A program made the translations under genes and the position numbers. From positions 1 through 41,800 of IMG/VR virus record IMGVR_UViG_3300003437_000036: 41,800 nucleotides of DNA; one strand, given 5' to 3'. The stretch comes from a virus. Shown here one piece after another: positions 1-41,800 of the stretch; the first letter of the stretch is position 1, and the number at the start of each line of letters is the position of its first letter. Below the pieces are notes generated by a model. The model made no database searches, had not been told where the DNA came from, and saw nothing but the letters and a program-made list of their open reading frames with translations.

Positions 1-536
1 GACATGGAGAAGACGCGCCCGGCCCAGTCGTGCTTTTGGGCGCATGAGCTCCACATCAATCTGATATGACGAATGTCGTCAGAGTGTTCTGGCTGCATCT
101 GCTTTGGATGGTAGAAGGTTCGATTGCCATCGAAAGGGATGCCAGCCAGGACTACTTTTTTGTAGCCGAGTAAGAGCATCACGTAAATGCCGAACAGGGC
201 TGAATTGCCCATGGTCTCCGCATCCACATCGTAAGTCTTATCCGTGAGATCCTGGCCAGATCGCCCACGCGGTCCATGGGTGATCATTGGTCCGTTCTTC
301 CCCAGAGTGTGGTGGGTGTAGCACCGCCTGGCTTCACGGAAGTGATGGATCAGGACGGGATGGCACGAGACCCAGTGCTCGATGGGATGATTTACGGCCA
401 GCCCAGCATGGTTCACGGCACAAGCGTCCCACTCCCAGCCCTGCGAGGCAGCAATCTTCTCGAACCCATCGAGATCGTCCCATAAGCAAGCGGCTGATCC
501 GATGATAACGGCTACGCGATCTTCGTATGAACTCAT
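1..536 (-). CDS. Phage protein of unknown function, C-terminus cut by window edge
   Basis: Reading leftward from an ATG at 536-534, an open frame of 178 codons runs off the window start without a stop. It begins MSSYEDRVAVIIGSAACLWD. The start, a beta-strand followed by a GSA loop (VAVIIGSAACLW), looks like a Rossmann-type nucleotide-binding turn. A later stretch, LLLGYKKVVLAGIPFDG (about residues 121-137), resembles the 'G-[YF]-K-x-V-x-L-x-G-x-D' strand of MptE/DUF115-like proteins. That fold suggestion is an inference; I do not recognise the family with certainty. An SD-like AGGCAGGG lies about 10 bases upstream of the ATG. It follows the amber-interrupted gene by only 20 bases and is last in the visible late arm. 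Composition matches its neighbours. Confidence 0.72.
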   Translation of the reverse strand, partial: MSSYEDRVAVIIGSAACLWDDLDGFEKIAASQGWEWDACAVNHAGLAVNHPIEHWVSCHPVLIHHFREARRCYTHHTLGKNGPMITHGPRGRSGQDLTDKTYDVDAETMGNSALFGIYVMLLLGYKKVVLAGIPFDGNRTFYHPKQMQPEHSDDIRHIRLMWSSCAQKHDWAGRVFSM

Positions 537-556
537 GGGTCATTGCCCTGCCTTGG

Positions 557-904
557 CTATAGTGATTTGAGATACCCAGACATATCAACAGACATGATGC
601 TGTTTGTCGAGGCCCCGGCGTCAGCTCTCAGCTTGAAGTCGGCCTTATCGAGCAGGTTGGAGATCTTCACCGTGCGGGCGCCAGCGCCAGCAACGGTATC
701 GTTCGTAGAAGACGATACGATCTCCATTGCTTCAGCGGCGCCAGTGGGGAACCCTGTATAATCCCCGCCGCCATTCTAGAGATCCTCGGCAGCATCGACG
801 TCAGGGTTGCGACCGAACTTTTCCCATATGGCAAAGTTGGGGAAATACCCCTCAGCGACCATAAGCTCGGGGATCGGCGGCGGTACTTGGATTGAAGTGA
901 CCAT
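557..904 (-). pseudogene. Small structural-type protein interrupted by an in-frame amber codon
   Basis: A good SD (AGGAG) precedes an ATG at 904-902. The frame encodes 42 residues (MVTSIQVPPPIPELMVAEGY...AAEDL), then TAG at 778-776. The same frame continues for 72 residues (NGGGDYTGFPTGAAEAMEIV...) to a second TAG at 559-557. The join (EDL-stop-NGGG, then TGFPTGAAE, SSSTNDT, AGAGARTV) matches a phage structural family in which I recall EDxWNGGG, a Trp codon (TGG) at the exact position of the TAG. That family continues well past the ARTV motif, so this copy is also C-terminally short. It could be a decayed gene, a recent point mutation, a sequencing error, or a protein made in part by readthrough. 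If the amber is a true stop, the product is only 42 aa (776-904). Confidence 0.65.
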
Positions 905-913
905 GATGCTCTC

Positions 914-1354
914 CTATTTTCCTTTGATGCGGCGGTCAACGAACCACCATGTCAGAGCCATCTCTGCCAAGAATAGTGTCTTGGTCACAATGACCTGTTT
1001 TCCTACTTCCCCATCAACGAAGAAATAAATGACCATTCCGATCAGCAGGAAGGTCAGCAGAGGCCGCACAAAACGCAGCGCCGTCGCTGCCCATCCCGAC
1101 ACAGCCCCGTAAGACGCATCGTGAGCGTAGCTCGCCGTGACCATTTTGCCGATGCCCTCGACTTGCGTAGATACAAGCTCATGCTCCGCTTCCTGGGCTT
1201 TGAACTTGGCGTTCATCTCGGTCATCTTTTCGATGTGGGCATATTCGCGCTGCTGGCGCTGTGCCTCTTGCCACGCCCCGAGCAGGTTCGTGACCACTGA
1301 CCCGATGACCCCAAATAGGGGTCCACCGAGGACGCTCGTTAATATTCCAATCAT
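914..1354 (-). CDS. Putative holin-like membrane protein (146 aa)
   Basis: I take the ATG at 1354-1352, which overlaps the endolysin stop as ATGA and has GGAAGG upstream. A longer frame from 1381 has no better signal. The N-terminus (MIGILTSVLGGPLFGVIGSV) is hydrophobic and glycine-rich. A charged, Gln/Glu-rich helical middle (about 28-70) follows, then two membrane segments (RPLLTFLLIGMVIYFFV, about 102-118, and a second at about 124-141) and a basic tail (DRRIKGK). This layout resembles the three-TM holins associated with gene-transfer-agent release. Its position next to the endolysin supports a role in lysis. The family assignment is from layout and the RP-LL membrane segment only. Confidence 0.7.
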   Translation of the reverse strand: MIGILTSVLGGPLFGVIGSVVTNLLGAWQEAQRQQREYAHIEKMTEMNAKFKAQEAEHELVSTQVEGIGKMVTASYAHDASYGAVSGWAATALRFVRPLLTFLLIGMVIYFFVDGEVGKQVIVTKTLFLAEMALTWWFVDRRIKGK

Positions 1355-1896
1355 CGTGTCCATCCTTCCGTACTGCCCCAATGCCGGGGCCGGCCCGTAT
1401 CGACATGCAGAAACGTATTGTAGAAACCAAACCCTGTGAAGCCCATGTCCTCGGCAGCGTCCCGTAGAGCCCGCTTAGACAGGCTACGCACTTGGACGTC
1501 ACCGGCCCTGCCCTTGAGGTGCATCGAGCCTGGAGCGCCGCCCTCACGGGCGTTGTGGAGGGGGCACCGCGTGACATTGGATAGGACAACAGGGCCAACG
1601 ACCAATCTCAGGGCTTGCAAGCGATCGAGAAAATTAACATCTAAGACCAACAACCCACAGTGGCGACAGGCGATCTCGACCGGGGTGAAATTAGGCCACA
1701 GCCACTTTTTCTTGGGATACTGGCTGAAATGGCCCGAGAAGTTCACAGCGGTGAGGCGTGGTGGGGGTGATTGATCATCCCAACCACCAGCGGACCGGCC
1801 AGAAAAGAGGCCCTGTAGAGCCCCTCCCAGGCCCGCCAGGGCCGTATCGCCAGAATGTGTCCCGATCTGGGTCACTTGCGGGTCGCCGCTATCCAT
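1351..1896 (-). CDS. Endolysin, peptidase M15-like zinc peptidase
   Basis: This is a 181-residue protein from ATG 1896-1894, which lies inside the end of the preceding 33-aa gene and is probably translationally coupled to it; no strong SD is seen. A Gly/Ser-rich N-terminus (about 1-52) precedes the catalytic domain. The domain starts at SQYPKKKWLWPNFTP and contains the M15 signature S-x-H-x-x-G-x-A-x-D (S124, H126, D133) and the downstream HVD (H164), the three expected zinc ligands. M15 enzymes cut peptide cross-links of peptidoglycan (D-Ala-D-Ala or L-Ala-D-Glu types). No signal peptide is visible, so it should need a holin for export. A frame opening at 2031 adds 45 residues that overlap the upstream genes and look spurious. 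Confidence 0.88.
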   Translation of the reverse strand: MDSGDPQVTQIGTHSGDTALAGLGGALQGLFSGRSAGGWDDQSPPPRLTAVNFSGHFSQYPKKKWLWPNFTPVEIACRHCGLLVLDVNFLDRLQALRLVVGPVVLSNVTRCPLHNAREGGAPGSMHLKGRAGDVQVRSLSKRALRDAAEDMGFTGFGFYNTFLHVDTGRPRHWGSTEGWTR

Positions 1897-1973
1897 ATGA
1901 TGAGGCCCAGCGTGACACTCTGTACGAGCAGTATTAGGAGGTCTCCAGGTTGAAGGGCCAGGGCGGTAATCAT
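1872..1973 (-). CDS. 33-aa single-span membrane peptide in the lysis cassette
   Basis: The ATG at 1973-1971 has a clear SD (AGGAG, 8 bases upstream) and overlaps the stop of the 91-aa gene as ATGA. The product, MITALALQPGDLLILLVQSV then TLGLIIWIAATRK, has one uncharged hydrophobic span (about 11-29) and a basic C-terminal end. Its last 25 bases overlap the endolysin start in another frame. It is too short for ordinary gene calling, but start signal, coupling and composition all support it. A small holin, antiholin or other lysis-timing peptide is plausible; no family is recognised. Confidence 0.68.
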   Translation of the reverse strand: MITALALQPGDLLILLVQSVTLGLIIWIAATRK

Positions 1974-2245
1974 GGGAGTATCTCCTTGAGGAGGTTGGCA
2001 GTGCCGACCCCGCCGAACACCAAGCTGGCAAGGGCGATATACAACGTGATCTTCCTGTTGGACGCTATCTCCTTGGCCGACCGCGCCGCGTGCGCCTTGG
2101 TCTGCGCCTCGCGTGCGCCTTGATTTGTGGCTAAAGTCAGCTGGATGTTGTGGATACCGTCAGCCGTGATCTTGTGCTGCCCCTCGCAGAACTCAATGTG
2201 CTGTTCCAGTTGCCTATGAACCTCGCCCAGCGTGATGTCCGTCAT
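1970..2245 (-). CDS. 91-aa protein with C-terminal membrane anchor, lysis cassette
   Basis: The N-terminal half (MTDITLGEVHRQLEQHIEFC, to about residue 60) is polar and probably helical. A basic stretch (RSAKEIASNRK) follows, then a single hydrophobic segment (ITLYIALASLVFGGVGTANL, about 66-85) and a short tail. The topology recalls XhlA-type haemolysin or spanin-like proteins of lysis modules, but no diagnostic motif is present. It heads the cassette 91 aa, 33 aa, endolysin and 146-aa holin-like, all joined by overlapping stops and starts. An AAGGG lies about 12 bases upstream of the ATG. Confidence 0.72.
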   Translation of the reverse strand: MTDITLGEVHRQLEQHIEFCEGQHKITADGIHNIQLTLATNQGAREAQTKAHAARSAKEIASNRKITLYIALASLVFGGVGTANLLKEILP

Positions 2246-2263
2246 AGGAATTAATACCCTTGG

Positions 2264-2719
2264 TTATACCAGCTCTCGCGGCTGGTATGCTTCCATGTCG
2301 TCAGTGTTATCCATCGCATCAAGCGCGGCCTGGGCTGCGACGGGTAGGTCACGCAAAGCAGCCTTCTTGGCAGCTACGGCAGCTTTATCTAACCCGGTTG
2401 GGTGTACCCCTTCATCAGCCAGTTGATATTCGAGATCAAGCTCTTTTAGTCCACCATTACGATCACCACGGATTTCCTCCAGCCGTTCTGCGCGGGCCTT
2501 TGGTAGCCGCCATGCGTGGGTCTTCAAGTCTTCTGCGCTGATCTCGACCATCAGCGTATCGGCATCCGGTACGATTGCCGCTTTGGTTTCAACGCCGTCC
2601 TCACCATATTCAGCGGGGATGGTCGCTGCCTCTACGGCCTCTGCGATGATACCGGAGACTGATCCGGCGTCACCAACTACGGTAACTGTGCCGTCAGCAT
2701 TAACTATTAACTCATTCAT
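2264..2719 (-). CDS. Hypothetical protein following the tail fibre (possible fibre assembly/accessory protein)
   Basis: The 151-residue product starts MNELIVNADGTVTVVGDAGS. The ATG overlaps the end of the fibre gene by 8 bases. An acidic N-terminal half is followed by a helical, charged segment (LPKARAERLEEIRGDRNGGL, about 86-105) similar in character to tail-fibre-assembly and DUF4376-type proteins of phages. An alanine-rich end (KKAALRDLPVAAQAALDAMD) follows. The position directly after the fibre gene supports an accessory role, such as chaperone or assembly factor. This is inference; I do not recognise a named domain. Confidence 0.6.
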   Translation of the reverse strand: MNELIVNADGTVTVVGDAGSVSGIIAEAVEAATIPAEYGEDGVETKAAIVPDADTLMVEISAEDLKTHAWRLPKARAERLEEIRGDRNGGLKELDLEYQLADEGVHPTGLDKAAVAAKKAALRDLPVAAQAALDAMDNTDDMEAYQPRELV

Positions 2720-5700
2720 TTTCTAGTTCTCCGAAAAATAGAGCATAAACCCACGCTTGATCTTGAAAGCTACCGGCATGATCAACACAATCAATTTGTA
2801 TTTGGTTGGAATATTGTTCTCCTGCGGGAAACTGCGTAAAACCTTGAGCCGTGGTATTGCCGTCAGAACCCATTGCAACATATTCAGCGGACTTAAACGG
2901 CACGGCGAAATGAATTGTATATCTGCCAGTTGAAACGTCCACAATGCTTTTAACATTGTAACTTGCACGAATTGCAATAGTGCCGGTGCCATTAAAGGAA
3001 ATCCACGCCTTCGCCTTAGACAGATCAACGCCTTGCGGCAATTCACTAGCCAGACTCCGCACCATTTCATTAACCTGTCTTTGATCAATCGCTGGTGCCG
3101 TGACGTAGGCATTGGCAGAGTTCTGTTCAGCTCGTAGGTCGCCCCAGAGCTTACCCTTTTCGGATGCTCCAGCATTCACGGTGGGTTTGCTGTCTACGGC
3201 TAGACCATCAAAGATCGTGATGGCGTCTGTCTGGGTGACCAGCACCTTGCCCGTCAGCGGATCAACATCAACATCCAGTACGGCATCGGTGGAGCCGGAT
3301 TGCAGCAGACATTCTGCGTTGGCCTCGAAAAGTCCACGCTCTGCGATATACATCTGGCGGATTTGCGTGGCGGTTGGGACGGTGGCTGATAGACGGGCCA
3401 GTGACAGAGTTGATGAGTCAGCGGGATTTGAAGTGTTATCATTTGGGGCAACACCAATGCCCATCGTTAGTGTGCCAGTAAGTGATCCAGAGTCAGTAGT
3501 GCCAGATGCCTCCAGCTTGCCGTCTAGATATAAATGACGTTCAGCTGAAGACACTTGAACAAAATCGGCCTTGTGCCACACACCATCACCAAAATTTCCT
3601 ACAGTATCTATATATGTTTGGGCGGACGCTCCTCTGACTAACCCTCTAATTTTACTAGTAGAAAGTAATTGTATCTCAATTATTTCTGTCGCCCCTGAAG
3701 ACCTTACTGAAGTTAATACTTCTGTTGTTGATGGGCCACTTGATTTGAACCACACAGACCAGTAAGCATTGCCCGTTCCCAAAGAGTTCCAATCAGCATC
3801 ACTGGTCCTAGTCAGGCTGTTTGATGAACTAAAGCCGCTATACCCCATCAACTCCGCACCTGATGCCACAGCCGCTTCCGTCACAGTTCCGTTTTCGGTG
3901 AGGGTGTTGGCCTTGTATGATCGATCAACTGTTTTGCTGTTGGCTAACCATGCACCACGGATGTCGCCAACCATGTGACCTGTGTTGTAGGTGCGGTTGA
4001 TTTTGAATGACGGTATCCCTCTGGCCGTTGCTTCGGTTGCGGAAGCATTACTTATAATCCCCGTGAAACCGTTTCCTCCACCACCAACAACCTTGCCACC
4101 AGAAGCCGTAATATACGTCAGATCAAACGCCTCTGGATATCCTGTCTCGCCGTTCATAACGGAGGCGCCGCCGGGGTCATCTGCCGTAATGGCATCAATC
4201 GGGGCTAGGATTTTTGCACAGCGTCCATTGCTGTTATCTATGATATAAAACTGGCCATCCATGATTGCCACACCAGCACCCGTGACATCACTACCAGCAA
4301 TCTGGATGACGGTGCCGTTGTCTTTGATGATGACGCCAACATCTGCGCCAGTACCGTAATACGCCCCGAAAGTGGGCATTGGCCCGCCCGTGCGTGGATC
4401 ATGGGCCGGTTGTTGTGCAAATCCAGCACATACACCATCGATATCATTATCAGTCAGTGCCGGTGTCGTGCCGGTGGACAAACTTCTGGGCCAGCCAACC
4501 GTTCGTTCAGCCCATGCGCCAGAATGTGGGTCGATGATGGCTATGCCGTCTTCACTGCCTACGCAGATATAGCCTTGGCATGCGGCCACAGAAGTTGGCG
4601 TTGCAGCGCCGGATAGCGTGACGGTCCCTAAAGGCGTGGTCGATGGTGCGCTGCTGGAGACTTCAGTTAAATCCCAAATATTGACTTGAGTATCAGAACC
4701 AGTGTCTTCAATAGTCGCTAGCATCAAGCTGCTGTATAGCGATGCGACTGACCATTTGCCATTCCACGATTGACCATCAACAGAGGGACCGAAAATGGCT
4801 TGATCAACGAAGTTTGCGTTGGCTTCGAGGACGCCAGCGTAGGCATCCATGTTGGGGACAGAGGCGGCGCTGGCAGCGGCTGATACGGCACTAGCAGCAG
4901 CAGATATTTGATCTGCATCAGTCAATACCAAATCAGCCGCAGTTGCTACAGCATCAGCCGTGGTCAAGACCACATCAGCATTAGTGGTGACCACGTCCGC
5001 AGCAGTCGCGATCACATCTAGGGCAGTCTGTACTGCATCAGCGGCGGTTGCTGTAGCATCGGCGTCAGCACTGATTTGATCGAGATTGGTCAGCACCAGG
5101 TCAGCGGCAGTAGAGACGACATCCGCAGCCGTGCTGACGACGTCGGCGTTGGTGAGTACAACATCGGCATTGGTGAGCACCAAATCGGCCGCAGTGAGCA
5201 CTGCATCAGCAGCAGCGGCAGCAGCCGAAACAGCAGCAGCAGCGGCAGAGGTCACTGCACCAGAGATCTCCGAAGCGGTCGGCCCCTCAATCAGAGCGGT
5301 GCCAGTGGCATTCCAGATGAAAGACTTATCAGCAGCAGCCACGGGCAATATGGGAGAGACGCTCGAAGCATTGTCCGACAGAGCCAACGTCAGGGAGCGA
5401 TCCAACTCACGCTGAAACTCATTCGCGATCAGGGTCAGCTTGTCACCAATCGCTTCCTGAACCTCGGCATTGTAGGCGCCATTCTGGAGCAGGTTGGTGA
5501 GCTGTGTCTTGGCGGTCTCACCCAGCATGAGGATGCTCTCACTGCCGGACGGCGTCCCAGCTACGGCATAAGCAGCCGTCAGCGTGACGTTGCCGCCACC
5601 GGCTACACTAACGCCCGACACGGTGTAATCCGTGGTCAGCGTCAGGAGCGTTGCCGCCCCGGCGCTGTCTACGTGATAAACCTGAATGTCAGTGTTCGCC

Positions 5701-5786
5701 AAGATCAGGAAGTCGTAAGCGAAAACCAGGATGGCTCCATCGCCCGAGACATTCGCCCTGCGGTCATTTGTGGATGTTACGGTCAT
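2712..5786 (-). CDS. Tail fibre protein with T7-like N-terminal domain (1024 aa)
   Basis: Residues 1 to about 150 match the T7 gp17-type virion-attachment domain (FAYDFLILANTDIQVYHVD, Y-T-V-S-G-x-x-x-G-G-N-V-T-L). A long alanine-rich coiled region follows at about 178-310, with 14 consecutive heptads. Residues about 330-620 are rich in short beta-strands with Gly-Asp turns and look like a propeller or beta-repeat segment. A jelly-roll resembling LamG/concanavalin follows at about 650-830 (key words AYWSVWFKSSG, DGVWHKADFVQ, LYLDGKLEASG). The C-terminus (about 880-1024) is a separate beta-rich tip. The start overlaps the stop of the 1694-aa gene as ATGA. It should form the trimeric host-binding fibre. 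The base use of the central-to-distal part is more AT-rich locally (about 3,550-4,000), as is common for exchanged receptor-binding regions. Confidence 0.9.
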   Translation of the reverse strand: MTVTSTNDRRANVSGDGAILVFAYDFLILANTDIQVYHVDSAGAATLLTLTTDYTVSGVSVAGGGNVTLTAAYAVAGTPSGSESILMLGETAKTQLTNLLQNGAYNAEVQEAIGDKLTLIANEFQRELDRSLTLALSDNASSVSPILPVAAADKSFIWNATGTALIEGPTASEISGAVTSAAAAAVSAAAAAADAVLTAADLVLTNADVVLTNADVVSTAADVVSTAADLVLTNLDQISADADATATAADAVQTALDVIATAADVVTTNADVVLTTADAVATAADLVLTDADQISAAASAVSAAASAASVPNMDAYAGVLEANANFVDQAIFGPSVDGQSWNGKWSVASLYSSLMLATIEDTGSDTQVNIWDLTEVSSSAPSTTPLGTVTLSGAATPTSVAACQGYICVGSEDGIAIIDPHSGAWAERTVGWPRSLSTGTTPALTDNDIDGVCAGFAQQPAHDPRTGGPMPTFGAYYGTGADVGVIIKDNGTVIQIAGSDVTGAGVAIMDGQFYIIDNSNGRCAKILAPIDAITADDPGGASVMNGETGYPEAFDLTYITASGGKVVGGGGNGFTGIISNASATEATARGIPSFKINRTYNTGHMVGDIRGAWLANSKTVDRSYKANTLTENGTVTEAAVASGAELMGYSGFSSSNSLTRTSDADWNSLGTGNAYWSVWFKSSGPSTTEVLTSVRSSGATEIIEIQLLSTSKIRGLVRGASAQTYIDTVGNFGDGVWHKADFVQVSSAERHLYLDGKLEASGTTDSGSLTGTLTMGIGVAPNDNTSNPADSSTLSLARLSATVPTATQIRQMYIAERGLFEANAECLLQSGSTDAVLDVDVDPLTGKVLVTQTDAITIFDGLAVDSKPTVNAGASEKGKLWGDLRAEQNSANAYVTAPAIDQRQVNEMVRSLASELPQGVDLSKAKAWISFNGTGTIAIRASYNVKSIVDVSTGRYTIHFAVPFKSAEYVAMGSDGNTTAQGFTQFPAGEQYSNQIQIDCVDHAGSFQDQAWVYALFFGELENE
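4857..5255 (-). repeat. Heptad (21-bp) repeat array encoding the tail-fibre coiled coil
   Basis: Fibre residues 200-297 read as 14 uninterrupted seven-residue units of the form (A/L)D-x-hydrophobic-x-T-x, for example ADLVLTN, ADVVSTA, LDQISAD and ADAVQTA. Alanine-rich flanks cover 178-199 and 298-310. At DNA level this is a degenerate 21-bp tandem repeat. The fixed register indicates a straight coiled-coil rod, and unit number could change by recombination. Confidence 0.85.
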
Positions 5787-8700
5787 GGTCTCAGGTTTCC
5801 TTCTTCATGAGCGGCGAACTGATCAAAAGATTGCCGAACGCTCGATGCGTTGTAGAGCTTAAGAGGGAACCAATTGTTCCCAGGGATGAAGCGATATGCT
5901 GACTTAGCAGTTCGCCAATCCGTGCTGCCCGTGACGACGTCGGACGCGATCTCGCCGGCTCGCATGACACTACCAGCCGTGGGCCCAAGAACACTCCCAA
6001 CTTTCCAGCGGTCAGAGGAGCCCCAGGGATCCGCCATGCCCAATAGCGGTCGCATTCCGATGTTGTTATCTGAAAGGGCCTCAAGAGCAGTGTTGACGTT
6101 TCCTGCCCATCCCCATGCTCCACTCTGATCAAATCCCTCGAAGAGGAATTCATCAACTCCGTCTGGCGGTCTGCGACCATTTCCAATGTCCTTCAGCGTT
6201 ACGACCATCCCGCCCATCATGATCATTCCCATGAGACCGTGCAGGGTCGCGGCATCCTTTGCCTGCAATCCCGATACCGCTACGCGGGTTGCGCTGCCGA
6301 AGACAAAGCTTTTGTACTGGAAGAAAACCTTCCCGAGCTCAGGATACATGGCTTTGATATTTTCACCAGCTTTACTATCTGGTCCGAGCTTGTCGTCGAC
6401 GAGCTTGCTGAAGCCCTCAGTGCCAGGTGTCCGACGAGCAAAGAGTGGTAAGTCGCCCGCGCCGGGGGTCACAATCTGAGCGTCCACCTCTTGTACCATG
6501 GCCGCACGCCAGACCCTTTGAGCAGCCAAGCCTTCTGGTGTCTCGCCCCATAGATGAGAATTAACCAGGTGCACGCCCTGGACGACCTCACCATGCTCCT
6601 TGATCTGAGCGAGCAGGGCCTCAACGTTGGTCATGTCTATTCCCACGGAAGCAAGCTGGGTGACCTTGTTCCGCCCCAACGTCCCTCGACCCAGCTTCTT
6701 CATATCGGCCGCCATGCGATGGCCGGTCGCCGCACCCGCGGCCTGCTTGATTGCCGCATTCCACGGCGAGAGCATGTTGCCAATGAACCAGGCGTTCGAC
6801 AAATAGCCGACCTTCTTCTCCAATCCAGTGAACCGATTAGGTAAATCCCCAGTATGGGCCAGGGCCAAGGCTCTGGTCTGGAGGATCATATCCAACGCGG
6901 TCCCAGCCAGCTTGGATTCTCTGGCCAGGATCTTGAACTTCTGGAAGTCCGTCACAGCCAACCTCGCCACAGGCAAGGTCGCCATGCCATTCCGCATCAC
7001 GATCCTGAATGTGTCAGGCAGCGAGGAGAGCGTGACACCACCCAGCATGGTCAGGTTGTTGAACTCCAGGGCCAGCCGTGCACCAACGGAAGTCGGCGCG
7101 TAAGGGAAATCAGGGATATTGTAGACACCGCGCAGGATATCCCGCATGGCAACGATGTCCCGAATGTCAGCCTCGCGCCGCTTGTTCAAATCGATCCTTG
7201 CCTGACCAGGAGGAGCGCCGGCGATCTGCTCAAGGTATTGCTGATCGATAGCCTTGAGGTAATCCTTCATGTCCACGGTCTTGAATTTCTTCGCAAGCTC
7301 GATATCTACAGCCACGATCTGCACCCACTGGCGCATGACGGTATCGATGTCATTCTCCAGAAAATCTTCAATGAGATCGTCCGGCATGAAGACCGTTCTT
7401 TCCTTGAAGGCGCCCTTCGGGCCAGCGCCGGATTGATGCCGCTCAAGAGTTTCCAGGCCATTGTTCAGACCGGAGATCTGATCCACTTGGGCCTTGATCG
7501 TAAACCTATGCTTCCTGTCACCGATCATTGCGCGAAGATCTGGCGGCAACACATTCTTGTTCTCGTGCTGCCACGTAACAATGCGGTCAACCAGCTCGTC
7601 AGCCTTTTCGCGGACGATGTCCTGTTGCCACATCCTGGGAAGATGAGACTGCGACGGGAAGGCGTCGAGATCCTCACCAACCAGACCCACGGCTTTGGCC
7701 TCTTCCATCATCTGATCGCGGGTCTCTCTGACCTTCGCCGCGACAGCGGAGACTTCAGGGATATCACTCACATCGCCACGACGAGAGGCACTGCTCACAG
7801 CTTCTCTGAAGTCACGCAAGGACATGGGCTTTTTAGGATCCGGGCCCTTGCCCGAGATGATATCGGCCGTGGAGCGGATAGCCTGACCAGCCAGGATCCT
7901 GGCGTCAGTCTCCGTCTTGCGCCCCGTAAATTTCCGATGGTATGCGGTATAGCCGTTCGTCACTTCCTTGAGACTGTCCACTAGAGCGGCCCGCCATAGC
8001 TTGGCCAGGGCCTCCACAGGGGCTTCAGTCCGGACACCGTTCCAGTTCTTCTTGAGCCAGAATGGCGTCTCCAGGAGCATGGCAGTGACCTCACGGACGA
8101 CCCTGGACGGCGATGCCAGGAGCCTGAGAACAGGAGCGGTCGGCGAAATCAGATCCTCGACCCCCGTGCCCGTCGGGTGAATACGGGAACCATCGGAGGA
8201 GGCAGCACCCCCTTTGGCTCCCGCACCCACACGAGGAGGAACCCCGTCTCCACCCTCGCTGGCGACCCTAGAACCACTTCCAGTTCTGTCATTGAAATCT
8301 GTTTCAGCTTGCCTTCGCCCAGCCATATCATCGAATGAACGGCGGATATCGTTTTTGACTTTCTTTGCATCAGAGTTGGGGTCGTGCATCCTGTTGGCGG
8401 TCTTGGATACAGCAACACGCTCTTCACCTGATCTGGCAACCCTGTCCGGACCAATGCTCTCCATCAGATTGCTCATGAAATTGTCGATCATATCGTCATA
8501 AGTCTCAGGCTTATTGACCCTCGAAAGCTTCTGAGCAAAAACGGAAACCGTCTCCGCTACTCGCTTGACCAGACGCATGATCTGACCTTCATCACCTTTG
8601 ATGAAACTTTCCTGGAAATGGCTTCGTCGTGCTGTGCCATCTATATTGCGTTGGATATATTCGCTGAAAGCGTTGGCAAACCACTCATGGAAGTCTTCGC

Positions 8701-10867
8701 TTTCTCTATAATTAAATTCGGATAGATCTTTAGGCTCTTCACCAGCAAATTCATTTCTAGCTCGCTTGAACGCTTGCCATGCCTGGAGAAGCTCCTCTTC
8801 ATTCATAAAGGTCATCAACACACGGTGACCTACTTCGTGGCTGAAAACCTGGGAGACGTCCGCTGACGATTTTAGGTTTCGGCTGTCCAGCCCAGTGGCG
8901 TGATCCTTCCTTGTGAAGACGGTAACTATATCTGTGAAATATTCGTAGAACCCTGCGAACGATGCGTCAGGGCCCATGCGATTTACCTTAAGGTGCATGC
9001 CTTCAACAATGTGCTCAGGCAGAGCCATCATGACCTTTTTCCACAATGACTTGGCCGTGGGCGAGATGGCATCATCGGGGATATCGTCGATCATATTCAT
9101 GATATCAAGCCGGGACTGCCCTGAAGCGTCAGCCGTGATCTTCGTGTCTATAAATTGTTCAGGGCCTTGTGGGCCTGAAGGAGGGTCAATCCGCTCCCAG
9201 GGGTATTTTGCATCCGGACGATTTGCATCGATAAACTCCTGAGCCCCAACGCCGCCGCCTGGACCTTCGCCATCCTTACGGATCTGTTCAAGTTTTTCCG
9301 TGATGAATTTCCTGCCAGCGGGAGTGATGTCTTCGTCTCTGGATACCATGGAGATCAGATGATCTAGCACCTCAAGACCTCTGGGCGTGAAGCCGCCCTC
9401 GACGTCAAGATGGGTGTCCATAATCCTGCTCAATCCTCCAATTGCGGCATGAACAGTAGGCACATCTCTTACAGACATGACGTCCGTAAGAGGACCAAGC
9501 ATTTCCGTGACGTCGCCGAATGGATCGCCGCCAGGACCGTGCTCATCAAAAACATCTTTCAAACGAGAGACGGCATCAGGGTCAGACCCCCGACCACGCA
9601 ATTGTTCGATGGCGTCATAAATTGGAGCCATAGCTCCGGTTCGACTGATACCGCTATTATCAAGCAAATCATCGACCAAATTATTGAACTCAGCCGCCCC
9701 GACATTATCAAGAACACCGCCTGTTCCATGAGTGCGAGACGTCACCCCAGCGGCGTCGAAGAAGTCTAAAACTATGTCGGCTTCCCAAACCATAGTATTG
9801 GCTTCCGAGCGCCCGCCACGAACCATCTCATCATCTATGCTGGCAGAAATCTCCAGTTCAGTAGGCCGGGATACTCCGCGCATTGCGCGATAAGCTTCTT
9901 CATATTCGAACTGCACCTGATCAAGCATTTGCTTGGTAAGGTCGCCATGCTGAACAGCTTCAACAAAAGCATCCCGGTCACCAGAGGCCCGTGCCATACG
10001 AGCTTCATTCATATGGCCTCGCATCGCCTGCAATAATTCGCGCTCCCTTTTATCGAGAGCCCTCAGTGTATCGCCAATCTCAAAAGCTTCGTCAGCCAGG
10101 ATCTCCTGATCGCTGCGGCTCAAGCCTTCAGCCTCACGGCGCTCCATTGTTTCATGAGCCCTGACGAATGAAGGATCGTCAAAGGCGCTGTTCGGATCAG
10201 GAGGAGGAGGTAGGCGTTTCTGTGGTGGCGGCAGCAATAGCGGCGCTCTCGTTCCACCGTCGCCAACAACCCCGCGAAACAGGGTTCTGCTTCCAACCTG
10301 AATGACGCCGGCGAGGCCGCCACCTATGACGGCACCGCCGAGCACGTTGGCAACGCTCTCGCCAGCGGTGCGGGTCAGCCTGTCGTTCTGAAGGAAAGCC
10401 TCCTGTCCGGCAACTGCGCCGGCGTTCAGTAGAGCATGGCGACCCATCAGCGCCGCCAGCGATGCCGTGCGAGGGATGGCAAAGGGCATTAGGAGCACAT
10501 TGATTGGGTCGATAAGAGAGACCGCCCCGCCCAGCAACAAGCTCTTCCCAAAGCTGGTGTTGCCCAGGATGTCCATATCATGGCTTTCCTGCCGGATCCT
10601 TTTGACCATGTGATCGTATTCGCTGGCGTTCCTCGCCTTGCCAAGGATGTCGATATAGTCCTCGAGAGGTGAGCCAATGGTTAGGGCTACGGGATCGAAG
10701 TCCTTATTTGGCTCATAGACGCGATCAGGCTGATTGCCGAACGTGGTCCCAATATTGAACTCACGATTGAAGACGTCGATCAGACGGCCAGGATCATTAT
10801 AATATTCCGGGCCAAGAGCGCGCTGCTCAGGATCGCCAACTCGGAAATGAGATCTAACTTGGGGCAT
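5783..10867 (-). CDS. Giant internal virion (ejection) protein with HEVGH metalloprotease motif (1694 aa)
   Basis: It occupies the T7 gp16 position, last of three internal proteins before the fibre. The ATG overlaps the previous stop as TAATG. N-terminal hydrophobic helices are at about 105-195 (SLLLGGAVSLIDPINVLLMP; VANVLGGAVIGGGLAGVIQV), followed by a proline-rich linker (about 208-225) and long charged helical regions. A zincin motif HEVGH lies at 677-681, with candidate third ligands E728 or E736 in SEDFHEWFANAFSEYI. The C-terminal half includes long helices and hydrophobic segments near the end (GLMGMIMMGGMVV). T7 gp16 carries an N-terminal transglycosylase; I see no such motif here. Expected role: ejected with DNA, forming the trans-envelope channel, with the protease domain possibly acting on virion proteins or the host envelope. 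The protease activity is inferred from the motif. Confidence 0.85.
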   Translation of the reverse strand: MPQVRSHFRVGDPEQRALGPEYYNDPGRLIDVFNREFNIGTTFGNQPDRVYEPNKDFDPVALTIGSPLEDYIDILGKARNASEYDHMVKRIRQESHDMDILGNTSFGKSLLLGGAVSLIDPINVLLMPFAIPRTASLAALMGRHALLNAGAVAGQEAFLQNDRLTRTAGESVANVLGGAVIGGGLAGVIQVGSRTLFRGVVGDGGTRAPLLLPPPQKRLPPPPDPNSAFDDPSFVRAHETMERREAEGLSRSDQEILADEAFEIGDTLRALDKRERELLQAMRGHMNEARMARASGDRDAFVEAVQHGDLTKQMLDQVQFEYEEAYRAMRGVSRPTELEISASIDDEMVRGGRSEANTMVWEADIVLDFFDAAGVTSRTHGTGGVLDNVGAAEFNNLVDDLLDNSGISRTGAMAPIYDAIEQLRGRGSDPDAVSRLKDVFDEHGPGGDPFGDVTEMLGPLTDVMSVRDVPTVHAAIGGLSRIMDTHLDVEGGFTPRGLEVLDHLISMVSRDEDITPAGRKFITEKLEQIRKDGEGPGGGVGAQEFIDANRPDAKYPWERIDPPSGPQGPEQFIDTKITADASGQSRLDIMNMIDDIPDDAISPTAKSLWKKVMMALPEHIVEGMHLKVNRMGPDASFAGFYEYFTDIVTVFTRKDHATGLDSRNLKSSADVSQVFSHEVGHRVLMTFMNEEELLQAWQAFKRARNEFAGEEPKDLSEFNYRESEDFHEWFANAFSEYIQRNIDGTARRSHFQESFIKGDEGQIMRLVKRVAETVSVFAQKLSRVNKPETYDDMIDNFMSNLMESIGPDRVARSGEERVAVSKTANRMHDPNSDAKKVKNDIRRSFDDMAGRRQAETDFNDRTGSGSRVASEGGDGVPPRVGAGAKGGAASSDGSRIHPTGTGVEDLISPTAPVLRLLASPSRVVREVTAMLLETPFWLKKNWNGVRTEAPVEALAKLWRAALVDSLKEVTNGYTAYHRKFTGRKTETDARILAGQAIRSTADIISGKGPDPKKPMSLRDFREAVSSASRRGDVSDIPEVSAVAAKVRETRDQMMEEAKAVGLVGEDLDAFPSQSHLPRMWQQDIVREKADELVDRIVTWQHENKNVLPPDLRAMIGDRKHRFTIKAQVDQISGLNNGLETLERHQSGAGPKGAFKERTVFMPDDLIEDFLENDIDTVMRQWVQIVAVDIELAKKFKTVDMKDYLKAIDQQYLEQIAGAPPGQARIDLNKRREADIRDIVAMRDILRGVYNIPDFPYAPTSVGARLALEFNNLTMLGGVTLSSLPDTFRIVMRNGMATLPVARLAVTDFQKFKILARESKLAGTALDMILQTRALALAHTGDLPNRFTGLEKKVGYLSNAWFIGNMLSPWNAAIKQAAGAATGHRMAADMKKLGRGTLGRNKVTQLASVGIDMTNVEALLAQIKEHGEVVQGVHLVNSHLWGETPEGLAAQRVWRAAMVQEVDAQIVTPGAGDLPLFARRTPGTEGFSKLVDDKLGPDSKAGENIKAMYPELGKVFFQYKSFVFGSATRVAVSGLQAKDAATLHGLMGMIMMGGMVVTLKDIGNGRRPPDGVDEFLFEGFDQSGAWGWAGNVNTALEALSDNNIGMRPLLGMADPWGSSDRWKVGSVLGPTAGSVMRAGEIASDVVTGSTDWRTAKSAYRFIPGNNWFPLKLYNASSVRQSFDQFAAHEEGNLRP

Positions 10868-13695
10868 TAGTTCACCGCTCCAATGGTCTCGGAGAAGGTC
10901 TTCGGACTACCCTGCTTCTTCTTGGTTTTCTGGATCACCTCTTGCGTCTCGGCCCAGCGTTTGTACTCAGGAGAATTCTCCTTGTCGAAAGAGAAGGTTC
11001 CCGACTGGGTATTGCCAGCGCCATCAACAGTGTCGAAGATGTTGATCCACCGTCCGCTGTCGAGCTGGATGTGAACGTAATAGGTATTAGGCGTGGTGCG
11101 CTTATTGCCGTCCTTGTCCAGACCCTCGAGCTCGGCATACCGACCCTTGGCGTAGGACACGCGAACGCGCCCCTCATCAACAAGGGCCTGATACACGGCG
11201 TGCTTCTCTTGCTCTCCCCTGGTGTCGGAAAATAGTTTGGAGACGCCAAGGGCGCCACCCTGGCCAAGCGTTGCCTCAGCCAACCTTTCCAGACCCAGCG
11301 AAATAAAACCTTGCTTCCGCGCCACGATGGACGCCTGAAGGCTATCGAAGACAGACCGGACCAGATCGTTCTTGGCCCATTCGGCCCCCTTGCCGCCCTG
11401 GGCTCCATAGATCTTGGAGAACGGCTTGTGGGCCAGCTTGTTCTGACCATCGATCTCCGTGAAGCCATAGTTGGCCTTCACCTTCACGTAGGCTTTCTCC
11501 AGAGCGTATTGAGTGTCGAGCTCTTCAGATCCGGATCTAGGGACGAAGTTCGCGGCCATGACGAAAGCCGAAAGCATCTCAGCGCCCACCTCTGCATTCC
11601 GACCAAAGAGCCTCGAGCCAGCACTCTCGTCCGTGCCAGGGATCATGTTCTTGAGCATACGACCAAACAGGCCGTCGCCGCCCTTGGATAACAGGAAGGC
11701 GTTGGCTGTTTCGGGAGAAATATCCCTTGGAGCAAAGGCAGGCTGGCCGGCCGCGGCGTTCACGTTGAAGATCTGAGCAATGGCGTTCTCACGATCCGGA
11801 CCCTCGAGCAACCTCGTGGCCTCGTATGCAGCCGACATGCTTTGCAATTCTTCGTTCCGCTCCATCTCCTTTGGGCCGGGAGGATGTGCGGTAACGATTA
11901 CATTTGCTATGCGAGAGGCTTCAACACGATCAGCAGGAGAACCGCGCATCAGGTTTGTCAGATAGTCAGTGACCTGAGTAGGGATATGCCCGCCAGCCCG
12001 CTTCCTCCACGCCACCAAGGCAGCAGCGCCAGCGCCATTAAAGTCTTGCATCCAGGCAGTCGGAGCCGGGACAGGACGGCCATCTTTACCAGGCCGCTCG
12101 TAAGCTCTGCTTTCCGCAAGGGCCTGGAGATCCTCATCGGATACAGCCAGCTCATTCGTCAATGCTTCATCAACGATTGCAGAGACCATTTCGATACCGG
12201 CCATCTTTTTCAATTGGCCGATCTTCGGACCTTCAAGGCCGGCATAATGAGACACTCTGTCGTCAAACTTGCTCATGATGCCTTTAATCTGGGTCGCGTT
12301 CAGACCTCGAGTTTGTAGCTGCTCCTGGACCTCCTTGGCCCACATGGCAACGACCTCAGTCTTCCTTTTCGTTAAGACCGCTGTGATCTGGCCCTTGTTC
12401 GGAACACTGATCCCGCGCTTTTCCAACGTGGAAATGTACTGGGTGACAGCTTCCTGCATATCGTCAATGTCCGCTGGCGTGTCTGCCTCTTGGGCGATCT
12501 CCTGGACGGTCCCTTCGAACTCAGAGATATCGGCAATTTCATCCGAGACCAAGCTCATCAAACGGCTATATCGAGAGCGATTTCCACCAATCCCAAATTT
12601 CTGATTTGTCTCGTGAATAACCTCGATCTCATGAACGATAACATCCAGATCCGGCAGACTGTCAGCAGCGCCGATCCTCTCCCCCAACGAATGGTACAAT
12701 TCAGCAGCTTTGATCTCCCGCCGCAACGCCTGATATTGCATCGCCACGCCAGGCCGGTCCTTTGGCTTTGTCGCAGCAAGCCCTTTACCCTCATGCAAAC
12801 TGAGAAGATCGTGGATCTCCATCGTGTCAGGCATCCTACCGCTTTCGATGGCGTCTACGGACGACGAAACGATAGTCCGAGCGGCAATCATCTCACTCGA
12901 GGCGGAGCCGGACCTTTGAGCCTCAAATGTGTTCAGCATCGATCGGGCTTTGTTGATCAGAGATTGCCTCTTGGCAGGATCAATAATGTACTGGAACTGA
13001 TTTATGCCAGCCGCATGAGTGACGATATCAGTCGCGCCACGGATGGATTGCATCTGAGACAAGATGTCCTTCTCCTCAAGGGTCCGCTGAAGCCCATCTA
13101 TGGCAGACTGCTTTTCCAATGAAGTGATCCTTGGCAGACCATTGATGTAGGCGATGCTCTCCGCGACAGCTTCAGCCCGGCCCTGCGTTCCTCGAGAATA
13201 GACCATGGCGCCCTGGGCAGCTTTGCCAAGATATTGGGATAAGCTCTCCTTGTCAGCACGGCCCTCAATAGCAAGACCCGCCGTCTGGATATCGACAGCG
13301 CCCAGCTTAGCCAGCGCCGTCAGGCTGGCATGAAGCTCTGGCTCTTTTTCTGGATCAGCGATCTCATCAACATCTGCCAGGAGCTTCTCTTGAGATAGAG
13401 TGCGATAATTACCCGCCTGATCAGCATGGTTTCTCAGTAAATCATTCCTGGTCTCACCAATCTTGATCCTGAGCTCCTGGGTTGCCAGTGCGTTGCGCTT
13501 GTTCTTCGCCTCTCTCTGACGAGCCTCAGCGAATTTAGAGATCATTCCCCCAACGCCTTGCATGGCACTGCCCTTTGCGCCGGCAACGCTCATGTCCGTG
13601 ATCTCAGGAGACCGACTAGCAACAAAGTTCTGGTTCAAGCCAGGGCCTCTTTTTGTGGCCTGTTGGGTGCGATTTACGTCGACACGAAAAGACAT
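10867..13695 (-). CDS. Internal virion protein, T7 gp15 position (942 aa)
   Basis: The start has an SD-like TTAGGGAT upstream of ATG 13695-13693. The protein is mostly charged and alpha-helical throughout, with an N-terminus (MSFRVDVNRTQQATKRGPGL) typical of internal core proteins. Length and helical character fit the second internal virion protein of T7-like phages (gp15, 747 aa in T7), which forms a periplasmic ejection tube with the third. No enzymatic motif is seen. It sits between the 257-aa and 1694-aa internal proteins, and its stop overlaps the next ATG. The assignment rests on synteny and composition, not on a recognised signature. Confidence 0.78.
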   Translation of the reverse strand: MSFRVDVNRTQQATKRGPGLNQNFVASRSPEITDMSVAGAKGSAMQGVGGMISKFAEARQREAKNKRNALATQELRIKIGETRNDLLRNHADQAGNYRTLSQEKLLADVDEIADPEKEPELHASLTALAKLGAVDIQTAGLAIEGRADKESLSQYLGKAAQGAMVYSRGTQGRAEAVAESIAYINGLPRITSLEKQSAIDGLQRTLEEKDILSQMQSIRGATDIVTHAAGINQFQYIIDPAKRQSLINKARSMLNTFEAQRSGSASSEMIAARTIVSSSVDAIESGRMPDTMEIHDLLSLHEGKGLAATKPKDRPGVAMQYQALRREIKAAELYHSLGERIGAADSLPDLDVIVHEIEVIHETNQKFGIGGNRSRYSRLMSLVSDEIADISEFEGTVQEIAQEADTPADIDDMQEAVTQYISTLEKRGISVPNKGQITAVLTKRKTEVVAMWAKEVQEQLQTRGLNATQIKGIMSKFDDRVSHYAGLEGPKIGQLKKMAGIEMVSAIVDEALTNELAVSDEDLQALAESRAYERPGKDGRPVPAPTAWMQDFNGAGAAALVAWRKRAGGHIPTQVTDYLTNLMRGSPADRVEASRIANVIVTAHPPGPKEMERNEELQSMSAAYEATRLLEGPDRENAIAQIFNVNAAAGQPAFAPRDISPETANAFLLSKGGDGLFGRMLKNMIPGTDESAGSRLFGRNAEVGAEMLSAFVMAANFVPRSGSEELDTQYALEKAYVKVKANYGFTEIDGQNKLAHKPFSKIYGAQGGKGAEWAKNDLVRSVFDSLQASIVARKQGFISLGLERLAEATLGQGGALGVSKLFSDTRGEQEKHAVYQALVDEGRVRVSYAKGRYAELEGLDKDGNKRTTPNTYYVHIQLDSGRWINIFDTVDGAGNTQSGTFSFDKENSPEYKRWAETQEVIQKTKKKQGSPKTFSETIGAVN

Positions 13696-13704
13696 GATTT
13701 ATCC

Positions 13705-14478
13705 CTAACTTTTTGCGAAGACCGAGGCGATGTCCAGCACGCCAGCGCCGGCATTGAATAGGCCAGCCGTGAAGGCACTATCCCCTGCCGCCGTCGCTCG
13801 GGCCGCATCGGCACCGAAGTTGGCGCCCTCAGCCGCAGCCTGGAGACGGATCAGTTCGATCCGGCGCTCTTCACGATCAACATCAACTTCCGTGTTGTAC
13901 GACAAGATGATTAAATCGCGTTCAATCTGAAGCAAGGCCGCTTCGGTCGAAAATGTGTTCTGGGCATCCTGTTGCTCCAAAACCTCAATGGCGTGTCTCG
14001 TCGAAAGATCCACCTCGTTGTAATCAATACCAGCATCAATGCTCAGGCTGGTCAGCACCTCCTGGACAGAGCCGGTATTCGATGTGATGCCAGCAGCACC
14101 ACCGCGAGCCCTGGCCGTTGCGACCTGCTTCTGAAGATCTCGCGTAATCTTTACGCGCTTCTGCCCGCCGACCTCGATAGCCTGCTCGCCGCGAAGCCTG
14201 AGCTCACGACGGTTGAACTCAGACTTAATTCGGATTTCGTTGCCAGTATTCAAAAGCTCCTGCCTGTTGAAGACCTCAGCCTGCCGGATCGTCTGAATAT
14301 TGACCTCCGTCTGCTCAACATTCTTTTCGGCAACCTTCACAACCTCATCGGCATTGATCCTCGCTTGCGATGCCGAAGCATCGGCAGCAGCTTCTTGATC
14401 GGAGCCTTTAGTCAGAGCGCCAGCTATTGATAGACCAGCACCAATGATCTGGAGACCGCCTAGAATTCCAATTCCCAT
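13705..14478 (-). CDS. Internal virion protein, T7 gp14 position (257 aa)
   Basis: The N-terminal glycine-rich hydrophobic segment (MGIGILGGLQIIGAGLSIAG) could insert in a membrane. A long helical, Gln/Glu/Arg-rich body follows (AEVFNRQELLNTGNEIRIKS and similar), then a C-terminal hydrophobic stretch (GLFNAGAGVLDIASVF). This hydrophobic-helix-hydrophobic layout is characteristic of the smallest internal core or pore protein of T7-like phages (gp14), which is ejected into the host outer membrane. The start overlaps the previous stop (TAATG). Synteny with tail tube B on one side and the gp15-like gene on the other supports the call. Confidence 0.8.
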   Translation of the reverse strand: MGIGILGGLQIIGAGLSIAGALTKGSDQEAAADASASQARINADEVVKVAEKNVEQTEVNIQTIRQAEVFNRQELLNTGNEIRIKSEFNRRELRLRGEQAIEVGGQKRVKITRDLQKQVATARARGGAAGITSNTGSVQEVLTSLSIDAGIDYNEVDLSTRHAIEVLEQQDAQNTFSTEAALLQIERDLIILSYNTEVDVDREERRIELIRLQAAAEGANFGADAARATAAGDSAFTAGLFNAGAGVLDIASVFAKS

Positions 14479-16460
14479 TATCCAACTCCAGTGGTTTGAT
14501 CGAAGACGACACCAGCAAGGGTGAAGTCGAATGGTTCGTCATCTTCTATTTTGACAATGATGTCTCGCGCCGGATCGTGATCTAGGGTGACCTGGGCAAA
14601 CTGCGTCACCGGGGAAGGAGCCGCATCATAGTTCGCGATCACGCGCAGCGGATAGGTGGTCCCATCCACCTTCAGCGAGAGACTGTTGATTAAGTAAAAT
14701 GCAGCAGATGGATAACGCCGGACAGCGCCAGAAGCAGCTCCAAGATCATGACCGAATTCAGGATTAAGGAGCCAAATCTTATGCTCAAACGCAAGGCCGA
14801 CTTCCAACGCCGCCCAGCTATCATCCGTACCAAGGTCGATCTCGCCGCTGCCATCCACGACGGCATTGGGGAGCCTCTTACCATCTCCAACAACATAGAC
14901 TGTCTCCCCAACCAGATGGGTCAAACCACCGAACGTCCCGTTGGTGGCGGTCCCAGCGTAGCTGATAGAGCAATCAGTGTTCAAGCCAGCCATGTAGAAT
15001 TCAACAGATCGGAAGGTTGCTCCATTGATTGTTCTGGAGACCGACACCCAAACCTGATCTCGTTTTCCATCATCGGCACTGTTGACCGGAATGGAGCACA
15101 TGCTCTCGTAAACAGGGGTGGTCCCACCGGCAACAAACCTGGAGAACGCCGCCAGGTTCTCTGACGGTAGGTATGCCAGAGCAACAAGCTCACCATCCGC
15201 TCGAACGAAGTATGCCGTCTCTTCAGGGCTCTCCTGATAATCAGATTGAGTGAAGCCGCCAGCAGTCAGATGCTCGGCTACCAAAGAGACCGGAGGAGCA
15301 TTGTAGACGTTCTCAGCCAGGTCATATTTGACCTTGGTGATTTGCTTGTCGTCCTTGTGGAGGAACAGGATATCGTTCTCCACGGAGATCGGCTGCACGG
15401 CACTGACGCCAGCACCAATGATCCGACGAGCATTGCGATCTCCCGGCGTGAGCACGGATCCGTTGGCGAAGATACGCCAGACACCGCCAGACGTTCCGAC
15501 GAACATCTGATCAGAGCCCTCCTGGAGGAACTTGATGTCAGACCGGAACCTGGAGGTCAGGGTGATCTCAATAGCCTCGTCATCGAGCCCTGTGCCTGGG
15601 TCCATATCCACATAGTCATCAGTCTTGCTCAACCACAATGTCGTGGGCCTATTCACCGTCCCAGCGAGCACCAGACGGTTCTCGAAGAAAGTGATGGCAG
15701 CAGGAAAGCCCGATGTCGTAGAGAACGCTCCCAAGCGGTACTTGGTCAGGGCGGTGCCGCCTAACGTGCCGGTGATGGTGACCGTGACGACGGTCGTGGA
15801 GGTGTAGGCTGTGATCTCGCAGTTGAACCAATCCGTTCCGTCGAAGACGCGGAGCCAGCGGTTCATGACGCCCGTGCCGCCTGAGCCAGACGTATCCGTC
15901 GCCGCGAAGATGGCCGACGCAGCCGTCATGGTCGTGGAGCCTGTTGTTGCGCCAGCAGTGATCGCCAGCGTGGCTTGAGGCTCATAGGGCCCATTGATTA
16001 TGCCGTAATCAGCAAAGGTGAAGGCCGTCGCTGAGGTCCGTGTCAGCACCTTGAGAGGATGCGTCTGCACGGCCATGAGCATTTCGTCGTTCTTCTGAGC
16101 ATAGTGAACATTGAACAGATCGGCCGCAGCGTAGGTGGTGACGTCTTCAACAGGAGATCCGCCGCTCTCCAGGTTGGCCTGAGTGACATAGTACCTTATG
16201 TACAGCGGGCCCATCTCCAGGGCATAGGAAGCCGTCTCGCTATAGATGAACGGGAGCATCCGGACCTTGTTGGTGCTGCTCTTCACCTCCTTCACGAACC
16301 TGGTGCCCTCGCGGCGGGTAACGGGCCCCTGCGGCAAGCAGCAAACATTCTCAGCCTTGCGTAGCGATTTCCGATAGTTCTCGGTATCGACGCGAAGGAG
16401 CATCCGCGGGGAGATCTCTCCTCCGTCGAACGCCGTCTGTATCGGGCGGGAGCGAGGCAT
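14478..16460 (-). CDS. Tail tubular protein B-like (tail nozzle), 660 aa
   Basis: The N-terminus (PIQTAFDGGEISPRMLLRVD, then RKAENVCCLPQGPVTRREGT) is the conserved start of the podovirus nozzle family: F-x-x-G-E-x-S-P, then N-x-x-x-x-x-x-G-x-x-x-R-R-x-G-T. It is beta-rich along its length, with a repeated immunoglobulin-like middle containing Gly/Thr-rich strands (TATNGTFGGLTHLVG). It should form the distal hexameric nozzle that attaches below the gp11-like adaptor and closes the tail until ejection. The start overlaps the adaptor stop as TAATG, and the length is close to T7 gp12 (794 aa) relatives in other podophages. Confidence 0.87.
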   Translation of the reverse strand: MPRSRPIQTAFDGGEISPRMLLRVDTENYRKSLRKAENVCCLPQGPVTRREGTRFVKEVKSSTNKVRMLPFIYSETASYALEMGPLYIRYYVTQANLESGGSPVEDVTTYAAADLFNVHYAQKNDEMLMAVQTHPLKVLTRTSATAFTFADYGIINGPYEPQATLAITAGATTGSTTMTAASAIFAATDTSGSGGTGVMNRWLRVFDGTDWFNCEITAYTSTTVVTVTITGTLGGTALTKYRLGAFSTTSGFPAAITFFENRLVLAGTVNRPTTLWLSKTDDYVDMDPGTGLDDEAIEITLTSRFRSDIKFLQEGSDQMFVGTSGGVWRIFANGSVLTPGDRNARRIIGAGVSAVQPISVENDILFLHKDDKQITKVKYDLAENVYNAPPVSLVAEHLTAGGFTQSDYQESPEETAYFVRADGELVALAYLPSENLAAFSRFVAGGTTPVYESMCSIPVNSADDGKRDQVWVSVSRTINGATFRSVEFYMAGLNTDCSISYAGTATNGTFGGLTHLVGETVYVVGDGKRLPNAVVDGSGEIDLGTDDSWAALEVGLAFEHKIWLLNPEFGHDLGAASGAVRRYPSAAFYLINSLSLKVDGTTYPLRVIANYDAAPSPVTQFAQVTLDHDPARDIIVKIEDDEPFDFTLAGVVFDQTTGVG

Positions 16461-17032
16461 TAGAGGCGAACCTCCTCGAGCCAGTCGCTTTCAACGACAG
16501 GAGGGGCTCCTTCAAGCCCATCGGTGTTGGCGCCCATCGACAACATTTCCTTGAAGCGATCCCAGGCATCATTTTCCTTCTGGCGACTGCCGGTGATCTT
16601 GAAGGCTGTTGCCCAGGCCAGATATGCCGCCATAGCTTCAACCAGCATGGGATCATATTCAGCGGTGTCGTCGATCCGCTTTATGTACCGGATCTTGATG
16701 CTGCTGTCGTTGATGAGAAGGCGCCGGCCTTCAATGATCCAATCTTGAGCGTCATATTCATGAACCTCGATCACCCGCAGACAATAAGGGTCCGTCGGCA
16801 GGATGAAGGAATTGCTGTAGTCGAAGACCTCCGTGTAATCAGCATCAGAGGTGATTGCCGCACGATGCGTGGCTGAATTCCAGTTGCGAGATCTCAGGAC
16901 GGTGTCTTTGACCATATCAAGCCTGGCGGCCATGGTCGTGGCGGGGACGCCGGTGTCCGTCGCAACATCTTCAATGATCGACGCGCCAAGGATGAGCAGG
17001 GCTGCATTTACGAGATCGGTATCAGTCGCCAT
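16460..17032 (-). CDS. Tail tubular protein A-like head-tail adaptor (190 aa)
   Basis: I chose the ATG at 17032-17030 because GGAGA lies 8 bases upstream; a frame extending to 17062 adds ten residues without a signal. The opening MATDTDLVNAALLILGASII is the typical gp11/P22 gp4-like adaptor start: an alpha-helix with N-x-A-L-x-x-L-G. This is followed by R-x-x-W-N and the Tyr/Pro-rich FILPTDPYCLRVIEV strand. Such proteins form the dodecameric ring under the portal. It is the first gene after the terminator downstream of the capsid cassette. Confidence 0.88.
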   Translation of the reverse strand: MATDTDLVNAALLILGASIIEDVATDTGVPATTMAARLDMVKDTVLRSRNWNSATHRAAITSDADYTEVFDYSNSFILPTDPYCLRVIEVHEYDAQDWIIEGRRLLINDSSIKIRYIKRIDDTAEYDPMLVEAMAAYLAWATAFKITGSRQKENDAWDRFKEMLSMGANTDGLEGAPPVVESDWLEEVRL

Positions 17033-17053
17033 TGTCGTTCTCTCCAAACATAA

Positions 17054-17083
17054 AGGGGGCACCCACGCTCATGAGTGCCCCCT
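17054..17083 (-). terminator. Rho-independent terminator after the capsid cassette
   Basis: A perfect 9-bp stem, AGGGGGCAC (17054-17062) with GTGCCCCCT (17075-17083), has a 12-base loop. Read on the minus strand it is followed by TTTATGTTT. It lies between the 166-aa gene and the tail adaptor, so it should reduce transcription between head and tail genes. Confidence 0.75.
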
Positions 17084-17117
17084 AAAGTTATGTTAGCTCG
17101 TCCAGTTGGACGGGCGA

Positions 17118-17618
17118 TTAATCCACGACGTAGACCAATTCCAGAGAGATCGTGCCACCGACACTTTGCGCTCCGGTCACGGTTGTTACGCGAAGATCAA
17201 ACATCCCGCCAGGATCGCTGGAGAAGCCAAGCAGTTCCCAAATGGTCTTGCCATAGTTGGCAATACCGATGGGTCCAAGAGCGGCGGAACCGGCAGAAGT
17301 CGGATCCATCGTGGTCTGCAGAATGTTGTCGTCATCATTGGTGCTGTCATCAACACCAAAGAGGCCGACCTTCAACGTGGACGTCGTGGTGCCCAGGTCA
17401 TCAAAATGCAGCTTGGAAAGGCTTGTGATGATCCGTGCATTCGCCGGCAAGCGGGCCAGGTCATAAGTGGAGCCAGCGGAAGCCGCCGCCGTCACTTCCA
17501 CGGTATCATTCGCAAACCTAAGACGCCCACCAAGCAAGCCCACGGGGGCCATTTTCTTGGGCGTACTGTTGGCGATCAGCGTCATCACCTTCGAGCCGAA
17601 CAGGGTTTCAGTAGCCAT
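17118..17618 (-). CDS. Putative capsid-associated (decoration/head) protein, 166 aa
   Basis: The SD GGGAG lies upstream of ATG 17618-17616. The product is beta-rich, with few Cys or charged runs, and contains Gly/Thr/Ser-rich strands (AAASAGSTYDLARLPANARI; STLKVGLFGVDDS; GGTISLELVYVVD). Its gene follows the major capsid gene directly, a common position for a decoration or head-surface protein. It ends just before a terminator, forming a two-gene capsid cassette. No named domain is recognised, so the function is inferred from position and composition. Confidence 0.68.
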   Translation of the reverse strand: MATETLFGSKVMTLIANSTPKKMAPVGLLGGRLRFANDTVEVTAAASAGSTYDLARLPANARIITSLSKLHFDDLGTTTSTLKVGLFGVDDSTNDDDNILQTTMDPTSAGSAALGPIGIANYGKTIWELLGFSSDPGGMFDLRVTTVTGAQSVGGTISLELVYVVD

Positions 17619-17640
17619 TGTCTATTCTCCCTTTTCCGAC

Positions 17641-18522
17641 CTATTCGACGCAAGCAATCTCGACGACCTTTTCGTCTTCGATGCGTGTCGCACCGACGGC
17701 CTGCTCGAGATAAACTTGAGTGGAATACGATTTGTCAGCACGCTCGCTGACACGAACCATGATCTCCTCGCCCATGGCCAGGCCCATCCCGCTCTCGCAC
17801 CACAAGGGGCAAGCATAGGTGGTTCCGGTCAGGAGGGTGAGGCGCTGCGTCAGGATGAAGGTGATCCCCATCCAAGATTTGACGTTGCCTTCGACCAACG
17901 CTTTCACAGTGTTGTAATCCGCCGACGCCACTTCCGTGGTGTTCAACAGATCCGTCAACTCTGCGGCGCGAATGGCCATATACATCCGGTTCATGGGATC
18001 GTCCAGGTCAACATTGTTGCCCCGTAGGATCTCAAGCGCCGAAAGCAATTTGGCTTTGGTCAAACCCGCAGTCGCGGCAGCGACCTTTTGTCCGGACGGC
18101 AATGCCACGGTCGAAGCCGCGTCATCCTCATCCATCGAATAGGCGTTGCCGGTCAGGGCGGTGATGATTTCATCATCCTGAGCGCGGCCCAGAGCGTATG
18201 CGGCGTTGATGGCATAAGATCCCTCGGGATCCGCCAGCATCCGAATGCGGTCGGGGTTGTCGATCAAATCCGCCCAGTTGTAATCGTTCATCGTGATCCG
18301 ACGACGACTGTGCGGGGTGTTGACCTGCGGGGTATCCTGATGGCGCGAAGTCCGCAGTTGGGCGGTCGTCGAACCGATCCGCTCATAATACCCGGCCTTG
18401 CCCTGGAGGAAGTCAGGGTCGGTCCGAACACCTTGGCGCAGCTTGGAACCTCGCTGTTGCGAGAGGATGATGAAGTTGTCCTTGAACTGTTGGACATGAC
18501 TAACAGGGATTTCTAGGGACAT
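17641..18522 (-). CDS. Major capsid protein (293 aa)
   Basis: The SD GGGAG precedes ATG 18522-18520. The sequence starts MSLEIPVSHVQQFKDNFIIL and resembles the capsid family of T7-unlike podophages: SQQRGSKLRQGV near the N-terminus, a Gly-containing E-loop-like stretch (about 45-75, RTSRHQDTPQVNTPHSRRRI), helical A-domain segments (GLTKAKLLSALEILRGNNVD), and a C-terminal beta-strand block (GMGLAMGEEIMVRVSERADK). It should assemble as an HK97-fold shell with the upstream scaffold. It has its own repeat-containing leader and a terminator upstream, suggesting separate control of this highly expressed gene. Confidence 0.88.
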   Translation of the reverse strand: MSLEIPVSHVQQFKDNFIILSQQRGSKLRQGVRTDPDFLQGKAGYYERIGSTTAQLRTSRHQDTPQVNTPHSRRRITMNDYNWADLIDNPDRIRMLADPEGSYAINAAYALGRAQDDEIITALTGNAYSMDEDDAASTVALPSGQKVAAATAGLTKAKLLSALEILRGNNVDLDDPMNRMYMAIRAAELTDLLNTTEVASADYNTVKALVEGNVKSWMGITFILTQRLTLLTGTTYACPLWCESGMGLAMGEEIMVRVSERADKSYSTQVYLEQAVGATRIEDEKVVEIACVE

Positions 18523-18567
18523 CTCGTGCTCCCAATGAAGGTTTCAGTTAAGAAGTTTCATCGGTTT

Positions 18568-18686
18568 GAGCTACCCGAAAACATCGGACCCTGCCTTGCC
18601 GGTTGTGCCGGCCAGTCATCCGTCTTACCGGATGTAGCGGACCCGCGCTGGAGCTACCCGCTAACCGGACCCTTTCGAGCTACCCG
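18568..18686 (-). repeat. Alternating short repeats in the capsid gene leader
   Basis: Three exact copies of GAGCTACCCG (plus-strand reading: 18568-18577, 18651-18660, 18677-18686) alternate with three exact copies of CGGACCC (18585-18591, 18638-18644, 18666-18672). Between the first pair and the rest lie two hairpins, GCCGG/CCGGC and CATCCG/CGGATG. The block lies 46-164 bases upstream of the capsid start and downstream of a terminator. It is therefore probably the 5' leader RNA, or a control element, of the capsid transcript. Confidence 0.75.
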
Positions 18687-18726
18687 GTGACCGCACTGTG
18701 GCGATGCTGCGATGCAATGTCAAATA

Positions 18727-18770
18727 ATAAAAAAGCGCCCTGGCTTTCGGGGTCCAGGACGCTCTTTTGT
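18727..18770 (-). terminator. Strong bidirectional-looking terminator upstream of the capsid gene
   Basis: The stem AGCGCCCTGG (18734-18743) with CCAGGACGCT (18754-18763) has one C-A mismatch and a 10-base loop. On the minus strand the stem is followed by TTTTTTATTATT, and on the plus strand by CTTTTGTTT. It ends the 94-aa gene transcript and separates scaffold from capsid expression. Confidence 0.85.
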
Positions 18771-18806
18771 TTCCCCCAGGCCAGGGAGAGTATGTCTCCA
18801 GTTGTC

Positions 18807-19091
18807 TTACGCTATATCTGGTGATCCGGTCAAGACGTAGTTGGCGTACTTTGTTGCAAGTGCGAAGGGATCTTCGATGCCAACCTTGCTGCTGTTCGCA
18901 GTTGCAAACTCGAGACAACGGAGCCTGATGTACTCCTCATCACCCATTGGAGGCACGGCCATCGGCTGGATGATCTTGCTGGAGCGTGGGTTCGTCAGCT
19001 TGTCCAGCTTGTTCGGATCCACTGCCGCAGCCTGCTTGGCCTGGCGGGTCTGCTTCTGAGCTGCCCGGCCTTTCTCACCTTTAGACGCCAT
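18807..19091 (-). CDS. Hypothetical 94-aa protein between scaffold and capsid genes
   Basis: The N-terminus is strongly basic (MASKGEKGRAAQKQTRQAKQ) and probably disordered. A conserved-looking C-terminal half follows (PMGDEEYIRLRCLEFATANS, then DPFALATKYANYVLTG), resembling a short helical domain. The ATG overlaps the scaffold stop as TAATG. Its place between scaffold and major capsid suggests an assembly role, but no family is recognised. A terminator follows about 36 bases after the stop. Confidence 0.7.
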   Translation of the reverse strand: MASKGEKGRAAQKQTRQAKQAAAVDPNKLDKLTNPRSSKIIQPMAVPPMGDEEYIRLRCLEFATANSSKVGIEDPFALATKYANYVLTGSPDIA

Positions 19092-19927
19092 TAGGCATTG
19101 CCCTTTTCATTGGCAACATTTTGAAGATTGATCATCTTCGTGGTCAAGGCGCTCATGTCATCAACAGCCTGACGATGACCCGGATCTGACTTATTCCGGT
19201 AGGCGTGCTCACTGTCGTTCATGATCGTGGCCCGCTCCTTCATGATGGTAGCAAGCGCGTCATCATCACTGCCGCCGCCGCCGCCACCGCCGCCATTGTC
19301 GCCGCGATCGTTCGCATTGGTATCCTCGGACATTTTCTTTCCAAGATCCGCGAAAGCGTTTGCAAAACCTGCATCTGTCGTAGCCAATTCAAGCATCCTT
19401 TCTGCCAAGTCACCGGGGAAGTGACGGTTGATAGCCGCATCGATCTGAGCGGCTTTGTTGTTGAACTCCTTGCCCCATTCTTTCACTAAGGCTTCGCCCG
19501 TCGCGGCCTTGGCCGCAGCAGTTTCAGCTTCATCGTTTTCATTTTCGGCCACTATGTTTTCAACATAGAAATCAAACATATTCTGCGCATGATCAGCAGA
19601 CAGGCCTTTTGAATGGGCGAAGGCTGGGAATTTTTCCGCAAACGATGCCGGCACCTTGAACCACTCCGGCGTATTCTCTGGTGGTTCAAATTTATAATCA
19701 GTCGCGGCGTTAGGGCGACCCAGTTTGCCGTAGAAATTGGCCTTATCAATATCGGAAGCATCTTCGCCAGGAACAAAAATTGCTCCCTTCAGCTTATCGC
19801 CATGCTCACCAATTGTCTTCTGGCCGCTGATGTAACTCTTGGCTAAACCAGACCAATCCTTGATGTCTACCAATGAAGGATGCTCTCGCAAATCCTCATC
19901 GATCATTGCTAGTTGTTCGGTGTCCAC
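19091..19927 (-). CDS. Capsid scaffolding protein (278 aa, GTG start)
   Basis: The start is GTG at 19927 (MDTEQLAMIDEDLREHPSLV) with AAGGAATAGG upstream. Features typical of podophage scaffolds are the N-terminal L-x-x-x-P-S-L-x-x-x-K-D, the GRPNAATDYKFEPPE motif (about 73-87), a helical acidic/Ala-rich middle, a glycine run followed by DDD (about 214-226), and a charged C-terminal helix ending in QNVANEKGNA. It should guide procapsid assembly and leave or be degraded before packaging. It is two genes upstream of the major capsid gene. Confidence 0.88.
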   Translation of the reverse strand: MDTEQLAMIDEDLREHPSLVDIKDWSGLAKSYISGQKTIGEHGDKLKGAIFVPGEDASDIDKANFYGKLGRPNAATDYKFEPPENTPEWFKVPASFAEKFPAFAHSKGLSADHAQNMFDFYVENIVAENENDEAETAAAKAATGEALVKEWGKEFNNKAAQIDAAINRHFPGDLAERMLELATTDAGFANAFADLGKKMSEDTNANDRGDNGGGGGGGGSDDDALATIMKERATIMNDSEHAYRNKSDPGHRQAVDDMSALTTKMINLQNVANEKGNA

Positions 19928-19964
19928 TGCCTATTCCTTTCCCATTATATATTCGATTGCAATG

Positions 19965-20096
19965 TTAGGCCATTCGGCCCTTCTTCCTCTTCATCCCTTT
20001 GATCATTCTTTTTATGACCTCACGAACCTTCAAATCAGTTTCATGACGCTTCTCACTAATCTTGTTGCGTAGCGCTCGCTTCATGAATTTAGGCAC
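19965..20096 (-). CDS. Small, very basic protein (43 aa, GTG start)
   Basis: The GTG at 20096-20094 shares one base with the upstream TAG stop and has GAGGAAGAG just before it. The product, MPKFMKRALRNKISEKRHET then a lysine/arginine-rich end (KRMIKGMKRKKGRMA), is highly positively charged. If translation began at the internal ATG (20084) it would be 39 aa but lack a good SD. Similar short basic proteins occur between portal and scaffold genes of other podophages. Function unknown; nucleic-acid or scaffold contact is only a guess. Confidence 0.6.
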   Translation of the reverse strand: MPKFMKRALRNKISEKRHETDLKVREVIKRMIKGMKRKKGRMA

Positions 20097-20389
20097 TACT
20101 CTTCCTCGTCAGTTTGCGGGGTGACAAGAATTCGCTCCATTGGCGCACCCACTCGACGACCAATGTGCTCCACGATAAGATCTCTGGCGCCGACCGCATG
20201 AGCCATGCCCAGAGCATCCATTCCTGGTTTATAGAGAGACTTCCCATCCAGGAAACTCATCTCAAGATCTTCCAAGACTACGCGCCCATCGGAGGACGAA
20301 AAGACGCGCTTGTAACAAGACTTGATCTGCGCCACTGTCAACTGATTGCGTTTGATGATCTTGGGTTTTGCTGCCGGTCTTTTAGCCAT
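20096..20389 (-). CDS. Bbp19-like phage protein (97 aa)
   Basis: After a basic N-terminus (MAKRPAAKPKIIKRNQ), residues about 22-80 show the Bbp19-family pattern: Y-K-R-V-F-x-x-x-D-G-R-x-V-L-x-D-L, then S-L-Y-x-x-G, then A-x-x-x-G-A-R-D-L-I-x-x-I. The family is found next to portal genes in podophages; its molecular role is not known to me. The ATG overlaps the portal stop (TAATG) and the stop overlaps the start of the next small gene. Confidence 0.75.
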   Translation of the reverse strand: MAKRPAAKPKIIKRNQLTVAQIKSCYKRVFSSSDGRVVLEDLEMSFLDGKSLYKPGMDALGMAHAVGARDLIVEHIGRRVGAPMERILVTPQTDEEE

Positions 20390-22056
20390 TAAGCTGCCGC
20401 CTGTGTCCTTGCAGCCGCGCCGGCTGTCGCGATGTCAGCCGCGATGCCAGCGCCGGCCTGGGCCTCGGTAATGCCATCTTCCTTCTTCCTTTGCTCGGCT
20501 CTCCGATCACGAATTTCAATGACTTTATCGACAGTTCTAAGGAATTGCTCCGGCTGCTCGGAGTGGTGATGGAGCCACCTCTGGACTTCATCCATATCGA
20601 CCGTGTCGAGACTTTCCGGGTCGATCTGAGCCGCCGCTGCAACTCCTTCAAGCCAACGTAGCGTACCCGAAATCTCCTGCTGCTTCTGCGCGCGAGATAA
20701 CGGACCGACATACGATATCGAAAGATTTCCAGTTTCGAGGGCCTGCACCAACTGAGCCGGCATCTCGGGAAGTTTGCCCGCACGGTAGAGGATATTAAAG
20801 CCTCGTCCAATGACGGGGTTTTGAAGCTCATATTCCAACCTTCCCAGAATGGGCCCAAGGATCCGCTGCATTAGATCGAACCGGACCTGGACTTCCGTCG
20901 CCGTCATCGTGGCATTGGTGGGAAGCTCCAACTGATCCGCAAAGAATGCGTGACGGATGGCTTCCCGGTATTCGTCCAGCTTGATCCGATTAACATCGAA
21001 CCTCGCCTTACTTTCAAAAGCCTTGAGCGAGCGTTCGATATCACGAACGACATTAGCCTTGCCCGGACGCATGTCGATCTTGCCACCGGCAACACCGTCC
21101 TCCTCCACCAACAGGGGAGGATCAATGGCTTTTGCCCAAGCGTTCAGCTCGAGGCGGGTAGCCTCATTTAAGACTTTGATGTCAGGGAGAGCATTATCGC
21201 CAGGGCCTCTGCCCCATGTCTCACCCGCGACCTGCGACCAGCGCGGCACCGCACACGGGAACTCGTGATAGCCGCTCTTGGCCGCTGTGATCTTGTTCTC
21301 CGGATCGATGTGAACCGAGACGTATTTCATCCCCTCTGGGGCGCTCACGCCCTCAAAGTCGCCATCGGGAGCAATGACCTGGATATAGGGATGCCGCTTC
21401 GCTGGGGCCTTAATCGCATCGGTGCGAATTTTCGGTGCTACATTTTCAGCACCATATTTTTGTATCGCTTGCCGTGCGGTATAATGCCTCGTCAGGAAGA
21501 CCGTATCGACCAGGCCATTCGCGCTCTCTTCGATCACATAGTCCTGGATGCTGAAGGTCGTGAAGACCAAATTTTGCATGGCGGGACCAACGCCATCAGG
21601 CTCCTGTAGAATACAGGAAGTGCCAAGGCCGCTGACATCCAAGTAGCATTCGTGAACCTGGGTGTGGAAGTTGCCCACATTGAAGGCTTTCCACAGGATC
21701 TCGGCACTCTCATCAAAGAACTGTCGGACTTCCTTGATCTTATCAAGCTTTGCATCGCCAGTCGTGAACCCAAACCAACGGACAGCCGAGCTCGACATGG
21801 TGCCGTGCAAGGCTGCCGTTAAGACGGCGTGAGCATGTTGGCCGGCTGAAGAATACCGTTTTTGATTGCGCTTCCCACCTTTAGTCCGCTCACCCTGAAT
21901 TGCATTTTTGCGTGGGATCAGGTTGTCGGCAATCTCCTGCCATCCCTGCTTCCACACGCCACGATCACTGTCCAGCGCATCCCCCCGTTTTTTAATATCT
22001 GTTGCCAGAGTATCAGACCTGGGAGACGTCGCTGAGATAGTAGGTTTCTTAGCCAT
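20389..22056 (-). CDS. Portal (head-to-tail connector) protein, 555 aa
   Basis: The sequence fits the T7 gp8-type connector family. It has an N-terminal R-G-x-x-W-x-x-x-W-x-x-I-A-x-x-x-x-P motif, the SSAVRWFGFTTGD block (about 96-108), the segment HECYLDVSGLGTSCILQEPD, a TATEVQVRFDLMQRILGPIL helix, and an Ala/Gln-rich C-terminal tail that probably points into the head barrel. Twelve copies would form the ring at the capsid vertex that docks terminase during packaging and the adaptor afterwards. The start overlaps the preceding stop as TAATG. Confidence 0.92.
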   Translation of the reverse strand: MAKKPTISATSPRSDTLATDIKKRGDALDSDRGVWKQGWQEIADNLIPRKNAIQGERTKGGKRNQKRYSSAGQHAHAVLTAALHGTMSSSAVRWFGFTTGDAKLDKIKEVRQFFDESAEILWKAFNVGNFHTQVHECYLDVSGLGTSCILQEPDGVGPAMQNLVFTTFSIQDYVIEESANGLVDTVFLTRHYTARQAIQKYGAENVAPKIRTDAIKAPAKRHPYIQVIAPDGDFEGVSAPEGMKYVSVHIDPENKITAAKSGYHEFPCAVPRWSQVAGETWGRGPGDNALPDIKVLNEATRLELNAWAKAIDPPLLVEEDGVAGGKIDMRPGKANVVRDIERSLKAFESKARFDVNRIKLDEYREAIRHAFFADQLELPTNATMTATEVQVRFDLMQRILGPILGRLEYELQNPVIGRGFNILYRAGKLPEMPAQLVQALETGNLSISYVGPLSRAQKQQEISGTLRWLEGVAAAAQIDPESLDTVDMDEVQRWLHHHSEQPEQFLRTVDKVIEIRDRRAEQRKKEDGITEAQAGAGIAADIATAGAAARTQAAA

Positions 22057-23321
22057 TAGGCAGCTCCAATTCGTTTAGATGTTGGGAAGAGCCTGGAAAT
22101 GAACAGGGACGCATTCCCAATTGCATTATCCGTGACATGGATAGTGCTCTCATGGCCCTTTTTAGGATCTGCCTGAAGGATCTCTTGTAATGCCGCAGCG
22201 CCCTTTTGTCGGGCTTCTTGTTCACGGACTATTTGACTTTGTTTCAGCGCTTGTGGGGTAGTTGGGGCTATCACGCTGAGCGATGTCGAGAGCGGCGCTG
22301 TGAAGAGCGGTTGGATCACAGGCAGCGTCGGCGGAACGAGCGTGGTCCGAGCCGCACGCGCTCTTGCGTTGGGCCTGGTAGAGGCCGGTACGTCCGGCGC
22401 CTTGGCTAAGGGTGGTTCGCCGCTGGGGCCAAGGAGTTCAGTATTGAGCTCGTTCTCTCCAGGGCCACCAATATCGTTGATGTCCGGATTGTCTGCGGTT
22501 GGATCTGTCTGGCCTGTATTCGTCCCGTGTGCTCCGAGCCCAACGGCGTCCGAGAAGGCGGCGAGCCCCCGAGAAATCAAACCTATCGTGCTGTTCTGGG
22601 CAGCGGTGTTCATCCCTCTGGCGATGGCCCTATTGACGCTCTCCTGGCTGGAGAAGTCGATACTGTCGTCGATATCGGGGTTTGCATTTTCAGCAACAGC
22701 CGCCGCCTCTGCCGCTGCGATGTCTGCATCTTCTTGAGAGTTTACTCCCGCGTCTGCCGCTGCTTGTGCAGCTTCAGCGTTCGCTTGGGAGGTTGCGACA
22801 TCCGTGTCATCATCCGAGCCGACACTCTCCCCGCCTTCGGCATTTCCGCCTTTGTTGTGGACGACAACACCTTCGGCAATAAAGGTGTGATCCCCGCTGA
22901 CGGTCAGATTGTAGACCAGGAAATCGGGCGCGAGATCGGTCATTACGTGATGCGTGAGCAGAGAGTACGTCCCGTCGCCCAGAAGGACTTTGTCGCCTTC
23001 CTTCAGATCGTAGACTGCCCCACCGTTGGCCTTTGAGATCTCATCGTATTCATCCGGCCAGTTTTTCTTGAATTTTTCCGGATCGAAGCAGGCCCAGCCG
23101 TGATCCGTCTTGATCGGATGCTGGCAAGTCACGAACGGCGCATTGTCGTTGAAGCCGTGGATCCTATTGTCCGCCAACCGGAAGGTCGGCGTTTGCAGGA
23201 TCCTATTGATGCTGGTTTCGCCCTGAACGAGATCTCCAATCGCCAGAGCGGCGATATGTTCGGTATTTCCGTTGGCCAAGGTCACCTTGCACCAAGGAGT
23301 AAAGCATTCACCACCGCCCAT
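22056..23321 (-). CDS. Hint (intein-like) domain protein in the head cassette (421 aa)
   Basis: Residues 6-156 form a complete Hint domain. Block A is Cys6 in ECFTPWCKVTLANGNTEHIA. The block B motif T-C-Q-H is at 65-68. The terminal blocks are LVYNLTVSGDHTFIAEGVVV, then His155-Asn156. The next residue is Lys157, not Cys, Ser or Thr, so this matches a bacterial-intein-like self-cleaving domain rather than a splicing intein. No homing endonuclease insert is seen. The N-terminal piece would be only five residues (MGGGE). Residues 157-421 are Gly/Asp/Ala-rich, then Pro-rich, probably largely disordered, ending in a helical segment. It lies between the GNAT gene and the portal gene, joined to each by stop/start overlaps, so the C-terminal part is probably a virion or assembly protein. 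Cleavage is predicted, not shown. Confidence 0.85.
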   Translation of the reverse strand: MGGGECFTPWCKVTLANGNTEHIAALAIGDLVQGETSINRILQTPTFRLADNRIHGFNDNAPFVTCQHPIKTDHGWACFDPEKFKKNWPDEYDEISKANGGAVYDLKEGDKVLLGDGTYSLLTHHVMTDLAPDFLVYNLTVSGDHTFIAEGVVVHNKGGNAEGGESVGSDDDTDVATSQANAEAAQAAADAGVNSQEDADIAAAEAAAVAENANPDIDDSIDFSSQESVNRAIARGMNTAAQNSTIGLISRGLAAFSDAVGLGAHGTNTGQTDPTADNPDINDIGGPGENELNTELLGPSGEPPLAKAPDVPASTRPNARARAARTTLVPPTLPVIQPLFTAPLSTSLSVIAPTTPQALKQSQIVREQEARQKGAAALQEILQADPKKGHESTIHVTDNAIGNASLFISRLFPTSKRIGAA

Positions 23322-23812
23322 CAGAGTTTCCCCTTATATGTGATTGAATGAGGCTCGAGATCGAGGTTCTCATAGATCTTGCGGGATGCTTCAGTCTCGA
23401 CGCCTGTCGAACTTTCCAATTTTACATGAGTGGCGCCGCTCCTGCGGCCCCAATCTAAAAATGCTCTGTTCATCGTCTGAGCGATCCCTTGGTTTCGCAG
23501 GTCCGGGGCGACCAACGAAAAAATGTCCTTTATAAATAGATCATCTGACCACCAATGTACAAATCGTTCTCCAACAAAGAAGCAAACCGGCATTGTGCCA
23601 AGTCTGCCGGCCAATATGAAAACATCTGGGTTATTGAACCAACTCTTCACCCTTTTCAGGGCCTTTTCGAGGTTGATGTTGGTGCCGCTGTAGTTCCCAC
23701 CGATATGCACCTCGAGTGCCATCTGAACGATATGAGGGTTCGCTTCGATCTGCTCCCATTCGGGAACATAGAACTCCAAATGTGCAGGCTGGCCCTCAGA
23801 TGGCGTGTTCAT
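23321..23812 (-). CDS. GNAT-family N-acetyltransferase (163 aa)
   Basis: The acetyl-CoA-binding motif A is clear: VAPDLRNQGIAQTMNRAFLD (R-x-x-G-x-A type), followed by GATHVKLESS and the final SRKIYENLDLEPHSITYKGK, typical of the GNAT beta-alpha-beta end. The N-terminal half contains the substrate side (EVHIGGNYSGTN; WFNNPDVFILAGRLGTMPVC). The target is unknown; acetylation of a host or phage protein N-terminus or lysine is possible. The gene starts inside the end of the large terminase gene and stops on the start of the Hint gene, so it is co-translated with packaging and head genes. GNAT genes are known at this place in several podophages. Confidence 0.85.
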   Translation of the reverse strand: MNTPSEGQPAHLEFYVPEWEQIEANPHIVQMALEVHIGGNYSGTNINLEKALKRVKSWFNNPDVFILAGRLGTMPVCFFVGERFVHWWSDDLFIKDIFSLVAPDLRNQGIAQTMNRAFLDWGRRSGATHVKLESSTGVETEASRKIYENLDLEPHSITYKGKL

Positions 23813-25289
23813 TCTGCATTCCCGTTACCTGGACGGACCGATATCCGCCGGATCCTTTGACGCGGGCAAAGCGCAACTGCATGATGCCATATCGCGTTGC
23901 GGCCATGAGATCGTCACGTAGCTTCACGACCTGGCCGTCCTTACGGTGATACATCCTGAATTCATCGAACCAATCCGTCAAGTGATCCGCGACCAACAGC
24001 CGTTGGGTCTGGAACCGGCCCAGCATATCCATGATCCCGCTCTCAACCCCATACTCGCCATCGTCGTACATAGCGCGATCCCGCAGCATCTTCAGACCTT
24101 CTTTTTGATAGAGGCCCTTGATGGTGGTGCCGGTGTCCTGGGTAGAGTGGGTGGTGTGCTTCAGGCCATCGTGTGGCCAAGCCACTGGGATCCATTTCCC
24201 TCTCGCCCGAATTGCGGAGGCGTGGTCTGGAATGGAGACCTTGTTCCGCTTGTAGCAATCGTAGATGAAAACTGTATCATGTTCTTGATCATATGCCATC
24301 CAGACGCAAGCCGTGGGATGGTCCCATTCACCAAAATCGAGGGCAGCTAGATGTTTGAACCACTGAGGGAAACCACTACGGAAGCGATCTTGCACATTGA
24401 ACCGGGTGCTCTCCTCCGTGATTGGAAAAATCCGGCCGGAGCCCAGCAATGGAATGCCTTTGGCACGAGCCTCCCGCTCATGGTCCGGATAGGAAGCGAT
24501 AATCGCCCGCTTGTCTTCATCCGAGTAGTGGTCGACCTCTGCGATCTCCATATGAACGACGCCGCGGTCGACGATGCCATCACTGTCCTCTGGCGATGGA
24601 TTTATGAAACGGAGCACGACTTCCGACATGCCTTTAAGTGGCGTAAAAGTGATCCACACTGGCCCGCGAACGGCATTCGTCCTAGTCAGGCACTCAGTAT
24701 AAACGTCAAGCGGGGGTTCCTCATCACACCAGATGCAATCTACCGTTTCCCCCTGAAGGTTCTCCCGGCCTTTTTCGTAGAATTTGAAGTAGAGATAACT
24801 GAAGCCGTCAAACTCGCCCGCCGTATTAAAATGCCGGACTTTGACGTAGTCCAGCAGATCGGCCACGCCCCGAGCAAGCTGCACATGGTCGAGTGCGTCC
24901 CCTGGAATAGCCCCGGTCCCATAATCTCTGCCTCGCCCCATCAAAATCCGCTGAGGATTGTCTCGAGTGCTTTCCCCGGAGACACCAAGGGCCCAGGCGA
25001 CGATGGGTCTGTCGAACCGATGCCCATCCCAGCCTTCCGGATACCGCCCGGTTAGGTGATACGACATTTCCATCCCACCGGCCCACGTTTTACCAAGCTG
25101 GTTTCCCGCCATGAACAGGCGCTCTCGTTTGGTGGCGCCCATGGCGTGGAAGTCGGCTTGCTTTTGGTAAGGACGATACCGCCGCGCGAGGTTCCTGGTC
25201 GCCTTGGCTTGAAGGGATTGATAGAGACCTTCGAGATAGGTCAGCCCTTCCTGGTGGGATCTGCGATCCAGCGCTTCGCGTGACGGCAT
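23796..25289 (-). CDS. Terminase large subunit (497 aa)
   Basis: The ATPase domain has Walker A AGNQLGKT (61-68) and Walker B IWCDE (D189, E190), with the coupling segment WITFTPLKG about 25 residues later. The nuclease domain begins at LDFGEWDHPTA (D318) and includes later acidic residues in LRDDLMAATRYG. The SD AAAGGAAA precedes ATG 25289-25287. It drives ATP-dependent DNA packaging at the portal and cuts the concatemer. Length is slightly short but complete for the podophage type. Its gene is separated from terS by nine small genes. Confidence 0.95.
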   Translation of the reverse strand: MPSREALDRRSHQEGLTYLEGLYQSLQAKATRNLARRYRPYQKQADFHAMGATKRERLFMAGNQLGKTWAGGMEMSYHLTGRYPEGWDGHRFDRPIVAWALGVSGESTRDNPQRILMGRGRDYGTGAIPGDALDHVQLARGVADLLDYVKVRHFNTAGEFDGFSYLYFKFYEKGRENLQGETVDCIWCDEEPPLDVYTECLTRTNAVRGPVWITFTPLKGMSEVVLRFINPSPEDSDGIVDRGVVHMEIAEVDHYSDEDKRAIIASYPDHEREARAKGIPLLGSGRIFPITEESTRFNVQDRFRSGFPQWFKHLAALDFGEWDHPTACVWMAYDQEHDTVFIYDCYKRNKVSIPDHASAIRARGKWIPVAWPHDGLKHTTHSTQDTGTTIKGLYQKEGLKMLRDRAMYDDGEYGVESGIMDMLGRFQTQRLLVADHLTDWFDEFRMYHRKDGQVVKLRDDLMAATRYGIMQLRFARVKGSGGYRSVQVTGMQNEHAI

Positions 25290-25303
25290 CTGATTTCCTT
25301 TCG

Positions 25304-25558
25304 TTACTGAGGATAATAGTAGCGCCGCTGCGCGTTTCTCTCCGCATCAGAGGAATGCTTATAATCATACATCTCCTCTGGCAATCCGAACTCCTTTAGC
25401 ATCCCACGCTCACATGCTTCAGGCGTCGGGCAACTCGGAGCCCCGCCGTATTCATATTCGCTATATCCTCTGCAATGGGTCATTCGGGGTGCGCCGGCGC
25501 AACGTGAACAGTTCTGATTTATGGAACTAACCTTGCCCCGGCATGTGAGCGTACTCAT
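25304..25558 (-). CDS. Cys-rich small protein with C-terminal RRYYYPQ tag (84 aa)
   Basis: The sequence has seven cysteines, including C-S-R-C near residues 17-20, and a Tyr-rich middle (GYSEYEYGGAPSCPTPEAC), so metal binding is possible. It ends ERNAQRRYYYPQ (motif at 25307-25327). The same ending occurs on two other, otherwise different small proteins in this window (30432-30650 and 40901-41137). The ATG overlaps the preceding stop as ATGA, and the gene immediately precedes terL. Function unknown. Because the shared ending is encoded with different codons, it looks selected at protein level. Confidence 0.8.
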   Translation of the reverse strand: MSTLTCRGKVSSINQNCSRCAGAPRMTHCRGYSEYEYGGAPSCPTPEACERGMLKEFGLPEEMYDYKHSSDAERNAQRRYYYPQ

Positions 25559-25779
25559 TTGCCAGCCTTGCGAGCCGGAGCGTTACCTCGTGTATAGAGG
25601 ATGATGCCGGAACGCCCAGGAGCAACATTCTGACGATATCCGGGCTCTAGGATGCGGATCGGGATCTGGACAACCACTCCAGTTTCGAATTCCAGATGGA
25701 GAAATCCTGGAAGCGGAGTGTCATGGTCCCGGACTACCTTCAGTGGGCCTTGGCCCCTCAAGTTGATCGCCTTTATCAT
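25555..25779 (-). CDS. Hypothetical 74-aa protein
   Basis: The sequence begins MIKAINLRGQGPLKVVRDHD and contains alternating hydrophobic strands (PGFLHLEFETGVVVQIPIRI), suggesting a small beta-barrel. It has a basic C-terminus (ARKAGK). The start is preceded by AAAGGCAG and lies within the end of the upstream gene in another frame. No family is recognised. It belongs to the string of short genes between terS and terL. Confidence 0.66.
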   Translation of the reverse strand: MIKAINLRGQGPLKVVRDHDTPLPGFLHLEFETGVVVQIPIRILEPGYRQNVAPGRSGIILYTRGNAPARKAGK

Positions 25780-25957
25780 TCTGTCTGCCTTTCTCTGCGA
25801 AGATGATCTTCTTCATCACCTTCTCGTGACGACGCCGCAAGGTTCTTGTCGGCGCCAGTGATCGGACCTTCATGGTCCCATTCTCCATTATCATGATCTC
25901 AGCCATGAATGGACCGGCATCAACTGTCTGCCTCTCCACTATCACTTGAGCCTTCAT
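25721..25957 (-). CDS. Hypothetical 78-aa protein, start uncertain
   Basis: I place the start at ATG 25957-25955 (MKAQVIVERQTVDAGPFMAE). An in-frame ATG at 25906 would give 61 aa, and neither has a strong SD. The first half looks like a beta-rich small domain (FMAEIMIMENGTMKVRSL), and the second half is strongly basic (RTLRRRHEKVMKK). The last 59 bases overlap the start of the next gene in another frame. Its beginning overlaps the 126-aa gene. No family is recognised. Confidence 0.5.
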   Translation of the reverse strand: MKAQVIVERQTVDAGPFMAEIMIMENGTMKVRSLAPTRTLRRRHEKVMKKIIFAEKGRQNDKGDQLEGPRPTEGSPGP

Positions 25958-26300
25958 GCGTGCTGATATCTTCGCCACTGGCCTGCCTCCTGATAAGATC
26001 CCATTCCGATCCGACTGGGCCGCCACGGACGAGCACTGCTTCCGGCAGCTCCGTCATCTGGTTCGCGCGGCGGAGCCTGTCGGTGATGGCGATGGCGATG
26101 CCCTCGAGCACACCGGCTATTCCGGCCGACACCGGGACACGGGGGTCCGGCACAACCATGAAGCCGACATCGGAATAGAAGTGCATACCGTCCGTCGCCT
26201 TGCTGATTACCTTCTCGATCTCGTTGGTGACCAGATCTGCTTCTTCTGGCGTCCCCTCTCCAAAGGGGATCACCAGGGACATGACTGCATAATTAGTCAT
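25920..26300 (-). CDS. Hypothetical 126-aa protein
   Basis: The N-terminal domain starts MTNYAVMSLVIPFGEGTPEE. With the following VTNEIEKVISKATDGMHFYS and VGFMVVPDPRVPVS it resembles a small alpha/beta fold, but I cannot name it. A glycine-rich helix (AGIAGVLEGIAIAITDRLRR) follows, and the last about 30 residues are acidic and Ser/Gly-rich, overlapping the next gene. The ATG overlaps the end of the 56-aa gene. It is part of the compact small-gene string upstream of terL. Confidence 0.65.
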   Translation of the reverse strand: MTNYAVMSLVIPFGEGTPEEADLVTNEIEKVISKATDGMHFYSDVGFMVVPDPRVPVSAGIAGVLEGIAIAITDRLRRANQMTELPEAVLVRGGPVGSEWDLIRRQASGEDISTHEGSSDSGEADS

Positions 26301-26463
26301 AAAGATAATCTGCTGATTTTATTTCATCGTTCGCTTTTTCAGCGATGTCCAGCCATAGGGCCTTAGCCTCTTGGCTCTCCTCGTTCCAGACCAGGCCGGG
26401 CCTCCGGCGTCGGAATTCAAAGTGCAATATGACAGCAAGCTGTTCCCTGAATACTTCGTTCAT
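26293..26463 (-). CDS. Hypothetical 56-aa protein
   Basis: The frame from ATG 26463-26461 encodes MNEVFREQLAVILHFEFRRR and ends KANDEIKSADYLYD with TAA at 26295-26293, overlapping the next ATG. The sequence is helical with a Trp-containing middle (RPGLVWNEESQEAKALWLDI). The pattern and coupling to both neighbours support a real gene. No function is recognised. Confidence 0.62.
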   Translation of the reverse strand: MNEVFREQLAVILHFEFRRRRPGLVWNEESQEAKALWLDIAEKANDEIKSADYLYD

Positions 26464-26465
26464 GG

Positions 26466-26729
26466 TCAGCCCACCTTTATGTTCGGGTATGGCCGCTCAA
26501 GATCGTTCACCGTCGGCGCCAGGGATTGCTGGTAGATCTTCTCCATCATGGCCCAGTGTTCCTCCAGAGCTATCTGGATCTTGTTCGCCTCCGTCTCCGT
26601 CACTGAGATCTGGGCCCCGCTCGTGAAGAACACCAGGTTCCCCTGCACCATCTCCACATGACAGATCGCCATGACCCCCAAGACACCCGTCGTGGCCCCG
26701 GTCATCACTTCTATTCTCGTCGTCAACAT
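26466..26729 (-). CDS. Hypothetical 87-aa protein
   Basis: It starts MLTTRIEVMTGATTGVLGVM after an AAAGGCAG ribosome-binding stretch. It has a hydrophobic beta-like N-terminal half (MAICHVEMVQGNLVFFTSGA), then a helix (TETEANKIQIALEEHWAMME) and a short tail. It stops two bases before the 56-aa gene. Almost the whole gene except its 3' end is covered by the C-terminal part of the 173-aa frame. Its composition is the more protein-like of the two. No family is recognised. Confidence 0.66.
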   Translation of the reverse strand: MLTTRIEVMTGATTGVLGVMAICHVEMVQGNLVFFTSGAQISVTETEANKIQIALEEHWAMMEKIYQQSLAPTVNDLERPYPNIKVG

Positions 26730-27018
26730 TGTGCTGCCTTTCCAATACTTCAGTTGCCGTCATCGGCTCACCGTTGTTGCCAACGATGATCTCCGCCGCC
26801 TGTGCCCTCCATAAGACCTGATCGCTGGGTAAAGATAAACCCGAGGGATACCGGGGATCCGACCTATCCACCTTCTCGATGGTCGCCGGACCCAGCGTCA
26901 CGCCATCCAACCCCGCGGCCCGCTGCATGGCCACTGCCGCCATCTCCGTGATCATCGCCGGAGCCTGATCTGTGTCCAAACCACGGTCCGCCCATTCGTA
27001 AACTCTCGCCTCTTTCAT
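26497..27018 (-). CDS. Hypothetical 173-aa protein with overprinted Gly/Asp-rich tail
   Basis: The SD GGAGA precedes ATG 27018-27016. Residues 1-96 (MKEARVYEWADRGLDTDQAP through PMTATEVLERQHN) look like a normal domain. From residue 97 the frame overlaps the 87-aa gene for 233 bases and becomes Gly/Asp/Glu-rich (GHDGCLGGHGDLSCGDGAGE), as expected of an alternative-frame reading. Either the tail is truly made, or a frameshift or lost stop has extended the protein. No domain is recognised. It follows a terminator about 130 bases upstream, so it may have its own promoter. Confidence 0.6.
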   Translation of the reverse strand: MKEARVYEWADRGLDTDQAPAMITEMAAVAMQRAAGLDGVTLGPATIEKVDRSDPRYPSGLSLPSDQVLWRAQAAEIIVGNNGEPMTATEVLERQHNVDDENRSDDRGHDGCLGGHGDLSCGDGAGEPGVLHERGPDLSDGDGGEQDPDSSGGTLGHDGEDLPAIPGADGERS

Positions 27019-27138
27019 TGGTGTTCTCCGACCCCAGCCCTTGACACGACCTCCTCAAATCCTGTACTGGGGGAACCAGAAGGAGGAGGGGGTGGCAACA
27101 ATCACTCAATCCCAATAAATCGCACGCAGTGCAAAAAC

Positions 27139-27178
27139 AAAAAAAAGAGCTTCTTACTGTTAAGATATCTAAGAGCTC
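27139..27178 (-). terminator. Rho-independent terminator overlapping the stop of the 63-aa gene
   Basis: On the minus strand a stem formed by GAGCTCTTA and its partner (plus 27170-27178 with 27147-27156, one bulged base) is followed by eight T residues and GTTTTTG. The stop codon of the 63-aa gene (27171-27169) lies inside the stem. It should separate the terS transcript from the rest of the late arm. Confidence 0.8.
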
Positions 27179-27360
27179 CCAGCCACATATCCCAGCAAGA
27201 AGCCCATCCCAAATATCCCAAATATAATCCCGCCAAGAACAATGTGAAACATCCTGTCGTTCTGGCCTAACCACGAACTGACAACCGTCAGAGCATTCGT
27301 GGCAATACCAAAAATATAATCCCGAGAACGATTAACTCGATCACGTATTCTATCAATCAT
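27169..27360 (-). CDS. Small membrane protein (63 aa)
   Basis: The strong SD ACAGGAG lies directly before ATG 27360-27358. The N-terminal half is basic and polar (MIDRIRDRVNRSRDYIFGIA). A single glycine-rich membrane span (FHIVLGGIIFGIFGMGFLLGY, about 38-58) is near the C-terminus. It follows terS by 143 bases containing tandem repeats and is followed at once by a terminator. Function unknown; a membrane-targeted regulator or lysis helper are both possible. Confidence 0.7.
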   Translation of the reverse strand: MIDRIRDRVNRSRDYIFGIATNALTVVSSWLGQNDRMFHIVLGGIIFGIFGMGFLLGYVAGSS

Positions 27361-27377
27361 CTCCTGTCCTTCCTAAT

Positions 27378-27455
27378 CCAAAAACCCTGCAAAAGTTGGT
27401 GTCTGGGAGGTTCCTACCCTATCCCAAAAATCCTGTAAAAGTTGGGGTATGGGAG
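27378..27455 (-). promoter_or_regulatory. Two imperfect 32-bp direct repeats between terS and the 63-aa gene
   Basis: Positions 27378-27409 and 27424-27455 match at 28 of 32 bases, with a start-to-start distance of 46. Both contain the core AAAAGTTGG and begin CCAAAAA. They are non-coding and sit directly upstream of the 63-aa gene on the minus strand. They could be tandem binding sites or promoters; no sigma-70 consensus is clear in them. Confidence 0.55.
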
Positions 27456-27474
27456 CCCCTTGTCAGGAGGGTTG

Positions 27475-27491
27475 ACCCCCGTTTCGGGGGC
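27475..27491 (-). terminator. GC-rich hairpin after terS (terminator-like, no T tract)
   Basis: A perfect inverted repeat CCCCCG-TTT-CGGGGG (27476-27490) lies about 13 bases downstream of the terS stop on the minus strand. It lacks the following U-run of a typical intrinsic terminator, so it may instead be an RNA-stabilising or attenuating hairpin. Confidence 0.4.
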
Positions 27492-27502
27492 ACCCCCCCT
27501 TC

Positions 27503-28015
27503 CTAACTGACAACAGTGCTTTTCCTATTAGAGCGTGGTGGAGTGACATCCTTCATGTCATCTGCCTCGCTCACCTTGAAGCCATCATGACCCAGGTTGA
27601 CCAGAGCCTCACGGATCTTGTCGACCAGGTCTTCCTCATTCAGTGCATCGCTCTCATCTACTGAGAGCAGCGCCTCTAATGGCTTATGACCTGCCCTGTC
27701 CATGATGTCTGTTGCAGCCCTTAACCGAACAGTCTCACTCTTCGCGTTCCTCATTAGATCCATCACTACGTTGAATGCTTCTGCCCCTGCCGGAGCAAAG
27801 CCTTCCCGCGTTAGTGTGTGGATCCTCGCCCTAACTCTCTTGTTCTGCAATAGCTCCCACGCTTGTCCGCTTGCGGTGCCTTTAGCATAGCCTGCTTTGA
27901 TTGCTGCTGCTTTTTGATCACCATTGAGCTCCAGGTAGTATCTACAGAAGAGCTCTTGGTTGTTTGTGACACCATCTTCAGTGAGTGCCTTACGCCCTGA
28001 TCCTATGCCTGCCAT
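27503..28015 (-). CDS. Terminase small subunit (170 aa)
   Basis: The N-terminal region has the Terminase_2-like helix-turn-helix: NNQELFCRYYLELNGDQKAA, then AAIKAGYAKGTASGQAWELL and NKRVRARI. This is followed by helices (GFAPAGAEAFNVVMDLMRNA; RLRAATDIMDRAGHKPLE) used for oligomerisation and an acidic C-terminus that may contact the large subunit. It recognises phage DNA for packaging. The SD GAAGGTG precedes ATG 28015-28013. It is the first gene of the late arm, next to the divergent control region. Confidence 0.85.
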   Translation of the reverse strand: MAGIGSGRKALTEDGVTNNQELFCRYYLELNGDQKAAAIKAGYAKGTASGQAWELLQNKRVRARIHTLTREGFAPAGAEAFNVVMDLMRNAKSETVRLRAATDIMDRAGHKPLEALLSVDESDALNEEDLVDKIREALVNLGHDGFKVSEADDMKDVTPPRSNRKSTVVS

Positions 28016-28052
28016 TTGTTCACCTTCATTAAAACGTCGGCGTTAGGTAAAC

Positions 28053-28146
28053 ATACCCTGACGACGATGTCCATTTGACGGCGTTTTAAGGCCCCTCACA
28101 GGCGTTTCCTGATTTCAGGGTATCTTGGTCCATTTGATGGCCGTTT
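28053..28146. promoter_or_regulatory. Divergent control region with interleaved direct and inverted repeats
   Basis: Between terS (minus) and the first plus-strand gene there is a perfect 9-bp inverted repeat, ATACCCTGA (28053-28061) and TCAGGGTAT (28115-28123). There is also a direct repeat, GTCCATTTGA(C/T)GG followed by CGTTT (28069-28087 and 28128-28146). One direct-repeat copy lies between the inverted arms and one just outside. The arrangement suggests operator sites for a regulator of both arms. I cannot place -35/-10 hexamers with confidence. Confidence 0.5.
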
Positions 28147-28229
28147 CGCCTGATCAGCCTAGTTTGGCTGGCTGGTTTGGGGTGGTTTATTTGGTATGGT
28201 TTGTTTCAAGACAGAAAGAGAGGTTTGTG

Positions 28230-28340
28230 ATGATACGAAAGCCATTGATCGTGATTGTGACGGTGATGTGGATATTTCTTCTATTGCTGTCGGCATCGGT
28301 GGGTTGGTTGGTGTTGCAACCATGGCCGGCGTGGTGGTGA
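28230..28340 (+). CDS. 36-aa single-span membrane peptide
   Basis: The ATG at 28230 follows the SD AGAGAGG by seven bases. A longer frame from 28125 covers the repeat region and is less likely. The product MIRKPLIVIVTVMWIFLLLL, then SASVGWLVLQPWPAWW, has a basic N-terminus, one membrane span (about 5-28) and a Trp-rich end. It is the first gene of the plus-strand arm. Short membrane peptides are common among early phage genes; function unknown. Confidence 0.6.
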   Translation: MIRKPLIVIVTVMWIFLLLLSASVGWLVLQPWPAWW

Positions 28341-28342
28341 TC

Positions 28343-28501
28343 ATGGGCAAGTTCTGGTTCATCATGTTCTTGGTTTTGGCATTACTCAGTGCTTATGCGG
28401 TTCCTGCTGTGTGGAGTTGGAACAGCAAGCAGCTTGAGCGATTATGCAACTCATATCCATCGTTGGAATTGGATCTGGCGTGTAGTCAGCGGCGACCATG
28501 A
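28343..28501 (+). CDS. 52-aa membrane protein
   Basis: It starts two bases after the previous stop (MGKFWFIMFLVLALLSAYAV), with one membrane span (about 4-22) and a polar cytoplasmic or periplasmic tail containing two cysteines (RLCNSYPSLELDLACSQRRP). A weak SD suggests translational coupling to the 36-aa gene. A signal-peptide-like reading is possible: the hydrophobic start followed by SAYAVPA could be cleaved. No family is recognised. Confidence 0.55.
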   Translation: MGKFWFIMFLVLALLSAYAVPAVWSWNSKQLERLCNSYPSLELDLACSQRRP

Positions 28502-28883
28502 GTAACGGCTGTGCCGTCGCAAGGGCTCCGGGACATCCGAATGATAGGAGACCTTCCCGGCTACGCCGGGATCGATTGACCTTTTAAGAGGGGACAATCG
28601 AAAGGGGCTCATCCACTATCTCATTGTCATTTATTGATAGAAACTCTCTCTCTCTGTGCCGGGCAGGCTAGGGGAGTGAGCCACTAAGTAAATGACATCA
28701 ATTCTTTTGCATGTCTTCTCCCTGTGCTGGGATTACTATCATTGGAGTGTGCAAAACAATGGATGCCAGCAAGCTGGTCTCCCAAGAGGTCGATCATTGA
28801 CTGATCGTCTCACCCCCCTATCCCCCCAAGGGCACAGTGACCGACCGGAGCATCCGGGAGGCTCGAGTGCAAGGAGATACATC
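28502..28883 (+). other. 382-bp non-coding stretch with hairpins
   Basis: No convincing gene is seen. It holds a small hairpin ACGGC/GCCGT (28505-28517), a perfect CCCGGC-TAC-GCCGGG hairpin (28556-28570), and a run of CT dinucleotides (about 28644-28655). Two interleaved inverted repeats are also present: GGCTCA (28606) with TGAGCC (28677), and GTCATTTA (28626) with TAAATGAC (28689). An in-frame extension of the next gene back to 28692 lacks a ribosome-binding site. A leader RNA or control region for the next gene is plausible. Confidence 0.5.
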
Positions 28884-29489
28884 ATGAATACGTCAACCGA
28901 TTTGAAGGATCTGGAAGACCGCCAGGACCTGCAAGCTCGCATGGAAGCCCGAGAAGAACGTCTGCCGTTGGATGTTCTATCGGGTGCTGTCAATCAACTG
29001 ATGTTGGAGACCATCCACATCTTCGGCGGTTATCCCGGCAAGGATGGGACGGAGTGGATTGCACGGCGGATGGCTTCTGGCTTCCTCCGCACTTTGAAAT
29101 GGCGGATTGAGGAGCTTGAGACCAAGAAAATGCCCGAGGCCATGGATGCCCTGGAGAGGGCGATCATATCCGAGGGAATTCCGGTTGAGCTTGAGGAAAC
29201 TTGGAACGAGACCACCGGGCGCTTTGAGCCCGCGGAAGCGGCCTACGATAGCATGATGCCGGAGAGCAAAGTGGAGCGTTGCGAATCCTGGGTGAAGGGT
29301 TTGGAGGAAGAGTTCGACATGCTGAGTGCTGCGTTTGATGCGGCACTTCCGGCATACGAGGCTTCCTTCGGACAGTACGTGGTGAACAACGGACGGAGCA
29401 AGGCGATCGATGCGGCTTCCAATCCGAGGTTGGCCGCGTTGAAAGAGCGCATGGACCGGAAGATGAAGCGCAAACAGCCGGCGACCTAG
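28884..29489 (+). CDS. Hypothetical 201-aa helical protein
   Basis: The ATG at 28884 has the strong SD AAGGAG. The product starts MNTSTDLKDLEDRQDLQARM and is highly charged and helical, probably coiled-coil in several places (FLRTLKWRIEELETKKMPEA; KALEERMDRKMKRK-like end). A conserved-looking central segment is MLETIHIFGGYPGKDGTEWI. A rho-independent terminator follows directly, so this gene is probably a single-gene transcript. No family is recognised. Confidence 0.7.
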   Translation: MNTSTDLKDLEDRQDLQARMEAREERLPLDVLSGAVNQLMLETIHIFGGYPGKDGTEWIARRMASGFLRTLKWRIEELETKKMPEAMDALERAIISEGIPVELEETWNETTGRFEPAEAAYDSMMPESKVERCESWVKGLEEEFDMLSAAFDAALPAYEASFGQYVVNNGRSKAIDAASNPRLAALKERMDRKMKRKQPAT

Positions 29490-29505
29490 ACGGCTTCGAA
29501 CTTAG

Positions 29506-29537
29506 GTGGGATGCTTCGGCATCCTGCCCATTTTTTT
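29506..29537 (+). terminator. Rho-independent terminator
   Basis: The perfect stem GGATGC-TTCG-GCATCC (29509-29524) has a stable UUCG tetraloop. It is followed by TGCCCA and seven T residues (29531-29537). It lies 17 bases after the stop of the 201-aa gene. Confidence 0.88.
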
Positions 29538-29632
29538 GAGCGGCGGGGATGCCTGTCGCGGACCAAGAAAGATGGTCCGCGCCAGGCTCTCGGTCAGGCC
29601 CAGGCTGCTCACGTATTACTTTGGAGGTTGTC

Positions 29633-30238
29633 ATGTTTGCAAATGAAGCGTTGTCCGTGTTCTCAAGAATGGGATGGAACATCGCACTTGATATTGGATC
29701 TGGAAGTGGAGAGCACGCTGAATATCTGAAAGCTGCGTTTCCTGATCGTCATATCATCACTCTCGACGCGCATCATCCGGCACAGATCAGGGCCCCTTAC
29801 TTGACCCACGATTTTGCATCGCAATTTGACGCGATCTGGTGCTCTCACGTATTGGAGCATCAGGAGGACTGTGGGGCTTTCATTCGAAAATTGAATTCGG
29901 ATCTGAAAGAGGGTGGCGCTTATGCGATCACCGTCCCCCCGCTGAAGCACGATATCGTTGGTGGGCATGTCAGCCTGTGGAACGCTGGGCTGCTTGCCTA
30001 TAATCTGATCTTGGGTGGTTTTGATCTCATCGATACTCACATATGGCAATATGATTACAACATCTCTGCCGTGGGCGTGAAGAGGTCGTTCCATATGCCT
30101 CACTTAATGAGCGATAGCGGCGACATCGACAAGCTGGCGCCGTTCTTCCCTCGTGCCTGGAAGGTGACTGAAGGCTTTCATGGCAGCAACATTGTGACAG
30201 GAGTGGCGGATGGTAGTTCTTACAAGACCCCAACGTGA
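29633..30238 (+). CDS. Class I SAM-dependent methyltransferase (201 aa)
   Basis: The ATG at 29633 is preceded by GGAGG; a frame opening at 29549 has no such signal. Motif I is IALDIGSGSGEHAEYL (D20-H28), motif II an acidic residue in IITLDAH (D45), and motif IV-like WCSHVLEHQED (about 69-79), then DLKEGGAYAITVPP. This is the Methyltransf_11/23 pattern. There is no DPPY or PC motif, so a DNA base methylase is unlikely. The substrate may be a small molecule, lipid, sugar or protein. The gene follows a terminator and overlaps the next gene by 29 bases. Confidence 0.85.
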   Translation: MFANEALSVFSRMGWNIALDIGSGSGEHAEYLKAAFPDRHIITLDAHHPAQIRAPYLTHDFASQFDAIWCSHVLEHQEDCGAFIRKLNSDLKEGGAYAITVPPLKHDIVGGHVSLWNAGLLAYNLILGGFDLIDTHIWQYDYNISAVGVKRSFHMPHLMSDSGDIDKLAPFFPRAWKVTEGFHGSNIVTGVADGSSYKTPT

Positions 30239-30422
30239 AGCCCTGTATGGGCTTTATAAGCGTGAATATTTCAATCCCAACTCTGGTGGTTGGAACATCT
30301 TTCGTCCCAATTACATGAACTTCAGACGATCTGTTCAAGGCACGTTCATGGACGGTTGCGTGATGAAGGACATGGGCTGGGCCTGGGTAGGGATCGAGAC
30401 CGATGGCTACACCCATACATAG
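30210..30422 (+). CDS. Hypothetical 70-aa phage protein
   Basis: The ATG at 30210 is preceded by CAGGAG and overlaps the methyltransferase end. The sequence LTRPQREALYGLYKREYFNP followed by a Trp/Tyr/Phe-rich part (WNIFRPNYMNFRRSV; MGWAWVGIETDGYTHT) looks like a compact domain found in other phage early regions (T-x-x-Q-R-x-A-L-x-x-L start). The aromatic, basic N-terminal helix could bind nucleic acid. Function unknown. Confidence 0.68.
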   Translation: MVVLTRPQREALYGLYKREYFNPNSGGWNIFRPNYMNFRRSVQGTFMDGCVMKDMGWAWVGIETDGYTHT

Positions 30423-30431
30423 GAAGTGATT

Positions 30432-30650
30432 ATGAGCTTGAAACATACGATCAACGTGATCTGCGCCAGTGATCGCAGGTTTGATTGCGTGATCTGTGAC
30501 GATAGTCCCTCTTTTGATGGTGTGACCTGCTATATCCATCAAGGTGCTCATCTTGAGAAGGGCCGTAAACAAATCCGTCACGCACGTTATCGGATCGCTC
30601 AGGGTCATGAGGATCCCGAGACCGAACGTCGGTATTATTATCCCAAATAG
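30432..30650 (+). CDS. Small Cys-containing protein with C-terminal RRYYYPK tag (72 aa)
   Basis: The ATG at 30432 has AGGAAG upstream; an upstream in-frame start adds two residues. Cysteines at ICASDRRFDCVICDD and VTCYIHQG, with His residues (H-Q-G-A-H), suggest a small metal-binding domain. A basic helix (KGRKQIRHARYRIAQGH) precedes the end EDPETERRYYYPK (tag at 30627-30647). The tag is shared with the genes at 25304-25558 and 40901-41137. Function unknown. Confidence 0.78.
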   Translation: MSLKHTINVICASDRRFDCVICDDSPSFDGVTCYIHQGAHLEKGRKQIRHARYRIAQGHEDPETERRYYYPK

Positions 30651-30659
30651 GAGGGCCAG

Positions 30660-31187
30660 ATGGACTTCTTCGAAGACCAAATGACTGTCGGTGTGATCTT
30701 CGCAGAGCACTTCGATAATCCCTCCTTGGTCATCGATGTTCTTGAGTGGCTGAAGGGTCAGCACGAAGACCTGAAGGTGATTGCGGCCGAGAGCGGCAAG
30801 CGGGCAACGGCGGTGCGTGATTGGTGCATCGAAGAGGGTCATGAGTACGAGCTCACGACAATCAAGGACACGATCGTTCAACAGATGATCCGGATGATTG
30901 AGATCCATCGTCCCGATTATCTCCTGGCATTCCAAAAGGATGCCAATGTTACCAGAGCCGTCACGATAGCTGACGATCTGGGCGTCTTCACTCTAATCAT
31001 CACGAGGTGGCGAAATGTTAAACCCAAGGAAGCTGGCGATCGAACTAGCGAAGGGCATCAAAGTTCGAAAAGCCAAGGTAAAAACCGAACGGGCTCAGGA
31101 GGAGCAGGATCTCCTGATCGCAGTAGTCGCAGACCACGCCGAACAGCTCGCAGGGCTGGAGCAAAGGATGTTAATCCTGACCGATAA
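30660..31187 (+). CDS. SLOG/DUF2493-like protein with overprinted tail (175 aa)
   Basis: The SD AGGAGG precedes ATG 30660. Residues about 8-116 have the Rossmann-like pattern of SLOG/DUF2493 proteins: an early strand MTVGVIFAEHFDNPSLVIDV, a central LKVIAAESGKRATAVRDWCI, then HRPDYLLAFQKDANVTRAVT and a final FTLIITRW strand. Such domains bind nucleotides or nucleotide-derived ligands in related families. The last 57 residues overlap the next gene by 173 bases and turn into Ser/Gly/Arg-rich sequence typical of an alternative frame. The domain assignment is by pattern only. Confidence 0.62.
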   Translation: MDFFEDQMTVGVIFAEHFDNPSLVIDVLEWLKGQHEDLKVIAAESGKRATAVRDWCIEEGHEYELTTIKDTIVQQMIRMIEIHRPDYLLAFQKDANVTRAVTIADDLGVFTLIITRWRNVKPKEAGDRTSEGHQSSKSQGKNRTGSGGAGSPDRSSRRPRRTARRAGAKDVNPDR

Positions 31188-31404
31188 GGCCCAGAAAGCC
31201 CGTGACATGGCAGAGCATTCAGTGGTGACGATCCAACATGCCTATGGCGAGACACCGCATACGCTGCATGGCGAAGTGCTCATCCCTTGGCAAATCGGAA
31301 CCGAGACCGATCACCCATTCGAAATCTGGGCGACAGACGAGGGCTTCAAGGCCCTGATGGCGTACCAGGAGGATCTGCACAATCAGATCACTTCCAATGG
31401 GTGA
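31015..31404 (+). CDS. Hypothetical 129-aa coiled-coil protein
   Basis: The SD GAGGTGG precedes ATG 31015. The N-terminal about 75 residues (MLNPRKLAIELAKGIKVRKA; EEQDLLIAVVADHAEQLAGL; EQRMLILTDKAQKARDMAEH) form a long charged helix, probably coiled coil. A C-terminal alpha/beta segment follows (TLHGEVLIPWQIGTETDHPF; ATDEGFKALMAYQEDL). Its start lies within the upstream gene in another frame, and its end overlaps the next gene by 8 bases. No family is recognised. Confidence 0.68.
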   Translation: MLNPRKLAIELAKGIKVRKAKVKTERAQEEQDLLIAVVADHAEQLAGLEQRMLILTDKAQKARDMAEHSVVTIQHAYGETPHTLHGEVLIPWQIGTETDHPFEIWATDEGFKALMAYQEDLHNQITSNG

Positions 31405-31696
31405 ATTCGACCGCGAGCAAGCGGAGAACATGCCTTCTGAACTGATCCACGTAGCTGGTGAGGTTCTGTGCGTCCACGTTGACAGACCGATGCACTATCT
31501 GAAGGACATCCCCATGAACAAGGAGGATCGTCGGAAGGTCGGCATCATCTGCATCACGAGGGTGATTGCCCTCTTCATGAGGGATCGAGGCGTCGATATC
31601 ACCAAAGAAAACATGAGTTTTCTGATGGAAGAGATCGGTGACACTGTGAAACTGGGGACTGAAGACCCCAAAACTGGAAAGGTAAGTTGGGAATGA
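31397..31696 (+). CDS. Hypothetical 99-aa protein
   Basis: It starts MGEFDREQAENMPSELIHVA and ends LGTEDPKTGKVSWE, overlapping the DUF932 gene start by four bases. A middle segment (MNKEDRRKVGIICITRVIAL, then FMRDRGVDITKENMSF) looks helical, with a short hydrophobic core. It lies between the coiled-coil and DUF932 genes in a co-translated row. No family is recognised. Confidence 0.66.
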   Translation: MGEFDREQAENMPSELIHVAGEVLCVHVDRPMHYLKDIPMNKEDRRKVGIICITRVIALFMRDRGVDITKENMSFLMEEIGDTVKLGTEDPKTGKVSWE

Positions 31697-32781
31697 AATT
31701 AGGCAAGGAAAGCTTGATGGATCTGGCGGCGGCAGTCGATCAGATCTCGAAGACCAAGCATGACGTCGTTGTTGACAGCCGGGATATGGAAATGATCCAG
31801 ACCGGCAGCAACAGCTTCGGACTGATTGGTCACGGTGACCGTCTGGGTGAGTTGGACGCTCATTCGCACGGTCAAATGTCTGCCCGGCTCCAAATTCCGA
31901 AACCGTATTACGACCGGATGATGGAGCAGGAACCGGAGCTGTTGAAGGTCAACGTCAATCGTTGGCTGATGGCTTCGGATGCACGGCGGATGGTTCGCAC
32001 GTACCGTGGCTCAGGGGAAACCACCCATGAGCGGACGGTTCGGGCAATCATGTCCGATCGGTACCAACGCATTGACCATTTCGATGTGCTGCAACATCTG
32101 CTCCCGGTGCTCAAGGAGGCCGGGATGGAGTATGGGCTCGATCTAAAGAGCTGCGAGGTCACCGATAGTAAGATGTACGTCAAATTGACAAGCCCTCGAT
32201 TGCGAGGGGAGGTGAAGGCCGGCGATGTTGTCGAGGCCGGCGTCTCCATACGCAATTCAGAAATTGGTCTTGGCTCCTACGTCATCTCGCCGTTCATTTA
32301 CCGCCTCTGGTGTGACAATGGCTGGGGAACGGACGAAGGTCAGTTCAGCCGGCGTCACGTAGGCGGCAAGACCGAACTGGGCGACCAGATGCAGAGCTAC
32401 ATGACCGACGAGACCAACAAGGCCGTTGATCATGCCGTGCTGCTTCAGTCGCGCGACATTCTCAAGGGCATGTTGTCCGAGGAAGTGTTCGGTAAGACGC
32501 TCGACAAGCTTCAGGCCGCTGCACAAGGCGTCCCTGTTGCTCGCCCAATCCAGGCGATGGAGGTTCTTAGCCAAAGCCTGGGCTTGACTATTGAGGAAAA
32601 TGAGAGCTGTCTCATGAACCTCATGGAAGACGGTGATTACAGCCGTTGGGGTGTCTGCAACGCAGTCACCAAACTGGCCAACACCACCGCGGGCTATGAT
32701 CGAGCATCCGATATCGAAAACTTCGGAGGCAAGATCATCGACCTGCCAACCACTGATTGGAACCGGCTGGTCGCAGCATAG
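31693..32781 (+). CDS. DUF932-family protein (362 aa)
   Basis: I use the ATG at 31693; an upstream TTG is also in frame. The conserved pattern of phage/plasmid-like DUF932 proteins is present: an early GHGDRLGELDAHSHGQMSARL with IPKPYYDRM, a central RTYRG-x-x-x-T-x-E-R-x-V-R-A-I-M-S-D-R-Y segment, then the DVVEAGVSIRNSEIGLGSY strand and YRLWCDNGW. A helical C-terminus follows. The molecular role is not established to my knowledge; it is often found near replication and recombination genes. A terminator follows the gene. Confidence 0.82.
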   Translation: MKLGKESLMDLAAAVDQISKTKHDVVVDSRDMEMIQTGSNSFGLIGHGDRLGELDAHSHGQMSARLQIPKPYYDRMMEQEPELLKVNVNRWLMASDARRMVRTYRGSGETTHERTVRAIMSDRYQRIDHFDVLQHLLPVLKEAGMEYGLDLKSCEVTDSKMYVKLTSPRLRGEVKAGDVVEAGVSIRNSEIGLGSYVISPFIYRLWCDNGWGTDEGQFSRRHVGGKTELGDQMQSYMTDETNKAVDHAVLLQSRDILKGMLSEEVFGKTLDKLQAAAQGVPVARPIQAMEVLSQSLGLTIEENESCLMNLMEDGDYSRWGVCNAVTKLANTTAGYDRASDIENFGGKIIDLPTTDWNRLVAA

Positions 32782-32851
32782 ACAAGGTCCGAGGCCGCAC
32801 CTCAACTTGCGGAAGTGGCCATGTCTTGGGAGCGGGTAATGCCGTGACCAG

Positions 32852-32896
32852 CCCCGGAGGGGTTGTGAGGACCTCCTCTCCGGGGTATTCTTTTCT
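32852..32896 (+). terminator. Rho-independent terminator after the DUF932 gene
   Basis: The stem CCCCGGAG (32852-32859) with CTCCGGGG (32878-32885) encloses a loop that can pair further (GGG with CCT). It is followed by the T-rich TATTCTTTTCTTT. It lies about 70 bases after the stop, before the ribosome-binding site of the 192-aa gene. Confidence 0.82.
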
Positions 32897-32922
32897 TTCC
32901 ACAAACCCATACGAGGCAGCAA

Positions 32923-33501
32923 ATGACACAAGCACTTAACGAAAGCCTGGCCGTCTTCCTCATCAACGATGACGCCAGAGGCATCCGATGCTCTTACGTG
33001 GTCGCGCTGAAACACTCTACCGGCGAAGACATGCCCCAGAGCGAAGACAATGCGAAAACGTATTTCTTCAAATCCTTCGACAAATCCCTCAAAGTTGGCG
33101 ATCTGGTCGTTGTACCGTCTCGCGGCGAACGCAATGCGGTGCCGTTCACGGTCGTCCGGGTTGTTGAGGTAGATTGCAAGGCTCCCCACAAGGAGGTCTC
33201 AATCGACTTCAAGTGGATCGTCTGCCGGGCTCAGGTCGAGCAATACGACGAGACGATTGCCCAGGAAAAACAGCTCTTCGACATGATGGAAGAGAAGCGC
33301 GAGATCGCGGCTACCAACGAGCTGCGTAGGCTGATGCACACCGAAGACGACGCATCGGATTACGAAGGTCTGGCGATCGCTGGAACTTCCAATGCTCTGC
33401 CGGCTCCGAAGGGCGACAGCCCGATCCCGGACAGCGGCAGCGAAGATGAATATCGTGATGCAGCGCAGCCGGTTGCCGGTACAACAATAGCAAGCCGATG
33501 A
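32923..33501 (+). CDS. Hypothetical 192-aa protein
   Basis: The ribosome-binding stretch ACGAGGCAG precedes ATG 32923 and is shared with two other plus-strand genes. The N-terminal half is beta-rich (VFLINDDARGIRCSYVVALK; FFKSFDKSLKVGDLVVVPSR; NAVPFTVVRVVEVD) and resembles a small SH3- or KOW-like barrel. A helix (QVEQYDETIAQEKQLFDMME) and a low-complexity acidic/Pro/Ser tail follow. No family is recognised. It stands between a terminator and the hairpin-rich non-coding block. Confidence 0.72.
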   Translation: MTQALNESLAVFLINDDARGIRCSYVVALKHSTGEDMPQSEDNAKTYFFKSFDKSLKVGDLVVVPSRGERNAVPFTVVRVVEVDCKAPHKEVSIDFKWIVCRAQVEQYDETIAQEKQLFDMMEEKREIAATNELRRLMHTEDDASDYEGLAIAGTSNALPAPKGDSPIPDSGSEDEYRDAAQPVAGTTIASR

Positions 33502-33551
33502 CATCGCATCGTTCCGACGTCAATAAGCCGACGAACGAAGCCTAAGCCACT

Positions 33552-33885
33552 GTGACCCCGTGGTCCCGTCACACCCAGGGGAGCGGTTTACTTCAGATTT
33601 GCATTCGCACCACTTCGGCTTCGCCTGCGTTAATCTGAAGGTTCAACATCAAAGATGTCGAACGAAGGATAGGAGAGATGGTCCGAGGGCCGGGACCATA
33701 GGATCATCTCTCCTCCCTATCCCAATTAGGGTCTGTAATCTGGCGTCTCTTAATCCCACAGAAGCGGACCCTCTACGTTTGCATTCGCAAATGTAGTTTA
33801 TCGAGCTCCAGGATCCTGAGCCTGGCGCCCTATGAGTAGATCAAGTCCCTGTCGGGGTGGGACTAGAGATAAGCCCGGCAGGGCT
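33552..33885 (+). other. Hairpin-packed non-coding block (possible structured RNA)
   Basis: The 403-bp space 33502-33904 has no credible gene but at least eight inverted repeats. GTGAC/GTCAC is at 33552-33572. CTTCAGATT/AATCTGAAG, 9 bp perfect, is at 33591-33640. AGGAGAGATG/CATCTCTCCT, 10 bp perfect with inner GGTCC/GGACC, is at 33671-33714. AGGGTC/GACCCT with CTGT/ACAG is at 33728-33772. CTACGTTTGC/GCAAATGTAG, 10 bp with one G-U pair, is at 33773-33796. The palindrome CAGGATCCTG is at 33809-33818, AGTCCC/GGGACT at 33844-33864, and AGCCC/GGGCT at 33872-33885. A 12-base repeat TTTGCATTCGCA occurs at 33598 and 33778. None has a terminator T-run. A structured RNA, a replication origin or a packaging signal are alternatives. 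Confidence 0.6.
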
Positions 33886-33904
33886 CATGATCTGAAAGAA
33901 ATTC

Positions 33905-34174
33905 ATGGCCAATTGCCCCAAGTGCGGAGCTACCAAGCTTCGAAAAAATTCACGCAAAGAATATTCGTGTTCGCACTGCGGACCGAAACCCAAATCTCCG
34001 GTTGTTGATGGTATTATCACCGGCGATGGCCCGCTACACATGGTCGTGTGGAGGAGAATGCAACGATGGTGGACCATTACCATCGCGAAAGCTCTGAAGG
34101 TCAGGAAGGCGCCCGAGGCATTGCGTCCCGATAGACTTCCTGCGGCGGGTCTCACTTCAACCCCGAAAGAATGA
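33905..34174 (+). CDS. Zinc-ribbon small protein (89 aa)
   Basis: The N-terminus has a classic four-cysteine ribbon: C4-x-x-C7 and C22-x-x-C25 (MANCPKCGATKLRKNS, YSCSHCGPK), probably binding zinc and nucleic acid. A hydrophobic/basic stretch follows (MVVWRRMQRWWTITIAKALK) and a Pro/Lys-rich tail. The SD is weak. It is seven bases upstream of the ParB-like gene, suggesting joint expression. An A/T-rich end precedes it in the structured block. Confidence 0.7.
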   Translation: MANCPKCGATKLRKNSRKEYSCSHCGPKPKSPVVDGIITGDGPLHMVVWRRMQRWWTITIAKALKVRKAPEALRPDRLPAAGLTSTPKE

Positions 34175-34181
34175 GGCAGAA

Positions 34182-35897
34182 ATGCAAATTCAAGAAATCA
34201 AGTTCGGTGACATTGCTGTTGCCGAGACGAACGCACGATCCAAGAAAGCCGTGAACGGTGTCGATACGTTAGCGGCATCTATCCTGGGTCTGGGTCTGCT
34301 GTGCCCGTTGATCGGCGTAAAGTCCGGTAAGGGCGCGGATATCATCGCTGGTCAGCGTCGGCTGGCTGCAATCGACAAGATCCGGAAGAAGGATCCGAGC
34401 GCATTCAAGACCGTCCCGGTCTATCTGATCGAAGGTCTCACCGCTGCTCAGGCAATTGAAATGTCTCTGCATGAAAACCTGGAGCGTGAGCTCCTGGGTC
34501 CGATTGACGAGGCAGATGCTTTTGCCAAGATGCAGAAGGAGGGCGCTCCCATTGCCGACATTGCCGCCAACTTCGGCCGGAAGGAACAGTTCGTTCATCA
34601 GCGGTTGAAGATCGCTGCGCTACCGGCTTGGGCCAAGCGAGGCATCACGGACGGCGACATTTCGCTGGGCGTTGCTCAGGTAATGACGTCGGCTGCAAAG
34701 GCGATGCTCACGGAACTGGGCAAGGAATTCAAGAGTGGTGCCAACCCCTATGTTTTCAATAACGCCAGTTCGATGATCAACCGGTTGTCCCAAAGCAGCC
34801 GCATCCAGCAGGGTGTTGGCCTGTTCGATGTGGAAGGCTCTGGCTTGACGGTCATCCGCAATCTCTTCGATGAAGAGTTCGATGGCACGATCTTGGAAGT
34901 CGATAAATTCTGGGAGATGCAGAATGCGGCGATCCAGGAAAAGAAGGAGGAGTTCGAGGCTGAAGGCCACGAGGTCCATATCTTCGCGAAGGAAGATCAT
35001 TTCCCGTCTTACAAATATGATCAGTCCAAGGCCAAGAAGCATACGGTGGTCATTGAGGCGGATTATGACGGCTCTGTTACTGTCACCAAGAGCCTGAAGC
35101 TGAAGCCAGGGATCGACAAGACGACGAATAATACGGCGTCAAACGAGGCCGATATTGAGATTGAGACCAAGGACGATCTGTCCAAGAAGCTCATGCTCGA
35201 GATGAACGAAATCCGGTCCATGACCGTCGCCCACGCTTTGGCGATCGGTGCTGGCCGTGGTTACGTCATGCAGTGCGCCAATATCCAGATGATGTTCGGC
35301 AGTCACTTCGCGTCCAATGGTGGAGCTGGTCAGCCTCATAACTGGAACGAGGATCTGGCCGCTGAGCACGAGAGCTTCTCGGATCTGGAGGATGCTGCGG
35401 AGGCTATCTGCAAAATCCTGAACATCAAGGTCGCGGACGGGGAATGGGCAATCAACGTGATTGCTCACCCACGCCTGGGCCACTGCAATTATGGCGAGGT
35501 CATTTACGCCGTTATGACGATGGACGATGACGTTGCCCTGAAATTGCAAGGGCTCCTGGTCGCGGCTCATGCTTTGCTGGTCAAGGATACCTGGGCTGAG
35601 GAGGACAGCTACAACATCGTTGAGATGGTTGGCGCTTTCCTTGAAGCCGAAGGTGCCGATGGTTTCTCAGGTAATGCTGATTGGGAGCTCAATGAGCGCG
35701 TGATCGGCGGGATCCGGAACCGGGACACCCTGGAAGCCTTGCTCAACATGCGAGGCGGTCAGGCCAACCTTGCCTTCGATAAGAACACCAAGGTCGGTGA
35801 TTTGAAAAAAATGCTGGCCGACTATATGGCAAGCAACAATGGGCGGAAGGCCCCGTGGTTGCCGTGGTTGGATTTCCCAGCCAAAGAATTGGGCTGA
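34182..35897 (+). CDS. ParB-like domain protein with large unique C-terminus (571 aa)
   Basis: Residues 1 to about 145 have ParB/Spo0J features: an N-terminal I-x-x-x-N-x-R-S block, IIAGQRRLAAI (GQRR at 57-60), MSLHENLERE (97-102), and a helix-turn-helix at about 118-145 (GAPIADIAANFGRKEQFVHQ RL). Residues about 200-571 are not recognised. They include a charged helical part (AAIQEKKEEFEAEGHEVHIF), strands, and a helical C-terminus. ParB-like proteins bind DNA sites and hydrolyse CTP; some relatives are nucleases. There is no ParA partner in the window, so plasmid-type partition is not supported. The start has GAGGCAG upstream. A bidirectional terminator follows. Confidence 0.8.
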   Translation: MQIQEIKFGDIAVAETNARSKKAVNGVDTLAASILGLGLLCPLIGVKSGKGADIIAGQRRLAAIDKIRKKDPSAFKTVPVYLIEGLTAAQAIEMSLHENLERELLGPIDEADAFAKMQKEGAPIADIAANFGRKEQFVHQRLKIAALPAWAKRGITDGDISLGVAQVMTSAAKAMLTELGKEFKSGANPYVFNNASSMINRLSQSSRIQQGVGLFDVEGSGLTVIRNLFDEEFDGTILEVDKFWEMQNAAIQEKKEEFEAEGHEVHIFAKEDHFPSYKYDQSKAKKHTVVIEADYDGSVTVTKSLKLKPGIDKTTNNTASNEADIEIETKDDLSKKLMLEMNEIRSMTVAHALAIGAGRGYVMQCANIQMMFGSHFASNGGAGQPHNWNEDLAAEHESFSDLEDAAEAICKILNIKVADGEWAINVIAHPRLGHCNYGEVIYAVMTMDDDVALKLQGLLVAAHALLVKDTWAEEDSYNIVEMVGAFLEAEGADGFSGNADWELNERVIGGIRNRDTLEALLNMRGGQANLAFDKNTKVGDLKKMLADYMASNNGRKAPWLPWLDFPAKELG

Positions 35898-36011
35898 ACC
35901 GCCTGTCTGTGCTCTGAGAAGGGTCGCCTCCTGGATCACCATAGGCATTCCGTTCTGTCCTACTCCCTCCGTCCCTAGGTCGCTCCCTGGGCCGGGGGGA
36001 GGCGTACTCAC

Positions 36012-36050
36012 AAAAAAGGCCGGAGGAACCCAACACCTCCGGCCTTTCTT
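36012..36050. terminator. Bidirectional terminator between convergent genes
   Basis: A perfect 12-bp inverted repeat AAAGGCCGGAGG / CCTCCGGCCTTT (36015-36026 and 36036-36047) has a 9-base loop. Its A-run before and T-run after let it work on both strands. It ends the ParB-like gene (plus) and the helicase gene (minus). Confidence 0.9.
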
Positions 36051-36062
36051 GAGAAGGAACGA

Positions 36063-36881
36063 TTAATTCTTCCAAAGATCCTCGCTGAAGTAAAGACCTC
36101 TGGTCTCGAGCGTGATACCAGGCTCCCGGCGACTACCGACATTTCGATAGGGAGTGTAGCGGCTCTCCTCCATCTCAAGCCATCCTTCCTTGATGCCCTT
36201 GTCTCGATGGAGAGTGAAGACCATATCGGCGGTCAGCTTCAGTCCTTCGCCGCCTCTGGTGTTGCCATCCTGGTTCAACTGAGCGGCGGTGACGCACCAG
36301 ATATTATACTCACGTACCATGCCAGCTAAGGTCTGTCCGACTTCCTCAAGGTGATCGGCTCTATTGTCACGATCCCCTCTGACAAGCTGGTAATAGTCGA
36401 GGAAAAACCCTTCGATTTGATTTTCTTCAACTGCTCTGTCAACAAGCTCTCGAAGCCGGTCGATTGTGAGATAATACGCATCAGCATACGTGATGTTGTT
36501 CTTCGCTGTTTTTCGATACTTCTTGACGTCATCCTTCAATCCTCCGTCTCGATGTCTGAGGAATGCAAGGGGGTTCACTCCCAGCGCCCGGGCGATGTGT
36601 CGCTGTTCGATTTCAACGGCTGACATTTCGCACGCGACCCACAGATGAGGGATCGATGTTTCATTGAGATTATAGGAGATGGTGCCCATCATGATGGTCT
36701 TGCCGACCTTCTTGCGGGCCTGGAAACCATAGAGCTTGCTCGCGTAAAGGCCGCCACCCATACATTTGTCGAGGCGCTCCATGCCTGTGCTCGAAACGAT
36801 TACATCTTCTTCTGCACTTGAGACGATTGCTTGCATCGTCTCGTCTCGTGAGATTATTTTATATCCCTGACTTTTAGCCAT
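36063..36881 (-). CDS. DnaB-like replicative helicase, RecA-core ATPase (272 aa)
   Basis: The Walker A motif is ARKKVGKT (55-62). Walker B is in EGFFLDYYQLVRGD (D162), and a sensor-like segment AAQLNQDGNTRGG lies at about 200-212. This is the C-terminal RecA-like core of DnaB-family helicases without the N-terminal primase-interaction domain, so it is short (272 vs about 450 aa). It should form a hexamer unwinding DNA 5' to 3'. It starts within the end of the RuvC-like gene, with both on the minus strand inside an otherwise plus-strand module. Confidence 0.85.
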   Translation of the reverse strand: MAKSQGYKIISRDETMQAIVSSAEEDVIVSSTGMERLDKCMGGGLYASKLYGFQARKKVGKTIMMGTISYNLNETSIPHLWVACEMSAVEIEQRHIARALGVNPLAFLRHRDGGLKDDVKKYRKTAKNNITYADAYYLTIDRLRELVDRAVEENQIEGFFLDYYQLVRGDRDNRADHLEEVGQTLAGMVREYNIWCVTAAQLNQDGNTRGGEGLKLTADMVFTLHRDKGIKEGWLEMEESRYTPYRNVGSRREPGITLETRGLYFSEDLWKN

Positions 36882-37366
36882 TTTGTGTGTTCTCCGGTGG
36901 CCTGGGTTTGAACAATGAGGTCGAGCAGAGCCAGTGCATCTGTCTCGTCCGTGTTTTCCCCAACAGCCAACCGGCGACGAATGACGTCGAACAATTGATC
37001 CTTAGATCCTTTTTTGTAGGCTGCTTTCCCTAGATGAAATTTCTTAATGTCATTGGGCAAACACCAGCCGTGGCTGATCTTAAATCCTTCAGCAAGTTCT
37101 TGGATGATGGCAGCGAAACCAAGCTGTAACCGGCCAGCCGGCATAGAGCGTGGCGTTGGCATCTCGAAGGCGATGAAGTCAGGATGGTAGAAGCCAATCT
37201 TATCGATCAATTCACTGCGAAATGAGACGAAGGTTAGACCACTACCCGAAACTTTAGTGAGGTCAATTGTCTCAACTTCATAAGCCGACCATCCGTGATT
37301 AGGAGACCGGAGGCAGTACGCTATGCCGGTCTTCCTAGCGGGATCTATGGTCAAAATTGATTTCAT
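36854..37366 (-). CDS. RuvC-like Holliday-junction resolvase (170 aa)
   Basis: I use ATG 37366-37364 (MKSILTIDPARKTGIAYCLR); a frame extending to 37498 would overlap the divergent plus-strand gene. The RuvC-type RNase H fold acidic residues are visible: D8 in ILTIDPARKTG, E68 in FIAFEMPTPRS, and D140/D143 in NTDETDALALLD. Length is typical. It would cut branched DNA from replication and recombination before packaging. Overlap with the helicase gene by 28 bases suggests co-expression. The 68-bp divergent gap to the next plus-strand gene probably holds promoters for both directions. Confidence 0.85.
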   Translation of the reverse strand: MKSILTIDPARKTGIAYCLRSPNHGWSAYEVETIDLTKVSGSGLTFVSFRSELIDKIGFYHPDFIAFEMPTPRSMPAGRLQLGFAAIIQELAEGFKISHGWCLPNDIKKFHLGKAAYKKGSKDQLFDVIRRRLAVGENTDETDALALLDLIVQTQATGEHTKWLKVRDIK

Positions 37367-37434
37367 ATCACTGGCCTGTTGGGAATATTCATAATAGGAT
37401 ACTTGTCCCCTCAAGTCCAATATGAGGCAGCATA

Positions 37435-37641
37435 ATGGCAAAGCACAGCGCATCTCGACGAGCATTAAAGAAAATAATTGACGAGACCATCGACCCACGT
37501 AAGGGCAAGGACTTGTCAGAATATGTGTGGGAGCGAATTGAGGCTGAGCTTAATAATGAGTTTTGCATGGGCATGAACGAAATGAGAACGCGAGCGCGTA
37601 AAATATTCCTTAACTCCATCAGCACCTTCCCGAAAGGATAA
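37435..37641 (+). CDS. Hypothetical 68-aa protein
   Basis: The ribosome-binding stretch ATGAGGCAG precedes ATG 37435. The product is basic and helical (MAKHSASRRALKKIIDETID, then KGKDLSEYVWERIEAELNNE; MGMNEMRTRARKIFLNSIST). It begins the plus-strand recombination operon, five bases before the Rad52-like gene. A DNA-binding or accessory role is possible but unproven; no family is recognised. Confidence 0.7.
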   Translation: MAKHSASRRALKKIIDETIDPRKGKDLSEYVWERIEAELNNEFCMGMNEMRTRARKIFLNSISTFPKG

Positions 37642-37646
37642 ACAGA

Positions 37647-38456
37647 ATGGCAGTGAAGAAAAAGCCGACGCCTGAAGAGGCGCGGGAAAAGAACCTCGAT
37701 ATATGGTCCTTCCTCGAGCGAACGGACCCCAGCTTCACCAAAAAATTCAACATGGGCCGGTTCAAAGGGACGGATATCAATTCGACCTATCGGATGCGGC
37801 ACTTAACCGAGCTCTTCGGTCCGGCCGGAAAGGGCTGGGGCTTCGATATCGGCGAGCCGATCTTCTATGGCGAAGGCGATAACCAGGCCGTGACGATTGC
37901 CGCCTCGCTGTGGTGGACGGAAGACAACGTCCGATACAATTGTCCAGCCCAGTACGGTGGCACCAAGCTCTTCCACGGGAGCAAGGGCAAGGGTATCACC
38001 GGCATCGACGAAGACGCGGTGAAGAAGGCCGTGACCGATGCGATGGGGAAGGCCGCACTGGCCCTTGGCGCTCACGCTGACGTCTATATGGGGCTCCATG
38101 ACGACAGCAAATATGTTCAGGAAATCGGCAATGAGATTGCGGACGAGCAGGATGCTCGCGAAGAGCCTGAGCATACTCACCAGATTGCCGATGGCGATAT
38201 GGACGGAGACGATGAAGGCGACGGTGAATGGGCCGAGTGGCTACAGGATGTTCACCACGATCTCTCAACACTCAAAAACAAAACAGACTTCCGGAAGTGG
38301 GCACGGACGGAGAAGGAAGCTTTCGCGGAAGTCAAAACTGCCGATCCCATAACCTGGAAGAAGGCCATGGAGGACATGCTTGATGCCCGGCTTCGCGTCA
38401 AGATCATGGATCAAGTTGAGTATGACGAGGCCATCATCGATCTGAAGGAAAAATAG
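37647..38456 (+). CDS. Rad52-type single-strand annealing protein (269 aa)
   Basis: The core (about 35-155) matches the Rad52/Sak superfamily. Matching segments are the INSTYRMRHLTELFGPAGKG WGF start, beta-strands (GDNQAVTIAASLWWTEDNVR), NCPAQYGGTKLF, and then DEDAVKKAVTDAMGKAALAL GAHADVY, the signature D-x-x-K-x-x-x-T-D-A-x-x-K-A-x-x-x-L-G-x-x-x-D-V-Y. An acidic linker (DGDMDGDDEGDGEW) and helical C-terminus follow. It should anneal complementary single strands, paired with the SSB and exonuclease downstream. Its TAG stop is immediately followed by the SSB ATG. Confidence 0.87.
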   Translation: MAVKKKPTPEEAREKNLDIWSFLERTDPSFTKKFNMGRFKGTDINSTYRMRHLTELFGPAGKGWGFDIGEPIFYGEGDNQAVTIAASLWWTEDNVRYNCPAQYGGTKLFHGSKGKGITGIDEDAVKKAVTDAMGKAALALGAHADVYMGLHDDSKYVQEIGNEIADEQDAREEPEHTHQIADGDMDGDDEGDGEWAEWLQDVHHDLSTLKNKTDFRKWARTEKEAFAEVKTADPITWKKAMEDMLDARLRVKIMDQVEYDEAIIDLKEK

Positions 38457-39011
38457 ATGTCAGATAATCTCGCAATCTTTGTCGGCAATGTCGGCCAGGA
38501 CAGTCAGTGCAAGGAGGTTGGCAAAGACAACAACCTGGTGCTCAACTTCTCCCTGGCCGTGAAGACCGGCTACGGCAAGCGCGAAGAGACCCTGTGGGTG
38601 CAATGCGCCATCTGGGGTGATCGGGCTGAGAAGCTGGAGCAGTACATCACCAAGGGCGTTAAGTTGGTCGTCAAGGGTGAGGTTACTCCCGAGGCATATG
38701 AGAATAAGGACGATGAGATCATCGCCCAGCTCAGGTGCAATGTGTCCGACTTCAGCTTTGGCGGGGGCGGAGAGGAAGGCAACAAAGGCGGTGGCGGCGG
38801 GCGCCGGCGCAGCAGCGGTGACGACGACAGTGGCGGTGGCCGTGGTCGGAGCAGTGGTCGCAGCCGGAGCGGTGGCCGCAGCAGCCGTTCTTCCTCGCGG
38901 TCTAGTCGCGGCAATGATGACAATGACCGGGAACCGGAAAACGAAGGCATGGAAGGCCGTGACGGCGACCCCGCGGGCTATGAGGACCAGGACGACATTC
39001 CGTTCGATTAG
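38457..39011 (+). CDS. ssb: Single-stranded DNA-binding protein (184 aa)
   Basis: Residues 1 to about 105 form the OB fold (NLAIFVGNVGQDSQCKEVGK; VLNFSLAVKTGYG; ETLWVQCAIWGDRAEKLEQY; GVKLVVKGEVTPEAYENKDD). A long Gly/Ser/Arg-rich linker (about 112-160) follows, and the conserved acidic tip DDIPFD at the end, which recruits partner proteins. It starts directly on the stop of the annealing protein gene. The linker is unusually rich in Arg (RSSGRSRSGGRSSRSSSRSS), unlike typical Gln/Gly linkers. Confidence 0.93.
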   Translation: MSDNLAIFVGNVGQDSQCKEVGKDNNLVLNFSLAVKTGYGKREETLWVQCAIWGDRAEKLEQYITKGVKLVVKGEVTPEAYENKDDEIIAQLRCNVSDFSFGGGGEEGNKGGGGGRRRSSGDDDSGGGRGRSSGRSRSGGRSSRSSSRSSRGNDDNDREPENEGMEGRDGDPAGYEDQDDIPFD

Positions 39012-39014
39012 CCA

Positions 39015-39212
39015 ATGGAACTGAAAACAAAATGTGTCAGGGCCCATGATCGTTGTGATGGTGGGCCCTGTCCATATTGTGAGCCGGTGATCCCGCTCCG
39101 CTCACTTAATGGGAGGTTTGTATCCTATGGCCCTAAAGTCTCTCGAAGAACAGCTCGTGTCCGCACGGCGCGAATTAGGAATGCGGAACCGCGTTTACCA
39201 AAAATGGGTTGA
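39015..39212 (+). CDS. Cys-rich 65-aa protein, overlaps next gene
   Basis: It starts three bases after the SSB stop (MELKTKCVRAHDRCDGGPCP). Cysteines at 7, 14, 19 and 22 suggest a small metal-binding knuckle. The rest is basic (SRRTARVRTARIRNAEPRLP) and overlaps the next gene by 86 bases in another frame, so the tail may be an alternative-frame extension. Confidence is moderate; position and the Cys pattern support it. Confidence 0.5.
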   Translation: MELKTKCVRAHDRCDGGPCPYCEPVIPLRSLNGRFVSYGPKVSRRTARVRTARIRNAEPRLPKMG

Positions 39213-39381
39213 CACCAAGCGCATGACTGAAGGCGAGATGTGGCATGAGATCTACTGCATGGAGAGCATCATCCGAACCTTGGAGTTGCTGTCCGCCACG
39301 AATGCGATCCCTTTGTCGGAGGTCAAGAAAGCTCACTTAAAGAGTAACCGGCCTAAGCGTCAGCGATCACTTGATGTCTAA
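39127..39381 (+). CDS. Hypothetical 84-aa helical protein
   Basis: The GGGAGG ribosome-binding site lies about 10 bases before ATG 39127 (MALKSLEEQLVSARRELGMR). The product is a long charged helical hairpin (VYQKWVDTKRMTEGEMWHEI YCMESII), with a basic end (KAHLKSNRPKRQRS). A frame from 39109 adds six residues. It overlaps the next gene's ATG by eight bases. No family is recognised. Confidence 0.68.
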   Translation: MALKSLEEQLVSARRELGMRNRVYQKWVDTKRMTEGEMWHEIYCMESIIRTLELLSATNAIPLSEVKKAHLKSNRPKRQRSLDV

Positions 39382-39538
39382 GCGAGCGGATGCCGCAGCC
39401 TATGCCAAACTTGAGAAGGCAGAAGAGGCTCTCCTTGAAATCGAACTGATATGCTGGAAGGAGATGGATGCTGAAGACGCAGTTTCAAAAATCAGAAAAT
39501 TATCGAAGCGTTATAACGAAAAGGTCAGAGGCATATGA
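39374..39538 (+). CDS. 54-aa helical protein upstream of the exonuclease gene
   Basis: The frame from ATG 39374 encodes MSKRADAAAYAKLEKAEEAL, then LEIELICWKEMDAEDAVSKI and a basic end (RKLSKRYNEKVRGI). Its TGA overlaps the exonuclease ATG as ATGA, and its start lies inside the end of the preceding gene. The sequence is a charged helical hairpin. No family is recognised. Confidence 0.66.
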   Translation: MSKRADAAAYAKLEKAEEALLEIELICWKEMDAEDAVSKIRKLSKRYNEKVRGI

Positions 39539-40416
39539 GCGCTCCAAAATATATCAATCACGGCAAGCTGGGTGGAACGGCTGCTTGCATCCTAGCCCAC
39601 GGCATTCATTTCGGGAACACTCCCCTCACACTCTGGGAGGAGCTCACGAAACGGAAAGAGCCGGAGGATCTCCGGTGGAAACTTCCAGTACAGATCGGGA
39701 TCGCGACTGAGCAGGTCAACATAGACTTCCTCGGGCACAAGACGGGATATCACATAGTCCCTGGCGACCAGGTGCCGAAGAATTTCCTGCCCGAGAATGT
39801 AAATTACAACATCACCCTCGAGAAGACCCCGGCTGGCAAAGTCCCGCTTTTCACCAGCACTAAATTCAAGTGGGCGGTAGCTCAGGTCGATGGCTTCGCA
39901 CGAAATCCAAAAGATGATGCGATACGTCTCGTTGAAGCCAAGCACTCGAGCGGCTTTGGCACAATAGAGAAGTCCTACGAAACGTATTATCCGCAGCTCC
40001 AGCATTACCTGGGCATCCTCGGATTTACCCACGGAGCGATCTCCGTGATCTTCGACAATCATAACCATGAATATATGTGGGTCCGCAGAGATGATAAATA
40101 TATCAAGGCATTATGGACGAAAATGGACCGCTTTTGGAAGTTCGTCGAAACCGACAAGCCGCCCGTCAAGGCCAAGGGTATGGCCAAGAAGGTTGTCCCC
40201 ACCAAGACCAAGAACCAGACAGCATCTAATGAATGGGGCGCCGCTGAGGATGATTTTGTTACGAATAAAAATGCGGCTGAAAAATTCGAGGCTGCAAAGA
40301 AGTCGCTCAAAGCCCTCGCGCCGGCTGATGCCGTTCGTACTTTCGGCAAGGTTCTTGAGGTAAGGAGAGCCAAGAATGGTAACGCCAGTATCAAGCAGAT
40401 CATCCCTGATGAATAG
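39535..40416 (+). CDS. YqaJ-type recombinase exonuclease (293 aa)
   Basis: The PD-(D/E)xK nuclease core is visible. An N-terminal helix (GKLGGTAACILAHGIHFGNT) and W-x-x-x-K are followed by the catalytic D119 in VAQVDGFARNP, and E134-x-K136 in RLVEAKHSS. A helix with Y-x-x-Q-L-Q-H-Y-L (about 151-159) corresponds to the Q-x-x-x-Y motif. This resembles lambda Exo-like YqaJ enzymes that resect dsDNA ends to make 3' overhangs for the annealing protein. A Lys/Ala-rich C-terminal extension (about 212-293) is extra. It forms one operon with the Rad52-like and SSB genes. Confidence 0.86.
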   Translation: MSAPKYINHGKLGGTAACILAHGIHFGNTPLTLWEELTKRKEPEDLRWKLPVQIGIATEQVNIDFLGHKTGYHIVPGDQVPKNFLPENVNYNITLEKTPAGKVPLFTSTKFKWAVAQVDGFARNPKDDAIRLVEAKHSSGFGTIEKSYETYYPQLQHYLGILGFTHGAISVIFDNHNHEYMWVRRDDKYIKALWTKMDRFWKFVETDKPPVKAKGMAKKVVPTKTKNQTASNEWGAAEDDFVTNKNAAEKFEAAKKSLKALAPADAVRTFGKVLEVRRAKNGNASIKQIIPDE

Positions 40417-40741
40417 TCTTGCCGCTCGTTGGTGGGAGACCCGCCTCAACAAGGGCCTTCTGCCACGACGGCAATATGAACTCAGGCTTAAGTCAGTGCA
40501 TCGCTTCGCCGTTCATGTTGGCTGGCGATACCTGGCTGCATTGGCGGACGGGGAGGTGAGGCGTGTCCAGGAAAGTAACGAGGAGATCCAGAAGAGGACC
40601 GTCGAATTCGCCAAGCGAGGATCCCCAGGATATCGAGGAGCTTCAACAGACCTTGTCGTCTATGATGAAAACGTTGAAGCAAATCCAGACGATCCAGATG
40701 TTTGGCCTGGAGGAGGCCCTGTCCATCCCGACGATCGGTGA
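40376..40741 (+). CDS. Hypothetical 121-aa basic protein with overprinted tail
   Basis: AAGGAG precedes ATG 40376 by about nine bases; an internal ATG at 40409, overlapping the exonuclease stop, is an alternative start. The segment SLAARWWETRLNKGLLPRRQ YELRLKSVHRF, then VHVGWRYLAAL, is basic and helical. From residue 63 the frame overlaps the 115-aa gene for 179 bases and becomes Pro/Asp-rich. Function unknown. Confidence 0.55.
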   Translation: MVTPVSSRSSLMNSLAARWWETRLNKGLLPRRQYELRLKSVHRFAVHVGWRYLAALADGEVRRVQESNEEIQKRTVEFAKRGSPGYRGASTDLVVYDENVEANPDDPDVWPGGGPVHPDDR

Positions 40742-40910
40742 TCGTACTGCTTTCCGCATGGGAGCTGCTGCTGCTCAGGTTCTCCCGACATTTACGAACC
40801 TTTTTGATGAGGGATCGGAAAACTGGCTACTGTATTCCATGGGCTGGCAGGCACAGAGATCCTTCGACAACATCATACGTACCAACAGAGAAGCGAAGCT
40901 ATGGGAATGA
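40563..40910 (+). CDS. Hypothetical 115-aa protein (GTG start)
   Basis: The strong GGGGAGG lies before GTG 40563. The N-terminus is basic and low in complexity (MSRKVTRRSRRGPSNSPSED). Residues about 24-115 look like a helical domain (IEELQQTLSSMMKTLKQIQT; GMGAAAAQVLPT-like and SENWLLYSMGWQAQRSFDNI). It starts within the upstream gene in another frame and ends on the next gene's start. No family is recognised. Confidence 0.66.
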   Translation: MSRKVTRRSRRGPSNSPSEDPQDIEELQQTLSSMMKTLKQIQTIQMFGLEEALSIPTIGDRTAFRMGAAAAQVLPTFTNLFDEGSENWLLYSMGWQAQRSFDNIIRTNREAKLWE

Positions 40911-41137
40911 ATTGGATGACCCTCGATCAAGCAGAGGAGGCCGCTGAACGGTGGTCTATTAAACATACAAGAACCTACACCGTGATAGAGGCTACAGAAG
41001 AGACAATGTCACATCGTTTTTTTGTCAAGATAGTTGACCAGGACATTCCTCCTTATCGGATGGGCATTAATGCCGTTGTAAGAAATGTCTTCCATGCACA
41101 GACTAAAGCTGATCGCAGGTACTATTATCCCAAATAA
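40901..41137 (+). CDS. Small protein with C-terminal RRYYYPK tag (78 aa)
   Basis: The start at ATG 40901 lies inside the previous gene's end; an ATG at 40907 (ATGA overlap) would remove two residues. The sequence has a helix (MTLDQAEEAAERWSIKHTRT), beta strands (YTVIEATEETMSHRFFVKIV) and ends HAQTKADRRYYYPK (tag at 41114-41134). Unlike the two other tagged proteins it has no cysteines, so the tag is the only part shared with them. The stop is TAA. Confidence 0.76.
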   Translation: MGMNWMTLDQAEEAAERWSIKHTRTYTVIEATEETMSHRFFVKIVDQDIPPYRMGINAVVRNVFHAQTKADRRYYYPK

Positions 41138-41432
41138 CGTACCATTATGACACGCCCCTGAGAAGCCCTGAGAGCCGATTACAGGAGTTTTTGACATATA
41201 CGGACCCAGTATGCCTGGAAAGGGCGCTTCTCCTGCCCTGCCTGGGCTGGCCTGGCGCCTGGATGGGCCGTAGAATAATCAGATCCACACCCTTGAAGAC
41301 ATGGGTGCTGGTAGGCAGGGCATGACGCGCGCCCATAATGGCCGTTTCCTCGCTGGCGGTGCCGATCACGGCGAGGGCTAATTCAAGACGGGGGTCCGTG
41401 GATATACCCAAACATCAAATCAGGAGGACATC
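41138..41432 (+). other. 295-bp non-coding stretch with a nested stem
   Basis: No convincing plus-strand gene is seen. A perfect 10-bp inverted repeat TGCCCTGCCT (41234-41243) with AGGCAGGGCA (41313-41322) encloses a hairpin CACCC/GGGTG (41288-41307). A direct repeat CCCTGAGA occurs twice near 41157-41174. TTTTTGACATATACGG (about 41189-41204) has a -35-like TTGACA but no properly spaced -10. A leader or control region for the last gene is the likely role. Confidence 0.45.
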
Positions 41433-41800
41433 ATGGGAGCATCGATTAATCAAAACAGTCCCACATTAATGAGTAAGGTAGATCTGATGGGTCAGTTCGT
41501 TAGTTTCCATACCGCCAACCCAGAGATCTATCGTCTCTTCGTCAAATACGCACATGAGGTCTTTGGAGTTGGTCGAGAACGATACAGCGCCAGGACGATC
41601 ATCGAGCGGATCCGCTGGCATATCATCGTGAACACCAAGTCCAACGATGACTTCAAGATCAATGATCATCACACGCCATTCTATGCGCGGATGTTCATCT
41701 ACGATCATCCTGATATGAAGATGTACTTCGAATTGAGGTACACCTCCTGGGAGACGGAATTCAGTAGGTGGCTACAGCTCGACCGGCGTGAGAGGTTGGT
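41433..41800 (+). CDS. Phage protein of unknown function, truncated by right edge
   Basis: The SD AGGAGG precedes ATG 41433. The frame (MGASINQNSPTLMSKVDLMG, then QFVSFHTANPEIYRLFVKYA HEVFGVG) stays open to the window end, 122 complete codons. The pattern F-H-x-x-N-P-x-x-Y-x-x-F, then ERIRWHIIVNTKSNDDFKIN DHHTPFYARMFIYDHP, and later FELRYT is one I recognise from conserved uncharacterised phage proteins of about 100-130 aa. The remainder may be short. Function unknown. Confidence 0.72.
   Translation, partial: MGASINQNSPTLMSKVDLMGQFVSFHTANPEIYRLFVKYAHEVFGVGRERYSARTIIERIRWHIIVNTKSNDDFKINDHHTPFYARMFIYDHPDMKMYFELRYTSWETEFSRWLQLDRRERL

Follow-up and report, generated by a model that had tools for sequence, protein, structure and literature searches.

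The gene between the acetyltransferase and portal genes

The viral DNA analysed here (IMG/VR record IMGVR_UViG_3300003437_000036, positions 1 to 41,800; the window) carries on its minus strand a gene for a 421-residue protein. The original prediction, made from the letters alone, had placed this gene between those of a GNAT acetyltransferase and a portal protein, and the flanking PF00583 and PF12236 genes bear the placement out (Table 1). The translation begins with MGGGECFTPWCKVTLANG, contains FVTCQHPIKTDHGW internally and reaches the end of an N-terminal Hint domain at DHTFIAEGVVVHN, after which it continues with KGGNAEGGESVGSDDD. The plus-strand frame across the same interval is broken by stops. 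Start and stop codons overlap where the three genes meet (TGATG and TAATG), and the start of the Hint gene is preceded by AAGGGG, a plausible Shine-Dalgarno sequence.

Table 1. Positions of the Hint gene, its parts and its neighbours in the window, and of acyltransferase genes in other contigs (numbered within each contig).
Feature	Position	Strand	Evidence
GNAT acetyltransferase gene, directly upstream of the Hint gene	23321..23812	minus	Pfam PF00583
421-aa gene: N-terminal Hint cap and 265-aa tail, directly upstream of the portal gene	22056..23321	minus	ORF, BPP-1 bbp22 synteny, overlapping junctions
N-flank MGGGE, 5 residues, would-be N-extein	23307..23321	minus	sequence
BIL-like Hint domain, residues 6-156 (151 aa)	22854..23306	minus	leave-one-out HMM, AF2, Foldseek/profile matches to BIL2/BIL4
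Cys6, predicted N-S acyl-shift nucleophile	23304..23306	minus	invariant in 55 aligned Hints
Block B, T65-C-Q-H68	23118..23129	minus	H68 invariant, T65 at least 90%, 55 Hints
Block G, H155-N156, predicted Asn-cyclisation site	22854..22859	minus	H155 invariant, N156 at least 90%, 55 Hints; TIGR01443 above cutoff
Lys157, +1 residue	22851..22853	minus	K/R in 55/58 unbiased viral Hints of the family
265-aa Ala/Gly/Pro-rich tail, 26.9 kDa, pI 4.4, no Cys/Trp, largely disordered	22059..22853	minus	sequence, AF2 low confidence
Conserved C-terminal core of the tail, residues 317-421	22059..22373	minus	64% identity to Hint-less L040
Portal / head-tail connector gene, directly downstream of the Hint gene	20389..22056	minus	PF12236, E 5e-117
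Acyltransferase gene, L040	1748-2200		
Acyltransferase gene, L130	4628-5086		
Acyltransferase gene, L180	2451-2984		
Acyltransferase gene, L015	1944-2447	minus	
Acyltransferase gene, L175	1995-2480		
Acyltransferase gene, L176	2106-2492		

The gene order of the window (TerS, TerL, GNAT, Hint gene, portal, Bbp19-like gene, capsid gene) is close to that of the Bordetella phage BPP-1, which reads TerS-TerL-GNAT(bbp24)-bbp23-bbp22-portal(bbp21)-bbp20-bbp19-protease-major capsid. In the Pelagibacter phages Baldr and HTVC010P the portal-adjacent slot is filled by a protein of 70-80 aa with the start MGG (phrog_831). Judged by gene order, the tail of the Hint gene occupies the bbp22/phrog_831 position, a claim of position and not of family: statistical support for homology of the tail to phrog_831 or bbp22 was not obtained (HMM E 35, hhalign E 0.33). 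Bbp22 and phrog_831 proteins are encoded in this slot, between the portal gene and GNAT (with bbp23), but contain no Hint domain. A short KKG-STI...LG pattern looks alike in the tail and in phrog_831/Bbp22 when compared by eye. In relatives, the gene upstream of the Hint-gene slot encodes either a GNAT or an HlyC protein.

Orthologs of the protein without a Hint domain occur in three contigs of the same phage group (L040, L130 and L180; terminases 82-91% identical), and an HMM search found no Hint anywhere in these contigs. The L040 ortholog has 308 aa, in a contig whose terminase and portal are 91% and 85% identical to those of the window; the L180 ortholog has 304 aa (terminase 82%), and the L130 ortholog accompanies a terminase of 89% identity. 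All three keep the C-terminal core of the tail, with 64% identity over 107 aa between the window and L040 (E 2e-39). In a four-sequence alignment the N-termini of the orthologs are unrelated yet Gly-rich (MSGSEGPGS, MTKDPFRRCWRWCYGGGDGG, MCGDGDGAGEG), and the N-terminal part is thus hypervariable despite the close identity of the terminases. Hint-less orthologs with a kept core and variable N-termini point to gain or loss of the cap in this lineage, at an N-terminus that was already variable. The comparison argues firmly for two separable parts, a protein and a Hint that caps its N-terminus and can be removed. The BPP-1 synteny, together with these three orthologs, also upholds the earlier view that the domain opens a head-cassette protein. 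The tail may have a role in the virion. Close phages that carry the same protein with and without its cap amount to a natural experiment.

Among the genomes examined, only one has the cap at the portal-adjacent gene. A scan with the tail core recovered only L040. A tblastn search of named phages with the whole protein gave no match, and scanning the viral contigs with the single 421-aa protein gave no relative. The relatives described below were reached through the pattern VVHNKGG and the family alignment.

The DNA on the two sides of the Hint is alike, with GGCGGTGGTGAATGC running through the Cys6 codon (23304-23321) and GGCGGAAATGCC after the Lys157 codon (22840-22853). This likeness is possibly a trace of insertion and possibly due to chance.

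Fold and classification of the Hint domain

The Hint domain of the 421-aa gene is real beyond chance. An HMM built from other phage Hints, with the window sequence excluded, scores it at 110 bits (E 4e-30 at 1e6 sequences), against a top score of 6.7 bits among 2,000 shuffles. The single sequence also matches NCBIfam intein_Cterm TIGR01443 at 29.4 bits (cutoff 15.6, E 6.6e-7) and Pfam Vint at 25.8 bits (E 1.1e-5), the latter slightly below its 27-bit cutoff; the Hint and Intein matches are weaker. Cys6, T65-C66-Q67-H68, H155-N156 and Lys157, as well as a domain start five residues into the protein and 265 residues after Asn156, had all been named from the sequence alone, and each is found in the translation exactly where it had been placed. 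The 55 aligned Hints from which the conservation of Cys6, block B and block G was read include sequences down to 25-37% identity to the window Hint.

An AlphaFold2 model of residues 1-164, computed from the 55 aligned sequences, has a mean pLDDT of 91 and a pTM of 0.86 and shows a mostly beta HINT fold with a small helical insert. Compared with the PDB by Foldseek, all of its top matches are HINT domains. The best is Tetrahymena BUBL1 BIL2 (E 1e-10, TM up to 0.80), further matches being the gp41-1 intein, C. thermocellum BIL4 and the Ssp DnaB intein, with Vint and Hedgehog lower. Moreover, the family profile searched against PDB sequences places BIL2 (4e-20) and BIL4 (1.7e-19) ahead of every intein. 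In the full-length model the Hint is rigid and most of the tail behind it has low confidence; the tail shows a few helices, one of which (356-383) falls in the conserved core.

A similarity to AXH, the Pfam module of ataxin-1/HBP1 (PF08517), was noted for phage Hints, those of L009 and L015 among them. The L009 Hint reaches E 1.9e-8, above cutoff, and the profile of Hint alignment A6 matches ataxin-1 chains at E 4e-4. The AXH and HINT folds may thus be related.

From its sequence and model, the domain is classed as an A-type BIL by fold, Cys/TxxH, His-Asn, +1 residue and location, with the reaction predicted. It combines a HINT fold, Cys6 with TxxH, H155-N156 and a +1 residue other than Cys, Ser or Thr, and its host protein is non-conserved and variable in the region where the domain is found. 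The description as a bacterial-intein-like layout, already given in the original prediction, therefore holds for a BIL-like Hint that has no +1 Cys/Ser/Thr nucleophile. C. thermocellum BIL4 (PDB 2LWY) shares the HINT fold without endonuclease, Cys1, TxxH, His-Asn and the lack of a +1 Cys/Ser/Thr. However, described BILs reside in hypervariable bacterial proteins, whereas the window domain is located five residues into a phage head-cassette protein and is followed by Lys. BIL2 (6Y75/6TMM), the best structural and profile match, has in common with it the HINT fold, Cys1 and the terminal His-Asn. It differs in lying between ubiquitin-like domains, one of which it dispenses onto lysines. No ubiquitin-like domain flanks the window Hint, its N-flank being only MGGGE and its tail containing none, although the +1 Lys would be compatible with the isopeptide chemistry of BUBL proteins. 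An uncultured Caudovirales 'Hint domain containing protein' (BFVD, A0A6J5KSY2) belongs to the same subfamily (TM 0.90, 31% identity); the annotation of such proteins consists of the domain name alone.

Three other assignments were rejected. A PT-HINT pretoxin domain shares the C-terminal His-Asn and an order in which the Hint precedes a C-terminal part that is released, and Lys also stands at +1 in one bacterial example, L169, but PF07591 scores 14 bits against a cutoff of 27.7 and the tail has phage head-cassette orthologs rather than a toxin. A canonical class 1 intein is contradicted by Lys at +1 and by the insertion site, which lies after only five residues, within a hypervariable stretch, and not at a conserved site of a conserved protein. 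A Hedgehog Hog domain, which lacks a splicing-type C-terminal HN and is followed by a sterol-recognition region, is contradicted by the HN pair of the window Hint and by its tail (157-421), in which no known domain was seen.

The wider Hint family and its +1 residue

A family scan of viral contigs returned 135 relatives, from which 107 distinct Hint domains were extracted. They sit in large phage proteins with flanks that are often Gly-rich; positions -4 to -2 are often Gly. When all sites matching the search motif VVHNKGG are left out of the count, the +1 residue of the viral Hints is Lys in 48 of 58 and Arg in 7 of 58. Lys also occupies this position in 36 of the 44 bacterial Hints of the family. 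In contrast, five ordinary phage inteins taken as a contrast set from BLAST matches have Cys or Ser at +1, and the fragment L120 has Thr. The window Hint is a BIL-type member of this +1-Lys/Arg subfamily that caps a head-cassette protein of a phage. In a tree of the family the window Hint groups with the viral L084, L086 and L089 on a long branch, its exact placement being unsure.

Consecutive Hint-like domains are joined by very short linkers, namely KG (10 junctions), K (6), R (1) and KS (1). At least seven Hints lie within one 1838-aa protein (L033), and tandem arrays were also seen in other large phage proteins (L012, L013, L018, L075, L087 and L103). Bacterial relatives (Lentisphaerota, Verrucomicrobiota, Elusimicrobiota and others) have similar arrays behind signal-peptide-like starts. 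Such a start and at least two Hints were observed in the uncultured-bacterial proteins L141, L142, L145, L147, L150, L151, L153, L158, L162, L166 and L170, where the Hints are joined by KG/KGGG and the protein has a Gly/Ser-rich end. The near-invariant Lys/Arg at +1 and the K/KG-linked arrays are unexplained by standard intein chemistry, and the literature searched yielded no functional account of the phage Hint family.

Many phage proteins of the family (L016, L018, L020, L022, L088, L096) end in a conserved segment behind the Hint, KIVCTMMNESYGFGSFRNKIWLKHSK...YQKGYHKIFLPLVKYSK, which is a candidate partner domain.

A second N-terminal cap is present in L015, a contig that also bears the label L100. 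Here too only five residues come before the Hint (MGKLS-C...HN-KGGGGPVG). The protein that it caps is a tail hub (PF13550), encoded after a GNAT gene. Hint-less homologs of this tail hub are found in phage DSL-LC06 (MSKVLGKIFKAV), after a GNAT gene, and, behind the gene of an HlyC-type acyltransferase, in Pelagibacter phage HTVC112P (MGGIVEAIVNVV). The window cap and the L015 cap are placed apart in the Hint tree, which makes two origins of N-terminal capping probable.

Predicted reaction of the cap and its neighbours

Hint domains react by an N-S acyl shift at Cys, by Asn cyclisation and by a trans-esterification that needs Cys, Ser or Thr at +1. With Lys at this position no ordinary trans-esterification is expected. 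BIL domains without a +1 nucleophile give predominantly cleaved products according to reviews (PMC7664689, PMC7765530), which favours cleavage. We therefore consider release of the 26.9-kDa tail starting KGGN, through cyclisation of Asn156, the leading reading, with a probability of roughly 0.6. A portal-adjacent protein in the bbp22 slot would have gained an N-terminal BIL-type Hint cap; the Hint would fold, Asn156 would cyclise and the N156-K157 bond would be cut. The products would be the tail, now starting KGGNAEGG, and a Hint fragment of 17.2 kDa, from which an optional N-S acyl shift at Cys6 might shed or transfer the MGGGE pentapeptide. Within the head/portal cassette, the freed tail would then perform the role of the Hint-less versions. 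Probably the effect of the cap is to postpone or alter the exposure of the N-terminus; this region is hypervariable in relatives and follows an acyltransferase gene. If the cap does cleave, the head/portal cassette contains a self-processing step.

The Hint could instead be excised by splicing through an alpha-amine. In this route cyclisation of Asn156 would come first, and the amine freed at the N-terminus of Lys157 would then attack the Cys6 thioester, joining MGGGE to KGGNAEGG and restoring a Gly-rich N-terminus. BIL domains without a +1 nucleophile can reportedly splice too, as is said of work by Dassa in 2004 and Aranko in 2013, and the nearest solved relatives of the window Hint are splicing-competent BILs. 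The Hint has a short, Gly-rich flank on either side (MGGGE and KGGN), and the Hint-less orthologs also start Gly-rich, but none of the relatives begins with exactly MGGGEKGG. Religating an N-extein of five residues would be nearly pointless functionally, and tandem members with a single-Lys linker are hard to explain as extein repair. We regard splicing as unlikely.

The prevalence of Lys at +1, set against the Cys or Ser of ordinary phage inteins, and the frequent Gly at -4 to -2 are compatible with a different use of the thioester, in which the side chain of Lys157, or a lysine of a partner protein, would attack Cys6 and receive MGGGE as an isopeptide. Tetrahymena BIL2, the closest match by structure and profile, is reported by the authors of its structure to form such a bond to a lysine (K eNH2) without ATP (PMC8616854). 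The acyl transfer from Cys6 that the original prediction had offered as its alternative gains some weight from this report. However, the lysine that acts as nucleophile in BIL2 belongs to the ubl5 domain downstream and is not shown to be the +1 residue, and the window protein has no ubiquitin-like domain. Moreover Arg, a poor nucleophile, stands at +1 in about 12% of the viral Hints, which points equally to a role of charge. We regard ligation by the window Hint as quite improbable. Should it occur through lysine, viruses would possess an ATP-free protein conjugation system. In a more general form, phages would ligate proteins without ATP by means of a BIL family specific for lysine at +1, each Hint passing its N-flank as an isopeptide to the following lysine or to one of a partner, giving branched or cross-linked virion proteins; Hint-K-Hint arrays would be ligation relays and the portal-slot protein one substrate. 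This proposal is highly speculative.

Many phage Hints lie inside large, probably structural proteins, as they might if the domain were a folded, chemically silent module, for example an N-terminal adaptor that is never cleaved. Some losses of Cys1, TxxH and HN would be expected in a silent module, but these residues are near-invariant over 55 diverse sequences, which leaves this reading little credence. Intein homing was rejected, the domain having 151 aa and no endonuclease.

A general partnership of GNAT and Hint was likewise rejected. In a scan of 142 Hint loci with a crude profile seeded with the window and L015 GNATs, a GNAT lies beside a Hint only in these two, and Hint-less relatives also carry GNAT. 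Among the close relatives, with terminases 82-91% identical, the window GNAT has 38% identity to that of L180 and 27% to that of L040, and in L130 an HlyC gene is found instead. An acyltransferase, either GNAT or HlyC (PF02794, RTX toxin acyltransferase family), is encoded directly before N-terminally variable proteins in both the portal and the tail-hub slots. This enzyme may act on the N-terminus of the protein encoded next to it.
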